Part shown: in pieces, positions 1-64,000 of the stretch
Layout of the letters: every line of letters starts with the position of its first letter
Position numbering within the stretch: position 1 is the first letter of the stretch
Source of the DNA: Pseudomonas hamedanensis
GTDB lineage: Bacteria; Pseudomonadota; Gammaproteobacteria; Pseudomonadales; Pseudomonadaceae
Assembly: GCF_014268595.2 (NCBI RefSeq)
Contig: NZ_CP077091.1
Location: 5,376,001 to 5,440,000 of the forward strand
Direction: 5' to 3'
Length of the DNA stretch: 64,000 bases
Translations under genes and position numbers: made by a program
Notes under the pieces: model-generated
The model's database searches: none
The model's input: only the letters and a program-made list of their open reading frames with translations
Told to the model about the DNA's origin: nothing

Positions 1-1805
1 ACCCGGCCTATGCCGCCGAAATCGGTCTGCTCGGCGAACGCCTGCTGACTCCGACCAGCACCACCCAGGTGCGCTACAGCTTCACCCTGTTCGAACTGAC
101 CCCGGACGGCTCCCGCGTGCGTGTGCAGACCGACAGCACCGACCAGCCGTTCGACATCAACGAAGGCAGCAAACTGGAACTGGGCTCGACCGCAAAAATG
201 CGCGTGCTGACCACTTACCTGCAAATCATTGCCGAACTGCACGACAAGTACGCCACCATGGGCGTGCCGGAACTGAAAAAAGTCGAGATCCCTGAGCAGG
301 ATCGCCTGAGCCGTTGGGTCCTCGATTACCTGATCCAGAACAAGGACCACGACCTGTCGAAGATGCTCGGCGCAGCGCTGGACCGCAAATACTCGGCGAG
401 TCCCGGCGAGGCGTTTTTCACCGGCGGTGGCTTGCACACTTTCAATAACTTTCGCAAAGAGGACAACGGTCGCCTGCCGACCCTGCGCGATGCCCTGCGC
501 GAGTCGATCAACCTGCCGTTCATTCGCCTGATGCGCGACGTGGTGCGCTACATCACCTACTCCGGCCCCAACAGCAGTGCCGAACTGCTCAAGGATGACC
601 GCGACCCGCGCCGTCAGGAATACCTGGCCAGTTTTGCCGACCGCGAGGGCACCTCGTTCCTGCTCAAGTTCTGGAAAAAGTACCGGAACAAGGACACCCA
701 GGCGCGACTGGAGACCTTCCTCGACGGCATGCGCCCGACGCCGATCCGCCTGGCCGCCGTGCATCGCTACCTGCTGCCCGAGGCCGAACAGAAAGACTTC
801 AACAGCTTCGTGCGCTCGCATCTGAAGGGCAGCAAACTCAACGAAAAACTCACCGACGATCGCCTGATCAGGCTTTACGATGCCTACGGCCCGGGCAGCT
901 ACGACTTGCCGGATCAGGGCTTCATCGCCAAGGTGCATCCGCTGGATCTATGGCTGATGGGCTACCTGCTCAACCATCCGGACGCGACGTTCAGTCAGAT
1001 CGTCAAAGCCAGCCATTTCGAGCGCCAGGAAGTCTACAGCTGGCTGTTCAAGAGCAAGCACAAGGGCGCACGCGACAGCCGAATCCGCACCATGCTGGAA
1101 ATTGAAGCCTTTCTTGAGATTCACCAGCGCTGGCAGAGCGTCGGTTATCCGTTCGACCACCTGGTGCCGTCACTCGCCACCGCCATCGGCAGCTCCGGCG
1201 ACCGCCCTGCGGCGCTGGCCGAGCTGATCGGTACGATCCTCAATGACGGCGTGCGCCTGCCAACGCTGCGCATCGACAGCCTGCATTTTGCTGCCGGCAC
1301 GCCCTACGAAACCCGCCTGGTCAACGACCCGCATGTCGGCAAACGGGTGATGCCGGTAGAAGTCGCCAGAGCCATGCGTGAAGCGCTTTCACAAGTTGTT
1401 GATGCCGGTACGGCAAAACGTGTTTCCGGCAGTTTCAAACTGGCTGATGGCACGCCATTGGCCATGGGTGGCAAAACGGGCACCGGTGATAACCGCATAC
1501 AGGCCATCGGATCGGGCGGCAGAATCCTCAGTTCGAAGTCGATCAACCGCACCGCGACCTTCGTGTTCTACATCGGCGATCACCATTTCGGCACCCTCAC
1601 CGCGTTCGTGCCGGGGCGCTCAGCGGACACCTTCAAATTCACCTCGGCCCTGCCCACACAGGTGCTCAAGGGCATGGCGCCGATTCTGACGCCCTACCTG
1701 CAACCGGGCAGCGACTCGCAATGCCGACCGCCGGCGAATACCCAGGTGACGATGGCGGCAATGGCTGAATCCGAATGGCATGGCCGCGAAGACTCACTCC
1801 GCTAA
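1..1805 (+). CDS. Penicillin-binding transpeptidase, C-terminal part (truncated at window edge)
   Basis: The reading frame is open from base 3, so the true start lies left of the window; about 600 residues are visible. The penicillin-binding transpeptidase triad is present: S-T-A-K (catalytic serine codon at 186-188), S-I-N (504-512) and K-T-G-T-G (from 1473). The protein should cross-link peptidoglycan in the periplasm. The large region between SxN and KTG is unusual for a standard PBP1A/1B and resembles the long transglycosylase-domain proteins annotated in pseudomonads; that assignment is from memory. The last codons (E-W-H-G-R-E-D-S-L-R, stop 1803-1805) overlap by 4 bp the end of the convergent adhesin gene, and a copy of them is found downstream of the second adhesin gene near 3086-3118. 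Confidence 0.8.
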   Translation, partial: PAYAAEIGLLGERLLTPTSTTQVRYSFTLFELTPDGSRVRVQTDSTDQPFDINEGSKLELGSTAKMRVLTTYLQIIAELHDKYATMGVPELKKVEIPEQDRLSRWVLDYLIQNKDHDLSKMLGAALDRKYSASPGEAFFTGGGLHTFNNFRKEDNGRLPTLRDALRESINLPFIRLMRDVVRYITYSGPNSSAELLKDDRDPRRQEYLASFADREGTSFLLKFWKKYRNKDTQARLETFLDGMRPTPIRLAAVHRYLLPEAEQKDFNSFVRSHLKGSKLNEKLTDDRLIRLYDAYGPGSYDLPDQGFIAKVHPLDLWLMGYLLNHPDATFSQIVKASHFERQEVYSWLFKSKHKGARDSRIRTMLEIEAFLEIHQRWQSVGYPFDHLVPSLATAIGSSGDRPAALAELIGTILNDGVRLPTLRIDSLHFAAGTPYETRLVNDPHVGKRVMPVEVARAMREALSQVVDAGTAKRVSGSFKLADGTPLAMGGKTGTGDNRIQAIGSGGRILSSKSINRTATFVFYIGDHHFGTLTAFVPGRSADTFKFTSALPTQVLKGMAPILTPYLQPGSDSQCRPPANTQVTMAAMAESEWHGREDSLR

Positions 1806-3025
1806 CCCACCTCAGAATCCCAGATCACCGTGACACTGCCCGAATAGCTTCGGGCAGTGCCAGGTTTGATCATTTCATCCACCGCATCCTGCGCGACTTC
1901 GAAGTGCAAAGTGCCGACCTTGCGATCCAGGTAAAAGCCCGGTTGAAACAACTCGGTGCCGCTGCCGTCACGCAGCAACCGCCGGCGGTTGACCGGCTGG
2001 CCGGCGCCATCTGTCAGGCCGTTGGGCAACGTCACACTGACCTCCAGCGGCGCCGAGTGGCCGGAGGTCGACTCCCATAACGCACAGGTGTTGTTGCTGT
2101 AATACTCACATTGCAGGTTCATCTTGAAATGGCTCGACGTCCAGATATTGAAAGTCTGGTCACGCAGCAAACGCGTCGGCTTGCGGCCCTGATCCAGCCA
2201 GGATTGCCAGCCGCCGACGGGCTCCAGTACCACTCGGTTGCCGCCGGGCGGGATGTCGACCTTCAGGGTGTGTTCAACGGACAAGGCAAAGTTGAGGCTG
2301 ATGGCACTGTCATCCGCCAGCATGACATCGCCCATGTCGAAATCCCCATACGGCCCGACCGTGTAATTCAATACGCCGCGATAGACCCCGGCTGACATTC
2401 TGAGCGGGTTGGGGGTGATGAGTTGATAAGAAAACCCCGTATCCCGATAGGAAAAACCGTAGCTCTCGTCGATCGTTAACTTTGCCTGCCTTGAGCACAC
2501 CCCGGCATCGAGCGGCACCCGCCAGAAAAAGGCGTACCACACTTGAGTACCGTAGCCGACACCGCCGTATCGACAGGGCGCGGGTGCATTGACCCAACCA
2601 GGCCAGGTGCCGGCCAGAAGCGGTTTCGTGATGGCGTAAGTTGCACCTATGCCATTGACGCGCATCCTGACGGTCTCGGTTTCCCCCGTCCCTTCATGAA
2701 CGACCTGGACGTCGCGCCATGACGACGGCACCCGGAACATCGGACCTTTGCGCTCGTCATGCAGTGCCTCGATGGGCGCTACCGCCTTGAAGCGAATGGG
2801 TAGGCTAAGACTGAACACGCCATTCTCGCAAAGCGTCGGGTAATTGCCGCAATACCCGCCTTGTGGTGTCGTATTTTCAAACTCATTTTGGGCAGGATTC
2901 GACGGATCCGGGCGAAACACCGCGGTGATATCCAGACTCGCGGCGCGCACCGTGGAGGCAAACAAACCTGCCAGCAGCCAAGCCAACAGGCCCCAACCCT
3001 TTTTTGTCGTGATCATGATGTGCAT
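1802..3025 (-). CDS. CblD/CfaE-like pilus tip adhesin (third paralogue)
   Basis: A secreted protein of about 407 residues with an N-terminal signal segment (G-L-L-A-W-L-L-A-G-L-F-A, cleavage near V-R-A-A). It is a paralogue of the adhesins at 3115 and 5753: they share an F-x-P-D-P-S-x-P motif after the signal, G-Y-C-x-x-Y-P, a central L-S/R-M-S-[AS]-G-[VL]-Y segment, H-T-L-K-V-x-[IL]-P-P-G-G-N, and the C-terminal W-D-S-E. In CFA/I, CS1 and cable pili this family starts pilus assembly and sits at the tip as the receptor-binding subunit. This copy is the most diverged of the three. The start is uncertain: ATG at 3025 and 3016 are both possible and a longer reading begins at 3055. It overlaps the convergent PBP gene by 4 bp. 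Confidence 0.8.
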   Translation of the reverse strand: MHIMITTKKGWGLLAWLLAGLFASTVRAASLDITAVFRPDPSNPAQNEFENTTPQGGYCGNYPTLCENGVFSLSLPIRFKAVAPIEALHDERKGPMFRVPSSWRDVQVVHEGTGETETVRMRVNGIGATYAITKPLLAGTWPGWVNAPAPCRYGGVGYGTQVWYAFFWRVPLDAGVCSRQAKLTIDESYGFSYRDTGFSYQLITPNPLRMSAGVYRGVLNYTVGPYGDFDMGDVMLADDSAISLNFALSVEHTLKVDIPPGGNRVVLEPVGGWQSWLDQGRKPTRLLRDQTFNIWTSSHFKMNLQCEYYSNNTCALWESTSGHSAPLEVSVTLPNGLTDGAGQPVNRRRLLRDGSGTELFQPGFYLDRKVGTLHFEVAQDAVDEMIKPGTARSYSGSVTVIWDSEVG

Positions 3026-3114
3026 ATTTTGCGAGGGCCTCTGGTAACGCCACAAATTGGTTTTCGCTCATCCTGCGTGATAGCTGAATGGCATGGCCGC
3101 AAGGACTCACTCCG

Positions 3115-4374
3115 CTAACCGACCTCCGAATCCCAGATCACCGTGATATTGCCCTTGTAGGGTTTGTCCCGGGCGTTGTCGATCAGCCAGTTGACGTCCC
3201 TCTGGTCGACCTCGAAATGCAGCGTTCCGGGCTTGCGATCAACGTAGATACCGGGTTGAAACGGACTGCTCGGTGTCAGGCGCAATGGCATGCGCCGGAC
3301 CGGTTGTCCGGTGCTGTCGGTCAGTCCGTTGGGCAGGCTGACGCTGACGTTCACGGCGCCGACGTAGCCCGTTTCGCGGTCGGTGATCCCGCAGCCGTTA
3401 CCAAAACCCATGTCGTGCTCACATTCGATCTTCATGGTGAATTTCGACGAGGCGGAGATATGGAAGAGCTGGTCACGGTAAAGACGTGTCGGCCGGCGGC
3501 CGTGTTCCAGCCAACCCTGCCATCCGCCCTCGGGTTCCAGCACGACCTTGTTGCCCCCCGGCGGAATTTCGACTTTGAGGGTGTGCTGTACGTCCAGGAC
3601 AAAGTCCAGAGTGAGGCTGTCGTCATCCGCATCCATCATCGAGCCCATCTGGAAATCGCCGCTGGACCCCAGGGTGTAGGTGATTGAACCGGTATATAGG
3701 CCGCTGCTCATGCTCAACGGATTTGGAGTTTTCAGTTCGTAAGCAATATCGATGCCCTGGAAGTACATGGAGGGAATGCCGAAGGCTGCTGTTTTTGTGC
3801 AGGCCGCTTCCACCGGCATCCGCCAGAAAAAATGATAAAGGGTGGCGGTATACCCGGCCACGCCGGTCCCCAGACAGGGCGCAGGGGCATAAAGCCAGCC
3901 GGCACGGGATGTCCAGAGCACGTCATGGCCGGAAGGGTGAACCACTCCGGTCAGCTCCTCGACGGTGTTGCTCAGGATGTACCGCGAGCCGATGCCGGTA
4001 ATGCGTACCTCGACGTCCTCTGTCTCTTGAGTATCAGTGTTGGTTACCGTCAACCGTCGCCAGGCCACGGGAACCCGCAGCGAAAGATCGTCCCCCGGTA
4101 CGATCGCGCGGTTTGAGTCAAAACGGACGGGTAACTGAATACTGAACATATTGGCATTGGCGCACTGCACAGGATAGCTTGCGCAGTAGCCACTGTTGGG
4201 CGTCTGGTTGACGAACAGGTTCTTGCTCGGCTGGGACGGGTCGGGCTGAAACAGCGCACGGATTTCCTGATTGGCCGCCTGCACCCCGGTGGTACTCATC
4301 ACCGCGAGCAACGCCAGACATTGGCTGACCCGAGGCATGCGCCGGCCTTGTTTGTGAAATTTCATCAGTGTCAT
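3115..4374 (-). CDS. CblD/CfaE-like pilus tip adhesin (second paralogue)
   Basis: A protein of 419 residues with a signal segment (residues about 15-33) followed by the adhesin N-terminus Q-E-I-R-A-L-F-Q-P-D-P-S-Q-P-S-K, which is identical in the first adhesin (5753-6967). Paired cysteines (G-Y-C-A-S-Y-P, and C-E-H-D near the C-terminal half) and the ending I-T-V-I-W-D-S-E-V-G fit the two-domain CfaE/CblD fold of lectin-like plus pilin domain. Its start overlaps the stop of the second pilin gene by 4 bp (ATGA at 4371-4374), so the two are translationally coupled. A later ATG at 4365 is possible. Its role is inferred to be tip adhesion, either alternative or additional to the first adhesin. 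Confidence 0.82.
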   Translation of the reverse strand: MTLMKFHKQGRRMPRVSQCLALLAVMSTTGVQAANQEIRALFQPDPSQPSKNLFVNQTPNSGYCASYPVQCANANMFSIQLPVRFDSNRAIVPGDDLSLRVPVAWRRLTVTNTDTQETEDVEVRITGIGSRYILSNTVEELTGVVHPSGHDVLWTSRAGWLYAPAPCLGTGVAGYTATLYHFFWRMPVEAACTKTAAFGIPSMYFQGIDIAYELKTPNPLSMSSGLYTGSITYTLGSSGDFQMGSMMDADDDSLTLDFVLDVQHTLKVEIPPGGNKVVLEPEGGWQGWLEHGRRPTRLYRDQLFHISASSKFTMKIECEHDMGFGNGCGITDRETGYVGAVNVSVSLPNGLTDSTGQPVRRMPLRLTPSSPFQPGIYVDRKPGTLHFEVDQRDVNWLIDNARDKPYKGNITVIWDSEVG

Positions 4375-4874
4375 CCCGCATCCGGGGTTTGGGCATTGAA
4401 CAGCAACAGCACATTGCCGGCATAGTCTCCCTGGCGGTACCCAGCGGCCGGCTTGATCGGGGCGATCTCCAGCATCACCCGTTTGCCCGCCGCCGCTTCT
4501 TCGCGGGTCAGCACTTGCCGCGGCGTCATCGCCGCACTCAGTTCAACGCCATTGAAGGTCACGCGCAGACTGATATCGTCCTCGGGGCGGCCATTGGACA
4601 GATAGGGTTCGGCCTCCAGTCGCGCTTCGATTGCGCTGCTGTCATGGCGCACGTCGAAGTTCTTTTGCACGCTGCTCAAGGTGGAAGTGGGGTAATCCCA
4701 GTTGAGCCGTTGCGCGCGATGAATCCAGTCCGGCTCCGCCGGGATCACGTAAAACGGCCGACTGGGAATGGTCAGGGACACTTCGAAGGTGTGTTCTTCG
4801 CGGGCCGCCCAGGCAGCGCTGGCGGTCAGTGCCGCCACGGCCATCAGCGCGACGACGGTGCATTGCTTGATCAT
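4371..4874 (-). CDS. Second CS1-type fimbrial subunit (minor pilin candidate)
   Basis: A 167-residue precursor starting M-I-K-Q-C-T-V-V-A-L-M with a clear signal peptide ending near A-W-A-A. The mature protein has the plan of the major pilin at 9604: an early F-Y-V-I-P motif, a following D-P/W-x region, F-D-V-R at mid-length, and the C-terminal G-D-Y-x-G-x-V strand. This is the CS1/CFA/I major-subunit family. I chose ATG 4874 because it begins the signal peptide; an upstream in-frame ATG at 4955 would add an unlikely Arg-rich leader. It is coupled to the second adhesin through an ATGA overlap. The pairing suggests a minor or adaptor subunit dedicated to that adhesin, which is inference. Confidence 0.78.
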   Translation of the reverse strand: MIKQCTVVALMAVAALTASAAWAAREEHTFEVSLTIPSRPFYVIPAEPDWIHRAQRLNWDYPTSTLSSVQKNFDVRHDSSAIEARLEAEPYLSNGRPEDDISLRVTFNGVELSAAMTPRQVLTREEAAAGKRVMLEIAPIKPAAGYRQGDYAGNVLLLFNAQTPDAG

Positions 4875-4964
4875 GTTCGTTACCCGTTGCGTCAATGAAA
4901 GGCAGGCCCGGCGCAAACACGCCACGGCACCTGTGGCGAGACTGTTGGCTCGCACCGGACTGCG

Positions 4965-5708
4965 TTAGCGGCTGGTGATCCTGAGGTTTTTCTTGTCGTT
5001 GCCTTCGATCAAGAAGAAGCGGTATTCGCGGCCCTTTTCCTTGTCGAACGAGAAGGTCTTGCCGGCCAGCACATGGTGCTTGGTGGTCGCGCCGCAATCG
5101 GTTTCCTTGGTCAAGGAGCAGCTTTTGAACTCGTCGACGATCACCACGGTGTTGCCGTCGTTGCGCAGTTCATAACGCTTGTCGGTTTCATTGATGACCG
5201 TGGCAAAACGCGCATCCTTCGGCCGCACGAAAAAGATCGTGCCGAAACCGGTCATCACGTTGACCCCGGCGGTAAGGGTCTTTTTGTAGTCCTCACGTTC
5301 TTCGCCGCTGACGGCAAACTCGTCTTCCTTTTCCGGCACGACCGGCACGAACCGCACGCGGAAATAGCGCTCGCGGTCACGCTCGCCCATGTACAACAAT
5401 CGCGTACCCTGCATGCCCTTGGCCGGCACGATCAGCCGCGCCGGGCTGGCCATCACGCCGTTGCGCGAAGCGCCGTCGGCGGCGGCCTCCACCGGAATTT
5501 CCTTGGGCTGACCGTTGGCGTCGTAGATGATCTCCAGCACGTTGACCTTGACGAACGCGGTGGCGTCGCCGCTGTTGAATACGCGCTTGAGGTAGGTGCT
5601 TTTGTCAGCGTCCAGATAGTCGTACACGGTGCCGACATTGATCTGCGGACCGGCCTGCGCGGTCAGACAAAACACACTGAGCAGGCCCAGCAAAAAAACA
5701 CGGTTCAT
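4965..5708 (-). CDS. Alternate-pathway periplasmic pilus chaperone
   Basis: A 247-residue secreted protein starting M-N-R-V-F-L-L-G-L-L with a cleavable signal ending T-A-Q-A. It is basic, beta-rich and of the size of CfaA/CooB/CblB-type chaperones, with the expected G-T-R-L-L-Y strand (about residue 100) and a C-terminal pair of cysteines (C-S-L-T-K-E-T-D-C). Such chaperones hold pilin and adhesin subunits in the periplasm and pass them to the usher. ATG 5708 is preferred over the longer reading from 5756 because TGGAG lies just upstream and the signal peptide starts there. It lies between the first adhesin and second pilin genes and would be part of the same transcript. Confidence 0.82.
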   Translation of the reverse strand: MNRVFLLGLLSVFCLTAQAGPQINVGTVYDYLDADKSTYLKRVFNSGDATAFVKVNVLEIIYDANGQPKEIPVEAAADGASRNGVMASPARLIVPAKGMQGTRLLYMGERDRERYFRVRFVPVVPEKEDEFAVSGEEREDYKKTLTAGVNVMTGFGTIFFVRPKDARFATVINETDKRYELRNDGNTVVIVDEFKSCSLTKETDCGATTKHHVLAGKTFSFDKEKGREYRFFLIEGNDKKNLRITSR

Positions 5709-5752
5709 CGTTTTCGACTCCACAAGAATTGAAAAGGGCCAGCCCGGAACGC

Positions 5753-6967
5753 TCACGCTTCCGAGTCCCAGATAATGGTGATATTGCCGCGCAGCTTGTC
5801 GTTCACGCCGGGTTTGAGCAGAAAGTTGATAGCAAACGGCGTCATGTAGAAGTTCAGCGAACCGACCTTGCGATCAACGTACAGTCCGGGCTGGAATGGC
5901 CCCACCCAGTTGTTGTATTGCAATGGCATCCGGGTGACGTTGTAGCCGCCAGCGCCGGCAATGCCCGGCGGTAAGGTGATGGCCACCTGAATGTCGGTCG
6001 TGTTGCCCTTGGGGCTGTTCAGCCGGCAGGTGTTGCCCCCAGGGGAATTGCACAGCAACATGACCTTGAAGCGCGACGACGCCGACAGATAGAACGGCTG
6101 ATCGCGGAAAATCTCGGTCGGTTTTTTCCCGCTCTCGATCCATGGCGCCCACCCGCCTGCGGGTTCCAGCGAAACTCTATTGCCACCCGGTGGCAGCTCG
6201 ACCTTCAGGGTGTGCTGCACATCCAGCACGAAATCCAGGGTCAGGTTGCTGTCATCGGGCATGAACGATGACCCGAAAGTGAAATCGCCGGCGGGACCGA
6301 GGGTGTAGTTGATCGACCCGGTGTAAAGTCCGGAAGACATCCCCAGCGGATTGGGGGTGCGCAGTTCATAGGCAAAATCCAGGGTGTTGAACGTCATCTG
6401 CGGAATGGTGAACCGCGCCACCTTGGTGCAGTCTGCTTCAACCGGTGCTTTCCAGAAAAAACGATAGGTTTGGCTGCCGTAGAAACCGACTCCGCTATAC
6501 CGGCACGGAGCGGGCGCATAGACCCAACTGCTACCCTCCCATAACGCCTGATGCGCGGTGAGATTGTTGGTCTCTCCCGTCAGCTCGGCGGCGGTATGAC
6601 TGAGGATGAAATTGGACCCGATGCCCGTAATGCGCACCTCGACCACTTCGGTTTCCTGGGTGTCGGCATTGGTAACCGTCAATTGCCGCCAGTTTGCAGG
6701 CACCCTGATCGGGATCGCATCCCCCGGCTGCAAGGGTGCCTGGGATGACATTAGAACCGGCAACTGAATGCTGAACATGCTGTTCTGCTCACATTCACCC
6801 GGATACGACGCGCAGTAGCCACTGTTCGGTGTCTTGTTGACGAATACATTTTTGCTCGGTTGGGACGGATCCGGCTGGAACAACGCTCGGATTTCCTGGG
6901 TCGCCGCTTCCGCTCTGGGCATCGCCAGCGCCAGGCACACCCCAAGGACTGTCGTGGACAATTTCAT
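5753..6967 (-). CDS. CblD/CfaE-like pilus tip adhesin (first paralogue, next to usher)
   Basis: A 404-residue secreted protein with signal M-K-L-S-T-T-V-L-G-V-C-L-A-L-A and mature start near A-T-Q-E-I-R-A-L-F-Q. It shares long stretches with the second adhesin (G-Y-C-A-S-Y-P, T-N-A-D-T-Q-E-T-E, N-P-L-G-M-S-S-G-L-Y-T-G-S-I) and ends I-T-I-I-W-D-S-E-A. Its position directly after the usher gene (4 bp gap) matches cfaE/cooD/cblD in known alternate chaperone-usher operons, so this is the likely original tip adhesin and pilus initiator. The other two copies would be derived from it or from a common ancestor. The ligand cannot be read from the sequence. Confidence 0.85.
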   Translation of the reverse strand: MKLSTTVLGVCLALAMPRAEAATQEIRALFQPDPSQPSKNVFVNKTPNSGYCASYPGECEQNSMFSIQLPVLMSSQAPLQPGDAIPIRVPANWRQLTVTNADTQETEVVEVRITGIGSNFILSHTAAELTGETNNLTAHQALWEGSSWVYAPAPCRYSGVGFYGSQTYRFFWKAPVEADCTKVARFTIPQMTFNTLDFAYELRTPNPLGMSSGLYTGSINYTLGPAGDFTFGSSFMPDDSNLTLDFVLDVQHTLKVELPPGGNRVSLEPAGGWAPWIESGKKPTEIFRDQPFYLSASSRFKVMLLCNSPGGNTCRLNSPKGNTTDIQVAITLPPGIAGAGGYNVTRMPLQYNNWVGPFQPGLYVDRKVGSLNFYMTPFAINFLLKPGVNDKLRGNITIIWDSEA

Positions 6968-6971
6968 CGAC

Positions 6972-9494
6972 TCAACCCGCCTTCTGCTCAGTGGAGGTCA
7001 CGTCGGCCAGAGTGTCTGGCGTGCAACGCAGGTCACCGATCATCAACACATTGTTTTCACGCCGATGGCTGTCGGCGTCGAGACGGAACTGACACAGCAA
7101 CTGATTGCCCTGGCGCACTTCCAGGGTCGGCGAGCCGGCGTTCATCTCCATTGAGAAAAAGCCATCGACCTCGGTCACGCCGCGGCTGGCATGGTTGATC
7201 ACATGGTGGCCCTTGAGCGGCAGCCCTTGTGCATCGACCAGACGCCCGAGCACCGTCAGGGTTTTCATCACGCGAACCTTGCGATACTCCACCCCGCCCT
7301 TGTTAAGGTGATAGCGGGTACGCGCCGGTTCGATGGTCGCGGCCGGGACGTTATTGCCCTCGAAATCGAAGCTCACCGAGCTGTTCTGATACGCGGTGAT
7401 CGGAATGAAATTGCGCCCCGGTTTCAACGCCGCACTGCCGCCGCTGTAATCGTCGGCACGCAGCAAGATGTTTTCGATGTCCGACTCGACATCGACAATC
7501 ATCCCCGCGCCGCGCACCTCGCTCTGGCTGGTCATGAGCATTTGCTCGCCGCCGATCACCAGCGTGCTGTCGAGGTTGAGGCCACCGGTGAAATTGCCGT
7601 TGTAGGACGAACGCTGGACAAAGCCATCGCCACCGACGGTGTCGGTGCGGAAGTTCGCCAGGCTGGACATGCCCACGCCATAGGTGTCGGTGAGCGCGGT
7701 GACCGACACGTTCTGCAGCACGTGGTCTTTGAAATCCCTGCGCCAGCCGAGCGAAGCATTGTTGTCGCGCGCGCCGTCACGCGCCGTGCGTGAACCGATA
7801 CTGCCGGTGATCTGCTGGCCCGGCGCGCCGAGCGCCAGGTTGACGCTCAGGTCGACCCCGCGATTGCGCGCATCGCCGCTGCTGTAGCTGCCCGGCCGAT
7901 CAAAGATCGACAAGCGCCAGCTGGCATCGCTGCCGAACAGCTCGGTGCGCTGGGTCCAGCCCATGTCGACACCGAAGCCCTCGACATTGCCCTCACTGTG
8001 CGACACCCGAGCGTTGATTGAACTCTTGCTGTTGACCCGATGGTTGAGCGCCAGCGACGAATTGCTGGTCTGGCCGATAAACACATTGCGCGGCCGTACC
8101 CGGGTGCCATCGGGCAGGGTGTCGTAGGTGTCCGTGGTGTCGAGCCAGCTGCGGTTGTGGCTGATCACGATGCTGCCGGCGCCGTAGTTATACAAGCTTT
8201 GCAGGTCAAGTCCGGTGCCGTAGTCCTCGGTCTTGTAGACGTTGGCGTACAGGCTGATGTGGTTGGCCAGCGTCCAGTCGATGGACGTGCCGTATTGCAG
8301 TTTTTCGCGGATCTGCCGCGCCGACATCCCGAGAATCACCCGCGGATGCAGCAGGTAATTGACGGCCGCGCCCGCGGTCGGACTGCCACTGGATTGCGTG
8401 TCCCAGTTGCTCAGCAACTTGCTTTCTTCGCCGGCGAACACGTTGTAGCGCCAGCGGTCATCGAGGTTGCGCCAGTTGTTGGGCTTGTACACCAACTCCT
8501 GGGTGGTGGAGGTGATCTGGCCGTCTTCGATCAGGCGCACTTCCACTTCATAGATACCGCCCGGCAAGGGACGGGTGTCGAGGGTCTGCAAACCGGCGGG
8601 CACTGACTGGGTATTGATCAGCAGGCCATCGCGCCAGATTTCCACCGAACCCTGGCGGTTGGCCGTGACATAGATCGGGTACACGCTGGGCATCGGCGAG
8701 TTGATGGCCAGACTGTCGGAGCTGCCGTACATGATGCCCACGGCGGTATCGGGGCTGGTGCCAAACGTACGCGGTTGGCGCGTCAGCCCTTCGGAATTGG
8801 GGGTGAAATAGCCCAGACGGAAAAAACTGCCTTGCAGTTCGCGCTGGGTGTGGAGTTCGTGCACGGCATGGTAGAGCTTGTCGTCCGGGCCGCCGAGGCG
8901 CGCCACTTGCAGGTTGAGCGTCTGGCTCCAGTTGCCGAGGCTGCCGGTAGCCTCCAGGCCGAAGCGCCCGCCCAGATCCTGTTCCTGGCCGCCATTGAGG
9001 TTGAGCTGGTTACGCACCATCAGACCACTGCTGCCGCCGTTGGGCTGCTCGTAATAGCGCTTGACCGAAGCGTCGCGCTCGGCGTTTTCGGTGAGGATCG
9101 ACACCGTCGAGTTTTCCAGGTTGTAGTGCACCGCCAGCAACTGCTCGGGACAGGCACTACTGCACGTCCCCAACGGTACGCCGGGCTTGAGCACGCTCGC
9201 CCATTTTTCCCGCTCGGTGGGGCCAAAACGGTTTTCGCTGGTGTCGGTGAATTCGAGCAGGGTGATGCGATCATCGCGCGACAGCACCACCATGGCCTCA
9301 CCCAGCGGCTGTTGATCGAGTTCGACTCGAACCGCCAGCGGCACATCAAAGAAATGCTCCTCGAAATCAGCTGGCAAGCCCTTGGCCTGCGCCAGCAGAC
9401 TGCGAGGCGTCGTGCCAGCGGAATTGGAAGCCACGGCTGCACTGGCACAAAACAACAGCGCAAGCGCAGCCGCGATGGGTGTCATCGGGAACAT
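6972..9494 (-). CDS. Outer-membrane usher, CfaC/CooC/CblC type
   Basis: An 840-residue outer-membrane protein with an N-terminal signal (M-T-P-I-A-A-A-L-A-L-L-F-C-A-S-A). A chaperone-binding N-terminal domain follows (residues about 35-140), then a long beta-barrel. The plug-like insertion (I-Y-V-T-A-N-R-Q-G-S-V-E-I-W-R-D-G, about 265-330) and a C-terminal beta-sandwich (V-L-G-R-L-V-D-A-Q-G-L-P-L-K-G, about 745 onward) match TcfC/CfaC ushers. It is the assembly platform that takes chaperone-subunit complexes and threads the pilus through the outer membrane. It follows the major pilin after a strong hairpin (9532-9555), which should lower its expression relative to pilin. Confidence 0.9.
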   Translation of the reverse strand: MFPMTPIAAALALLFCASAAVASNSAGTTPRSLLAQAKGLPADFEEHFFDVPLAVRVELDQQPLGEAMVVLSRDDRITLLEFTDTSENRFGPTEREKWASVLKPGVPLGTCSSACPEQLLAVHYNLENSTVSILTENAERDASVKRYYEQPNGGSSGLMVRNQLNLNGGQEQDLGGRFGLEATGSLGNWSQTLNLQVARLGGPDDKLYHAVHELHTQRELQGSFFRLGYFTPNSEGLTRQPRTFGTSPDTAVGIMYGSSDSLAINSPMPSVYPIYVTANRQGSVEIWRDGLLINTQSVPAGLQTLDTRPLPGGIYEVEVRLIEDGQITSTTQELVYKPNNWRNLDDRWRYNVFAGEESKLLSNWDTQSSGSPTAGAAVNYLLHPRVILGMSARQIREKLQYGTSIDWTLANHISLYANVYKTEDYGTGLDLQSLYNYGAGSIVISHNRSWLDTTDTYDTLPDGTRVRPRNVFIGQTSNSSLALNHRVNSKSSINARVSHSEGNVEGFGVDMGWTQRTELFGSDASWRLSIFDRPGSYSSGDARNRGVDLSVNLALGAPGQQITGSIGSRTARDGARDNNASLGWRRDFKDHVLQNVSVTALTDTYGVGMSSLANFRTDTVGGDGFVQRSSYNGNFTGGLNLDSTLVIGGEQMLMTSQSEVRGAGMIVDVESDIENILLRADDYSGGSAALKPGRNFIPITAYQNSSVSFDFEGNNVPAATIEPARTRYHLNKGGVEYRKVRVMKTLTVLGRLVDAQGLPLKGHHVINHASRGVTEVDGFFSMEMNAGSPTLEVRQGNQLLCQFRLDADSHRRENNVLMIGDLRCTPDTLADVTSTEQKAG

Positions 9495-9531
9495 GAACTC
9501 TTACTCTGGTTACGAAGGATGGAAGTCCGAC

Positions 9532-9555
9532 GGGGCAGACATTGCTGTCTGCCCC
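9532..9555 (-). promoter_or_regulatory. Pilin-usher intercistronic hairpin (attenuator or mRNA stabiliser)
   Basis: A perfect 10-bp inverted repeat, GGGGCAGACA / TGTCTGCCCC, with a 4-base loop lies in the 109-bp gap between the major pilin stop and the usher start. No T-tract follows on the minus strand, so it is unlikely to be a full intrinsic terminator. A hairpin here can protect the 3' end of pilin mRNA or partly end transcription, giving more pilin than usher. Confidence 0.65.
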
Positions 9556-9603
9556 AATCGGTAAACGCTGACTACCGTCAGGGTTGAAGGCCGAATGGGC
9601 CGA

Positions 9604-10089
9604 TCAAGGCCCAGCCGGAGGAACGGCGTCGAAAGTCATCGCAACCACACCGGTGTAATCGCCCGGAGTGAAAGTGTTACCAACGGCGCTGATTTTCAGC
9701 GGCGCACGGTAGTTCACGTCGGATTCAGCCTCACCGACGATTTCCTGTGGCGTCAGGGTCAAAACCTTGTTGTTGATCGCCACTTGCAGATCGATGCTGC
9801 TCGAACCGGAGATCAACTTCGGCACGCTGTCGAGGCTGGCGTGAACCGAACCGCTGTTGTTGCGCACGTCAAAGAAACCGGTCACGTCACGCATCTTGCC
9901 GGTCGCCGGCTGATAGCTCATGTCCTGGTCTTTGTTGACCAGATCAGGGTCGGTTGGAACGATATAGAAACCATTGGTCGGCACGTGAGCGACGAGGCTG
10001 ATGGAGTGCGCAGCTTCACCGGCGGCGAACGCGCCAGTGGAAGCCATGGCCAGTGCCAGAGGAGCAGCGATTGCGAGTTTCTTGAACAT
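9604..10089 (-). CDS. Major pilin, CS1/CFA/I/cable-pilus family
   Basis: A 161-residue precursor starting M-F-K-K-L-A-I-A-A-P-L-A-L-A-M with a signal peptide ending A-F-A-A. The mature chain is about 138 residues, lacks cysteine, and carries the family features F-Y-I-V-P-T-D-P (about residue 42), F-F-D-V-R-N (about 73) and the C-terminal G-D-Y-T-G-V-V-A-M-T-F strand. These subunits polymerise by donor-strand exchange into the shaft of alternate chaperone-usher pili. It is the first gene of the minus-strand pilus locus, as expected for the most abundant product, and an AGGTA ribosome site lies just upstream. The next gene, the usher, follows a strong hairpin. Confidence 0.88.
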   Translation of the reverse strand: MFKKLAIAAPLALAMASTGAFAAGEAAHSISLVAHVPTNGFYIVPTDPDLVNKDQDMSYQPATGKMRDVTGFFDVRNNSGSVHASLDSVPKLISGSSSIDLQVAINNKVLTLTPQEIVGEAESDVNYRAPLKISAVGNTFTPGDYTGVVAMTFDAVPPAGP

Positions 10090-10586
10090 CGGTCAGTACC
10101 TGTTTCTGTCTATAAGGGAGTTCATTCAAAGTTCCAACCGACCGTATCTCTAGTTGAGACAAATCAATTCGAACCTTCAACGCCGGGGCATGATCGACTG
10201 TTACCTCTGGAATGTAAGCAGGCAACTTCCGACAACCACGTAGCCCAACACCCCTTGATCCCGCCAGAAAAAAGACTGAAAAACAGAGACTTGCAAAAGT
10301 AACTGTAAGTTATCCCCTACATACAGTTATCCGGAAAAAACCATGCAGCAACTTTAATCAACAGGCATGCCAACTTAGCACTGTTTAGAATACAAGCTCT
10401 ACGACAACTAGAGCGTTAACTTTAACTCTCGGGTTACGCCGCAGAATTATTGATTCGGAAAATAAATTGTTGCGTTCAAGCTGGCCAACCGCTCGTCCGG
10501 CGCGTTCGGATCAGAGGAAAAAGGCCTTGCGCGAGCTTTAAGATATATCTTAAGTTGTATCTAAACACGACGAGAGAAAGCGAAAA
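10090..10586. promoter_or_regulatory. AT-rich divergent intergenic region with inverted repeats
   Basis: A 497-bp gene-free stretch, visibly AT-richer than its neighbours, separates the divergently read pilin operon and padR gene. It contains the inverted repeat TAACTGTA (10300-10307) / TACAGTTA (10322-10329), a direct repeat AGTTATCC within and after it, and the padR-side palindrome described separately. I could not identify a convincing sigma70 or sigma54 promoter for the pilin. The AT richness would suit silencing by MvaT/H-NS-like proteins (inference). Confidence 0.5.
10538..10553. promoter_or_regulatory. Palindromic operator candidate upstream of padR-type gene
   Basis: TTAAGATATATCTTAA is a perfect 16-bp palindrome, 33 bp before the start of the PadR-family gene. 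Position and symmetry fit an autoregulatory site for that repressor, which would control itself and the coupled ferric reductase. Confidence 0.6.
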
Positions 10587-11162
10587 ATGAGAGACCCTCA
10601 TTCCCCCCACCGCGAACACGCTGATGGCCGCGACGGCTTCGAAAAACGCCCCGGCCGCGAGCGCGGCGGGCGCGGTCCGCGAGTGTTCGCCCCCGGTGAT
10701 CTGAAACTGCTGCTGTTGGCGCTGATCGCCGAACAGCCGTGTCACGGCTACGACCTGATCCGCCAGATCGAAGGCATGTTCGATGGCGCCTACAGCCCGA
10801 GCCCCGGCGTGATCTACCCGACCCTGACCTTTCTGGAAGAAAGCGACCTGATTGCCGGCGACGCCGAGGGTGGCAAAAAACGCTACCGCGTCACCGACAC
10901 CGGTCGTTTGTCGTTAAGCGAACAGGCCGTGGCGCTCGACGGCGTGCGCATGCGCATCGAGGTCAGCAAGCGCTCCCTGCGCGGCCACGACCGCCCGCCG
11001 GAAATTCATGAAGCAGTGCATAACCTGCGCCATGCCCTGCAGATGCATCACGGACGCTGGAGCGCGGCAGAAATCCTGCGTGTACGCGATCTGCTCAACG
11101 ACACCGCCAAAGCCATCGTCGACGGCCCTGCCGTTCAACCTGCCCCGGAGAAAGCCGAATGA
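10587..11162 (+). CDS. PadR-family transcriptional regulator (YqjI-like)
   Basis: A 191-residue protein. Residues about 1-32 are a charged, His- and Arg-rich tail (P-H-S-P-H-R-E-H). A PadR winged helix follows (L-K-L-L-L-L-A-L-I-A-E-Q-P-C-H-G-Y-D-L, then S-P-G-V-I-Y-P-T-L), then a helical dimerisation tail. The neighbour is a siderophore-interacting reductase whose start overlaps this stop by 4 bp. This matches E. coli YqjI, a nickel-responsive PadR protein with a His-rich N-terminus that represses yqjH, although in E. coli the two genes are divergent. Metal sensing here is inference. A perfect palindrome at 10538-10553 is the likely operator. The ribosome site is a weak GAGAG about 12 bases upstream. 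Confidence 0.85.
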   Translation: MRDPHSPHREHADGRDGFEKRPGRERGGRGPRVFAPGDLKLLLLALIAEQPCHGYDLIRQIEGMFDGAYSPSPGVIYPTLTFLEESDLIAGDAEGGKKRYRVTDTGRLSLSEQAVALDGVRMRIEVSKRSLRGHDRPPEIHEAVHNLRHALQMHHGRWSAAEILRVRDLLNDTAKAIVDGPAVQPAPEKAE

Positions 11163-11944
11163 CTGCAGTCGATAGCCAAACCATCCACCGCGTGATGCAC
11201 GAGATCAAACGACGCAAGCTGCAAGTGTTGCGCGTCACCGACCTGACCCCGCGCATGCGCCGCATCACCCTCGGCGGGCCGGAATTGGCCGGATTTATCA
11301 GTCTGGGCACGGACGATCACGTCAAACTGCTGTTCCCGCAGAACGCCGAGCAGGCAGCGGCGCTGGAGACCCTGGTACTCGGCGCTGGCAAGGACAACGG
11401 GCCGTTGCCCGAGATGCGCGACTACACACCGCGCCGTTACGATTTGGAAAAAATGGAGCTGGACATCGATTTTGTCCTGCACGGCGACGGTCCTGCCTCG
11501 ACCTGGGCGGAACAGGCGCAGCCCGGACAGTTTCTGCACATCGGCGGCCCCCGCGGTTCGATGATCGTGCCGGACATTTTCGACAGCTATCTGTTGATTG
11601 GCGACGAAACCGCCCTGCCCGCCATCGCCCGCCGCCTCGAAGGTCTGGCGGCGAATCGCAAGGCGCTGGTGGTGATTGAAGTGGAAAACGGTGCCGAGCA
11701 GCAAAAGCTGGACAGTGCCGCGCAGGTCAACGTGATTTGGGTGCTGCGTGAAGGTGGCCAGGACAACCTGCTGACCACCGTCAGACAGTTGCAAGTGCCC
11801 AAGGGCAATCTGTATGCCTGGGTGGCAACCGAGACCAGGGTTTCGCGGCAGATTCGCCGTGTGCTGATCGATGAGCATGGGCTGGATGAACAGTTCATCA
11901 AGGCTGTCGGTTACTGGCGCGCCGAAGGCTCTGACGAAGAGTAA
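11159..11944 (+). CDS. Siderophore-interacting protein, FAD-dependent ferric-chelate reductase (YqjH/ViuB-like)
   Basis: A 261-residue cytoplasmic flavoprotein. The N-terminal FAD-binding barrel carries R-R-I-T-L-G-G-P-E-L and the Y-T-P-R-R-Y FAD motif (D-Y-T-P-R-R-Y-D, about residue 90). F-V-L-H-G-D-G-P-A-S-T-W-A is the siderophore-interacting-protein signature, and the C-terminal half is a NADPH-binding domain. The enzyme should release iron from ferric siderophores by reduction. It is translationally coupled to the PadR gene (ATGA at 11159-11162), so both are probably under the same palindrome. Function is well supported by family; the siderophore served is unknown. Confidence 0.88.
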   Translation: MTAVDSQTIHRVMHEIKRRKLQVLRVTDLTPRMRRITLGGPELAGFISLGTDDHVKLLFPQNAEQAAALETLVLGAGKDNGPLPEMRDYTPRRYDLEKMELDIDFVLHGDGPASTWAEQAQPGQFLHIGGPRGSMIVPDIFDSYLLIGDETALPAIARRLEGLAANRKALVVIEVENGAEQQKLDSAAQVNVIWVLREGGQDNLLTTVRQLQVPKGNLYAWVATETRVSRQIRRVLIDEHGLDEQFIKAVGYWRAEGSDEE

Positions 11945-11953
11945 TGCTCCACC

Positions 11954-12042
11954 TGTAGGAGTGAGCCTGCTCGCGATAGCGCTCTATCAGTTGATGCAAC
12001 TGTGAATGACAGACCGCTATCGCGAGCAGGCTCACTCCTACA
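11954..12042. repeat. REPIN (paired inverted REP)
   Basis: Two REP units, TGTAGGAGTGAGCCTGCTCG and its inverse, flank a 40-bp spacer between convergent genes. This is the most common REPIN type in this window. It may act as a transcription stop or mRNA-stabilising hairpin between the two genes. Confidence 0.9.
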
Positions 12043-12670
12043 ATGATTTTCGGCGATCCAGACCTATCACCAGCAGGCCCACCAGCACAAACCCGACCAA
12101 TATCCCGCCGGCATTCGCCAGCACCTGTGGATAACCCAACACTGCCACATCAATGAACGGATACGCATACGCGCCAAGCAAATGCCCGCGCAGCAAGGCG
12201 TAGACGAAATACACCAGCGGATAAATCAACCACACCGGTAAGTGCCACAGGCGCAAGGTGCCTTTGGGGACGCACCACCACCAGTAGCCCAGAAACAGCA
12301 ACGGCATGACGTCGTGGAGCAGTTCATCAGCGACAAACTGCCAACCTTCGGGATGCCACAGATGCCGCAGCAGCAGACTGTAGGCCAATCCAACCACTGC
12401 GATGCTTACGGCAATTCCACTGCTCACCCAAGGCTTTCGAAACCAGCGCCGCACGGCGGATTCGCGATCAGTCACGGCACAGGTCAGCACCGTCGCCGCC
12501 AGCGTATTGGTCAATATGGTGAAGTAGCTGAAGAAGCTCACCAGCCCGCCCAGCAGGCTGGCGCCGACGCTCAATCGTGCGAAAAAAATCAGGTACAACT
12601 GAATCGCCAGTCCTGTCCAGCCCAACACGGCCAGGCAGGTGATCAAGCGTCGCCGCCTTGCGCTGTCCAT
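12038..12670 (-). CDS. Pr6Pr-family integral membrane protein
   Basis: A 210-residue hydrophobic protein with about six transmembrane segments, for example L-A-V-L-G-W-T-G-L-A-I-Q-L-Y-L-I and the last G-I-L-V-G-F-V-L-V-G-L-L-V-I. It has the family features F-S-Y-F-T-I-L-T-N (about residue 47) and H-D-V-M-P-L-L-F (about 119), seen in Pr6Pr/FAR-17a/AIG1-like proteins. The biochemical role of the bacterial members is not known to me. It starts 1 bp after the stop of the VF530 gene, so the two form an operon, and its 3' end runs into a REPIN. Confidence 0.75.
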   Translation of the reverse strand: MDSARRRRLITCLAVLGWTGLAIQLYLIFFARLSVGASLLGGLVSFFSYFTILTNTLAATVLTCAVTDRESAVRRWFRKPWVSSGIAVSIAVVGLAYSLLLRHLWHPEGWQFVADELLHDVMPLLFLGYWWWCVPKGTLRLWHLPVWLIYPLVYFVYALLRGHLLGAYAYPFIDVAVLGYPQVLANAGGILVGFVLVGLLVIGLDRRKSL

Positions 12671-12671
12671 G

Positions 12672-12902
12672 TCAGAGCGGTCGCTTGGTGCGCATCAGCT
12701 TCACGTACAGACGCTCGACTTTCTCCCGTGCCCACGGGGTTTTACGCAGAAAGGTCAGGCTCGACTTGATGCTGGGATCGCTCTTGAAGCAACGGATGTC
12801 GATGCGCTCGGCCAGCCCCGACCACTCGTAGTGAGTCACCAGTGCGTTGAGGATCTGTTCAAGGGTCACGCCGTGCAGCGGATCGGGGGATTGTTCGTTC
12901 AT
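12672..12902 (-). CDS. VF530-family small DNA-binding protein (DUF2132)
   Basis: A 76-residue basic protein: [11 protein letters not shown], then [24 protein letters not shown], and F-L-R-K-T-P-W-A-R. These are the hallmark blocks of the VF530 family, whose Vibrio member has a known fold and is described as DNA-binding. ATG 12902 is chosen because it gives the family length; the frame stays open upstream through a repeat and is not coding there. An AAAGG lies about 9 bases upstream. It is the first gene of a two-gene operon with the Pr6Pr membrane protein. Confidence 0.82.
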
Positions 12903-13236
12903 GCCGGGCCTTTGGACGAAGTGGAAATGCTTAAAGCCGCGCACCTTAGCCGAGGGGATGATCGGGTGGAAGGCCTTCCTGCAAATGTAGGTCAAGGTCA
13001 AAAGATCGCAGCGTTTCGCAGCTCCTACAGGTTGTACGCATTTCAAGGTAGGGGCTGCCGAAGGCTGCGATCTTTTCGCACTGTTACCAAATCCGAAAGG
13101 ATGCATGTTTATAAAAGGCCTTTGTCTTTTTGTAACAGATCATTATCCTGCCGCCCTTCTGCTTAAACGCTTCACTGCCTGCGTCATATTGAAGCGCCGC
13201 AATCGCACCCGAAAAACACCAAAAAAAGACTTATTC
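12903..13236. other. Intergenic region with repeat and porin leader
   Basis: A 334-bp stretch between the divergent VF530 and OprB genes. It holds an inverted repeat at 13000-13076 and an AT-rich leader ahead of the porin. No further gene is supported, and I do not see a clear HexR- or GltR-type site by eye. Confidence 0.6.
13000..13076. repeat. Inverted intergenic repeat (GATCGCAGC type)
   Basis: Arms AAAAGATCGCAGC and GCTGCGATCTTTT (13064-13076) enclose AGCTCCTACAG and GTAGGGGCTGCC sub-arms. It is a second class of palindromic Pseudomonas intergenic repeat, unrelated to the REPs with GCTCGCGA cores elsewhere in the window. Confidence 0.75.
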
Positions 13237-14598
13237 ATGCCTGATTTTTCCTCACCCCGAGACAGCGCTATCTCAATCCTGCGCACCCTTGGCGGCTGCA
13301 CCGCCCTGGGCCTCGCCACTTGTGTTCAAGCCGCTCCGGCGTTCGACAGTGAATCACCGTGGATGCTCGGTGACTGGAACGGCACGCGCACAGAGCTTTC
13401 GGAAAAAGGCTACGACTTCAAGCTCGATTACACCGGCGAAATGGGCAGTAACCTGCACGGCGGCTATGACCACGACCGCACCGCGCGCTACAGCGATCAG
13501 TTCGGCCTCGGCACGCATCTTGACCTGCAAAAAATCCTCGGCTGGGACGGCGCCGAGTTTCAACTGACCCTCACCAAACGCAGCGGCAACAACATCAGCA
13601 ACGACCGCATCAACGACCCGCGCGTCGGCGGCTTCACCTCGGCGCAGGAAGTCTGGGGCCGTGGCCAGACCACGCGCCTGACGCAGATGTGGTACCAGCA
13701 GAAATTCCTCGACCAGAAGCTCGACATCAAGGTTGGCCGTTTCGGCGAAGGCGAAGATTTCAACAGCTTCCCCTGCGATTTCCAAAACCTGGCCTTCTGC
13801 GGTTCGCAGGTCGGTAACTGGGTCGGCGGCATCTGGTACAACTGGCCGGTCAGCCAATGGGCGCTGCGGGTCAAATATCACCTGACGCCGGAGCTGTACG
13901 CGCAGGTCGGCGCCTATGAGCAGAATCCGTCGAACCTGGATCGCGGCAACGGTTTCAAACTCAGCGGCAGCGGCACTCAAGGCGCAATCCTGCCGATCGA
14001 GCTGGTGTGGACGCCGAAGCTCAACGGCCTGCCAGGCGAATACCGCGCCGGCTACTACTACAGCAACGCCAAGGCCGCTGATGTTTATAAAGACCAGAAC
14101 GGCCAGCCGGCAGCCCTCAGCGGCGAAGCCTACCGCAGCGCGTCGAGCAAGCATGGCGTGTGGCTCGGCGTGCAGCAGCAGGTCACCAGCGTCGCCAGCG
14201 ACAACTCGCGTGGCTTGAGCCTGTTCGCCAACGCGACGATGCACGACAAGAAAACCAACGCCATCGACAACTACGTGCAGGCCGGCCTGACCTACAAAGG
14301 CCCGTTTGATGCCCGCGCCAAGGATGACATCGGTTTCGCCCTCGCCCGCGTGCACGTCAACCCGGCCTATCGCAAAAACGCCGAAATGAGCAACCGCGCC
14401 AATGCCGTCTACGACTACGACGATCCGTCCTTCCTGCCACCGCAGGACACCGAATACAGCGCCGAGCTGTATTACGGCGTGCACGTGACGAACTGGCTGA
14501 CCGTACGCCCGAACCTGCAATACATCCGCCACCCCGGTGGCGTGAACGACGTCGACGACGCCCTGATCGGCGGAATCAAGATCCAGTCGTCGTTCTAA
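13237..14598 (+). CDS. oprB: Carbohydrate-selective porin OprB
   Basis: A 453-residue outer-membrane protein. Start ATG 13237 gives a signal segment (I-S-I-L-R-T-L-G-G-C-T-A-L-G-L-A) with cleavage near V-Q-A-A. The mature start S-P-W-M-L-G-D-W-N-G-T-R is the classic OprB entry motif, followed by L-D-Y-T-G-E and repeated amphipathic strands. The chain ends in F (I-K-I-Q-S-S-F), as required for barrel insertion. OprB lets glucose into the periplasm. The next gene is membrane glucose dehydrogenase, so the two form a functional pair for direct periplasmic glucose oxidation. A REPIN separates them, so they may be separate transcripts. The frame extends upstream to 13105, but without the signal organisation. 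Confidence 0.92.
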   Translation: MPDFSSPRDSAISILRTLGGCTALGLATCVQAAPAFDSESPWMLGDWNGTRTELSEKGYDFKLDYTGEMGSNLHGGYDHDRTARYSDQFGLGTHLDLQKILGWDGAEFQLTLTKRSGNNISNDRINDPRVGGFTSAQEVWGRGQTTRLTQMWYQQKFLDQKLDIKVGRFGEGEDFNSFPCDFQNLAFCGSQVGNWVGGIWYNWPVSQWALRVKYHLTPELYAQVGAYEQNPSNLDRGNGFKLSGSGTQGAILPIELVWTPKLNGLPGEYRAGYYYSNAKAADVYKDQNGQPAALSGEAYRSASSKHGVWLGVQQQVTSVASDNSRGLSLFANATMHDKKTNAIDNYVQAGLTYKGPFDARAKDDIGFALARVHVNPAYRKNAEMSNRANAVYDYDDPSFLPPQDTEYSAELYYGVHVTNWLTVRPNLQYIRHPGGVNDVDDALIGGIKIQSSF

Positions 14599-14614
14599 AG
14601 AATACGCAACCTCC

Positions 14615-14704
14615 TGTAGGAGTGAGCCTGCTCGCGATAGCGGTGTTCCAGGCGACCTCTCCAGTGGCTGAAAAACCGCTATCGCGAGCAGGCTCACTCC
14701 TACA
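14615..14704. repeat. REPIN between oprB and gcd
   Basis: Paired TGTAGGAGTGAGCCTGCTCG units in inverted orientation with GCGATAGCGG / CCGCTATCGC inner arms. It can fold into a long hairpin downstream of oprB. Confidence 0.9.
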
Positions 14705-14816
14705 CAAATGCATTTCGTTAGCCGAACAAGTTTTTCAACTGAACCATGCCCACGCCAAATCGTCATCTAAAGTGACTACAGCGCGGGACTACATAAACGT
14801 CACGGAGAATCACACT

Positions 14817-17228
14817 ATGAGCACCGAAAGTGCTTCGAGTCGGGGCCGTCTGCTACCGGGCCTGCTCGGCATCCTGCTGTTACTGATGGGCCTGGCCATG
14901 CTGGCCGGGGGAATCAAGCTGAGCACGCTCGGCGGTTCGCTGTACTACCTGCTGGCCGGTATCGGCATCGCCCTGACCGGCATTCTGCTGCTGATGCGCC
15001 GACGCGCGGCGCTGGGCCTGTACGCCATCGTACTGTTTGCCAGCACCGTGTGGGCGTTGTGGGAAGTCGGCCTGGACTGGTGGCAACTGGTGCCGCGTCT
15101 GGCGCTGTGGTTTGTCCTCGGCTTCGTGATGCTGCTGCCGTGGTTCCGTCGTCCGCTGCTGCTCAACGGCCCGGCGAAAATCGGCACCGGCGGTTTGACC
15201 GTCGCCGTGATCCTGGCCGGCGTGACCGCGTTGGCCAGCCTGTTCACCCACCCGGGCGAAACCTTCGGCGAACTGGGCCGCGACACCGCAGACATGACCA
15301 GCACCGCGCCGGCCATGCCCGATGGCGACTGGCAGGCTTACGGTCGCACCGAATTCGGTGACCGTTACTCGCCGCTCAAGCAGATCACCCCGCAGAACGT
15401 CGGCAAGCTGCAAGAAGCCTGGCGCATCCAGACTGGAGACCTGCCGACCGCGGATGACCCGGTCGAGCTGACCAACGAAAACACCCCGCTCAAAGCCAAC
15501 GGCATGGTCTACGCCTGCACCGCGCACAGCAAAGTGCTGGCACTGGACCCGGACACCGGCAAAGAACTGTGGCGCTTCGACCCGCAGATCAAGAGCCCGG
15601 TCGGCTTCAAGGGCTTTGCCCACATGACGTGCCGTGGTGTGTCGTACTACGACGAAGCGGCTTATGCCAAGTCTGAAAACGCCGGCTCTGCAGTGATTTC
15701 CGAAGCGGGTAAAGCCGTTGCTCAGGCCTGCCCGCGTCGTCTGTACCTGCCCACCGCTGATGCCCGCCTGATTGCACTGAATGCCGACACCGGCAAAATC
15801 TGCGAAGGCTTCGGCAACAACGGCGTGGTCGACCTGACCCAGGGCATCGGCCCGTTCACCGCCGGCGGCTACTACTCCACTTCGCCCGCGGCGATTACCC
15901 GTGATCTGGTGATCATGGGCGGTCACGTCACCGACAACGAATCGACCAACGAGCCATCGGGCGTGATCCGCGCGTTCGACGTGCGCGACGGTCACCTGGT
16001 CTGGAACTGGGACAGCGACAAGCCAGACGCCACCGAGCCTCTGGCCCCGGGCGAAACCTACAGCCGCAACTCGGCGAACATGTGGTCGCTGGCCAGCGTC
16101 GACGAAAAACTCGGCATGGTTTACCTACCATTGGGCAACCAGACCCCGGACCAGTGGGGCGGCAACCGCACCCCGGGCGCCGAGAAATTCAGCGCCGGTA
16201 TCGTCGCGCTGGACCTGGCCACCGGTAAAGTGCGCTGGAACTACCAGTTCACCCACCACGACCTGTGGGACATGGACGTAGGCAGCCAGCCAACCTTGCT
16301 CGACATGAAAACCGCCGACGGCGTGAAACCTGCGCTGATCGCTCCGACCAAGCAGGGCAGCCTCTACGTTCTCGACCGTCGTGACGGCACGCCGATCATC
16401 CCGATCAAGGAGATCCCGGTTCCGCAAGGCGCCGTGAAAGGCGACCACACCGCCCCGACCCAGGCCCGTTCGGACCTCAACCTGCTGGCCCCGGAACTGA
16501 CCGAAAAAGCCATGTGGGGCGCGAGCCCGTTCGACCAGATGCTGTGCCGCATCCAGTTCAAGGAACTGCGTTATGAGGGCCAGTACACCCCGCCATCGGA
16601 ACAGGGCAGCCTGATCTACCCGGGCAACGTCGGCGTGTTCAACTGGGGCGGCGTCTCGGTCGACCCGGTTCGCCAGATGCTGTTCACCAGCCCGAACTAC
16701 ATGGCCTTCGTGTCGAAAATGGTGCCGCGCGCCGAAGTCGCCGCCGACAGCAAGCGCGAAAGCGAAACCGCTGGCGTGCAGCCCAACACAGGCGCGCCAT
16801 ACGCGGTAATCATGCACCCGTTCATGTCGCCTCTCGGCGTACCGTGCCAGGCCCCGGCCTGGGGCTACGTCGCCGGCATCGACCTGACCACCGGCAAAGT
16901 CGTGTGGAAACGCAAGAACGGCACCAGCCGCGACAGCTCGCCGATCCCGATCGGCTTCACCCTGGGCGTGCCGAGCATGGGCGGCTCGATCGTCACCGCC
17001 GGCGGCGTCGCCTTCCTCAGCGGCACCCTCGACCAGTACCTGCGCGCCTATGACGTGAATACCGGTAAAGAACTGTGGAAATCGCGTCTGCCAGCAGGTG
17101 GCCAGGCCACCCCGATGACCTACACCGGCAAGGACGGCAAGCAATACGTGCTGCTCGTTGTCGGCGGCCACGGCTCGCTGGGCACCAAGATGGGTGACTA
17201 CATCATTGCGTACAAACTGCCGGAATAA
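14817..17228 (+). CDS. gcd: Membrane-bound PQQ-dependent glucose dehydrogenase
   Basis: An 803-residue protein. Residues about 10-150 hold five transmembrane segments (L-L-P-G-L-L-G-I-L-L-L-L-M-G, and so on) that anchor it and bind ubiquinone. The rest is a periplasmic PQQ beta-propeller with W-Q-A-Y-G-R-T, R-Y-S-P-L-K-Q-I-T-P-Q-N-V, the paired W-R-x-Q-T-G-D, and tryptophan-docking repeats (G-K-E-L-W-R-F-D and G-K-V-R-W-N-Y). It oxidises glucose to gluconolactone and feeds electrons to the respiratory chain. ATG 14817 has CGGAG nine bases upstream; the open frame from 14622 runs through a REPIN and is not coding. A strong terminator follows at 17247. Confidence 0.96.
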   Translation: MSTESASSRGRLLPGLLGILLLLMGLAMLAGGIKLSTLGGSLYYLLAGIGIALTGILLLMRRRAALGLYAIVLFASTVWALWEVGLDWWQLVPRLALWFVLGFVMLLPWFRRPLLLNGPAKIGTGGLTVAVILAGVTALASLFTHPGETFGELGRDTADMTSTAPAMPDGDWQAYGRTEFGDRYSPLKQITPQNVGKLQEAWRIQTGDLPTADDPVELTNENTPLKANGMVYACTAHSKVLALDPDTGKELWRFDPQIKSPVGFKGFAHMTCRGVSYYDEAAYAKSENAGSAVISEAGKAVAQACPRRLYLPTADARLIALNADTGKICEGFGNNGVVDLTQGIGPFTAGGYYSTSPAAITRDLVIMGGHVTDNESTNEPSGVIRAFDVRDGHLVWNWDSDKPDATEPLAPGETYSRNSANMWSLASVDEKLGMVYLPLGNQTPDQWGGNRTPGAEKFSAGIVALDLATGKVRWNYQFTHHDLWDMDVGSQPTLLDMKTADGVKPALIAPTKQGSLYVLDRRDGTPIIPIKEIPVPQGAVKGDHTAPTQARSDLNLLAPELTEKAMWGASPFDQMLCRIQFKELRYEGQYTPPSEQGSLIYPGNVGVFNWGGVSVDPVRQMLFTSPNYMAFVSKMVPRAEVAADSKRESETAGVQPNTGAPYAVIMHPFMSPLGVPCQAPAWGYVAGIDLTTGKVVWKRKNGTSRDSSPIPIGFTLGVPSMGGSIVTAGGVAFLSGTLDQYLRAYDVNTGKELWKSRLPAGGQATPMTYTGKDGKQYVLLVVGGHGSLGTKMGDYIIAYKLPE

Positions 17229-17246
17229 GCGTTAGCTGCTGGTAAT

Positions 17247-17287
17247 GAAAAGGCGATGTCCCGCAGGGGGCATCGCCTTTTTTTGTG
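17247..17287 (+). terminator. Intrinsic terminator of gcd
   Basis: AAAGGCGATG and CATCGCCTTT arms around a short C/G-rich core, followed by a run of T (about 17278-17284). A standard rho-independent terminator 20 bp after the gcd stop. Confidence 0.9.
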
Positions 17288-17316
17288 AGCCTGATTTTCA
17301 CGCTGAACTCAAGCCC

Positions 17317-17402
17317 TGTGGGAGCGAGCTTGCTCGCGAAGGCGTCGGAACATCCAATATTGAGCGGGACTGACACAGCGCCTTCGCGAGCAGGGCCACC
17401 CA
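17317..17402. repeat. REPIN downstream of gcd
   Basis: TGTGGGAGCGAGCTTGCTCG and an inverse unit ending GCGAGCAGGGCCACCCA; the second unit is partly degenerate. Confidence 0.85.
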
Positions 17403-17464
17403 TACCCTGATCAACCCTGCCCCCGCCATATAACCCATATCAACAGGTTCCATCGCGAACAAGT

Positions 17465-17520
17465 ATAAAAACCTGTCAGATATGACAGTTCACCGCTTTG
17501 AGCGCCCCCCGCAGACTTCC
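17465..17520 (+). promoter_or_regulatory. Conserved leader block shared with the 22003 gene; CTGT-N8-ACAG palindrome
   Basis: ATAAAAACCTGTCA begins at 17465, CAGT at offset 21 and ACTTCC at offset 50. The same elements occur with identical spacing from 21916 upstream of another unknown small gene. Here the first part forms the palindrome CTGTCA-GATA-TGACAG (17473-17488), which formally fits the LexA pattern CTGT-N8-ACAG. The copy at 21916 does not keep the right half. Confidence 0.55.
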
Positions 17521-17554
17521 TGGTCTTAAGACATCAGTCACAAGGAGCCTCCCA

Positions 17555-18007
17555 ATGACAAATCCAAACGCATCCCCGGCAGTCTGGGTAGGAGGTACGC
17601 TTAACGTTGCTGTAAAAGGCATCATTGGCGGCACGTCGGTCGATCTGGCAAGCTTTCTGACGAGCAGAATTTCGGCATCTTTCAACCCGCTTGGCGGTTA
17701 CAGTTTCACTTTCGAAGATAACCACGGTTCATCGAGCGAACGAAAACTCTCTATCTCGCTTCGCACCCTGCTGGATCCATCAATCTCTGGCTACTTAGAA
17801 TATGTTGTTACCGAACGGGGTGCCCAGCCTTATGACTACGAAGTGACATCCCGTTCCAGCGTTGCCGTAACTCAACTCAATCCCAGCCTGTATCGCTACT
17901 CCCTCGATAACTTTCAACTTTCCGGCAAGGCACGCCACGGTGATGAAACACGTGAACTCACCGGCGGCGGATGGTTTCTTGTCCGAGAGCTGACTTACCC
18001 CCTCTAG
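17555..18007 (+). CDS. Hypothetical protein, 150 residues
   Basis: I do not recognise this family. ATG 17555 has a good AAGGAG site nine bases upstream. The product (starting M-T-N-P-N-A-S-P-A-V-W-V-G-G) has no signal peptide, membrane segment or cysteine, and its alternating pattern of polar and hydrophobic residues predicts mostly beta strands (Y-S-F-T-F-E-D-N, Y-E-V-T-S-R-S-S-V-A-V). The gene is isolated, and its base composition is slightly AT-richer than the adjoining gcd. Its leader is shared with the small gene at 22003 on the other side of lon, which suggests both are expressed under the same condition. A soluble beta-sandwich or calycin-like fold is a guess. Confidence 0.7.
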   Translation: MTNPNASPAVWVGGTLNVAVKGIIGGTSVDLASFLTSRISASFNPLGGYSFTFEDNHGSSSERKLSISLRTLLDPSISGYLEYVVTERGAQPYDYEVTSRSSVAVTQLNPSLYRYSLDNFQLSGKARHGDETRELTGGGWFLVRELTYPL

Positions 18008-18361
18008 CAAGCAGGTCAGGTTCAGTCATTGGGTTATTTTCGGACTGTGGGAAAAGTGCTTGTCCTACAGATCTGGTGGTTGCGCGGAGTTTTCCGACAG
18101 GTCGCGTCGGTTGTGCTTGGGAAATGCGCTGGATAGGCTCGTAGGGTCGCTGCCAATTCAGCGACCGGGCGTCGCGGCCCGGGTTATGAGGCATAATCGC
18201 CGCCACCGAACAGCTGCTTGCAGTTATTCATGGTGGCTGTACGCGGGATACCTTCGGGTATGCCGAATGCCTCAGGTCGGTCCGCGAACCTGCGTACAGC
18301 TGCCACCCTCAGATTGCGTCGCGGCAATTTTGAGAAGTGGCCCCTAACCTGAGGCGTCACT
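18008..18361 (+). ncRNA. Structured leader candidate upstream of DUF6124 gene
   Basis: A 354-bp stretch without a gene. It holds a chain of strong local structures: GGTCGCTG/CAGCGACC (18145-18166, 6-base loop), CCGGGC/GCCCGG (18165-18182, competing with the first), and a long-range stem GTGGC-TGTACGC / GCGTACA-GCT-GCCAC (18233-18306). The long stem encloses a GGGATACC-TTCG-GGTATGCC hairpin. It ends 55 bp before a start codon with GAGG. I believe similar blocks precede related small genes in other pseudomonads, but that is from memory. A cis-acting or small RNA is the most economical reading. Confidence 0.5.
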
Positions 18362-18736
18362 ATGTTCAAACCAACACCCAATCCACCCGAAACCGAAAGC
18401 ACTTCCCCGTATCAATCCCCCGAATCCAAAAAACTTCACGAAGCCGCCGAGCGCGCGCTGGACCACTACCTGAAGCCACCCGCCAGCCCTGACAAATCCC
18501 ACAAACCCAGCACCATGTTCCAGGTCACCCCGGATCAGGACAACGAAAGCCTGCTGGCCCATGCGTGCGAATCCCTCGCGTCGGCGAGTGTGATGGCCAG
18601 TGACATTGCCGCCTATGTGGACAGCCCTCAGCGGCATACCGTTCTGGCAATCCAGCAAGTGATCATGCTGGCCGAACTGGCGGTGAATCGCGTGCTGGAC
18701 AACTACGAAATCCCCCAATCCACGGCACACAGCTAA
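18362..18736 (+). CDS. DUF6124-family small protein
   Basis: A 124-residue soluble protein. The first 55 residues are Pro/Ser/Lys-rich and probably disordered (N-P-P-E-T-E-S-T-S-P). The C-terminal part is a helical domain (E-S-L-L-A-H-A-C-E-S-L-A-S-A-S-V-M-A-S-D and V-I-M-L-A-E-L-A-V-N-R-V-L-D). This is the plan of the DUF6124/DUF3077-like proteins common in Pseudomonas, which have no known function. The start at 18362 has GAGG ten bases upstream. The gene stands alone behind a strongly structured leader and is followed by a REPIN. Confidence 0.75.
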   Translation: MFKPTPNPPETESTSPYQSPESKKLHEAAERALDHYLKPPASPDKSHKPSTMFQVTPDQDNESLLAHACESLASASVMASDIAAYVDSPQRHTVLAIQQVIMLAELAVNRVLDNYEIPQSTAHS

Positions 18737-18741
18737 ATCCC

Positions 18742-18831
18742 TGTGGGAGCGAGCCTGCTCGCGAAGGCGTCGGCACATTCAGTCGTTATGGTGCCTGATA
18801 CACCGCATTCGCGAGCAGGCTCACTCCTACA
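18742..18831. repeat. REPIN downstream of DUF6124 gene
   Basis: TGTGGGAGCGAGCCTGCTCG paired with the inverse GCGAGCAGGCTCACTCCTAC, separated by about 45 bp. A further single REP unit follows at about 18877-18901. Confidence 0.88.
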
Positions 18832-18945
18832 GTTGAATCGGGTACATCAGCGAGGACAGGTCGGCTGGCAGGCCGCCATCGCGAGCAGGCTCACTCCCAC
18901 AGAAAAGCCAAAGCAAAAGCAAAGCAGCGCAGCTGCCCGCGGCGA

Positions 18946-19245
18946 AGCCGCCCCACTCAACAATGAGCGCAAGCTCGAGTACCGCTCTTGATCTTGATCC
19001 ACGGGCGACGTCGGAAGGCTGAGTGGAGGGATTGATCCGGGCGTGGGAGCGCAGCGACCGTTTGGCGCAGCCAAACACAGCGGAAGGAGGTGCAGCGAAG
19101 CAAACCGGAAACGCTGCGCCCGGATCAATCCCGCAGCGAAGGAACCCGAGCCTGCGAGGGCCGAACGCAGGAGCAAGCCTTTTCGGTTACCTTTTCGGCG
19201 TCTGGAAAAGGTGACCCGCCGTAAGGGCGGAACCGTAATCAGCAA
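18946..19245. repeat. Large intergenic repeat with nested hairpins
   Basis: A perfect 16-bp inverted repeat, GGGATTGATCCGGGCG (19028-19043) and CGCCCGGATCAATCCC (19117-19132), encloses GCAGCG / CGCTGC and TTTGGC-GCA-GCCAAA sub-arms. A second hairpin follows (GGTTACCTTTTC / GAAAAGGTGACC, about 19185-19212), then CCGCC-GTAA-GGGCGG. From memory this long element recurs in many P. fluorescens-group intergenic regions; it has no transposase. Confidence 0.7.
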
Positions 19246-19418
19246 CACCCACAGAAACGGATATACACCCAAACCACCCAAGGCATGGCCGGCCCAAAGG
19301 CCGCCAAGGTCAAAAAACTGTCCATCCCCTGAACACACAAGCAGAAACACTCCCGCCCCATTGAAACCACCCCACCCCTGCCCCATCTAAGACCCATACC
19401 CCATTGCGCAGGTGCCCC

Positions 19419-21833
19419 ATGACCGACCAGCAAGATCGCCCGGACAACCACGACGACTACGAAACCGACCACATCGAACACACCTCCTCGGGCACCGGCC
19501 TGGCGCTGCCCGGGCAAAACCTGCCGGACAAGGTCTACATCATCCCGATCCACAACCGCCCGTTCTTCCCGGCGCAGGTCCTGCCGGTCATCGTCAACGA
19601 AGAACCGTGGGCCGAAACCCTCGAACTGGTCAGCAAATCCGAACACCACTCCCTGGCCCTGTTCTTCATGGACACACCCCAGGAAGACCCGCGCCACTTC
19701 GACACCGGCGCCCTCCCCGAATACGGCACGCTGGTCAAAGTCCACCACGCCAGCCGCGAGAACGGCAAACTGCAATTCGTCGCCCAGGGCCTGAGCCGAG
19801 TACGCATCAAGACCTGGCTCAAGCACCACCGCCCACCGTATCTGGTCGAAGTCGAATACCCGCACCAGCCCACCGAGCCGACCGACGAGGTCAAGGCCTA
19901 CGGCATGGCGCTGATCAACGCGATCAAGGAACTGCTACCGCTCAACCCGCTGTACAGCGAAGAGCTGAAGAACTACCTCAACCGCTTCAGCCCCAACGAC
20001 CCGTCGCCGCTGACCGATTTCGCCGCCGCCCTGACCTCTGCCACCGGTCCCGAGTTGCAGGAAGTGCTCGACTGCGTGCCGATGCTCAAGCGCATGGAAA
20101 AAGTCTTGCCGATGCTGCGCAAAGAAGTCGAAGTCGCGCGCCTGCAAAAAGAGATTTCGGCCGAAGTTAACCGCAAGATCGGCGAGCATCAGCGCGAGTT
20201 CTTCCTCAAAGAACAACTCAAGGTCATCCAGCAGGAACTCGGCCTGACCAAGGACGACCGCAGCGCCGACCTCGAGCAATTCCAGCAGCGCCTGGAAGGC
20301 AAAGTGCTGCCGGCGCAGGTGCAGAAACGCCTCGAAGAAGAAACCCACAAACTGTCGATTCTCGAAACCGGTTCGCCAGAGTACGCGGTGACGCGCAACT
20401 ATCTGGACTGGGCCACCTCGGTGCCGTGGGGCGTGTACGGCGAGGACAAACTCGACCTCAAGCACGCGCGCAAAATCCTCGACAAGCACCACGCAGGCCT
20501 GGACGACATCAAGGATCGCATCCTCGAATTCCTCGCCGTCGGTGCCTATAAAGGCGAAATCAGCGGTTCCATCGTGCTGCTGGTCGGACCGCCGGGCGTG
20601 GGCAAGACCAGCGTCGGCAAATCCATCGCCGAATCCCTCGGCCGACCGTTCTACCGCTTCAGCCTCGGCGGCATGCGCGACGAAGCCGAGATCAAGGGCC
20701 ACCGTCGCACCTACATCGGCGCACAGCCGGGCAAACTGGTGCAGGCGCTCAAAGACGTCGAAGTGATGAACCCGGTGATCATGCTCGACGAGATCGACAA
20801 GATGGGCCAGAGCTATCAGGGCGACCCGGCCTCGGCGCTGCTGGAAACCCTCGATCCGGAACAGAACGTCGAATTCCTCGACCACTACCTCGACCTGCGC
20901 ATGGACCTGTCGAAAGTCCTGTTCGTCTGCACCGCCAACACCCTCGATTCGATCCCCGGACCGTTGCTCGACCGCATGGAAGTGATTCGTCTGTCGGGCT
21001 ATATCACCGAAGAAAAAGTCGCCATCGCCAAGCGTCACCTCTGGCCGAAAATGCTGGAAAAGGCCGGCGTGTCCAAGGGCAGCCTGAGCATCAGCGACAC
21101 CGCGCTCAAAGCCTTGATCGACGGTTACGCCCGTGAAGCCGGGGTGCGCCAGCTGGAAAAGCAGATGGGCAAACTGGTGCGCAAAGCGGTGATGAAACTG
21201 ATAGACGACCCGAAAGCAGTAATCAAGCTCGGGCCGAAAGACCTTGAAGCCTCGCTGGGCCACCCGGTGTTTCGCAACGAACAGGTGCTGTCCGGCACCG
21301 GCGTGATTACCGGTCTGGCCTGGACCAGCATGGGCGGCGCGACGTTACCGATCGAAGCCACCCGCATTCACGCGCTCAACCGTGGGTTCAAGCTCACCGG
21401 GCAATTGGGCGATGTGATGAAAGAGTCTGCGGAAATCGCCTACAGCTACGTCAGTTCGCACCTGAAGCAGTTCGGCGGTGATGCGAAGTTCTTCGACGAA
21501 GCCTTCGTCCACCTGCATGTGCCGGAAGGCGCAACACCCAAGGACGGCCCGAGCGCCGGCGTGACCATGGCCAGTGCCTTGCTGTCTCTGGCGCGTAACC
21601 AGCCACCGAAAAAAGGCGTGGCGATGACCGGCGAACTGACACTGACCGGGCATGTGCTGCCGATTGGCGGGGTGCGCGAGAAAGTGATCGCGGCGCGGCG
21701 GCAGAAGATTTTCGAGCTGATTCTGCCGGAGCCGAACCGGGGTAATTTTGAAGAGTTGCCGGATTATCTGAAGGAAGGGATTACCGTGCACTTCGCGAAG
21801 AAGTTTGCGGACGTGGCGAAAATCTTGTTCTAA
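19419..21833 (+). CDS. lon: ATP-dependent Lon-family protease (second Lon type)
   Basis: An 804-residue cytoplasmic serine protease. It has the N-terminal substrate-binding LAN domain (residues about 40-230), coiled coil, AAA+ module with Walker A G-P-P-G-V-G-K-T (about 390) and Walker B V-I-M-L-D-E-I-D-K, and a C-terminal protease domain. The catalytic serine lies in K-D-G-P-S-A-G-V-T and the lysine in G-G-V-R-E-K-V-I-A-A. It degrades misfolded and regulatory proteins. ATG 19419 (AGGTG upstream) is preferred to 19404. The neighbours are not clpX or hupB, so this is the extra Lon of pseudomonads, probably the PA0779/AsrA type, rather than the canonical copy. That sub-assignment is inference. 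Confidence 0.93.
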   Translation: MTDQQDRPDNHDDYETDHIEHTSSGTGLALPGQNLPDKVYIIPIHNRPFFPAQVLPVIVNEEPWAETLELVSKSEHHSLALFFMDTPQEDPRHFDTGALPEYGTLVKVHHASRENGKLQFVAQGLSRVRIKTWLKHHRPPYLVEVEYPHQPTEPTDEVKAYGMALINAIKELLPLNPLYSEELKNYLNRFSPNDPSPLTDFAAALTSATGPELQEVLDCVPMLKRMEKVLPMLRKEVEVARLQKEISAEVNRKIGEHQREFFLKEQLKVIQQELGLTKDDRSADLEQFQQRLEGKVLPAQVQKRLEEETHKLSILETGSPEYAVTRNYLDWATSVPWGVYGEDKLDLKHARKILDKHHAGLDDIKDRILEFLAVGAYKGEISGSIVLLVGPPGVGKTSVGKSIAESLGRPFYRFSLGGMRDEAEIKGHRRTYIGAQPGKLVQALKDVEVMNPVIMLDEIDKMGQSYQGDPASALLETLDPEQNVEFLDHYLDLRMDLSKVLFVCTANTLDSIPGPLLDRMEVIRLSGYITEEKVAIAKRHLWPKMLEKAGVSKGSLSISDTALKALIDGYAREAGVRQLEKQMGKLVRKAVMKLIDDPKAVIKLGPKDLEASLGHPVFRNEQVLSGTGVITGLAWTSMGGATLPIEATRIHALNRGFKLTGQLGDVMKESAEIAYSYVSSHLKQFGGDAKFFDEAFVHLHVPEGATPKDGPSAGVTMASALLSLARNQPPKKGVAMTGELTLTGHVLPIGGVREKVIAARRQKIFELILPEPNRGNFEELPDYLKEGITVHFAKKFADVAKILF

Positions 21834-21842
21834 CCCGATGCA

Positions 21843-21874
21843 AACAGGGCATCGCCTCTTGGCAATGCCCTGTT
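21843..21874 (+). terminator. Hairpin terminator candidate after lon
   Basis: AACAGGGCAT and ATGCCCTGTT arms with a 12-base loop, 10 bp after the lon stop. The following bases (ATCTCTATAA) are only moderately T-rich, so termination may be partial. Confidence 0.6.
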
Positions 21875-21915
21875 ATCTCTATAACCAGATGCGACAAAAC
21901 CTATCGCAAAAAACA

Positions 21916-21971
21916 ATAAAAACCTGTCAAGTCTACCAGTGGCGCCTCGTCAGACCGCCCCTCAAACTTCC
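21916..21971 (+). promoter_or_regulatory. Conserved leader block shared with the 17555 gene
   Basis: ATAAAAACCTGTCA at 21916-21929, CAGT at offset 21 and ACTTCC at offset 50 reproduce the spacing seen from 17465. The ATG follows 87 bases after the block start, against 90 bases in the other copy. The right half of the CTGTCA palindrome is not kept (CTACCAG). Confidence 0.55.
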
Positions 21972-22002
21972 CTCTCGAAGCGACTCATTGAGGGAACTCA
22001 TT

Positions 22003-22446
22003 ATGCCAAGGCGATCGCGTCTTCCCGGTAATTTCAGAGCAACTAAAAAGGGCGTACTGCTCTTCGAGGTCGACCGTATAGAAGTGACGAATGGCCAGTA
22101 CATAACCATCGAAGGCTCTAAAGAAGGGGGGTTTCCGAATCAACACGCAATCCGCCTTACCATTGACTCGTTAACGCCTAACGGCGATCACGTGTTCGAG
22201 AAAGGTAAGTATTTACAACAAGTGTTCTACCTCAACATAGGTGGAACCCAGTACGCCCAGCAGGGAACTTTCACTTCCTACCTGGACATCCTTAACAGGA
22301 AATATCGAATTAACTGTGATCTTGATTTTCCTGGCCATACTGATCCTATAAAGATCGAACTCGACGTTAGCGGACCTGCTCGGACTTGGTCACAATTTGT
22401 CTCATCAGTTATGCTCGCCGTTCGTCGTTACCGCCGGAGCTGCTGA
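22003..22446 (+). CDS. Hypothetical protein, 147 residues
   Basis: I do not recognise this protein. ATG 22003 has TGAGGGAA upstream; the frame open from 21805 includes the end of lon and is not coding there. The product is basic at both ends (M-P-R-R-S-R-L-P-G and R-R-Y-R-R-S-C) and beta-rich in the middle (Y-I-T-I-E-G, A-I-R-L-T-I-D-S-L, Q-V-F-Y-L-N-I-G-G), with no signal peptide. Its coding sequence is visibly AT-richer than lon or cmoA, a sign of recent acquisition. It lies 4 bp ahead of the I42 lipoprotein gene, so the two probably form one transcript, and it shares its leader with the gene at 17555. Confidence 0.68.
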   Translation: MPRRSRLPGNFRATKKGVLLFEVDRIEVTNGQYITIEGSKEGGFPNQHAIRLTIDSLTPNGDHVFEKGKYLQQVFYLNIGGTQYAQQGTFTSYLDILNRKYRINCDLDFPGHTDPIKIELDVSGPARTWSQFVSSVMLAVRRYRRSC

Positions 22447-22450
22447 TCTT

Positions 22451-22843
22451 ATGTCCCCCACTCGCCTGTTTCTCCCCCTCGCCCTTTCCTTGCTGGCCGC
22501 CTGCGCCACGCAACCGAAACACAACGTGACCGTGGAAAAACAAAGCGAATGCCCCGTGCGGCTCAGCACCGGGCAAAACCTGATCATTACGCTGCCGAGC
22601 AACCCGACCACCGGCTACCGCTGGGCGATTCAGGATTCGGCGGGCGGCGTGTTGCGCACGCTCAGTCCCGAGGTTTACAGCAATCCGGAAGATGCCGGCG
22701 TGGTCGGTGCGGCGGGCGTTTCGACCTGGCGCTTCCAGGCCTTCGCGGCCGGCACCGGGCGTTTGCGCCTGACCTCGCAACAACCGTGGGCACCGGAAGT
22801 GCTGCCAGTGGAAACCTTTGACTGCGCCATCTCGGTAAATTGA
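22451..22843 (+). CDS. Lipoprotein protease inhibitor, I42 (chagasin) family
   Basis: A 130-residue lipoprotein: signal [13 protein letters not shown] with lipobox L-A-A-C at about residue 18. The mature domain carries the chagasin loops N-P-T-T-G-Y-R-W (about residue 56), a G-V-V-G-A-A-G-like loop, and Q-P-W near the C-terminus in place of R-P-W/F. Family members inhibit papain-like cysteine peptidases. Here it would sit in the periplasm or outer membrane and could guard against host, protozoan or its own peptidases; the target is unknown. ATG 22451 begins the signal peptide. It follows the unknown gene at 22003 after 4 bp. Confidence 0.85.
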
Positions 22844-22880
22844 TTGCCTCAGCGCTCTTCCAGACCCAGCGCTGACCTTT

Positions 22881-23013
22881 TGTGGCGAGGGAGCTTGCTC
22901 CCGCTCGGCTGCGCAGCAGCCGCAGAACCGGTGTTTGAAGGGGCCCTGCAGTACCGCGTGCACCGCGTTCAGGGTCGCTTCGCAACCCAGCGGGAGCAAG
23001 CTCCCTCGCCACA
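22881..23013. repeat. Long inverted repeat (TGTGGCGAGGG type REPIN)
   Basis: TGTGGCGAGGGAGCTTGCTC and its inverse GAGCAAGCTCCCTCGCCACA are separated by about 95 bp containing GCTGCGCAGCAGC. This is a different REP class from the GCTCGCGA units nearby; the same class appears at 50307-50440. Confidence 0.85.
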
Positions 23014-23120
23014 CAGGCGCATCTCACGTTTCGCACGGGTGCTTTATCAGACAACCCAAGCATCCGCGCCCCACTTTGGCTAAAATGCCGGCCTTTTCCA
23101 CCGACACCGCCGGAACCGCC

Positions 23121-23864
23121 GTGAGCAAAGAACCCGATCGCCTTTTCGCCCAGCCCTTGGCCCAGGTGCCTGACTTCGCCTTCAACGAAGACGTGGTGCG
23201 GGTGTTCCCGGACATGATCAAGCGCTCGGTGCCGGGTTACCCGACCATCGTCGAAAACCTCGGCGTGCTCGCCGCGCAATTCGCCCAGCCCAACAGCGTG
23301 CTCTATGACCTCGGCTCGTCGCTGGGTGCAGTGACCCAAGCCCTGCGCCGCCATGTGCGCACCGACGGTTGCCAGGTGATCGCTGTGGATAACTCGGCTG
23401 CGATGGTCGAGCGTTGCCGCGAATATCTCAACGGTCAGGATTCGATGTTTCAGGAGTTGCTGCCGGTCGAGGTGATTGAGGGCGATATCCTCGCATTGGA
23501 GTTCCAGCCCGCCTCGGTGGTGGCGCTGAACTTCACCCTGCAATTCATCGCCCCGGATCAGCGCACCGCGTTGCTCTCGCGCATTCGCCAATCGTTGTTA
23601 CCCGGCGGCGCGCTGATTCTTTCGGAGAAACTGCGTTTCAACGATGCCGAAGAACACGCGCTGCTGACCGACCTGCACGTGGCGTTCAAACGCGCCAACG
23701 GCTACAGCGAACTGGAAATCGCCCAGAAGCGCAGCGCCATCGAAAACGTCATGAAGCCCGACAGCCTCGAAGAACACCGCGAACGCCTGCTGGCCGCCGG
23801 GTTCTCGAAAGTCGTGCCGTGGTTCCAGTGTCTTAACTTTGCCTCGTTGATTGCCTTGCCATGA
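23121..23864 (+). CDS. cmoA: Carboxy-S-adenosyl-L-methionine synthase
   Basis: A 247-residue class I methyltransferase-fold protein. [11 protein letters not shown] is the SAM loop (about residue 58), V-I-A-V-D-N-S motif II, V-I-E-G-D-I follows, and [12 protein letters not shown] is the CmoA signature. It converts SAM and prephenate to carboxy-SAM, used by CmoB to make cmo5U at tRNA position 34. I chose GTG 23121 because it gives the start S-K-E-P-D-R-L-F and the family length; an ATG at 23085 would add 12 residues. The stop overlaps cmoB by 4 bp (ATGA). Confidence 0.93.
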
Positions 23865-24817
23865 TTGACCTGTCCCCCCTCGCCCGCCGTCTGGCCGGTA
23901 CACCGCTGGCCGAATGGGCCAACACTTTGCAGGCACAACTCGACCAGAAAATGGAGAAAGGCCACGGCGATCTGGAGCGCTGGCAGAGTGCGCTGGATGC
24001 CTTGCCGAAGATTCAGCCAAGCGAAATCGACTTGCTCAACGGCCTGAAGCTCGACACCGATTGCGACGACGAGACGCGCGTGCAGATGCGCACCGCGCTG
24101 ATGGGCCTGTCGCCGTGGCGCAAGGGACCGTTCGATCTGTTCGGCGTGCATGTCGACACCGAATGGCGTTCGGACTGGAAATGGTCGCGGGTCGCTCCGC
24201 ATCTGGACCTCAAAGGCAAGCGCATCCTCGATGTCGGCTGCGGCAACGGCTATTACATGTGGCGCATGCTCGGTGCGGGCGCCGACAGCGTGATTGGCGT
24301 TGACCCGAACTGGCTGTTCTTCTGCCAGTTCCAGGCGGTGCAACGCTATCTGTCCGAGCCAAACGCCTGGCATCTGCCGTTCCCGTTCGAAGACCTGCCG
24401 CCGAACCTTGAAGGCTTCGACACGGTGTTTTCCATGGGCGTGTTCTATCACCGTCGCTCGCCGATCGAGCACTTGCTGGCGCTCAAGGACTGCCTGGTCA
24501 AGGGCGGCGAACTGGTGCTGGAAACCCTGGTGGTCGAAGGCGACAAGCATCAAGTGCTGGTGCCGGAAGATCGCTACGCACAGATGCGCAACGTGTGGTT
24601 CCTGCCGTCGGTGCCTGCACTGGAGTTGTGGCTGCGCCGGGCCGGGTTCACCGATATTCGTTGCGTGGATGTCAGCACCACGACGGTGGAAGAACAGCGC
24701 GGGACGGAGTGGATGAAGTATCAGTCGCTGAGAGATTTTCTTGATCCTGAGGATCACAGCAAAACCATTGAAGGACTGCCGGCGCCGATGCGGGCGGTGA
24801 TCGTCGCCAAGAAATAA
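23861..24817 (+). CDS. cmoB: tRNA U34 carboxymethyltransferase
   Basis: A 318-residue enzyme. It has [12 protein letters not shown] (about residue 80), W-R-S-D-W-K-W, the SAM-binding [15 protein letters not shown], and [13 protein letters not shown], all hallmarks of CmoB. It transfers the carboxymethyl group of carboxy-SAM to 5-hydroxyuridine in the tRNA anticodon, widening wobble decoding. It is translationally coupled to cmoA. A REPIN array begins 30 bp after its stop. Confidence 0.95.
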
Positions 24818-24846
24818 CCCAATCTCCCGAACAATGGAGATCCCCC

Positions 24847-25317
24847 TGTGGGAGCGGGCTTGCTCGCGAAGGCGGTGTGTCAGTCACTCTCCATTCTGAA
24901 TGTACCGACGCCTTCGCGAGCAAGCCCGCTCCCACAATTTGACTGCATTACTGCCGTTGAAATGCGGCCCCGTGTAGGAGTGAGCCTGCTCGCGAAGGCG
25001 GTGTGTCAGTCACCGTTCATTCTGGATGTACCGACGCTTTCGCGAGCAGGCTCGCTCCCACAATTTGACTGCATTACTGCCGTTGAAATGCGGCCCTGTG
25101 TAGGAGTGAGCCTGCTCGCGAAGGCGGTGTGTCAGTCACCATTCATTCTGAATGTACCGACGCTATCGCGAGCAGGCTCGCTCCCACAATTTGACTGCAT
25201 TACTGCCGTTGAAATGCGGCCCTGTGTAGGAGTGAGCCTGCTCGCGATAGCGGTGTGTCAGACACCCTCGATGTTGTAATTGCTGACGCTTTCGCGAGCA
25301 GGCTCACTCCTACAGGG
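24847..25317. repeat. Tandem array of four REPINs, 126-bp period
   Basis: REPIN units begin at 24847, 24973, 25099 and 25225, exactly 126 bp apart. Each holds two inverted REPs around a core such as GGCGGTGTGTCAGTCAC, followed by a linker AATTTGACTGCATTACTGCC that is repeated after the first three. Copies differ in TGTGGGAGCG versus TGTAGGAGTG ends and in CGAAGGC versus CGATAGC. The whole 508-bp gap between cmoB and tadA is this array; no gene is supported there. Confidence 0.93.
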
Positions 25318-25325
25318 GGCGGTGT

Positions 25326-25823
25326 TTATTCAGCGGGTTTCGCTCGGCGGGCGCGGAAGAACTCGGTCAACACCGCGCCACATTCTTCAGCCAATACCCC
25401 GCCCTCATACAGCACCCGGTGATTCAAAAAGCCCTGGGTAAAAAACTGACCCTGACTCTGCACAATCCCGGCCTTCGGCTCCAGCGCGCCATACACCACT
25501 CGCGCCACTCGCGAATGCACGATCAGTCCGGCGCACATGCTGCACGGTTCCAGCGTCACATACAGGGTGCTGCCCGGCAGGCGATAGTTATCCACTGCCT
25601 GCGCGGCGGCGCGGATCGCGACCATTTCGGCGTGGGCACTCGGGTCGCTGGTGCTGATCGGGCAGTTAAAACCGCGACCAATGATGGCGCCGTCCTGCAC
25701 CAGCACCGCGCCCACCGGCACTTCGCCAAGCGCAGCGCCCTGTTCGGCGAGGATCAGGGCTTCGCGCATGAAGTCGCGGTCGCGGCTGCGGTCGATGATC
25801 GCCGCCGGGCGAATCTGGCGCAT
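25326..25823 (-). CDS. tadA: tRNA-specific adenosine deaminase
   Basis: A 165-residue zinc enzyme. The H-A-E motif (S-A-H-A-E-M-V-A-I, about residue 63) supplies a zinc ligand and the proton shuttle, and P-C-S-M-C-A-G-L (about 94) the two zinc cysteines. It deaminates A34 of tRNA-Arg(ACG) to inosine and is normally essential. The start M-R-Q-I-R-P at 25823 overlaps the stop of the multicopper oxidase gene by one base (TGATG), so translation is probably coupled. The frame continues upstream only as overlap with the oxidase gene. Confidence 0.95.
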   Translation of the reverse strand: MRQIRPAAIIDRSRDRDFMREALILAEQGAALGEVPVGAVLVQDGAIIGRGFNCPISTSDPSAHAEMVAIRAAAQAVDNYRLPGSTLYVTLEPCSMCAGLIVHSRVARVVYGALEPKAGIVQSQGQFFTQGFLNHRVLYEGGVLAEECGAVLTEFFRARRAKPAE

Positions 25824-27199
25824 CACTTCACCTCGATCGCGGCCATCAGGCCGGTTTCCATGTGGTCGATGACATGGCAGTGGAACATCCATACCCCCGG
25901 GTTATCCGCCACCAGCGCCACTTGCGCGCGCTCGTTCTTGCCCAGCAGATAGGTGTCGGTGAAGTACGGAACGACCTTGTGCCGGTTCGACGCAATCACC
26001 TTGAAGCTCATGCCGTGCAGGTGGATCGGGTGCTGGTACTGGGTCATGTTCTTCAGTTCGAAAATATAGCTCTGGCCCAGTTTCAGGCTGGCAATAGGTC
26101 GGTCAGCACAGGTCTTGTCGGTGATGTCCCAGGCCTTGCCGTTGATCTGCCACAGACTCGGCGGCTTGCCGTTTTCGGTGTTCACCGACACCGAGCCGAC
26201 CCATTCGAAATTGAAGTTGAGTTTCTCCGCATTGGCCAGATCCGGCTCGGCCACTGGGTTGGCCGGCAGGGCTTTCGGCCAGTCAGTCGGCGCATCGGTG
26301 TTGGTGACTGAACGCAGCGTGCCCAGACGCACCGGGCCGTTGCGCAGCGACAGTTCTTCACCGGCCGCCGGGGCCCTGATCGCCAGACAGATACGCATGC
26401 CTGGACCGAGCCAGTATTCCTTACCCAACGGGCGCGGCTCGACCGGGTTGCCGTCCAGCGCGTAGATCTGCGCTTCGACGCCGGGAATGTTGATGCGGTA
26501 GGTCAGGGTGTTGTCGAGGTTGAGCAAACGCACCCGAGTGATCTGCCCGGCCGGCAGATCGATCACCGGCAACGGCACGCCATTGATTGTCGACAGACGT
26601 CCGGCAGTACCGCCACGGGCCGCTTCGCGCGGGATGCTGAATTCTACGAACTGACCTTGCTCATCGACGTGCCAGTTCTTCAGGCTCAGGGTCTTCTCGT
26701 ACTTGAAACCGGTCGGCTCGCGCTCCTCGATGATCAGCGGCCCGACCAGGCCACGGCCGAGTTCCTCGCTGCTGCTGACGTGCGGGTGATACCAGTAGCT
26801 GCCGGCATCCGGCACGCGAAACTTGTAATCGAAATACTCGCCCGGCAGCACCGGCAGTTGCGAGACGTAGGGCACGCCGTCCATTTCCAGCGGCAGGCGG
26901 ATGCCGTGCCAGTGAATCGTCGTCGCCACCGGCAGGTGGTTGATGAAACGCACCCGCAGCCATTCGCCCTGACGCACGCGCAGCTCGGTGCCCGGCGCCG
27001 ACGGGCCGAACGCCCAGGCTTGGGTCTTGTGGCCAGGCACCAGTTCCACATCCAGCGGCGCGGCGATCAGTTCATAGTCGTGACCGGCCTCGCCGTCGGC
27101 CATTTTGCCCAGCCAGTACCGCGATGCGCCCCCCGCGCCAACGCCAACGACAACAAGACCGGCCAGGCCACCGAGGATTTGGCGACGGGTAAAGGACAT
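25823..27199 (-). CDS. Tat-exported multicopper oxidase
   Basis: A 458-residue periplasmic oxidase. The N-terminus M-S-F-T-R-R-Q-I-L-G-G carries a Tat signal, as expected for a protein that folds with copper before export. Copper ligands are in T-I-H-W-H-G (about residue 96), Y-W-Y-H-P-H (about 136), H-P-I-H-L-H-G (near 395) and H-C-H-V-I-D-H-M-E-T-G-L-M (near 440), giving complete type 1, 2 and 3 sites. The M after the final H block is the usual axial ligand of low-potential type 1 copper. It resembles the CueO/SufI group and may detoxify cuprous ions or oxidise phenols; the substrate is not certain. In P. aeruginosa, as I recall, PA3768 next to tadA is the orthologue. Confidence 0.9.
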   Translation of the reverse strand: MSFTRRQILGGLAGLVVVGVGAGGASRYWLGKMADGEAGHDYELIAAPLDVELVPGHKTQAWAFGPSAPGTELRVRQGEWLRVRFINHLPVATTIHWHGIRLPLEMDGVPYVSQLPVLPGEYFDYKFRVPDAGSYWYHPHVSSSEELGRGLVGPLIIEEREPTGFKYEKTLSLKNWHVDEQGQFVEFSIPREAARGGTAGRLSTINGVPLPVIDLPAGQITRVRLLNLDNTLTYRINIPGVEAQIYALDGNPVEPRPLGKEYWLGPGMRICLAIRAPAAGEELSLRNGPVRLGTLRSVTNTDAPTDWPKALPANPVAEPDLANAEKLNFNFEWVGSVSVNTENGKPPSLWQINGKAWDITDKTCADRPIASLKLGQSYIFELKNMTQYQHPIHLHGMSFKVIASNRHKVVPYFTDTYLLGKNERAQVALVADNPGVWMFHCHVIDHMETGLMAAIEVK

Positions 27200-27316
27200 G
27201 AACTCAACTACCTCACGTATCAGCGACAGGCCCCGGGGGGCCCGTAAAAGGCGAATACGATACACCCGCAGTTGAGAAACAGTAAGGGCGACCTGGGGCC
27301 GCACGCCTGCTTTGGC

Positions 27317-27610
27317 TTATTCCCGCAGGCCGGTAATCAGGTGCAAAACGCCGCCCGCAAGCGCCATGACCCCGGCGACACCGGCAAGGCTCAATGCCTC
27401 ACGATCAACGCAGGCGACGTCTGCCAGCTCCACCCGTACCCGCGTCAGCGCCACCGCCTGCTGCGACTTTAGGTTATCCGCGCCGCCCAATGCCGCGACG
27501 ATTTCAGCGCTCAAGCCGACGGCCGGCTCGGTCGGCGTTTTCGGCTCGTCTGCCACCAGATCCGGCGTCAGCGCTTTCCAGAATGCCTGCTGCAACTTAT
27601 CGAACATCAT
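27317..27610 (-). CDS. Stand-alone PTS EIIB-like protein lacking the phospho-cysteine
   Basis: A 97-residue protein. The V-A-A-L-G-G-A-D-N-L-K-S-Q-Q-A-V-A-L-T-R-V-R-V segment and the following V-D-R-E-A-L-S-L-A-G-V-A-G-V match the glucose-family EIIB fold. Where EIIB domains have A-C-I-T-R-L-R, with cysteine as the phosphoryl carrier, this protein reads V-A-L-T-R-V-R, so it cannot carry phosphate in the usual way. It starts at 27610 (M-M) overlapping the stop of the EIIA-HPr-EI gene (TGATG) and closes the trehalose operon. It may be regulatory or vestigial. The complete EIIB needed for transport is in TreP. Confidence 0.75.
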   Translation of the reverse strand: MMFDKLQQAFWKALTPDLVADEPKTPTEPAVGLSAEIVAALGGADNLKSQQAVALTRVRVELADVACVDREALSLAGVAGVMALAGGVLHLITGLRE

Positions 27611-30132
27611 CAGTTCTCCAGAATCCGTGTGGTGTCGGCAATCGCTTCGCTGTGCAGGCGTAACGCCTCACGCACTTGCTCGGCACTTTCCAGGTCGAGC
27701 ACCTGCCGGGCGATGGTTTGACACTCGGACAGATTCAGCTCGCGCACGGTTGATTTGATCGCTGGAATCAACGGCACGCTCACCGACAGTTCATCCACGC
27801 CCAAGCCCAACAGCAGCGGCACCGCCAGACGCTCGGAAGCCATGGCGCCGCAGACCCCGACCCATTTGCCGTGGGCATGCGCCGCCTGCACGGTCGTGGC
27901 AATCAGGCGCAGCACCGCTGGATGGTAGCTGTCCGCCTGACTGGCCAGGCGCGGATGATCGCGATCCATGGCCAGGGTGTATTGCGTCAGATCGTTGGTG
28001 CCGATGGAGAAAAAGTCGACATGGGGGGCAAAGCGATCGGCCATCAGCGCCGCCGCTGGCACTTCGATCATGACCCCCAGTTTCGGCATTTCAGCCAGGC
28101 CCAGCGCCTGCGCTTCTTGCTCGAGCATCTGCCGCGCCAGCCGCAACTCCGACAGTTGCGTGACCATCGGCAGCATGATGTGCAAGCGCGTCAGCTGACA
28201 GCAGGCCAGCACCGCACGCAATTGCTCACGTAACAGTTGCGGGCGCTCCAGGCACAGACGTATGCCGCGCAAGCCGAGGAAGGGATTGCTCTCTGCGTCC
28301 ATCGGCACATAGGCCAATGGTTTGTCGCCGCCGACGTCGAGGGTGCGCACCACCAGATTATGCGACGGACCGACGCTGCGAGCGATGGCGCTGTAGGTGG
28401 ACACTTGCTCGTCATGGCTGGGCGCCTGATGGCGGTCCAAGTAGAGGAACTCAGAACGCAACAGCCCGACGCCGCCCGCGCCGAGGTCCATGGCCTGGGC
28501 GGTTTCGCTCAGTGACGCCACGTTGGCGGTCACCTCGATGTGCTGCCCGTCGCGGGTGCACGCGGCGAGCGTTGCCTGCGCCAGTTCATGCTGATGGCGT
28601 TGCCGTTGCCGTTCATGCCGGGCGCGCAACTGATCAATAGACTCAGCGTTCGGGTTCAGCTGCAACTCGCCCTTGTCTGCGTCCAGCAGCACCTGGGTGC
28701 CGTCGGCCAGTGCGAGCATCTGCACCGGCATCGCGCAGATTGCCGGCAAGCCACAGGCCCGCGCAAGAATCGCCACGTGGCTGGTGGCACCGCCGCCGAC
28801 CGTGGCAAATCCCAGCACTTTATCTGTGTTCAGCCCGGCGGTCTGTGACGGGGTCAATTGATCGGCAATCAGGATGGCGTCGTCCGGCAACACCAGCGTC
28901 TGTTCGCGCACACCCAGAAGCAATTTCAAGACGCGCTGGCCGACGTCGACCAGATCCGCCGCCCGCTCGGCCAACAAAGCACTGCCCAGCGACCGGAACA
29001 TCGCCGCTGTCGCTTCGGTGCTGGTGTTCCAGGCAAACGCCGCGCTTTTGCCCTCATCGATCAGGGCCAGGGCTTGATCCAGAAGGCTGGGGTCCGCCAA
29101 TAACTCCTGATGCGCCTTGAAGATTTCGGCCTGCGCTTCACCACTGGCCGTGTCGCACAGGTGCTGCAAAGCCATGTCGGCCTCCACCAGGGCATCGGTC
29201 AGCGCCGCCCGTTCAACGGCGGGCTCGGCACCGAACTCGTTGACGGTGAGCGTCGGCTCCACGATCTGCACCACCTGCCCCAACGCCGAACCGGGCGAAG
29301 CACACACCCCACGCAGCACATTGGGCAGTTCCGGTTCGCTGGTTGCGACCGGCACCGGCACGTTTTCGCCGCAGCCTTCGGCCAGCAGCCGGGTCAGCGT
29401 GTCGAGGGCGGCTTCGGCATCCTCCCCCTGCGCGCTCACCTGCACGCTGTCGCCGGGGCCAGTCTGCAACGCCATGATCGCCACCAGCGACTTGGCATTG
29501 GCTTGCGCCTGCAACCGGTGCAGATGGATCGTCGCCGTAAAGCGCTTGGCCGCCTGGGCGAACACCGCCGCTGGTCGCGCATGCAGTCCATTGGGGTTGG
29601 GCAGGCTGATCGGTGGGGAGAACAGCGCTTCACCTTTGGGCATTTCCGGCGTCACGCTGGCCGTTCCGGCGCTGCCGACACTCAGCACTGGCTGACCGCT
29701 TTGCACTAGCCCTGTCGTCCCGACCAGCGAAGTAAACGGTTCACCGCTGACCACCAGCATCAGCGTCAGCAGACTGCGTGCATGCAGGGCAATGTAATCG
29801 GCATCGAAGTCGATCAGCGCCTGCCCGGCCTCGACCCGCTGGCCCGCTTCGACGCGCGGAGTGAAACCCGCGCCGGCGAGGTTCACCGTGTCCAGGCCGA
29901 TGTGCATCAGCACCTGCACACCTTCATCACTGGTCACGGTAACGGCGTGCCCGCTGGCCTGTATGTCGCTCACAACCCCGGCCAGCGGCGCACACAGCGT
30001 CGACGAGGTTGGATCGATGCACAGCCCATCGCCGATCACCCGACCGGCGAACACCGGATCGGGCACCTGATCCAGCGCCATCAGCACGCCGGACAACGGC
30101 GCCAGCAGTTGCAATTGTTGGGGTACGGCCAT
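27610..30132 (-). CDS. PTS phosphoryl carrier fusion EIIA-HPr-EI
   Basis: An 840-residue three-domain cytoplasmic protein. EIIA(Glc-type) spans residues about 5-150 with the active histidine in V-L-M-H-I-G-L-D-T-V-N-L. HPr covers about 170-255 with N-G-L-H-A-R-P-A-A. Enzyme I starts near 280, with the phospho-histidine in G-G-G-A-T-S-H-V-A-I-L-A-R and the PEP-binding G-V-G-L-L-R-S-E-F-L and D-F-F-S-I-G-T-N-D-L-T-Q-Y. It carries phosphate from PEP to EIIB of TreP, so the trehalose PTS needs no outside components. The start M-A-V-P-Q-Q-L at 30132 has AGGTG upstream; an ATG at 30204 is less likely. Domain order is like the NagF/FruA-type multiphosphoryl proteins. Confidence 0.93.
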   Translation of the reverse strand: MAVPQQLQLLAPLSGVLMALDQVPDPVFAGRVIGDGLCIDPTSSTLCAPLAGVVSDIQASGHAVTVTSDEGVQVLMHIGLDTVNLAGAGFTPRVEAGQRVEAGQALIDFDADYIALHARSLLTLMLVVSGEPFTSLVGTTGLVQSGQPVLSVGSAGTASVTPEMPKGEALFSPPISLPNPNGLHARPAAVFAQAAKRFTATIHLHRLQAQANAKSLVAIMALQTGPGDSVQVSAQGEDAEAALDTLTRLLAEGCGENVPVPVATSEPELPNVLRGVCASPGSALGQVVQIVEPTLTVNEFGAEPAVERAALTDALVEADMALQHLCDTASGEAQAEIFKAHQELLADPSLLDQALALIDEGKSAAFAWNTSTEATAAMFRSLGSALLAERAADLVDVGQRVLKLLLGVREQTLVLPDDAILIADQLTPSQTAGLNTDKVLGFATVGGGATSHVAILARACGLPAICAMPVQMLALADGTQVLLDADKGELQLNPNAESIDQLRARHERQRQRHQHELAQATLAACTRDGQHIEVTANVASLSETAQAMDLGAGGVGLLRSEFLYLDRHQAPSHDEQVSTYSAIARSVGPSHNLVVRTLDVGGDKPLAYVPMDAESNPFLGLRGIRLCLERPQLLREQLRAVLACCQLTRLHIMLPMVTQLSELRLARQMLEQEAQALGLAEMPKLGVMIEVPAAALMADRFAPHVDFFSIGTNDLTQYTLAMDRDHPRLASQADSYHPAVLRLIATTVQAAHAHGKWVGVCGAMASERLAVPLLLGLGVDELSVSVPLIPAIKSTVRELNLSECQTIARQVLDLESAEQVREALRLHSEAIADTTRILEN

Positions 30133-30162
30133 GACATCACCTGCTTGTTCGTTCTTTGAAGG

Positions 30163-30189
30163 GCCGACGGTGCGCGAAACACCGTCGGC
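30163..30189 (-). promoter_or_regulatory. Intercistronic hairpin between porin and EIIA-HPr-EI genes
   Basis: GCCGACGGTG / CACCGTCGGC, a 10-bp perfect stem with a 7-base loop, lies in the 62-bp gap. No T-run follows on the minus strand, so it is more likely an mRNA-stabilising or processing hairpin than a full terminator. Confidence 0.6.
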
Positions 30190-30194
30190 ATCGC

Positions 30195-31511
<1,317 letters not shown>

Positions 31512-31522
31512 TCAGTTATCGA

Positions 31523-33169
31523 TCACGGATCGGTCAGGTGCACCACGAACGACTCATAAGGTCGCAAGCGCAGATGTCGCGTGCGCAGCGGACAGTCCGG
31601 GTAGTTGCTGATCAACAGTCGCTGCGCCTGCGTTTCGTCGATCACCGGCGGTAACTCGACGTCACACGGGCCGCCATAAAAGTTGTTCACCACCAACAGG
31701 CGCTCACCCTCCCCCTCGCGCAGGTATGCCCAGATTTGTGGGTGCTCGGGCAGCAACTGGCGATAGACGCCGTCGCAGATCAGCGCTTCGCTGCGGCGCA
31801 AGGCGATCAGCCGTCGATAGTGATGCAGTACCGAGTCCGGGTCGTGCAGCTGATGCGCGACGTTGATCTGCGCGGCATTGGCCGGCACGCCGATCCAAGG
31901 TTCGCCGCGACTGAAACCGGCATTGTGCCCGGCGTGCCAGTGCATCGGCGTGCGCCCGTTGTCGCGGGACTTCTGCATGATCGCCGCCATATTGTCGACG
32001 TCGTTGACCCCCGCTTCACGCTTGAGTCGGAAGATGTTCAGAGTCTCGACATCGCGATACTGCTCGATGCTCTCGAACCCCGGATTGGTCATGCCCAGCT
32101 CTTCGCCCTGATACACAAACGGCGTGCCCTGCAAAAAGTGCAACGCGGTGCCAAGCATCTTTGCCGAGAGCTCGCGGTACTCGCCGTCATGGCCAAATCG
32201 CGAGACCACCCGCGGCTGATCGTGGTTACACCAGAACAACGCATTCCAGCCGCCCCCCGCCTGCATGCCAGTTTGCCAGTCCGAGAGGATCTGCTTGAGC
32301 TGGAGGAAATCGAAGTCGGCGCGCACCCACTTCTGCAGATTCGGATAATCGACCTTCAAGTGATGAAAATTGAAGGTCATCGACAGCTCTTTCGATTGCG
32401 GGTTCGAGTAGCGGATACAGTGCTCGAGACGCGTCGAGGACATCTCGCCGACGTTAATCAGGTCGTGACCTTCGAACACTTCACGGTGCATCTGCTGCAA
32501 GTATTCATGCACGTTCGGCCCATCGGTGTAGAAACGCCGACCGTCGCTGTCATCTTCTGGAAAATCTGCCGGTTTGGAGATCAGGTTGATCACATCCAGA
32601 CGAAAGCCACCGACACCCTTGTCGCGCCAGAAGCGCATCATCTTGAACACTTCGTCCCTGACCTTCGGGTTGTCCCAATTGAGGTCAGCCTGGGTGTGGT
32701 CGAACAGGTGCAGATAATATTGCCCGGTCTGCGCTTCGTACTCCCAGGCCGAACCGCCGAACTTGGATTCCCAGTTGTTCGGCTGATCGCGCCAGATATA
32801 GAAGTCACGGTAAGGATTATCGAGGCTGCTGCGCGCCTGCTGGAACCAGACGTGTTCGATCGAAGTGTGGTTGACCACGATATCGAGCATCAGCTTGATC
32901 CCGCGCTTGCCCGCTTCGGCAATCAGCAATTCACAATCGGCCATGCTGCCGTAGCTCGGATCGACGGCGTAGTAGTCGCTGATGTCGTAACCGTTGTCCC
33001 GTTGCGGCGAACGCAAAAACGGCGTGATCCACAAATAATCGACTCCCAGCCATTGCAGGTAATCGAGCTTGGCGACGATGCCGAGCAGATCGCCGGTCGC
33101 GTTGCCGGCGTGGCTGTGGAAGCTTTTCGGGTAGATCTGGTAGATCACCGAACGTTGCCAGTCTTGCAT
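31523..33169 (-). CDS. treC: Trehalose-6-phosphate hydrolase
   Basis: A 548-residue GH13 enzyme. It starts M-Q-D-W-Q-R-S-V-I-Y-Q-I-Y-P-K-S-F, and CAAGGAA lies upstream of ATG 33169. Conserved regions are D-I-V-V-N-H-T-S (region I), G-F-R-L-D-V-I-N (nucleophile Asp, about residue 200), the catalytic Glu in V-G-E-M-S-S-T, and W-C-N-H-D-Q-P-R (region IV). It splits the trehalose 6-phosphate made by TreP into glucose and glucose 6-phosphate. The treP gene ends 22 bp upstream, so they are co-transcribed. Other oligo-1,6-glucosidase activities are possible within GH13, but the PTS context makes phosphotrehalase the best call. Confidence 0.93.
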   Translation of the reverse strand: MQDWQRSVIYQIYPKSFHSHAGNATGDLLGIVAKLDYLQWLGVDYLWITPFLRSPQRDNGYDISDYYAVDPSYGSMADCELLIAEAGKRGIKLMLDIVVNHTSIEHVWFQQARSSLDNPYRDFYIWRDQPNNWESKFGGSAWEYEAQTGQYYLHLFDHTQADLNWDNPKVRDEVFKMMRFWRDKGVGGFRLDVINLISKPADFPEDDSDGRRFYTDGPNVHEYLQQMHREVFEGHDLINVGEMSSTRLEHCIRYSNPQSKELSMTFNFHHLKVDYPNLQKWVRADFDFLQLKQILSDWQTGMQAGGGWNALFWCNHDQPRVVSRFGHDGEYRELSAKMLGTALHFLQGTPFVYQGEELGMTNPGFESIEQYRDVETLNIFRLKREAGVNDVDNMAAIMQKSRDNGRTPMHWHAGHNAGFSRGEPWIGVPANAAQINVAHQLHDPDSVLHHYRRLIALRRSEALICDGVYRQLLPEHPQIWAYLREGEGERLLVVNNFYGGPCDVELPPVIDETQAQRLLISNYPDCPLRTRHLRLRPYESFVVHLTDP

Positions 33170-33191
33170 GACGCAATTCCTTGGTTGGATT

Positions 33192-34634
33192 TCAGGCGAC
33201 CCGGTAGCCCGGCCGGACAATCTTCATGCTCAGCACGCAGGTCAGGGCAAACGGAACCAGCATGGCGATCAGCATCCCGATGACAAACATCGGAATGAAC
33301 TGCGGGATGATCGAGATAAATCCGGGCAGGCCGCCGACGCCGATGGCCGAGGCCTGGATCTTGTTCAGCGACAGGAACATGCAGCCCAGCGCCGAGCCGG
33401 CCAGCGCGGCGTAGAACGGAAACTTGTAGCGCAGATTGACGCCGAACATCGCCGGCTCGGTAATGCCGAAATAGGCGGAAATCGCCGAGGTCGACGCCAT
33501 GCTTTTATCCCGCGCGTTGCGCGTCATCCAGAACACCGCCAGCGCGGCACTGCCCTGCGCGAGGTTGGACATGACGATCATCGGCCAGATGAAGGTTCCA
33601 CCCTGGGTCGAGATCAGTTGCAGATCGACCGCGAGGAACATGTGGTGCATGCCGGTGATCACCAGTGGCGCATACAGCAGGCCGAAAATCGCCCCGCCTA
33701 CCAGTGGTGCCAGATCGAACAGCATCACCAGCCCTTCAGTGATGAAGATACCGATATGCCGGGTTACCGGGCCGATGATCGCCAGCGCCAGCACGCCGGT
33801 AACAACGATGGTAGTGATCGGCACCACCAGCAATTGCACCGCATTGGGCACTCGCGCCCGCAGCCATTTTTCGATCACGCTCATCACGTAGGCCGCCAGC
33901 AGGATCGGCAGAATCTGCCCCTGATAACCGACCTTTTCCACCTGGAACAGGCCGAGGATGTCGAAGTACGGCAGTTGCTGCCCGTCGAGACCGGCGACAG
34001 CCTTGCCGTAGTTCCAGGCGTTGAGCAAGTCCGGGTGCACCAGCATCAGGCCGAGGACGATGCCGAGGATTTCGCTGCCGCCGAAACGCTTGGCCGCCGA
34101 CCAGCCCACCAGCGCCGGCAGAAACACGAACGAGGTGTTGGCCATCAGATTGATCAGGCTCCACAGCCCGTCGAGATTCGGGTAGGCATCGAGCAGGGTT
34201 TGCCCCTCGATGAACATGCCCTTGGCGCCGAGCAGGTTGTTGATGCCCATCAACAGGCCGGCGATGATCAGCGCCGGCAGGATCGGCATGAACACGTCGG
34301 AGAACACCCGCACCAGACGCTGCATGGCGTTTATCTTCTCGGCGCTTTTCTGTTTAACGTCCGCAATGGTCGAAGCGGCCAGACCGGTCTGGTTACGCAA
34401 TTCGGCGTAGACCTTTTCGACTTCCCCCGGCCCGATCACCACCTGATACAGCCCGCCGGTGAAGAACGAGCCCTTGACCAGATCAATCACGTTGAGCGCG
34501 GCAGCGTCGACCAACGCGGGGTTCTTCAGCGCCAGGCGCAACCGCGTCACGCAATGCGCAGCCTGTTCGAGGTTGTCGCTGCCACCGAGGCTTTTCAGCA
34601 GCTCCCGGGCAATGTTGGGGTAATCGTGGCTCAT
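33192..34634 (-). CDS. treP: Trehalose-specific PTS permease, EIIBC
   Basis: A 480-residue membrane protein. The N-terminal EIIB domain (residues 1-85) has the phosphorylated cysteine in Q-A-A-H-C-V-T-R-L-R. The EIIC domain (about 110-480) holds roughly ten membrane segments, with V-G-G-A-I-F-G-L-L-Y-A-P-L-V-I-T-G-M-H-H and F-G-I-T-E-P-A-M-F-G-V-N-L typical of sucrose/trehalose EIIC. It imports trehalose while phosphorylating it. There is no EIIA domain; that function is supplied by the EIIA-HPr-EI fusion in the operon. ATG 34634 is chosen for the domain start. It is the first gene of the operon, controlled from 34684-34730. Confidence 0.93.
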   Translation of the reverse strand: MSHDYPNIARELLKSLGGSDNLEQAAHCVTRLRLALKNPALVDAAALNVIDLVKGSFFTGGLYQVVIGPGEVEKVYAELRNQTGLAASTIADVKQKSAEKINAMQRLVRVFSDVFMPILPALIIAGLLMGINNLLGAKGMFIEGQTLLDAYPNLDGLWSLINLMANTSFVFLPALVGWSAAKRFGGSEILGIVLGLMLVHPDLLNAWNYGKAVAGLDGQQLPYFDILGLFQVEKVGYQGQILPILLAAYVMSVIEKWLRARVPNAVQLLVVPITTIVVTGVLALAIIGPVTRHIGIFITEGLVMLFDLAPLVGGAIFGLLYAPLVITGMHHMFLAVDLQLISTQGGTFIWPMIVMSNLAQGSAALAVFWMTRNARDKSMASTSAISAYFGITEPAMFGVNLRYKFPFYAALAGSALGCMFLSLNKIQASAIGVGGLPGFISIIPQFIPMFVIGMLIAMLVPFALTCVLSMKIVRPGYRVA

Positions 34635-34683
34635 GCTCGTTCTTCCGTCGTGGATTGTTGTTATAGGCAGCACGCAGAAGCGA

Positions 34684-34712
34684 AAAATACTCGTCTGTAC
34701 GAGTTTATGCAA
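34684..34712 (-). promoter_or_regulatory. Sigma70-type promoter of the tre operon
   Basis: On the minus strand TTGCAT (34712-34707) and TATTTT (34689-34684) are 17 bp apart, 50 bp before the treP start. One operator palindrome (34689-34704) lies almost wholly in the spacer and the second (34715-34730) just upstream, so a repressor would block polymerase. Confidence 0.6.
34689..34704. promoter_or_regulatory. TreR operator 1
   Basis: ACTCGTCTGTACGAGT: 6-bp inverted arms ACTCGT/ACGAGT with a 4-base centre. Typical size and symmetry for a GntR/HutC-type repressor; it occupies the promoter spacer. Confidence 0.7.
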
Positions 34713-34714
34713 CA

Positions 34715-34730
34715 ACTCGTCTGTACGAGT
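34715..34730. promoter_or_regulatory. TreR operator 2
   Basis: A second, identical copy of ACTCGTCTGTACGAGT, centred 26 bp from the first (about 2.5 helical turns), on the treR side of the treP promoter. Confidence 0.7.
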
Positions 34731-34869
34731 TTGTGTTTGCCGATAAACGTCGGATCAGCGACGATTTTTCCTACTTTGACCTAAGATGTTTTCCGTCATT
34801 CACATGGACAAACCCCTACCCTGCCCTTAAGGTTCGACGTTTGAGTAGTGCCAGCAAAGAGTCCACCCA

Positions 34870-35574
34870 ATGAGCAAATACAACCAGATCTACAGCGATT
34901 TGCTTGCCAGCATCACCACTGAACGTCTGGAGCGCGGCGCACGGCTGCCTTCGGAAACCGAACTGATGGGCACTTATCAGGCCAGCCGTGGCACCGTGCG
35001 CAAAGCCATCGAGTTGCTGCAGGAACGCGGTTTCGCCCAGAAAATTCACGGCAAAGGCGCGTTCGTGCTGTCGACCCATCCGATCGAATTCCAGCTCGGC
35101 GGCATCGTCAGCTTCCAGGAGACCTACCCGCGCCTGGGCAACGATGTCAGCACCGAAGTGGTCGAGATGTGCCAGGTTCCGCTGGACGGTGCGCTGCTCG
35201 AACACATCCATGCCGAACCCGGCAGCCCGATCACCCGAATCAAGCGCGTGCGGCGCATCGATGGCAAACGGGTCATCCTCGACATCAATCACTTCGTCAG
35301 CGCCGTGATTCCCGACCTGACTGCAGACATCGCCGCACACTCGATCTACGCGCACATCGAACAAACCCTGCAACTGCAGATCGCCTACGCCCAGCGCACC
35401 ATCGAAGCGGTGCCGTGCAGCAAGGACGACCAGCAGCATCTGGACCTCGACGGGCAGAGCCATGTCATCGTGGTCAGCAACCAGACCTTCCTGCAGGACG
35501 GCCGGCAATTCGAGTACACCGAATCGCGGCATACGCTGGATAAATTTTATTTTTCTGATGTGGCGCGGCGCTGA
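34870..35574 (+). CDS. treR: Trehalose operon repressor, GntR/UTRA family
   Basis: A 234-residue regulator. The N-terminal winged helix (Y-S-D-L-L-A-S-I, L-P-S-E-T-E-L-M-G-T-Y-Q-A-S-R-G-T-V-R-K-A-I) is the GntR signature. The C-terminal UTRA effector domain starts near residue 90 and contains R-I-K-R-V-R-R-I-D-G-K-R-V-I-L-D-I-N. It is divergent from treP, with two identical palindromes in the gap. By family knowledge it represses the operon and is released by trehalose 6-phosphate. The start at 34870 gives the normal M-S-K-Y-N-Q-I-Y N-terminus. Confidence 0.92.
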   Translation: MSKYNQIYSDLLASITTERLERGARLPSETELMGTYQASRGTVRKAIELLQERGFAQKIHGKGAFVLSTHPIEFQLGGIVSFQETYPRLGNDVSTEVVEMCQVPLDGALLEHIHAEPGSPITRIKRVRRIDGKRVILDINHFVSAVIPDLTADIAAHSIYAHIEQTLQLQIAYAQRTIEAVPCSKDDQQHLDLDGQSHVIVVSNQTFLQDGRQFEYTESRHTLDKFYFSDVARR

Positions 35575-35674
35575 CCCCCGCACATTTCGACCGGCCATCT
35601 GCGGTACATAGTTAATGCACCCTCGGTGGGTGAATCGGACATGCTCAGGCTTCATTTCTCAAGGATGGAGAAGC

Positions 35675-38600
35675 ATGAACATCACCACACCGCGCCCCTT
35701 GCCCAACGCAACCGACAAAGCCGCCCTCGAGGCAATTGCTGCTTCGCTCGTGCAGGCCTGCCCCGGTCTGCACGATGCAGCGCAGCAAGTCGCCCGCCAG
35801 TTACTGCAAGACCAAGGCTTGCCCGAGCACGACCCGGACCGTGTTTACTTCCACCGTTTCAAGACAGCCCAAAGCAGCACCCGGTCGTTTACCGGCTGGG
35901 AACACAGCCTTGAAAAGCCCTACGAATCGACGACTCTCACGCAACTGGTGATTCATCGCTTTCGTGCCACCGACCAGGACAACGCCGACCTCCTGGACTT
36001 GTATGGCGGCTTCTACAGCGAAGGGCCGGACGCCGAAAACTTCAGTGAGCGCAACGAGGTGCGCCTGCATGGCAGTGAAGTATTAAAGGCGTTCTGGAGC
36101 CTCGATTTCAGCGCTCATTACCGCGATGAACTGAGTTCTTTCTGGGACAGCCACGCCGATAACTTCCGCACCTTGGCCAAGTGCAACTTCCTCATCCAGG
36201 CAGTACAGGCGCTGGAACGTGAATACATTAGCCACAGCGACTTTCAATGGCTGACCGGTTCTGTGATCGGCGAGCTAAGCTGGCCCGTCACCCTGAACAT
36301 GTTGCAGACCGCCCACACGACAAAAGGCGACGTCCGTGCCTTCGATGTTGACGGCTCTGTGGCAACTCAATTGCTACGCATCGTCGCCCCCGACGGCCGG
36401 CAGATCCTGTATGTGCCAGGCGACACCGAAGCGTTCGTCGTCAAGGCGACGCCTTCAGCGTTGCACTGGTGGGTGCTCGAACAGATGAACGACGCAACCC
36501 GCCGAGCGTCCTTCCTGAACCATTTCTCCCTCGCCGATCGTCAACAACTGACCGAGAACCTGACCGATCTGATGAATCGGCTGGTCAGCACCTGGGGGCG
36601 TGCCGATCATCATCTGATCAATCGGAAAAACCTTGTGCTTGCCGGCGATGCATTCACCTGGCTGCGCGATAACACCCGCCTCGCGATGTTCGCTGAAGCC
36701 GACCTGACCCTGACGTCCAACGCCGATCTGCGCAAGAAACTCTGGATCGGTTACCTGAGCGCAGGCCTCAAGGTTTTTGGCCCGATGGCAGTCGTCGGCT
36801 GGCCGGTGGCGCTGCCGGTGATTGGCGCTACGGTTGCCAGCATGGGCCTGAATATCGACCAGGCGGAAAATGGCAAGAGCAAGGCGGAGCGCAAGTCCGG
36901 CGTGCTGGGCGCAGTGGTAAGTGGTATCAACCTGTTGTTCAACCTTCCGTTGCTCGCAGGAACCGGCCCGATGCTGGAGGTGGGAGCGCAGGTTGAAGCG
37001 GCCGAAGCCGCGGAAATGGCCGAGATGAGCAACGCGCTGAATACGTCCGGCACCACGGTTGAGCAGGCACAAATCCGCGCGCCGGAAGACCTCGAAACAC
37101 CCCTGCCGATCGTCGAACAAACCTCGCCCGCACCGGCAGCGAGCGGCACACTGGTGCCGGTGCCCGAACGCTATCAATGCAACGAGCTGCTTGATGGCAC
37201 GGCGCCCGGTGAAGAAGCCGGAAAATTCGCCGGCATCTACCGTCTCGACAGCGATCCGCCCTATGCCATCCTGATGAATGACACACCGTACTACGTGCGC
37301 TGGTTCGCCGATTCAAGCGGTGCAGGCGACTGGGCTATTGTCGACCCGGCAAGGCCCAACCAACTCGTTCACGCATTGCCGGTTCGCCTTAATGGCGAAG
37401 GTTTGTGGGAGCGCATGCCTGCCCTGGGCCTCAAGGGCGGCGGTCAATGCGTCGGCAAGCAGTGCGCGCCAGACATCGAACTCGACACCCTCGAGCTCGT
37501 CCCGCCTGAAGTCGAAGCCCCTGCGGTGGAGTTGCCGCAATCTTCGCAACTACGGCCCCCACGGGTCGTGCGGTCTTCCTACGACATCGACCCGACGGTG
37601 CGCCGATCACTCAAAGCCTGGGCGATGAATCTGGAGCAAACCCATGTTGTCATGCAGCCCGACGGCGCTGGCGGTATCGAGATTGAAGATCCGTTCGAGG
37701 CGTATGCGGCCGATAAACGCCAGTTACTGCAATCCTCGGCCATAAAATTTTTCCAGAACATGCCCAGAACGATCGAACCGGAGCGCCCGGCGCTACCGGA
37801 TGTCAGCCGGTTGATGCCAAATGCCGAGCTTATCGATCAGGTCTATGAGGCCGCCTCAGGGCTGGTGATCGGGCAAACCCCCGATCGCATCGCCAGCCTG
37901 CGCTGGCTGATGGAAAGCATGCCGTCACTCGCGCGGCACGCAAAAACCCTTTACATGCGCGGCTTGCTCAGCGACTTCGCGCAGGTGGAACTGAATCGCT
38001 ATTTCACCAGTGGCGAAATGTCCGAAAACCTTGAGGAATACCTGAGCAGCCTGGGCAGCGACCCTGAAGGACGTTTTACGCCATTGGAGCTGGTCAGAAC
38101 CGCCAAGGCGAACGGGATCAGGGTGCAGGCCATCGATTGCGCAGCCAGTTACAAAATGAAGACACCCCTGCCCCCGACCGATGAGCAAATCATCGGCACC
38201 TACCTGGCCAGCGACATCATGACCGGCGACGCCCTGCTCAATGCGCCGCAAAAATGGATCGTATTGACCGATGCACAAAACACCAATGCGTTCCGAGGTA
38301 TGCCGGGACTCAGCGAAATCAAACGAGGGATCGGCCTGCGAATCGAGGAAGTGGGGCTTGGTGAAGATCTGGGTATCGAGGCCGACCCGGGCACCGAAGT
38401 ACCTCAAGGCACCTCTACCGGTGGCACAGTCCGCCAGGGCGGTCCGGACCTGCTACGTGCCGATTTGCGTCTGCGGGTACCAGCACAGCCGGTAAACTGG
38501 ACCGAGCAGTCGCTGGAAAACCTGCTGCACCGACGCGGCATGTACATGTTTAAGAAAACCGGCGACAGCTATACCCTCGTGCACCGCAGCAAGCAGGGCA

Positions 38601-38761
38601 TGATTCAGCGCACGCCGGTGACGCAATTGAGCGGCGGCCGAGTGTCTCTCCACCGACCGTCCTGGCCACGGGTGAACAACATCGTCTTTAGCAGCCTGAA
38701 GGATTTGTCTAACCGTTTGTCCGAGACCGGGCTGACGCTGCAGAGCCGCCTTCCTGACTGA
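35675..38761 (+). CDS. Dermonecrotic/membrane-targeted-effector type toxin
   Basis: A 1028-residue protein of the large DUF6543-type toxins found in Pseudomonas. The N-terminal 350 residues are the helical domain of that family. Two hydrophobic stretches follow (about 365-395 and 408-430) that could insert in a membrane. A linker with a close cysteine pair (G-Q-C-V-G-K-Q-C) comes next, then a Tiki/ChaN-like C-terminal domain (about 715-890), and a basic tail. No signal peptide is present. In relatives I remember the C-terminal domain with G-E-S-H, L-E-H-L and a second G-x-S-H; here the matching places read G-Q-T-P, M-R-G-L and D-A-Q-N. ATG 35675 has AAGGATGGAG upstream. A guaA terminator follows its stop. 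Target and secretion route are unknown. Confidence 0.75.
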   Translation: MNITTPRPLPNATDKAALEAIAASLVQACPGLHDAAQQVARQLLQDQGLPEHDPDRVYFHRFKTAQSSTRSFTGWEHSLEKPYESTTLTQLVIHRFRATDQDNADLLDLYGGFYSEGPDAENFSERNEVRLHGSEVLKAFWSLDFSAHYRDELSSFWDSHADNFRTLAKCNFLIQAVQALEREYISHSDFQWLTGSVIGELSWPVTLNMLQTAHTTKGDVRAFDVDGSVATQLLRIVAPDGRQILYVPGDTEAFVVKATPSALHWWVLEQMNDATRRASFLNHFSLADRQQLTENLTDLMNRLVSTWGRADHHLINRKNLVLAGDAFTWLRDNTRLAMFAEADLTLTSNADLRKKLWIGYLSAGLKVFGPMAVVGWPVALPVIGATVASMGLNIDQAENGKSKAERKSGVLGAVVSGINLLFNLPLLAGTGPMLEVGAQVEAAEAAEMAEMSNALNTSGTTVEQAQIRAPEDLETPLPIVEQTSPAPAASGTLVPVPERYQCNELLDGTAPGEEAGKFAGIYRLDSDPPYAILMNDTPYYVRWFADSSGAGDWAIVDPARPNQLVHALPVRLNGEGLWERMPALGLKGGGQCVGKQCAPDIELDTLELVPPEVEAPAVELPQSSQLRPPRVVRSSYDIDPTVRRSLKAWAMNLEQTHVVMQPDGAGGIEIEDPFEAYAADKRQLLQSSAIKFFQNMPRTIEPERPALPDVSRLMPNAELIDQVYEAASGLVIGQTPDRIASLRWLMESMPSLARHAKTLYMRGLLSDFAQVELNRYFTSGEMSENLEEYLSSLGSDPEGRFTPLELVRTAKANGIRVQAIDCAASYKMKTPLPPTDEQIIGTYLASDIMTGDALLNAPQKWIVLTDAQNTNAFRGMPGLSEIKRGIGLRIEEVGLGEDLGIEADPGTEVPQGTSTGGTVRQGGPDLLRADLRLRVPAQPVNWTEQSLENLLHRRGMYMFKKTGDSYTLVHRSKQGMIQRTPVTQLSGGRVSLHRPSWPRVNNIVFSSLKDLSNRLSETGLTLQSRLPD

Positions 38762-38774
38762 GCCAAATCACAAT

Positions 38775-38812
38775 AAAAAAGGCCGCGTGAAACAGAGTTT
38801 CACGCGGCCATT
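38775..38812 (-). terminator. Intrinsic terminator of guaBA (shared with toxin gene)
   Basis: GGCCGCGTGAAAC (38781-38793) and GTTTCACGCGGCC (38797-38809) form a 13-bp perfect stem with a 3-base loop, followed on the minus strand by TTTTTT. It is a strong terminator for guaA and may also stop the convergent toxin transcript, though without a T-run on that strand. Confidence 0.93.
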
Positions 38813-38849
38813 GTCTGCCTGCACTCACGCCATCAGGGCATGTGCAGGA

Positions 38850-40427
<1,578 letters not shown>

Positions 40428-40507
40428 GACTCATTCTCATGTAGTGAATCAGAAACAACTCGGGGCTGAATGAACAGCCCCGGTGATTAAACGTTTTGCT
40501 GGAAGCC

Positions 40508-42055
<1,548 letters not shown>

Positions 42056-42082
42056 TTAATTGATGTACGGAAAAGCCCGGCC

Positions 42083-42631
42083 CTACAGCTCCACCTTGAC
42101 CCACGAGACAGGTTGATCGAGCCAGTCGGCGAACTCGTCGATAAAGCTCTGCTTGAACCCCGCCTCCAGCCAATTGTTGAAGATAAAGCCGAGGTTGGAA
42201 AACGCGCATTCCTGCAAGAACAGGAAACCGTTGATGTCGTCTTCATGCCCGCATTCCGGGCAGGTGAAATTGTCGGTGCGACCCGGCATCCACTCTTCGA
42301 GACTTTCAAACAAGGCTTCGCCGACTTCACGACGACACTCGGCGCAACCCGCCTCTTCGAGAAAACCCTTCGCCGGGGTATAGATGCAGCGCTTGGTGAC
42401 AATCTCCAGGCCATTGATCGGCTCGCCGAACGGCAGCGCTTCAGGATGCAGGACCACGGCACGGGCGCCATCGGCGATCGCATGGGCCATGCGGTTGCCG
42501 GTGCGACCGCAGGTGGTCAGTTGCTCTTCGATGATGTTCTTGCGCACCAGCCAGCGCACGATCGCCCGCGCCCGGGGTTCGTGGACCGGCAGGGTGGAGA
42601 TTTTCGGGACGATGATGCTTTGCGAGTTCAT
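42083..42631 (-). CDS. Uncharacterised protein with two CxxC pairs
   Basis: A 182-residue soluble protein, conserved next to guaB in pseudomonads and sometimes labelled 'sugar ABC transporter ATPase', although no Walker motif is visible. C-A-E-C (about residue 95) and C-P-E-C-G-H (about 124) form a likely zinc ribbon. The rest is helical with acidic and aromatic residues (F-L-F-L-Q-E-C-A-F-S-N-L-G-F-I-F). The start M-N-S-Q-S-I-I-V at 42631 avoids reading through a REP. I do not assign a function, and the transporter label looks wrong. Confidence 0.75.
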   Translation of the reverse strand: MNSQSIIVPKISTLPVHEPRARAIVRWLVRKNIIEEQLTTCGRTGNRMAHAIADGARAVVLHPEALPFGEPINGLEIVTKRCIYTPAKGFLEEAGCAECRREVGEALFESLEEWMPGRTDNFTCPECGHEDDINGFLFLQECAFSNLGFIFNNWLEAGFKQSFIDEFADWLDQPVSWVKVEL

Positions 42632-42658
42632 GGAAAGTCCTGCGGTATGGCTTCTGAC

Positions 42659-42727
42659 GCCTTCGCGAGCAGGCTCGCTCCCACATTGGAATGCAGTCCC
42701 CTGTGGGAGCGAGCCTGCTCGCGAAGC
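42659..42727. repeat. REP pair
   Basis: CTTCGCGAGCAGGCTCGCTC followed after 15 bp by GGGAGCGAGCCTGCTCGCGA in inverse orientation. It lies between two minus-strand genes. Confidence 0.88.
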
Positions 42728-42767
42728 CGCCTCAAAGGCCGGCAGCTTAATCCCTGTCAAAATCCGG

Positions 42768-43544
42768 TCAAGTGCTGAAGTAGCGCACGATCAACGCAAC
42801 CCCGCTGGCCAGCACCAGCCACGTCACCAGACGCACAAACGCCTCGCGCGACAATTTCATGGTCAGCCGCCGACCAATCCACAAGCCCAGTGCCATGGCC
42901 GGCAACAGACACAGCGCCAACATCAACAAGGGTAGCTCGGCATAGACGCCGGCAATGACGAACAGGCCCAATCGCACCACCGTGCTGCAACTGATCAAGG
43001 CACTTTGCGTGGCCCGCGCCGCTTCCTTCGGCAGACGGCTGTTCAGATAGATCGCATAAAGAAAGCCACCACTGCCAAACAACGCGCCGAACAAACCGCC
43101 CACGGTGCCCATCGGCACTGCCCAAGCCGCCGACAACTGCGCCGGCCGCACTTTGACCCACAGGCTGTAAACCGCATAGGCGCTGATAAACAGCCCCATC
43201 AACAACAGCAGCAGATCGGATTTCAGATTGAGCAGAAAGATCACCCCCAAGGTGCAGCCGACCGCCATGCACGGCAATAGCCTGAGCAATTCGGGCTTGG
43301 CGACGTCTCGCCGTGATGGCAACAGATTGCCGAACGCCGCAACGAAATCCAGCAGTACCAGCAGCGGCACGATTTTCGACAACGGCATGAACAGAATCAA
43401 AATCGGCCCCGCGACGAGCGCCGTGCCGAAACCGGCGATGCCGAAGACGATGTAGGCCATTGCGATAGCCAATCCGACCACTGCCCAGCCGCCGGCCCCC
43501 CACGACCACGCCCCCAACAGCTCCATCACACTCATCGTCCGCAT
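42768..43544 (-). CDS. TauE/SafE-family sulfite/organosulfonate exporter
   Basis: A 258-residue membrane protein with about eight hydrophobic helices. The repeated family motif G-F-G-x-[AG] occurs as I-V-F-G-I-A-G-F-G-T-A-L-V-A-G-P (about residue 35), and its half-repeat as G-G-L-F-G-A-L-F-G-S-G-G-F-L-Y (about 148). Members export sulfite, sulfoacetate or related anions; the substrate here is unknown. The start may be M-R-T-M-S-V (43544) or M-S-V (43535). It stands between REP elements and is divergent from xseA. Confidence 0.85.
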   Translation of the reverse strand: MRTMSVMELLGAWSWGAGGWAVVGLAIAMAYIVFGIAGFGTALVAGPILILFMPLSKIVPLLVLLDFVAAFGNLLPSRRDVAKPELLRLLPCMAVGCTLGVIFLLNLKSDLLLLLMGLFISAYAVYSLWVKVRPAQLSAAWAVPMGTVGGLFGALFGSGGFLYAIYLNSRLPKEAARATQSALISCSTVVRLGLFVIAGVYAELPLLMLALCLLPAMALGLWIGRRLTMKLSREAFVRLVTWLVLASGVALIVRYFST

Positions 43545-43578
43545 CCTTTATAAGACTGGGCTGACTGTAACATCCCCC

Positions 43579-43666
43579 TGTAGGAGTGAGCCTGCTCGCG
43601 ATAGCGGTGGGTCAGACACATCAATGTTTGCTGACCCACCGCTATCGCGAGCAGGCTCACTCCTAC
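43579..43666. repeat. REPIN in the xseA upstream region
   Basis: TGTAGGAGTGAGCCTGCTCG and its inverse around GCGATAGCGGTGGGTCAG / CTGACCCACCGCTATCGC arms, giving a nearly uninterrupted hairpin of about 40 bp per arm. It ends 47 bp before the xseA start. Confidence 0.92.
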
Positions 43667-43713
43667 GGGGGATCGGTGGTGATCCGACGGCAAATGCCTT
43701 TAAACTGCGCCCC

Positions 43714-45093
43714 ATGATTAAAGATCCCTTTGCAAGACTTGGCCTGGACCGTGAAGTCCTGACCGTCAGCCAGCTCAACGGCCGCGCGCGGGTGTTGCTC
43801 GAAGACGTGTTCAGCAACATCTGGGTCGAAGGCGAAATCTCCAACCTCGCCCGCCCGGCGTCCGGCCACATTTACTTCACCCTCAAGGACAGCGGCGCGC
43901 AGGTGCGTTGCGCGCTGTTCCGGCAGAACGCCGCGCGGGTGCGCCAGGCGTTGAAGGACGGTCTGGCGGTCAAGGTGCGCGGCAAGGTTTCGCTGTTCGA
44001 AGGCCGCGGCGACTATCAGCTGATTCTCGACACCGTGGAGCCGGCCGGTGACGGTGCGCTGCGTCTGGCCTTCGATGCGCTGAAGGAAAAGCTCAGTGCC
44101 GAGGGCCTGTTCAGTGCCGAACGCAAAGTGCCGCTGCCGGCCCATCCGCAGCGCATCGGCATCATCAGTTCGCCGACCGGCGCTGTGATTCGCGACATCA
44201 TCAGCGTATTCCGCCGCCGCGCGCCGCAGGTGCAACTGACGTTGATTCCGACCGCCGTGCAGGGCCGCGAGGCCATCGCGCAAATCGTCCGCGCCTTGAA
44301 AATGGCTGACGCCCGCGGCTTCGATGCGTTGATCCTCGCCCGTGGCGGCGGCTCACTGGAAGACCTCTGGTGCTTCAACGAAGAAGCCGTGGCGCGCGCG
44401 ATCGATGCCTGTGTGACGCCGATTGTCAGCGCGGTCGGCCATGAAACCGACGTATCGATCAGCGACTTTGTCGCCGACGTGCGGGCACCGACGCCCTCGG
44501 CGGCGGCCGAATTGCTCGCCCCGGACTCCAGCCATTTGATCCGTCAGGTTGAAAGCCTGCATCGCCGCCTGGTCATGCGCATGCGTGATCGCTTGATGCG
44601 CGATCGCCTGCGTCTGGAAGGCATGGCGCGGCGCCTGCGGCATCCCGGCGAACGTCTGCGCCAGCAAGCGCAACGTCTGGATGATCTGGACATGCGCATG
44701 CGCCGGGCTTTCGAGCGCAGCCTCAACACCCGTCGCGAACGCTTGATCCGTCTGGAAACCCGCCTGGCCGGGCAACACCCGGGGCGGCAACTGGCGATGC
44801 TCCGCCAGCGCCTCGAAAGCCTCGCCGACCGCTTGCCCCGAGCCATGCGCGAAGGTCTGAAAAACCGTCGTCAGCAATTGCACAGCCAGATGCAGACGCT
44901 GCACGTAGTCAGCCCGCTGGCGACTCTCGGTCGTGGTTACAGCATCTTGCTCGACGAGCGCGGCCACGCGATCCGCAACGCTGCCCAGACCCACACCGGC
45001 CAGCGCCTGAAAGCCAAACTGGGCGAAGGCGAACTGCAAGTGCGCGTCGAGGACAATCACCTGACGCCCGTCACCCTCTCTTTACTGGACTGA
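43714..45093 (+). CDS. xseA: Exodeoxyribonuclease VII large subunit
   Basis: A 459-residue protein. The N-terminal OB fold has L-T-V-S-Q-L-N and W-V-E-G-E-I-S-N-L-A-R-P-A-S-G-H-I-Y. The catalytic domain has I-G-I-I-S-S-P-T-G-A-V-I-R-D-I and the highly conserved L-A-R-G-G-G-S-L-E-D-L-W-x-F, then S-A-V-G-H-E-T-D. A long coiled coil (about 280-400) precedes a C-terminal strand region. With XseB it degrades single-stranded DNA. ATG 43714 gives M-I-K-D-P-F; the upstream in-frame ATG lies in a REPIN. Confidence 0.97.
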   Translation: MIKDPFARLGLDREVLTVSQLNGRARVLLEDVFSNIWVEGEISNLARPASGHIYFTLKDSGAQVRCALFRQNAARVRQALKDGLAVKVRGKVSLFEGRGDYQLILDTVEPAGDGALRLAFDALKEKLSAEGLFSAERKVPLPAHPQRIGIISSPTGAVIRDIISVFRRRAPQVQLTLIPTAVQGREAIAQIVRALKMADARGFDALILARGGGSLEDLWCFNEEAVARAIDACVTPIVSAVGHETDVSISDFVADVRAPTPSAAAELLAPDSSHLIRQVESLHRRLVMRMRDRLMRDRLRLEGMARRLRHPGERLRQQAQRLDDLDMRMRRAFERSLNTRRERLIRLETRLAGQHPGRQLAMLRQRLESLADRLPRAMREGLKNRRQQLHSQMQTLHVVSPLATLGRGYSILLDERGHAIRNAAQTHTGQRLKAKLGEGELQVRVEDNHLTPVTLSLLD

Positions 45094-45096
45094 TCC

Positions 45097-45918
45097 ATGC
45101 CGCGTTTTCTCGCACCACTGCTGTTGCTCTGTTTGTCTTTCAACGCCCACGCCGACAGTTACATCACCCGGCTGCTGAACAAACCGGTGCCGGGCGGCGT
45201 TGCAGTGGTCGATCTGGGCACGGCCGCACAGGCCCCAAAGGCGACTTATCAGGGCAGACCGGTACTGGTGGTGAAAGAGCAGAACAACTGGCTGGCGATC
45301 GTCGGCGTGCCATTGACGGTCAAACCGGGCGCCCAGCAAATCAATAGCGCTGGCCGCACGCTGCCGTTCACCGTCGGCAGCAAGGAATACCCGGAACAGC
45401 ACATCACCCTGAAGAACAAACAACAGGTCAATCCAGACGCCAACAACCTCAAGCGCATCGAGGGCGAACTGGCCGAGCAGATCAAGGCTTACCGCAGTTT
45501 CAGCCCGAACACGCCGAGCAACCTGCTGCTGGACAAACCGGTCAACGGCCCGCTGTCGAGCAAGTTCGGTGTGCGCCGTTTCTTCAATGGCGAAGAGCGC
45601 AATCCCCATGCCGGGCTTGATTTCGCGGTACCGGCCGGGACACCAATCAAGACGCCAGCGGCCGGCAAGGTGATTCTGATCGGCAACTACTTCTTCAATG
45701 GCAACACTGTGTTTGTTGACCATGGCCAAGGCTTTATCAGCATGTTCTGCCATATGTCGAAGATCGACGTGAAGAACGGCCAGCAACTGGCCCGGGGCGC
45801 GGTGGTGGGCAAGGTTGGCGCCACAGGGCGGGCGACCGGGCCGCATATGCACTGGAACGTCAGCCTGAATGATGCGCGGGTGGATCCGGCGATATTCATT
45901 GGTGCGTTCCAACCGTAA
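45097..45918 (+). CDS. Periplasmic M23-family (LytM) peptidase
   Basis: A 273-residue secreted protein with signal M-P-R-F-L-A-P-L-L-L-L-C-L-S-F-N-A-H-A. An N-terminal beta domain follows (about 20-110), then the peptidase domain. The zinc ligands are visible: H in N-P-H-A-G-L-D-F-A, the aspartate three residues later, and H-M-H in T-G-P-H-M-H-W, plus the catalytic H in M-F-C-H-M-S. It should cut peptidoglycan cross-links or peptides. It begins 3 bp after the xseA stop, so it is co-transcribed with it. Confidence 0.92.
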   Translation: MPRFLAPLLLLCLSFNAHADSYITRLLNKPVPGGVAVVDLGTAAQAPKATYQGRPVLVVKEQNNWLAIVGVPLTVKPGAQQINSAGRTLPFTVGSKEYPEQHITLKNKQQVNPDANNLKRIEGELAEQIKAYRSFSPNTPSNLLLDKPVNGPLSSKFGVRRFFNGEERNPHAGLDFAVPAGTPIKTPAAGKVILIGNYFFNGNTVFVDHGQGFISMFCHMSKIDVKNGQQLARGAVVGKVGATGRATGPHMHWNVSLNDARVDPAIFIGAFQP

Positions 45919-46229
45919 TCGTTGTGTCGAGGCTGCTGGCCTCTTCGCGGGCAAGCCCGCTCCCACAGTGTCCGTGTCGTACACAAATTTTATGTACACC
46001 CGAATAACCTGTGGGAGCGGGCTTGCCCGCGAAGGCGTCCTGACCAACACCACAAGGCCCCATGACACACCGCCCGCTCGATTGCGCCCCAATCGAACCC
46101 CACGCAAAAATAACGACAATCCCAGCCATCAAGCACAATAAAATCGCGCAAAAAACCGCTTTTCGGGTATTCCTCTCAATTTTTTTCGACTGCTTGCCAT
46201 CCTTCCCCCTCAAGGTTAGGGTTGAGGCC
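45919..46229. other. Gap between M23 peptidase gene and leuA leader
   Basis: A 311-bp stretch holding a REP pair at 45942-46037 and then AT-richer sequence (46100-46200) that probably includes the leuA promoter. I could not fix -35/-10 boxes with confidence; TTGCCA-17-TAGGGT near 46195 is a weak match. Confidence 0.55.
45942..46037. repeat. REPIN (GCGGGCAAGCCCGC type)
   Basis: CTTCGCGGGCAAGCCCGCTC and the inverse GGGAGCGGGCTTGCCCGCGA around a 50-bp spacer. A sequence variant of the REP units found elsewhere in the window. Confidence 0.87.
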
Positions 46230-46307
46230 ATGAAAACCTCTCACACCCTCATTCAGCTTCGCCAGCACCGCAGCCTGTGCCTCGTCAGTGCACGACTGCC
46301 GGGCTGA
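46230..46307 (+). CDS. Short leader peptide upstream of leuA (candidate)
   Basis: A 25-codon reading frame, [25 protein letters not shown], with a TTGAGG ribosome site seven bases upstream, ends 89 bp before leuA. It has five leucines, including the L-C-L group, but not a run. Its 3' end TGCCGG (46297-46302) can pair with CCGGCA (46352-46357). That pairing would compete with the following hairpin GGCCG/CGGCC (46358-46375). This layout fits translation-dependent control of leuA, though no T-tract terminator is visible. Confidence 0.5.
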
Positions 46308-46396
46308 ATCGCTGCGCCTCGTCCCACGCTTTTCCAAGAACATACGTTCAACCGGCAGGCCGCCTCTTTTCGGCCCAGACAACAAGGAATTTCCCG

Positions 46397-48076
46397 ATGA
46401 GCATGCTCAAAGACCCGTCTTCGAAATACCGCGCGTTTCCCGTCATCAACCTGCCGGACCGCACCTGGCCGTCGAAAACCATCGACGCCGCGCCGATCTG
46501 GTGCAGCTCCGACCTGCGTGACGGCAACCAGTCGCTGATCGAGCCGATGGACGCGGCGAAGAAGCTGCGCTTCTGGAAAACCCTGGTGCAGGTGGGCGTG
46601 AAAGAAATCGAGGCGTCGTTCCCGGCCGCTTCGCAAACCGATTTTGACTTCGTGCGTACCCTGATCGAAGAAGGCCACATCCCGGACGACACCACCATTC
46701 AGGTGCTGACCCAGGGCCGCGAAGATTTGATCGAGCGCACCTTCGAATCCCTGCGCGGGGCGAAGAAAGCCATCGTGCACCTGTACAACGCCACCTCGCC
46801 TTCTTTCCGTCGCATCGTCTTCAACCAGGACAAGGACGGCATCAAGGCCATCGCGGTCAATGCGGCCAAGCTGTTCGTCAAGTACGCAGCCATGCAGCCA
46901 GAAACCGAGTGGACCTTCGAATACTCGCCGGAAACCTTCAGCGCCACCGAGCTGGAATTCGCCAAGGAAGTCTGTGACGCCGTGATCGAGGTGTGGAACC
47001 CGACACCTGAACACAAGATGATCCTCAACCTGCCGGCCACCGTTGAATGCGCAACACCGAACGTCTACGCCGACCAGATCGAGTGGTTCGGTCGTAACAT
47101 CAACCGCCGTGACAGCGTGATCATCAGCCTGCACACCCACAACGACCGTGGCACTGGCGTGGCCGCCACCGAGCTGGGCCTGATGGCCGGCGCCGACCGT
47201 GTCGAAGGCTGCCTGTTCGGCAACGGCGAGCGTACCGGTAACGTCGACCTCGTCACCGTCGCGCTGAACATGTACACCCAGGGCGTCGACCCTGAGCTGG
47301 ACTTCTCCGACATCGATGGCGTGCGCAAAGTCGTCGAAGAGTGCAACCAGATTCAGGTGCATCCGCGTCACCCGTACGTTGGCGACCTGGTGCACACCGC
47401 GTTCTCCGGCTCGCACCAGGACGCGATCCGCAAAGGCTTCGCCCAGCAGAAACCGGACACCCTGTGGGAAGTGCCGTACCTGCCGATCGACCCAGCCGAC
47501 ATCGGCCGCAGCTACGAGGCAGTGATCCGCGTCAACAGCCAGTCGGGCAAGGGCGGCATCGCTTATTTGCTGGAGCAGGAATACGGCATCAGCTTGCCGC
47601 GTCGCATGCAGATCGAATTCAGCCAGGTTGTGCAGCGTGAAACCGATCGCCTGGGCCTGGAGATGACCGCCAAGCAGATTCACTCGCTGTTGATCAGTGA
47701 ATATCTGCAAGCCAACACCCCGTACGCGCTGGTCAGCCATCGCCTGCAGGAAGAGAACGGCAACAGCGCCGTCGAAGTGGAAGTGGCCAGCCAAGGTCAG
47801 GGCGAAACCAACCTGCACTGGCGCGGCAAAGGCAACGGCGCGCTGGAAGCACTGGTCGCCGGCCTGCCGATTCCAGTGGAGATCATGGACTACAACGAAC
47901 ATGCGATCGGCGCAGGCACCAACGCCAAAGCCGCGGCTTACATCGAATTGCGTGTGAATGGTGAACGTGCGGTGCACGGCGTGGGCATTGATGAAAACAT
48001 CACCACGGCGAGCTTCAAGGCCCTGTTCAGCGCATTGAACCGCTCGCTGAGCCAGCCTGAGGCGAAAGCGGCGTAA
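46397..48076 (+). CDS. leuA: 2-Isopropylmalate synthase
   Basis: A 559-residue enzyme of the long LeuA type. The catalytic barrel has [12 protein letters not shown] (metal-binding Asp) and the H-x-H ligands in [18 protein letters not shown] is also typical. A C-terminal regulatory domain (about 430-555) binds leucine for feedback inhibition. It joins acetyl-CoA and 2-oxoisovalerate, the first step of leucine synthesis. ATG 46397 has AAGGAA upstream. A short leader peptide precedes it and a strong terminator follows. Confidence 0.97.
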
Positions 48077-48093
48077 TCGACCGCAGCAATGCG

Positions 48094-48131
48094 AAAGGCC
48101 CCGGAGTGTGAGCTCCGGGGCCTTTCTTTTT
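48094..48131 (+). terminator. Intrinsic terminator of leuA
   Basis: AAAGGCCCCGGAG and CTCCGGGGCCTTT arms with a short loop (TGTGAG), followed by CTTTTT. 17 bp after the leuA stop. Confidence 0.93.
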
Positions 48132-48161
48132 GCCTGACGTTTTTGTGCCGTATTCACCGGC

Positions 48162-48233
48162 CCCTTCGCGAGCAGGCTCGCTCCCACAATTTGGAATGCG
48201 TGCCCCTGTAGGAGTGAGCCTGCTCGCGATAAG
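48162..48233. repeat. REP pair
   Basis: CCTTCGCGAGCAGGCTCGCT and, inverted, AGGAGTGAGCCTGCTCGCGA, 18 bp apart, filling most of the gap between the convergent leuA and amidase genes. Confidence 0.87.
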
Positions 48234-48254
48234 GCCAGCTCAGCCAACAAAAAA

Positions 48255-49046
48255 TCAGGTGAATTCGAAGGTATCGGCATCCAGATTCGCCGGAAAGCGC
48301 TCACGGTAAGCCGCCAACGGCGCCGCCTCCAGCACCACCTTGAACACGCCATCCGCCTCCCCCGCCGCCAGCAAGGTCTCGCCCTGAAAGTCCAGGACCT
48401 GACTGTCACCGGTGTAAGCGAAACCCTTGCCATCGCTGCCGATGCGATTTACCGCCGCCACGTAGCAGAGATTTTCAATCGCTCGTGCCGGCAACAGACG
48501 ATTCCAGTGCAAGCGCCGTGCGCCCGGCCAGTTGGCGGTGTACAGCAGCAGATCTGTGTCCTGCGCATCGCGGCTCCACACCGGGAAGCGCAGGTCGTAG
48601 CAGATCAACGGACGAATCCGCCAGCCCTTGAGTTCGAACTGCACCTGAAGCTCGCCGGGGGTGTAGTGGTTGTGTTCGCCGGCCATGCGGAACAGGTGAC
48701 GCTTGTCGTAGTGCAGCACTTCACCGTCCGGCCGCGCCCACAGCAAGCGGTTGCGATGGCTACCGTCGGCCGCCTGAATGATCACGCTGCCGGTGATCAC
48801 TGCGTCGAACTTCGCCGCCTGCGCCCGCAGCCATTTGCTGGTCGGACCGTTTTCGGCTTCGGCGAGGGTTTCCGATTCCATGGAAAACCCGGTGGTGAAC
48901 ATCTCTGGCAGGACAATCAGGTCGGCGCCCCGGGCCTGCTCCAGCAACAGCTCGAAATGCTCAAGGTTGGCCTGGCGGTCATGCCAGGCCAGGCTGGTCT
49001 GGATCAGCGCCAGGGTCAGATCGGGCAACGCACTCAGATCACGCAT
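48255..49046 (-). CDS. Omega-amidase (YafV/Nit2-like), nitrilase superfamily
   Basis: A 263-residue cytoplasmic enzyme. The nitrilase triad is complete: Glu in I-V-L-P-E-M-F (about residue 48), Lys in H-Y-D-K-R-H-L-F (about 115) and Cys in L-I-C-Y-D-L-R-F-P (about 149). M-F-T-T-G-F-S-M and R-F-P-V-W-S-R are typical of omega-amidases, which hydrolyse alpha-ketoglutaramate and ketosuccinamate. The gene starts inside the 3' end of the upstream aminotransferase gene (13-bp overlap), so the two are tightly coupled. Together they make a glutamine-dependent transamination pathway pulled forward by amide hydrolysis. Confidence 0.9.
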   Translation of the reverse strand: MRDLSALPDLTLALIQTSLAWHDRQANLEHFELLLEQARGADLIVLPEMFTTGFSMESETLAEAENGPTSKWLRAQAAKFDAVITGSVIIQAADGSHRNRLLWARPDGEVLHYDKRHLFRMAGEHNHYTPGELQVQFELKGWRIRPLICYDLRFPVWSRDAQDTDLLLYTANWPGARRLHWNRLLPARAIENLCYVAAVNRIGSDGKGFAYTGDSQVLDFQGETLLAAGEADGVFKVVLEAAPLAAYRERFPANLDADTFEFT

Positions 49047-50182
49047 AGTTTCGCCGCCGCTTCACGCAGCGTCTCCTCGCGTTTGGCAAAGCACAGGCGC
49101 ACAAGGCGCTGGCCTTGCGGTGGATTCTGGTAAAACACCGACACCGGAATGCTCGCTACACCGTGCTCGCGGGTCATCCACATTGCCATGTCGACATCAT
49201 TCAGATCAGGGCGAATCTGCGAATAATCGACCAACTGGAAATAGGTGCCGGCGACCCGGGTGAAGCTGAAGCGCGAAGGCGCCAGCAGATCGCAGAACAG
49301 ATCGCGCTTGGCCTGATAGAAACCCGGCAGTTCTTCAACGTGCTCCGGATGCTCGGCCATGTAATCGGCCAGCGCATATTGCAGCGGAGTGACGCCGCAG
49401 AAACTGACGTACTGGTGCACTTTGCGTAACTCTGCGGTCAGCGCTGGCGGTGCGACGACGTAGCCGGTTTTCCAGCCGGTGACGTGGTAAGTCTTGCCGA
49501 ACGAGCTGACCACGAACGCGCGCTGATACAGCTCTTCATGGGCCAGCACGCTGACATGCGCCACACCGTCAAATACCAGATGTTCGTACACTTCGTCGCT
49601 GATCACATAGATGTCGCGATCACGGATCAACGCCGCCAGTTGATCCAGCTCGGCACGGCTGATCAGCGCACCGCTTGGGTTGTGCGGGGTGTTGAGGATG
49701 ATCATCCGCGTGCGCGGGGTGAGCGCAGCGCTGAGTTGATCGAAATCGATAGAGAAATCCTGCAGCCCCAGTTGCACATGCACACAACGGCCACCGGCCA
49801 ATTCCACCGCGGGTTCGTAGCTGTCATAGGCCGGATCGAAAACGATGACTTCGTCACCGCTGTGGATAACCGCCTGAATCGCACAAAAAATCGCCTGGGT
49901 CGCGCCCGGCGTCACCGTCACTTCATGGTCGGCATCGACATTCACGCCATAGCTGCGCGCGATCTTGGCGGCGATCTGCTGACGCAACGCCGGCAAGCCG
50001 GTCATCGGCGAATACTGGTTATGGCCACTGGCGATGTGCCGACCCACCGCGTCGCGCAACGATTGCGGGCCATCGAAATCAGGAAAACCCTGGGACAGGT
50101 TGATCGCGCCGGTCTGCGCCGCGAGCTGAGACATCTGCGTGAAAATAGTGATGCCGACATTCGGCAGCTTGCTGGTGATCAT
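49034..50182 (-). CDS. Methionine/glutamine aminotransferase (YbdL/MccB-like)
   Basis: A 382-residue class I/II PLP enzyme. It has G-A-I-N-L-S-Q-G-F-P-D-F near the start, T-P-G-A-T-Q-A-I (phosphate loop), N-T-P-H-N-P-S-G, S-D-E-V-Y-E-H, and the PLP lysine in S-S-F-G-K-T-Y-H-V-T-G-W-K. The last is typical of glutamine transaminase K and methionine aminotransferases. It probably forms methionine from its 2-oxo acid using glutamine (methionine salvage), giving alpha-ketoglutaramate for the overlapping omega-amidase. ATG 50182 is chosen; the frame upstream to 50290 crosses the der terminator. Confidence 0.9.
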   Translation of the reverse strand: MITSKLPNVGITIFTQMSQLAAQTGAINLSQGFPDFDGPQSLRDAVGRHIASGHNQYSPMTGLPALRQQIAAKIARSYGVNVDADHEVTVTPGATQAIFCAIQAVIHSGDEVIVFDPAYDSYEPAVELAGGRCVHVQLGLQDFSIDFDQLSAALTPRTRMIILNTPHNPSGALISRAELDQLAALIRDRDIYVISDEVYEHLVFDGVAHVSVLAHEELYQRAFVVSSFGKTYHVTGWKTGYVVAPPALTAELRKVHQYVSFCGVTPLQYALADYMAEHPEHVEELPGFYQAKRDLFCDLLAPSRFSFTRVAGTYFQLVDYSQIRPDLNDVDMAMWMTREHGVASIPVSVFYQNPPQGQRLVRLCFAKREETLREAAAKLCVI

Positions 50183-50255
50183 CGGGGGTTCTCTGCTCAA
50201 CACCCGGCTCTGACGACGGCGCGGGAGAGCCCGAGGATAGCCCATCCGGCGCCCA

Positions 50256-50281
50256 TAAAAAAAGGGCGCCAGACGGCGCCC
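50256..50281 (-). terminator. Intrinsic terminator downstream of der
   Basis: On the minus strand GGGCGCC-GTCT-GGCGCCC followed by seven T (stem 50264-50281). It ends the der transcript 200 bp after the stop, beyond a long inverted repeat, and just before the aminotransferase start. Confidence 0.85.
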
Positions 50282-50306
50282 TTCTCTCATTGAACAAACC
50301 CAATCC

Positions 50307-50440
50307 TGTGGCGAGGGGATTTATCCCCGTTCCGGCTGCGAAGCAGTCGCAAACCCGTTGAATGCGGTTTGACTGATACACCGCGGACACGGGTTTTGGG
50401 GCTGCTGCGCAGCCCATCGGGGATAAATCCCCTCGCCACA
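50307..50440. repeat. Long inverted repeat (TGTGGCGAGGG type REPIN)
   Basis: TGTGGCGAGGGGATTTATCC and GGATAAATCCCCTCGCCACA, the same class as 22881-23013, around a 90-bp centre with CTGCGAAGCAG and GCTGCTGCGCAGC. Confidence 0.88.
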
Positions 50441-50473
50441 AAAAACCCACACAAAATTGTGCAGGGCCTCGGA

Positions 50474-51946
50474 TCACTTCTTGTCGCGGCGTTTCTTGCT
50501 GGCTTTCTTGTTGTGCGACATCAAGCGACGCTTCTTGTTGACCTGGCGGTCGGTCAGCGTGTTCTTGTTGCCTTCGTACGGGTTCTCGCCGCCCTTGAAC
50601 TCGATGCGGATCGGCGTACCAACCAGCTTCAGCACACGACGGTAAGTGTTTTCCAGATAGCGCACATACGACTTCGGCACTTTCTCGATCTGGTTACCGT
50701 GGATCACGATGATCGGCGGGTTAGCGCCACCCAAGTGAGCGTAACGCAGCTTGATCCGGCGATTGTTGACCATCGGTGGCGCGTGCTCGCCGACCGCATC
50801 TTCCAGAATCTGGGTCAGGCGGTTGGTCGGCCAGCGGGTGACCGCCGACTTGAACGAGTTCTGCACCGAGGCGTAGAGGTTGCCCACGCCAGTACCGTGC
50901 AGTGCCGAGATAAAGTGAATGTCAGCGTAGTCAACGAAGAACAGCCGACGTTGCAGCTCGACCTTGACGAAGTCGCGCTCGCTCGGCGTCATGCCGTCCC
51001 ACTTGTTGATCGCGATAACCAGTGCACGACCGGATTCGATCGCGAAGCCCAGGAGGTTGAGGTCGTGATCGACCACACCTTCGCGGGCGTCCATGACGAA
51101 GATCACCACGTTGGCGTCTTTGATCGCCTGCAGGGTTTTGACCACGGAGAACTTTTCGACTTCTTCGTGGATCTTGCCGCGCTTGCGCACACCGGCGGTG
51201 TCGATCAGCGTGTACTTCTCTTCGTTGCGTTCGAACGGGATGTAGATACTGTCGCGGGTGGTGCCGGGCTGGTCATAAACAATTACCCGGTCTTCACCGA
51301 GCATGCGGTTGACCAGGGTCGACTTGCCGACGTTCGGACGGCCGATGATGGCGATCTTGATCCCGTCTTTTTCGCTCGGGCCAGGAATGCGCTTGGCTTC
51401 CTCGCCTTCGGCGACGACCTCTTCCTCTTCACCCTCAGCCAGCTCGTCATCATCGCGCGGGAAATCGCCAAGGGCGACTTCCAGCAATTGCGTGATGCCA
51501 CGGCCATGGGCACCAGCGATCGGGATCGCGTGGCCCATGCCCAGCGGGGCGAATTCGGCGCGGGCCATTTCCGGGTCGATGTTGTCGACCTTGTTGGCAA
51601 CCACGTGGGAACGCTTGTTACGTTTGCGCAAATGCTCGGCGATCATCTGGTCGGCAGCGGTAAAACCGGCCTTGGCATCTACCAGAAACAGCACCACATC
51701 GGCTTCTTCGATGGCCAGCAGCGACTGCTCGGCCATTTTTTCGTCCATACCATGCTCGTCACCGGAGATACCGCCGGTGTCGATCAGAATGTAGGAACGC
51801 CCTTGCCACTTGGCCTCACCGTACTGGCGATCACGGGTCAGACCGGACAAGTCGCCGACGATGGCGTCGCGAGTCCTGGTCAGGCGGTTGAACAAGGTGG
51901 ACTTGCCGACGTTCGGTCGGCCCACCAGGGCGATTACGGGAACCAT
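50474..51946 (-). CDS. der: Ribosome assembly GTPase Der (EngA)
   Basis: A 490-residue protein with two tandem GTPase domains, each with G-R-P-N-V-G-K-S-T (about residues 8 and 202), D-T-G-G / D-T-A-G, and N-K-V-D / N-K-W-D. A C-terminal KH-like domain ends in a Lys-rich tail ([11 protein letters not shown]). An acidic linker ([13 protein letters not shown]) joins the two G domains. It acts in 50S ribosome maturation and is essential in E. coli. ATG 51946 (M-V-P-V-I-A-L-V-G) has GGAGAG upstream. It lies downstream of bamB, from which it is separated by three hairpins. Confidence 0.97.
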
Positions 51947-51971
51947 GCGGCTCTCCACTGCGTTATTTCAG

Positions 51972-52074
51972 AAAATACAAAAGCCGCTGCGAGGCAGCGG
52001 CTGGTGCTCGGGGCAACACCCGGGGGCGCTGCAAACCCTGCTGATGCAGGGCCGCTTGGGGATCAACCCCAAGC
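51972..52074 (-). terminator. Three consecutive hairpins between bamB and der
   Basis: After bamB, minus-strand RNA can form GCTTGGGG/CCCCAAGC (52054-52074), CCCTGC/GCAGGG (52036-52051) and AGCCGCTGC/GCAGCGGCT (51982-52002). The last is followed by TTTGTATTTTC, which looks like an intrinsic terminator. Since der begins only 25 bp later, it is probably leaky or der has a promoter inside this stretch. Confidence 0.7.
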
Positions 52075-52081
52075 ATAGTTG

Positions 52082-53233
52082 TTACTTGATGGTCAGGGCT
52101 TCCAGTTTGCCGCTGTTGCCATACACATAAATCGTGTCGCCCACCACCAGCGGACGGGCACGCAGGCCGTCGCTGTCGATGCGCTCGCGACCGACGAAAC
52201 GACCGTCGACCTGACTCAGCAGGTGCAGATAACCTTCCAGGTCACCCACAGCTACGTAGCTGGAGAACACTTCCGGAGCCGACAGCTGACGGCGAGCCAA
52301 CGCATCGTTGCTCCACAGCGCGGTGGTGGAACGCTCGTCGACACCTTCAACGGTGCCCGAGGACAGGCTTACGTAGACGCTGCCGAAACCCTGAGCAATA
52401 CCGGCGTAGCTCGAGGCATCGCGCTGCCAGAGTTGACGACCGCTTTCTACATCAAGCGCCGCGACGCGGCCCTGATAGCTGGCGACGTACAGAGTGCCGC
52501 CGGACAGCAGCAGGCCGCCGTCGATGTCGACCACGCGCTCCAGTTCCGAACGGCCCTGCGGAATGGCGATGCGCTGTTCCCACACCGGCACACCGTTGGA
52601 GATGTCCAGCGCGACCACTTTACCGGTCGACAGGCCGGCCAGCGCGAGGCGGTTGGTGACCAGCGGCGCACTGGTGCCACGCAGGGTCAGTACCGCCGGG
52701 GTGCTGTCATACACCCAGCGCTGGTTGCCGGTGGCCGCATCCAGACCGATCAGACGATCGTCCTGGGTCTGCACCACGACCACGTCGCCGTTGTTGGCTG
52801 GCGGCGCGAGGACTTCACTGTTGACGCGGGCACGCCACTTCTCTTCACCGTTGCTGGTGTCCAGAGCGACGACTTCGCCACGCAGCGTACCGATCAGTAC
52901 GAGGCCGTAACCAACGCCCACGGCACCGGAGACAGGCAGTTCCAGATCCTGGTCCCACTTCACGTCGCCGTTGCTGCGATCCATGGCCATCACCACGCCC
53001 GTCACATCGGCCGCGTAGATGGTGTCACCGTCGATCGCCGGCACCAGCATGTTGTAGGTTTCGCCCTGACCGTCACCGATCGAACGACTCCACTGCTTCT
53101 GCAGAACGACTTCTTCTTTGAAGTCGGTCAGTTCGGCCGGTGGCAATTCTTTCTTGCTGTTGCTGCTGCAACCCGCGGCCAGAAGGGCCAGAGCCAGCAA
53201 TGCTGCATGCTTCCAACGGATCACGTCACGCAT
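52082..53233 (-). CDS. bamB: Outer-membrane assembly lipoprotein BamB
   Basis: A 383-residue lipoprotein with signal L-L-A-L-A-L-L-A-A-G-C-S-S (lipobox L-A-A-G-C). The mature part is an eight-bladed beta-propeller of PQQ-like repeats (for example G-D-V-K-W-D-Q-D-L, G-E-E-K-W-R-A-R-V, G-R-Q-L-W-Q-R-D). It binds BamA and helps insert beta-barrel proteins in the outer membrane. ATG 53233 overlaps the yfgM stop by 8 bp; a longer in-frame reading is only overlap with that gene. Confidence 0.96.
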   Translation of the reverse strand: MRDVIRWKHAALLALALLAAGCSSNSKKELPPAELTDFKEEVVLQKQWSRSIGDGQGETYNMLVPAIDGDTIYAADVTGVVMAMDRSNGDVKWDQDLELPVSGAVGVGYGLVLIGTLRGEVVALDTSNGEEKWRARVNSEVLAPPANNGDVVVVQTQDDRLIGLDAATGNQRWVYDSTPAVLTLRGTSAPLVTNRLALAGLSTGKVVALDISNGVPVWEQRIAIPQGRSELERVVDIDGGLLLSGGTLYVASYQGRVAALDVESGRQLWQRDASSYAGIAQGFGSVYVSLSSGTVEGVDERSTTALWSNDALARRQLSAPEVFSSYVAVGDLEGYLHLLSQVDGRFVGRERIDSDGLRARPLVVGDTIYVYGNSGKLEALTIK

Positions 53234-53867
53234 CCCCTTTGGCCAGGTCGTCGAGCTTGATTTGAAGGCCACCGACCGCCGCTTCATCCGACAGTGCTGC
53301 CTTGGCTTTTTGATACGCCTTGTTCGCGTCATCGGTCCGGCCCAAGCGCACCAACAGGTCGCCCTTGAGTTCTTCGCGAGTGGCCAGGAACGCCTGGTCG
53401 GCGTCGCCATCGAGCAGTTTCAGGGCGTCTTCGGCCTTGTCCTGCGCGCCGAGCACCTGCGCCAGACGCTGACGGGCAATTTCGCCCAGCGCCGGGTTGG
53501 CCGGTTTGTCGACGATGGCTTTGAGTTCGGTCGCCGCGTCGTCCAGCTTGCCGCTGTCGACCGCAACTTTGGCGACGAACAGGCTGCCGTACTGCGCGTA
53601 GGCAGTGCCGCCGAACTCGCTGTTGAGCTTGCCGGCCAGATCCGCAACGCGGGCGGCATCAGGCTTGCCGTCAGGCGTCAGTGTGGTTTCCAGCAGTTGC
53701 TGATAGAGCACCGAAGCGCCTTGCGACTGGTTGCCCTGATACTTGTGATAAGCCTGCCAGCCGAACACGATGACCAGCGCCAACAGGCCGCCGGTGACCA
53801 GAGGTTTGCCGTTGCGTGTCCACCAGTCCTTCAAATCCGCCAACTGTTCGTCTTCGGTACTCGACAC
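53226..53867 (-). CDS. yfgM: YfgM-family membrane-anchored TPR protein
   Basis: A 213-residue protein. An acidic N-terminus (M-S-S-T-E-D-E-Q-L-A-D-L-K-D-W-W) precedes one membrane helix (P-L-V-T-G-G-L-L-A-L-V-I-V-F-G-W, about 22-40). A periplasmic tetratricopeptide-like domain fills the rest. In E. coli YfgM binds SecYEG with PpiD and helps release newly exported proteins. It lies between hisS and bamB as in most gammaproteobacteria. Confidence 0.93.
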   Translation of the reverse strand: MSSTEDEQLADLKDWWTRNGKPLVTGGLLALVIVFGWQAYHKYQGNQSQGASVLYQQLLETTLTPDGKPDAARVADLAGKLNSEFGGTAYAQYGSLFVAKVAVDSGKLDDAATELKAIVDKPANPALGEIARQRLAQVLGAQDKAEDALKLLDGDADQAFLATREELKGDLLVRLGRTDDANKAYQKAKAALSDEAAVGGLQIKLDDLAKGDA

Positions 53868-53908
53868 CCCAATACTCCTTAATCGCTAAATCGGCTGTTA
53901 AGACAGCT

Positions 53909-55198
53909 TCAACCCTGCACGACGCAGGTGGCCAGGTGAGCGGCGAGCGCATCCCAGGCAATGCTTTGTTGTTCGCCCTGGCCACGCAGGGGTTTGAAAC
54001 CTACCACTTGCCCGGCCATTTCGTCGTCACCGAGGATCAGCGCGTACAGCGCACCGCTCTTGTCGGCCTTCTTGAACTGGCTCTTGAAGCTGCCAGCGCC
54101 GGCATTGACTTGCAGGCGCAGGTTTGGAAGTTGATCGCGAACCCGTTCGGCCAGCGCCAGGCCGGCCAGTTCGGCCTCTTCACCGAAGGCGCAGAGGTAA
54201 ACGTCGACCTGACGGGAAATTTCCGCCGGGATCTGCTCCAGGGTTTCGAGCATCAAGACCAGACGCTCGATGCCCATGGCGAAACCCACGCCCGGGGTCG
54301 GCTTGCCGCCCATCTGCTCGACCAGACCGTCGTAACGGCCGCCCGCGCAGACGGTGCCCTGGGCGCCGAGCTTGTCGGTGACCCATTCGAATACGGTTTT
54401 GCTGTAGTAATCGAGGCCGCGCACCAGTTTCGGGTTGAGCACGTAAGGAATGCCAACGGCATCCAGGCGCGCCTTCAGGCCTTCGAAGTGGGCACGGGAC
54501 TCGTCGTCCAGATAGTCGGCCATTTTCGGCGCATCGACCAGCACGGCCTGGGTGTCGGCATTTTTCGTGTCGAGCACGCGCAGCGGATTGGTCTTCAGGC
54601 GACGCTGGCTGTCTTCGTCGAGCTTGTCGTGGTGCGCCGAGAGGTACTCGACCAGCGCTTCACGATAACGGCCGCGGGACTCGCTGGTACCGAGGCTGTT
54701 GAGTTCGAGCTTGACCGCATCACGGATACCCAGCTCGCCCCACAGGCGCCAGGTCATGATGATCAGCTCGGCGTCGATGTCCGGACCGTCGAGGTTGAAC
54801 ACTTCCAGACCGATCTGGTGAAACTGGCGATAACGGCCTTTTTGCGGACGCTCGTGGCGGAACATCGGGCCGATGTACCAGAGTTTCTGCACCTGGCCAC
54901 CACCGGTAATACCGTGTTCAAGCACGGCACGCACGCACGCCGCGGTGCCTTCCGGACGCAGGGTCAGGGAGTCACCGTTGCGGTCTTCGAAGGTGTACAT
55001 CTCTTTTTCGACGATATCGGTCACTTCACCGATCGAGCGCTTGAACAGCTCGGTGAACTCGACGATCGGCATGCGGATCTGCTTGTAACCGTAGTTATCC
55101 AGCAGACGCGCGACAGTGCTCTCGAAATAACGCCACAGCGGGGTCTGTTCGGGCAGGATGTCGTTCATGCCACGAATGGCTTGCAGAGACTTGCTCAC
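53909..55198 (-). CDS. hisS: Histidyl-tRNA synthetase
   Basis: A 429-residue class II aminoacyl-tRNA synthetase. The N-terminal I-R-G-M-N-D-I-L-P, motif 2 around [16 protein letters not shown], the histidine-binding signatures [11 protein letters not shown] and A-G-G-R-Y-D-G-L, and motif 3 (G-F-A-M-G-I-E-R-L) are all present. An anticodon-binding domain forms the last 100 residues. It charges tRNA-His. It follows ispG after 22 bp in a conserved operon. Confidence 0.97.
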
Positions 55199-55220
55199 AA
55201 AGATTCCTTAATTCGTTCGA

Positions 55221-56330
55221 TCAGCCACGCGCGATAACCGCAGCGTCAGCTTCGACCTTTTCGGCCGCTTTCTGGCGGATCAGCCTTTCCAGCTCGTCCA
55301 CCAGATTGTCATTCGTCAGTTTCTGCGACGGCTTGCCGTCGATGTAAATCAGGTTTGGCGTGCCGCCGGTCAAGCCGATATGGGCTTCCTTGGCTTCGCC
55401 GGGGCCGTTGACCACGCAACCGATCACCGCGACATCCAGCGGCACCAGCAGGTCTTCAAGGCGCCCTTCCAGCTCGTTCATGGTTTTCACCACATCAAAG
55501 TTCTGCCGCGAGCAGCTCGGGCAGGCGATGAAGTTGATGCCACGGGAACGCAGATGCAAAGACTTGAGAATGTCGTAACCGACTTTCACTTCCTCGACCG
55601 GGTCGGCCGCCAGCGAGATGCGGATAGTATCGCCAATCCCTTCGGCGAGCAGCATACCTAGGCCCACGGCGGATTTCACTGTGCCCGAACGCAAACCACC
55701 GGCTTCGGTGATGCCCAGGTGCAGCGGCTGGACGATTTCCTTGGCCAGCAGGCGGTAGGCTTCGACGGCCATGAACACGTCGGAGGCCTTCACGCTGACC
55801 TTGAAGTCCTGAAAATTCAGGCGCTCGAGGTGTTCGACGTGACGCAAGGCGGATTCGACCAGCGCGGCCGGGGTCGGCTCGCCATATTTTTTTTGCAGGT
55901 CTTTTTCCAGCGAGCCGGCGTTGACGCCGATGCGGATCGGGATGCCACGGTCGCGGGCGGCATCGACCACGGCACGCACGCGGTCTTCACGACCGATGTT
56001 GCCCGGGTTGATGCGCAGGCAATCCACACCGAGTTCGGCGACACGCAGGGCGATCCGGTAATCGAAATGGATGTCGGCAACCAGCGGCACCTTGACCAGT
56101 TGCTTGATCTTGCCGAATGCCTCGGCGGCGTCCATGTCCGGCACCGAGACACGCACGATGTCGACGCCGGCAGCTTCCAGACGGTTGATCTGCGCAACGG
56201 TGGCGGCCACGTCATTGGTGTCGCTGTTGGTCATGCTCTGCACAGCGATCGGCGCATCGCCGCCCACCGGTACGTTACCGACCCAGATCTTGCGCGATTC
56301 GCGACGTTTGATTGGAGATTCGCCGTGCAT
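55221..56330 (-). CDS. ispG: 4-Hydroxy-3-methylbut-2-enyl diphosphate synthase
   Basis: A 369-residue enzyme of the MEP isoprenoid pathway. The barrel domain has [16 protein letters not shown] and A-D-I-H-F-D-Y-R. The C-terminal domain carries the [4Fe-4S] cysteines in [11 protein letters not shown] and [10 protein letters not shown]. It reductively opens the cyclic diphosphate intermediate. It starts 3 bp after the rodZ stop and is in the same transcript. Its iron-sulfur cluster depends on the isc genes to the right. Confidence 0.97.
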
Positions 56331-56333
56331 GAC

Positions 56334-57377
56334 TTATTGACCCAACTTCAGGCGAGCAGTCTCGCCACTGGTGAACGGAGCGACATCGACCGCCTGGCCG
56401 TTGTAGCTGACCTGTGCGCCACGGGCATAGCCCAGGCGAACAGCGAAAGGCGGCTTGCCGGCAACGGCCAGGCTGTCGCCTTTACGCTTGAGACCACTGA
56501 ACAGGACTTTGCCGCTGCCATCGGTGACTTGCGTCCAGCAGTCGGCGACGAATTGCACCGCAACCTGGCCCTGGCCGGCGACCGGCGCCGCCGCAGGCGC
56601 GGCTGGAGCGGGAGCCACCGGGGCGGTCACGGCGGGCGCGGGCGCGTTCGGCACCGCAGGCGCCGGGGCGACAGGCGTCGCAGGTGCGGCGACCACCGGA
56701 GCGGCTGGGGTTGCGGCTGGAGCAGACGGTGCGGTCGGTGCAGGCGTCGCGGCGCCGGTTGCCGGCGCGGCAGGCTCGGCGCCCGTCGATTCGGCGCTGG
56801 TTTCCGACTGCGGCAGCGCCAGAGCGGTGGAGCCGTCGACCTGATTTTCGGCGACGGCCTGGTCTTCCGGCTCGTCGATCGGATGAATCTGGGTGGTGCC
56901 GTCCGCGCCTTCGACTTCGACGTGTTCAGGCGCCAGCGTCGTCAGGTCCTTGCTTCTCAGCGACGTCTGATCCTGCCACCAGACGAAACCGCCGCCGATG
57001 ACCGCCACCAGCAGCAGAAGGCTGACAATGCGCAAAATGGTGTGGGAAACCCGCACCGGCTCTTCGATGCGGCCGAGAGCATGAACGTTGCTGCCCTGGG
57101 AATCGGTGCCGGTGGACTGGTCGAATTGCTGAACCAGAACGGTCTGGTCCATGCCGAGCAATTTGGCATAGGCGCGAATGTAACCGCGAGCGAAGGTATG
57201 CCCCGGCAGCTTGTCGAACGCGCCGGCTTCAAGATTGCTCAGGGAGGTCACGGTGAGGTTGAGCTTGAGGGCCACTTCGGCCAGCGACCAGCCATTGCTT
57301 TCGCGGGCCTGGCGCAGAGTCTCACCGGGGTTAACGCGATTCGCTGCTACAACTTCGGGATGCGCCGCTTTCATCAT
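56334..57377 (-). CDS. rodZ: Cell-shape protein RodZ
   Basis: A 347-residue inner-membrane protein. The cytoplasmic helix-turn-helix domain (residues about 17-85, L-R-Q-A-R-E-S-N-G-W-S-L-A-E-V-A) binds MreB. One membrane helix (I-L-R-I-V-S-L-L-L-L-V-A-V-I-G-G-G) lies near 112-133. A long Ala/Pro/Thr linker (about 195-265, low complexity) follows, then a periplasmic DUF4115 domain. It links MreB to the wall-synthesis machinery. It overlaps the pilW stop by 4 bp. Confidence 0.95.
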   Translation of the reverse strand: MMKAAHPEVVAANRVNPGETLRQARESNGWSLAEVALKLNLTVTSLSNLEAGAFDKLPGHTFARGYIRAYAKLLGMDQTVLVQQFDQSTGTDSQGSNVHALGRIEEPVRVSHTILRIVSLLLLVAVIGGGFVWWQDQTSLRSKDLTTLAPEHVEVEGADGTTQIHPIDEPEDQAVAENQVDGSTALALPQSETSAESTGAEPAAPATGAATPAPTAPSAPAATPAAPVVAAPATPVAPAPAVPNAPAPAVTAPVAPAPAAPAAAPVAGQGQVAVQFVADCWTQVTDGSGKVLFSGLKRKGDSLAVAGKPPFAVRLGYARGAQVSYNGQAVDVAPFTSGETARLKLGQ

Positions 57378-58132
57378 TGCTCCGACAGGTATTGCTGATA
57401 TTCCGGCGTACCGGGATAGAGTCGTTTTAATTGCAGGCCGTAACTGGCGGCCTTGTCGCGATCTTCAAACACTTTTGCCAGCCGAACGCCGAGCAACAGG
57501 CTACGTGCATTTTGTTCGGTCAACTGGCTGAAACGGTCGTAATAGTCACGCGCGGGCACATAATGCCTGTCTTCGAAGGACAACTCAGCCATTTCCAGCA
57601 ATGCGCGTGGTTGTTGACGATTCAGACGCAGGGCTTTTTCCAGCTGTTGCTGCGCCAGATCACGCTGGCCAAGCTTGGCGGCGGTCATGCCGAGGTTTTC
57701 GAACACCCGTGAACGCTCAGGATACAGGGTATCGGCGGCCGCTTGTTCAAAACGCTCGTAGGCTTCCTTGTAGCGCTGCTGTTCGTAGAGAAAACTGCCG
57801 TAGTTGTTGAGGATGCGCGCATCGGCGGGACGTGAGGACAAGGCCTTGCGAAAGTGCTCGTCGGCCAGTGCAGGCTCCATTTCGGCCTGAAACACCAGAC
57901 CCAGGGCTGCATTGGCGTCCGGGTCCGAACTGTCCAGATCGAGCGCTTTCTTCAACGGCACCTTGGCACGCTCGGTCATGCCCTGCTGCAGGTATCCCAG
58001 CCCCAGTTGCACGTAGGCAGCCCGCGCTTCATCGCGGCCCTTGCTGGTCTTCATCGGGTTGTAGTCACCCGACAGGACACAACCAGCACACAGGCTGGCC
58101 AACAGCAACAGCAGCGCAAAGCGCAGGGACAT
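57374..58132 (-). CDS. pilW: Type IV pilus biogenesis/stability lipoprotein PilW (PilF)
   Basis: A 252-residue lipoprotein: signal F-A-L-L-L-L-L-A-S-L-C-A-G-C with lipobox L-C-A-G-C. About six TPR repeats follow (A-Y-V-Q-L-G-L-G-Y-L-Q-Q-G, A-N-A-A-L-G-L-V-F-Q, I-L-N-N-Y-G-S-F-L-Y-E-Q). In P. aeruginosa PilF is the pilotin that puts secretin PilQ into the outer membrane. The type IV pilus system is distinct from the chaperone-usher pilus at the left of this window. Its stop overlaps rodZ (ATGA). Confidence 0.93.
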   Translation of the reverse strand: MSLRFALLLLLASLCAGCVLSGDYNPMKTSKGRDEARAAYVQLGLGYLQQGMTERAKVPLKKALDLDSSDPDANAALGLVFQAEMEPALADEHFRKALSSRPADARILNNYGSFLYEQQRYKEAYERFEQAAADTLYPERSRVFENLGMTAAKLGQRDLAQQQLEKALRLNRQQPRALLEMAELSFEDRHYVPARDYYDRFSQLTEQNARSLLLGVRLAKVFEDRDKAASYGLQLKRLYPGTPEYQQYLSEQ

Positions 58133-58144
58133 AGAGATCCTCTC

Positions 58145-59293
58145 TTAGTTAGTGTTCGCGGCGTTCTGTGCCAGATCGCTGTCGGCGCTCAACTCGCGCA
58201 CGGCGATATAACGTTCGCTGCGACGGGTGCGATCCAGCACCTGCCCTACCAATTGACCACATGCGGCGTCGATGTCTTCACCACGGGTGGTGCGGACAGT
58301 GACGTTGAAACCGGCCTGATGCAACTGATCCTGGAAACGACGGATCGCGTTGTTGCTTGGCCGCTCGTACCCGGAATGCGGGAACGGGTTGAACGGAATC
58401 AGGTTGATCTTGCATGGAATGTTCTTCAGCAGCTCGATCATCTCAACGGCGTGTTCAACCTTGTCGTTGATGTCCTTGAGCAAGGTGTACTCGATGGTCA
58501 GCACACGTTTTTCGCCAAGGGCGGACATGTAGCGCTGGCACGACTCAAGCAGCATCTTAAGCGGATATTTCTTGTTGATCGGCACCAATTGGTTACGCAA
58601 TGCGTCATTCGGTGCGTGCAGGGACAACGCCAGGGATACGTCGATGTGCTTGGCCAGCTCATCGATCATCGGCACCACGCCCGAGGTGGACAGGGTCACG
58701 CGGCGCTTGGAAATCCCGTAGCCGAGGTCGTCCATCATCAGATGCATGGCGGCGACGACGTTGTCGAAGTTCAGCAACGGCTCGCCCATGCCCATCATCA
58801 CCACGTTGGTGATGGCGCGGTCGACGGTGGCCGGGACGCTGCCGAAAGATTTGTTGGCAATCCACACCTGACCGATGACTTCGGCGGCGGTGAGGTTGCT
58901 GTTGAAGCCTTGCTTGCCGGTGGAGCAGAAACTGCAATCCAGGGCACAGCCTGCCTGGGACGAAACGCACAACGTGCCGCGTTTGCCCTGGGGAATGTAC
59001 ACGGTCTCGACGCAGCTGCCGGACGCCACGCGCACCACCCATTTACGGGTGCCGTCGCTGGAGATGTCCTCGCTGACCACTTCCGGACCACGCACTTCAG
59101 CAATAGCCTTGAGCTTGTCGCGCAAGGCCTTGCTGACGTTCGTCATGGCGTCGAAATCATCGACGCCAAAGTGGTGAATCCATTTCATTACCTGACCGGC
59201 ACGGAAACGCTTCTCCCCGATTGAGTCGAAGAATTTTTCCATTTCCGGCTGGGTCAGACCCAGCAGGTTTGTTTTAACAGTCGATGTCGTCAT
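58145..59293 (-). CDS. rlmN: Dual-specificity rRNA/tRNA adenine C2 methyltransferase RlmN
   Basis: A 382-residue radical SAM enzyme. The cluster motif C-A-L-D-C-S-F-C is near residue 118, and the G-G-E-P-like loop reads M-G-M-G-E-P-L-L-N. The second catalytic cysteine is in D-I-D-A-A-C-G-Q-L. It methylates C2 of A2503 in 23S rRNA and A37 in some tRNAs. ATG 59293 has GAAGG upstream; the longer reading adds 7 residues. It lies between ndk and pilW as in other gammaproteobacteria. Confidence 0.97.
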
Positions 59294-59321
59294 GGATTCA
59301 CCTTCACTCTTCAAGCAATGC

Positions 59322-59747
59322 TTAGCGAGTGGTTACTTCAGTAGCTGCGAAGAAGTAAGCGATTTCGCGAGCGGCAGCAGCTTCGGAGTCCGAACCGTGA
59401 ACGGCGTTGGCGTCGATCGATTCAGCGAAGTCAGCGCGGATGGTGCCTGGAGCTGCTTCTTTAGGGTTGGTAGCGCCCATCAGCTCACGGTTGCGAGCGA
59501 TAGCGTTTTCGCCTTCCAGAACCTGAACGACAACCGGGCCGGAAGTCATGAACGCAACCAGGTCACCGAAGAAACCGCGCTCGCTGTGCTCAGCGTAGAA
59601 GCCTTCGGCTTCGGCTTTGGACAGTTGCTTCAGTTTCGAAGCTACAACGCGCAGGCCAGCGTCTTCGAAGCGAGTGGTGATCTTGCCGATCACGTTTTTA
59701 GCAACGGCGTCAGGCTTGATGATGGAGAAAGTACGTTGAACAGCCAT
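59322..59747 (-). CDS. ndk: Nucleoside diphosphate kinase
   Basis: A 141-residue enzyme. It has [12 protein letters not shown] at the start, [22 protein letters not shown], and the phospho-histidine in N-A-V-H-G-S-D-S. It equalises nucleoside triphosphate pools. It has its own promoter (TATAAT at 59798-59793) and a CTGGAG ribosome site; codon use looks highly biased, as for an abundant protein. Confidence 0.98.
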
Positions 59748-59783
59748 GGTGTAACTCCAGAAACGGTAATTTGCGAAAAATTA

Positions 59784-59806
59784 AACCCGCGAATTATACG
59801 CGGGTT
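59784..59806 (-). promoter_or_regulatory. ndk promoter -10 box inside a palindrome (also isc-end hairpin)
   Basis: AACCCGCG-TATAATT-CGCGGGTT on the minus strand. The loop is a perfect -10 hexamer TATAAT, 46 bp before the ndk ATG, with only a weak -35 (TAGGCA, 17 bp upstream). The same stem followed by TTTAATTTTT can also act as terminator for the isc transcript. Confidence 0.6.
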
Positions 59807-59834
59807 CTTGGGTATTGCCTAACCTGCGAGACGA

Positions 59835-60035
59835 TCAGTCCAATTCTGCGGCCCAAAGCTCCTGAACCGCTTCGAGCACCTTCTCGCCGACACGGCCAGA
59901 AGTGCTATCGAAGTCTGGCAGTTCAAGAATCATCTGCTGCAGACGGACGAAACCTACCGAGTACGGATCGAGCCCCGCGTGGGCCTCGGCCAGCTCTTCG
60001 GCAATGCGTTGAACATCATTCCAACCGTAGCTCAT
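59835..60035 (-). CDS. iscX: Iron-sulfur cluster assembly protein IscX
   Basis: A 66-residue acidic protein, M-S-Y-G-W-N-D-V-Q-R-I-A-E-E-L. L-P-D-F-D and the C-terminal W-A-A-E-L-D are typical of IscX/YfhJ, which binds IscS and iron and tunes cluster assembly. It is the last gene of the isc operon, 14 bp after fdx. Confidence 0.95.
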   Translation of the reverse strand: MSYGWNDVQRIAEELAEAHAGLDPYSVGFVRLQQMILELPDFDSTSGRVGEKVLEAVQELWAAELD

Positions 60036-60049
60036 GACAGTCTTACCAG

Positions 60050-60391
60050 TCAGTGCGGCGCTTCGGCCGCATGGTTAAGCGAATATTTCGGAATCTCGAC
60101 GGTGAGGTCTTCTTCCCCAACGATGGCCTGACAGGCCAGACGCGATTGCGCCTCAAGACCCCAGGCCCGATCAAGGAAGTCCTCTTCCAGCTCGTCAGCT
60201 TCTTCCAGCGAGTCGAAACCCTCGCGGATGATGCAGTGGCAGGTGGTGCAGGCGCAGACGCCGCCGCAGGCACTTTCCATCTCGATGTGGTGTTCATGGG
60301 CCAGTTCGAGAATCGATGTGCCGGGCTCAGCCTCGACCACCATGCCTTCAGGGCAGAACTTCTCGTGGGGCAGAAAAATGACCTGCGGCAT
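60050..60391 (-). CDS. fdx: Isc-type [2Fe-2S] ferredoxin
   Basis: A 113-residue ferredoxin. The cluster ligands are in E-S-A-C-G-G-V-C-A-C-T-T-C-H-C and a fourth cysteine lies in S-R-L-A-C-Q-A-I. It supplies electrons to the Isc assembly machinery. It starts M-P-Q-V-I-F-L-P-H at 60391, sharing one base with the hscA stop. Confidence 0.97.
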   Translation of the reverse strand: MPQVIFLPHEKFCPEGMVVEAEPGTSILELAHEHHIEMESACGGVCACTTCHCIIREGFDSLEEADELEEDFLDRAWGLEAQSRLACQAIVGEEDLTVEIPKYSLNHAAEAPH

Positions 60392-62256
60392 CAGATATCC
60401 TCGATTTCATTCAGGTTGCGCCCCGACAGAGCGGCTTTCACCGTCAGATCCATGCGGCGGGCGGCAAAAGCATCGGTCACTTGCGACAGACGCTTGGTCT
60501 GCTGCTCGATGGCGTAACCATCGGTACCTTTCATCAGTTCGGCCAGTTCCTGCATTTGCAGTTCAATGACCATGCGCTCTTCGGCGTCGAGCAAACGCTC
60601 GCCATCCGCATCCAGAGCACCCTGCACGGCTTCGAGCAGGCGCTGGGCATCGACTTGCTGCTCGCGCAGAACGCGGGCGACCTTGTCGTCATTGGCGTGC
60701 TGGAACGAATCCTTGAGCATTTTAGCGATTTCGCCGTCGGTCAGACCGTAGGACGGCTTGACCTGAATGCTCGCTTCAACGCCCGAGCCCAACTCACGGG
60801 CAGACACGCTGAGCAGACCGTCGGCATCGACCTGGAAGGTCACGCGGATTTTCGCTGCACCGGCAACCATCGCCGGGATACCGCGCAATTCGAAGCGTGC
60901 CAGGGAGCGGCAGTCGCTGATCAGCTCGCGCTCGCCCTGCAAGACGTGGATGGCCATGGCCGACTGGCCGTCTTTATAGGTGGTGAAATCCTGGGCGCGA
61001 GCGACGGGGATGGTGGTGTTGCGCGGAATCACCTTCTCCATCAGGCCGCCCATGGTTTCCAGCCCCAGGGACAGCGGGATCACGTCGAGCAGCAGCAATT
61101 CGCCGCCGTCGCGCTTGTTGCCGGCCAGGGTATCAGCCTGAATCGCGGCCCCGATGGCCACCACTTGATCCGGGTCGATTTCCGTCAATGGCTGACGACC
61201 GAAGGCTTCGGCAACCGCTTCGCGAACGCGTGGCACACGGGTCGAACCGCCGACCATGACCACGGCGTGGACATCTTCCAGCTCGATGCCGGAATCACGC
61301 ACGGCGCGGCGGCAGGCTTTCAGGCTGCGCGCGACCATCGGCTCGATCAGCGCATCGAAGGCTTCACGGGTCAGTTGCGCTTTCCAGTCGCCGTAAGCCA
61401 CTTCAACGCTGGCCGCATCGGTCAGGGCTTCTTTGGCCGCGCAAGCGGTTTGCAGCAGATTGCGTTGTGCACCCGGGTCGAGATCGGCGGACAGGCCGGC
61501 GCTCTCGATGATCCAGCCGGCAATCGCGTGGTCGAAGTCATCGCCGCCCAGCGCACTGTCGCCGCCGGTGGCGAGTACTTCGAACACACCGCCGGTCAGA
61601 CGCAGAATCGAAATATCGAAGGTGCCGCCGCCCAGGTCGTAAATCGCCACCAGACCTTCGGCGTGCTGATCCAGACCGTAAGCCACGGCTGCGGCGGTCG
61701 GCTCGTTGAGCAGACGCAATACGTTCAAACCGGCGAGTTTGGCTGCGTCCTTGGTGGCCTGGCGCTGGGCATCGTCGAAATAGGCAGGAACGGTAATCAC
61801 CGCGCCAACCAGTTCGCCACCCAAAGTCGCTTCAGCACGCTGACGCAGGACCTTGAGGATATCGGCGGAGACTTCGACCGGGCTTTTCGGGCCCTGCACA
61901 GTGTCGATGAACGGCATGTGCGATTCGCCACCGACGAAGCGATACGGCAATTGCTCGCCCAGTTGCTTGACGTCGGACAGACCACGACCCATCAAGCGCT
62001 TGACCGACAGCACGGTGTTCAGAGGATCGGAGGCTGCGGCCAGCTTGGCCGACTCGCCGACTTCGACGCGGTCGGCGTGATAACGCACGGCGGACGGCAG
62101 GATGACCTGCCCGTTGGCGTCGGCCAGCGGCTCGGACAGACCACTGCGCAGCGCAGCGACCAGCGAATTGGTAGTACCCAAGTCGATCCCCACAGCCAGA
62201 CGGCGCTGGTGCGGTTGAGGACTTTGGCCGGGTTCGGCGATCTGCAGTAGAGCCAT
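60391..62256 (-). CDS. hscA: Fe-S protein chaperone HscA (Hsp70 family)
   Basis: A 621-residue specialised Hsp70. The nucleotide-binding domain has [10 protein letters not shown] (about residue 23), Y-D-L-G-G-G-T-F-D and V-G-G-S-T-R-V-P. The substrate domain starts near 390, with a helical lid. With HscB it drives cluster transfer from IscU to target proteins. The gene follows hscB after 51 bp. Confidence 0.97.
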
Positions 62257-62307
62257 GGTGATCAGGTCTTATCTGTCTGTCAGGCGTGCAATCAGGGCAG
62301 CACTGGG

Positions 62308-62829
62308 TTAATCGTCGAGGCGCTCTTCTAGCTGGCGCACTTCGTAGGTGAGCTTGTCGAGGAATTGCATGCGCCGCATCAGGCGTTCGGCCTGCTCGCG
62401 TTGTGCCGCATCATCCCAACAGGCTGCGAAGCTTTCGTTGAGTTGTTCCTGAGCTGCTTTCAGGCGACGCTTGAACACCGCGACACCGTCGAGGTCGGCA
62501 CTGTCCTGCAGATCTTCGAGTTCTTCGCGCCATTGCATCTGCTGCAAAAGAAACTCGGGATCGTGGACTGTGACTTCCATCGGCACTTCATGCCCGCTGA
62601 TTTTCAGCAGATAGCGTGCACGCTGGGCCGGGCTCTTTAGCGTCTGATAGGCGTCGTTGAGCCGCGCCGATTGCTCGAGCGCCGAGCGCTGCTCACGCTC
62701 GGAAGCGTCGGCAAAGCGGTCAGGATGAACGCCGCGCGCCAACTCACGATAGCGCGTGGCCAACTGCTCGAGATCCAGGCGGAAGCTCGGTTGCAGCTCG
62801 AATAAAGCGAAATGACAAGGAATACCCAC
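62308..62829 (-). CDS. hscB: Fe-S protein co-chaperone HscB (J-domain)
   Basis: A 173-residue protein. An N-terminal J domain has the H-P-D tripeptide in [10 protein letters not shown], and a C-terminal three-helix bundle binds IscU. I chose GTG 62829 (G-I-P-C-H-F-A-L-F follows), which gives the family length and starts 8 bp after iscA. The upstream ATG at 62868 would overlap iscA and add an unlikely N-terminus. Confidence 0.95.
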
Positions 62830-62837
62830 GACCAGCC

Positions 62838-63161
62838 TCAGATGTTGAAGCTTTCGCCGCAGCCACATTCACCGCGCACGTTGGGGTTGTTGAACTTGAA
62901 GCCTTCGTTCAACCCTTCCTTGACGAAATCGAGCTCGGTGCCGTCCAGGTAGGCCAGGCTTTTCGGGTCGATGATCACTTTCTGACCATGACTTTCAAAC
63001 ACCTGATCCTCTTCACCCACTTCGTCGACGAATTCCAGTACATAGGCGAGACCGGAACAGCCCGTGGTGCGAACACCCAAGCGGATACCCTCGCCCTTAC
63101 CGCGCCCTGCTAAAGAGCGCTGAATATGCTGAGCAGCCGCTTCTGTCATCTGGATAGCCAT
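62838..63161 (-). CDS. iscA: Iron-sulfur cluster carrier IscA
   Basis: A 107-residue A-type carrier. The three cluster or iron ligands are in [10 protein letters not shown] and the C-terminal G-E-C-G-C-G-E-S-F. It receives clusters from IscU and passes them to apoproteins. It lies 23 bp after iscU. Confidence 0.97.
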
Positions 63162-63184
63162 GGAAACTCCTTACCTAACGCGGA

Positions 63185-63571
63185 TCAGATCAAGCCTTTC
63201 TTCTGCTTGTAATCGCGAACAGCCGCCTTGATAGCGTCTTCAGCGAGTACCGAGCAGTGGATTTTCACTGGCGGCAGGGCCAGTTCTTCGGCCAGCTGAG
63301 TGTTCTTGATGGTTTCGGCTTCGTCCAGGGTCTTGCCCTTCATCCACTCGGTAGCGAGGGAGCTGGAGGCGATTGCCGAACCGCAACCGTAGGTCTTGAA
63401 CTTGGCGTCTTCGATAACGCCCTGATCGTTGACCTTGATCTGCAGACGCATCACGTCGCCGCACGCCGGCGCGCCGACCATGCCGGTGCCGACATCAGGA
63501 TCTTCCGCGTTCATCTTGCCGACGTTGCGCGGGTTTTCGTAGTGGTCGATGACCTTTTCGCTGTAAGCCAT
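63185..63571 (-). CDS. iscU: Iron-sulfur cluster scaffold IscU
   Basis: A 128-residue scaffold. It has M-A-Y-S-E-K-V-I-D-H-Y-E-N-P-R-N-V-G, ligand cysteines in G-A-P-A-C-G-D-V, Y-G-C-G-S-A-I-A and K-I-H-C-S-V-L-A, and L-P-P-V-K, the HscA recognition motif. ATG 63571 gives the invariant N-terminus; the reading from 63580 adds three residues. Confidence 0.98.
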   Translation of the reverse strand: MAYSEKVIDHYENPRNVGKMNAEDPDVGTGMVGAPACGDVMRLQIKVNDQGVIEDAKFKTYGCGSAIASSSLATEWMKGKTLDEAETIKNTQLAEELALPPVKIHCSVLAEDAIKAAVRDYKQKKGLI

Positions 63572-63672
63572 GATTCTCAATCCTCACTCATCAGGGCCGC
63601 TCTTGAGGCCCTGCAACTGCGCTGCGTAAATCGCCGCGTCGCTACAGGGTCTGTATCCGGCGGCTTCTATAG

Positions 63673-64000
63673 TTAGTGTGCCGCCCACTCGATTTTCGAG
63701 ATATCGACGCCGTCTTTGTACATGTCCCACAGCGGCGACAAAGCGCGCAGCTTGGTAACGGCCTCGCAGACTTTCTGCGCGGCGTAGTCGATTTCTTCTT
63801 CGGTGGTGAAACGGCCGAAGGTGAAGCGGATCGAGCTGTGTGCCAGTTCGTCGTTGCGGCCCAAGGCGCGCAGTACGTACGAAGGCTCCAGCGACGCCGA
63901 GGTGCAGGCCGAACCGGACGATACCGCCAGATCCTTGAGCGCCATGATCAGCGACTCGCCTTCAACGTAGTTGAAGCTCAGGTTCAGGTTGTGCGGAACA
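63673..64000 (-). CDS. iscS: Cysteine desulfurase IscS, C-terminal part (cut by window edge)
   Basis: The last 108 or so residues are visible and the frame stays open to base 64000. The persulfide cysteine loop [17 protein letters not shown] and the ending K-I-E-W-A-A-H are diagnostic. It takes sulfur from cysteine and gives it to IscU and tRNA thiolation enzymes. The regulator iscR, expected upstream, lies outside the window. Confidence 0.97.

Follow-up and report, generated by a model that had tools for sequence, protein, structure and literature searches.

Relatives of a seven-gene Pseudomonas pilus locus suggest that adhesin heads are shuffled among tip genes

The best explanation for the locus described here, and one that we consider probable from sequence comparison, is a single pilus machine with interchangeable, recombining tips that each carry one adhesin. 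The locus lies in a window of 64,000 nucleotides, the whole stretch of DNA that was analysed. Comparison with its relatives suggests that the sticky heads of the adhesins are shuffled among the tip genes, and such shuffling may allow a single pilus machine to attach to different surfaces. For the genus as a whole, we give even chances to a broader reading of these loci as adhesin cassettes: a steady alternate-pathway chassis would carry tip genes that turn over, heads (whose fold is not recognised alone) would be shuffled at the head-base boundary, and one usher would produce pili of mixed specificity.

Results

ORF calls on the window place seven uninterrupted and tightly packed open reading frames on the minus strand from 1802 to 10089, in the order pilin, usher, adhesin, chaperone, pilin, adhesin, adhesin. 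The initial annotation had described a seven-gene locus of this order and span, and all of its ORFs are real. Pilin 1 (9604 to 10089), the probable shaft pilin, is followed by an usher of 840 aa (6972 to 9494), adhesin 1 in the upstream slot (adh1; 5753 to 6967), a periplasmic chaperone (4965 to 5708, open frame to 5756), pilin 2 (4371 to 4874, open frame to 4955) and two further adhesins, adh2 in the first downstream slot (3115 to 4374) and adh3 in the second (1802 to 3025, open frame to 3055). The likely true starts were picked by eye from signal-peptide-like ATG codons, giving 3025 for adh3 rather than the TTG at 3055, 4874 for pilin 2 rather than the GTG at 4955, and 5708 for the chaperone rather than the GTG at 5756. 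On the plus strand, a divergent gene for a PadR-type regulator (10587 to 11162; PF03551, E 8.2e-16) marks the chromosomal site, and a relative of this gene lies within the compared stretch of 70 of 90 loci. A foreign-island origin was considered and dropped because the neighbors are common to relatives and GC was 0.578-0.627, against 0.603 for the window. The host genome is placed in Pseudomonas, near the fluorescens group. Its only alternate usher, its two CS1 pilins and its three adhesins of this kind all fall inside the locus; one classical usher lies outside it.

By the Pfam families of its usher and pilins, the locus is of the alternate (alpha, class 5) chaperone-usher type, as first proposed. 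The usher exceeds the cut-offs for the alternate-class usher domains CooC_C (E 1.2e-24) and TcfC (E 4e-24), and both pilins exceed that for PF04449, Fimbrial_CS1 (E 2.2e-9 for pilin 1 and 6.6e-10 for pilin 2). Against the NCBIfam TcfC equivalog, the usher scored far under the model cut-off. The chaperone had no Pfam match; it matched NCBIfam TcfA with E 1.3e-6, far below the model cut-off, and among PDB sequences it matched EcpB (E 1.8e-6) and CfaA (E 0.0019).

Loci of the cfa and coo type are described, in excerpts of two reports, as having four genes, one tip adhesin and one major pilin (PMC7531860, PMC4133393). The window locus resembles those of E. coli CFA/I and CS1 (cfaABCE, coo) in its usher and pilin families, and CFA/I also in a chaperone that matches CfaA and an adhesin model that best matches CfaE. 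Unlike them, it has seven genes in a different order, two pilin classes and three adhesins that fall outside the CblD HMM. Because of its seven genes, two pilins and three adhesins, it is a variant of the class, and the four-gene composition typifies the described alternate loci but does not define the class. The chaperone is closest by PDB sequence to that of the E. coli common pilus (ECP), and some relatives of the window locus carry two chaperones, as ecp does. ECP has one pilin and a single tip adhesin (EcpD), whereas the window locus has two pilins and three adhesins. The cable (Cbl) pili of Burkholderia, which have a single adhesin, and the Tcf pili of Salmonella share with the window locus the alternate class, the TcfC usher domain and a weak TcfA chaperone match, but the CblD HMM does not match the window adhesins. 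Excerpts of the literature describe EcpD as the ECP tip adhesin (PMC12442223) and Salmonella tcf as a four-gene type (PMC3373541).

The three 400-residue proteins are homologous, adh2 and adh3 being 56% and 44% identical to adh1. At E<=1e-3, adh1 has 1145 relatives and adh3 has 1210; the named ones among the 240 matches listed for these two proteins are called hypothetical, uncharacterized or exported protein, and this large family is likely to consist of adhesins. No Pfam or NCBIfam family was reached by adh1, adh2 or adh3. The CblD profile PF07434 matched none of the three at E<=1, none of 37 adhesin family members at E<=0.1 and nothing in the whole genome at E<=1, and neither phmmer of adh1 nor a profile of the 37 sequences found a pilus adhesin in the PDB. 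An AlphaFold2 model of adh1 (pLDDT 90.0) has two domains, the C-terminal one pilin-type, and its best fold matches are to CfaE. Thus, the adhesins are CfaE-like by predicted fold only. The initial annotation had named HMM placement outside the CfaE/CblD family as a refutation of its reading, and this has come about in part: no HMM puts the proteins in CblD, so that they are not filed there by sequence, and the fold alone links them to CfaE. When the isolated head was modelled and used as a query, no convincing relative was found and CfaE was absent among the matches listed, a result that does not prove a new fold.

The model also bears on a composite tip, in which several adhesins would be stacked at the end of one fibre, a possibility raised initially and compatible with adhesin genes that share one operon-like run and are maintained together. 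The two-domain CfaE-like model spans from the mature N-terminus (residue 20-21, aligned with CfaE 28 in the structure match) to the C-terminus. From the mature N-terminus to the first cysteine there are 31 residues in 128 of 142 adhesins, with signal peptides judged by eye, and this equal length suggests that no extension has been added. Judged from alignment and model, no N-terminal donor extension is seen, which leaves stacking by donor-strand exchange without evident means. Adhesin number, furthermore, varies freely on one chassis (see below), and we regard a composite tip as very unlikely.

Relatives of adh1 occur in 92 of 199 genomes drawn from the genus, and these genomes were retained. 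We took 90 regions from 89 of the 91 other genomes (G007 and G081 were left out and G130 was taken twice); gene strings cover 94 stretches, namely the window, L004-L006 and the 90 regions. Counts over 90 loci omit L113, which has no usher in its stretch, and L004-L006 (L004 seemingly being the same contig as another region), and the corresponding table covers only genes on the same strand as the usher, which leaves out, for example, the three adhesins of L057. Ushers were collected with a profile that drifted from 99 to 262 ORFs and were then filtered by length and score. Trees omit adhesins <330 aa, leaving 142 rows, 141 of them with both domains. A phylum-level search, in which four candidates were scored per genome, found a match in at least 6 of 398 genomes.

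In these gene counts, the chassis is steady while adhesin number changes, and the second pilin belongs to the old, standard equipment. Two or more pilins are present in 74 of 90 loci, and the presence of pilin 2 changes twice on the usher tree. Adhesins number from 0 to 4 per locus, with two or more in 50 of the 90. Neither the second pilin nor the extra adhesins are therefore the oddities that they had been taken for, nor is the seven-gene arrangement a one-off. A tree of 86 ushers requires 26 or more changes in adhesin number, compared with a mean of 36.2 and a minimum of 30 in shuffles, and the number still partly tracks that tree; in the 90-locus table, it showed no simple dependence on the number of pilins.

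Broken or partial adhesin copies occur in relatives. Such copies, together with the frequent changes of number, could be taken as signs of neutral duplicates heading to decay. Against this, the window copies have diverged (44-56% identity to adh1) yet remain open, related pairs are constrained (dN/dS 0.07-0.29, with 17 of 18 comparisons computable), and uncalled adhesin matches were found in 2 of 94 stretches only. Neutral decay is hardly probable at all.

In the sequence trees, the histories of adhesin head and base conflict, and the break lies at the domain boundary. The head tree groups adh2 with four upstream-slot genes (100/100). In AU tests of groups chosen after the trees had been seen, the base data reject this head grouping (p 1e-45) and the head data reject the slot groups (p 1e-7 and 6e-6). 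The crossover maps to windows covering residues about 191-260, and the genus-wide minimum of block correlation lies at residues 222-262. A relative of adh3 in the downstream slot of L085 has values of 0.72 for the head and 0.78 for the base. Within the clade of the window, heads have changed gene slots and bases have mostly stayed. A repeat at the 3' ends of adh3 and adh2, each with the following bases (minus strand, 1773 to 1841 and 3086 to 3154; 91% identical), records, judging by its sequence, a past tandem duplication or conversion.

Across the genus as a whole, bases are not locked to their slots, which counts against our best explanation. For 141 adhesins, 27 slot changes were counted for heads and 21 for bases; the genes that crossed slots number 19 by head and 11 by base. 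Also against it, adh1 and adh2 of the window are more alike in the head (0.64) than in the base (0.50). In its favor, genes of one locus elsewhere in the genus can have nearly the same base and yet different heads: among 65 pairs of genes from the same locus, 13 combine a base similarity >=0.80 with a head similarity <=0.65, and the reverse occurs in 0. A coupling of genes in the same locus beyond relatedness was not retained, since it is strong against random pairing and hardly present against the nearest locus (base +0.026, 16/27; head +0.030, 17/27).

There are at least two other ways to read these patterns. The upstream- and downstream-slot pilin groups change slot 4 times versus 61 when shuffled (90-locus comparison), which marks pilin 1 and pilin 2, by sequence, as separate old classes. 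These distinct classes, with the largely slot-specific bases of the window's clade, would suit two pili on one usher, one combining pilin 1 with the upstream adhesin and the other pilin 2 with the downstream adhesins. However, pilin 2 is kept without a downstream adhesin in 13 of 94 strings (PUACP), pilin 1 is kept without an upstream adhesin in 7 of 94 (PUCPA), and bases tied to one slot are not the rule across the genus, making two pili unlikely. Alternatively, the downstream adhesins could mainly be a silent reserve from which gene conversion supplies heads to an expressed gene, a reading favored by the movement of heads between slots and by bases that look homogenised within some loci. Yet the downstream copies have their own starts, signal-like N-termini and short gaps, and the start of adh2 overlaps the stop of pilin 2; dN/dS is low; and PUCPA loci hold a downstream adhesin only. 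A silent reserve thus seems rather improbable.

Discussion

In the single-machine mechanism that we favor, one alternate chaperone-usher machine would build the pilus from two pilins, with pilin 1 as the shaft and pilin 2 as an adaptor or minor subunit serving whichever tip is present, and each tip would receive one of three interchangeable two-domain adhesins. Because it would lack a donor strand, each adhesin would be restricted to capping the fibre and starting assembly, as CfaE does. The three adhesins would compete for the usher, resulting in a mixed population of pili. Gene-to-gene recombination would swap heads and leave the base matched to the chaperone, the usher and the pilins, and binding could therefore change without rebuilding the pilus. 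The initial annotation, partly supported overall, had recognized that an environmental bacterium carries two pilins along with three adhesins of the tip type and had named interchangeable tips as one option; both points stand.

In described class 5 pili, each machine comes with a single tip adhesin, according to an excerpt of PMC7531860. The new point suggested by the present comparison is the modularity of adhesin head and base. A steady machine with a variable tip set offers a visible route to changed specificity in such Pseudomonas, which live on roots and in soil. It also makes two questions testable: whether one usher can serve several tip adhesins, and whether head types vary with host or surface.

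In allelic tip adhesins such as FimH or the PapG classes, the binding head likewise varies while the pilus stays constant. Those systems have a single adhesin gene in each operon, and its alleles differ from strain to strain, whereas loci of the window type would swap heads among several adhesin slots of one operon. Recombination is discussed for Salmonella FimH in an excerpt of PMC3373541. Among the matches listed in a search of titles and abstract openings, which covers subscription papers thinly, no paper on this locus or on a multi-adhesin alternate pilus appeared, a weak negative.

An Rfam search of positions 1-14000 gave no match, and a sigma-70 promoter scan gave 0 sites versus 2.7 in shuffles; terminator-like sites numbered 15 versus 9.1 in shuffles. 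Between pilin 1 and the usher, the minus strand reads as a perfect 10-bp stem with a 4-base loop (9532 to 9555), and this gap is structured in many loci, as measured by RNA z-scores against mononucleotide shuffles.

Composition and distribution of the locus

The seven genes of the locus (pilin 1, usher, adh1, chaperone, pilin 2, adh2 and adh3) have uninterrupted, tightly spaced frames on the minus strand; the first 4 bases of adh2 overlap the end of pilin 2 at its stop, and 4 bases separate the usher from adh1. In Pfam, both pilins matched Fimbrial_CS1 and the usher matched CooC_C and TcfC, all over cut-off, and the chaperone was recognised by its sequence similarity to EcpB and CfaA in the PDB. 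Two of the two-domain adhesins, adh2 and adh3, are 56% and 44% identical to adh1, respectively. The only alternate usher, both CS1 pilins and all three adhesins of the adh1 type in this genome lie in the locus; the genome also carries one classical usher elsewhere. We found no description of this pilus variant in the literature searched. We regard the locus as a novel form of an established pilus type, and its interest lies in the modularity of the adhesin head (N-terminal domain) and base (C-terminal domain).

The variant is common within Pseudomonas: 92 of 199 genomes of the genus carry an adh1 relative, and the named relatives among the compared loci (L004-L006) belong to P. fluorescens and P. 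neuropathica. When the phylum was sampled thinly, an adh1 relative turned up in at least 6 of 398 genomes; those found comprise five from the same genus and one from another family of the class. Among the protein matches listed for the adhesins, nearly all rows are Pseudomonas, and the distant matches include two Stenotrophomonas proteins. One row is labelled eukaryotic (P0122, 556 aa, 70% identity across half of adh3) and is probably bacterial contamination of a eukaryote protein set.

Adhesin heads and bases are modular

In the clade of the window, identities of heads and bases conflict, and trees built with 36 adhesins of 20 closely related loci bear this out. The groups tested on these trees were chosen after inspection. 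By head, adh2 and its downstream-slot counterpart in L062 cluster with the upstream genes (adh1 position) of L053, L033, L041 and L061 (100/100), a group rejected by the base data (lnL 214.6 lower, p 1e-45). A group of ten upstream-slot genes is found, weakly supported (39/62), in the best base tree and is rejected by the head data (p 6e-6). For a group of nine downstream-slot genes, the head data reject the grouping (p 1e-7) and the base data do not (p 0.26). For adh2, L038 and L053, similarity changes sides in windows covering residues about 191-260. The locus itself sets a limit to this pattern: its adh1 and adh2 resemble each other more closely by head (0.64) than by base (0.50).

Across 141 adhesins of the genus, the head-base correlation was 0.69, against at least 0.91 for random column splits and 0.82 and 0.83 for within-domain halves; between adjacent 100-column blocks, it was weakest (0.58-0.66) when they were divided at residues 222-262. 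Similar bases (at least 0.80) with dissimilar heads (at most 0.65) occurred in 13 of 65 within-locus and 67 of 9805 between-locus pairs, and the reverse in 0 of 65 and 1 of 9805. Of the 141 genes, 30 had their nearest base within their own locus, and 12 had their nearest head there. Other results limit this picture. Over the genus, heads changed slot 27 times and bases 21 times, and 19 genes crossed slots by head and 11 by base. In 27 loci, same-locus similarity was barely higher than that to the nearest locus (base +0.026, head +0.030). Judged by sequence, bases are largely locked to their slot in the window's clade and not over the genus.

A standard chassis and a changing adhesin set

ORFs of 94 stretches were sorted by profiles grown from the window's genes. 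With pilin, usher, adhesin and chaperone written as P, U, A and C, the top gene strings were PUACPA (24), PUACP (13), PUCPA (7) and PUAC (6); the window's own, PUACPAA, occurred four times. Among 90 loci, 74 had at least two pilins, and adhesins numbered at least two in 50 and at least three in 12, with none on the usher strand in 2. The fetched stretch held a PadR relative in 70 of the 90 loci and, in 64 of the 90, a gene related to the neighbouring PBP gene. On a 182-pilin tree, the pilins on the two sides of the usher form two old groups, with 4 slot changes versus 61 when shuffled. The 86-usher tree requires a minimum of 26 changes in adhesin number (shuffled mean 36.2) and two in the presence of pilin 2 (shuffled 13.9). 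By these counts, pilin 2 belongs to the standard equipment of the locus, and what changes is the set of adhesins, which is still partly tied to the usher tree.

Several loci depart from these layouts. In L057:1628-11537, three tandem adhesin genes form a separate divergent unit on the strand opposite to the pilin-usher-chaperone set. In L088:8293-10197, a single 634-aa frame scores as usher and contains an adhesin match (9133-10194), with no chaperone called; it looks like an usher-adhesin fusion through deletion. A second chaperone gene lies 3' of pilin 2 in L112, L105, L097, L098, L044 and L027, and three or four pilin-2-type genes follow the chaperone in tandem in L107, L069, L070 and L082. 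Broken adhesin copies occur at G108:C1:4594165-4595361 (in-frame TAG) and L114:15524-16760 (split over two frames).

A model for pilus assembly

In CFA/I, assembly at the usher is initiated by CfaE with its chaperone, and the donor strand is of one type (PMC7531860). If the window adhesins act like CfaE, each would be able only to cap a fibre, the three would compete for one usher, and the outcome would be a mixed pool of pili; we infer capping, competition and mixing from the anatomy. Both pilin classes are retained when one adhesin slot is empty, an anatomical feature that favours a single fibre containing both over two separate ones.

Constraint and RNA structure

dN/dS could be computed for 17 of 18 comparisons and was 0.07-0.29 in these, across both slots and both domains. 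For adh3, the head was saturated and hence the base alone could be computed (0.12); dS was high in some of the other comparisons. Six cysteines are all conserved in 141 of 141 adhesins.

The pilin 1-usher gap is RNA-structured (mean z -2.68; 54 of 73 below -2), with a perfect 10-bp stem in the window, a hint that the abundant subunit may be pilin 1. Gaps between pilin 2 and adhesin are unstructured (mean 0.10; 0 of 5 low), but 2 of 8 pilin 2-pilin 2 gaps and 4 of 6 between usher and adhesin have low values too. In the leader of about 500 bases 5' of pilin 1, an inverted repeat spotted by eye (AACTGTA / TACAGTT, window 10301-10328) is a possible regulator site.
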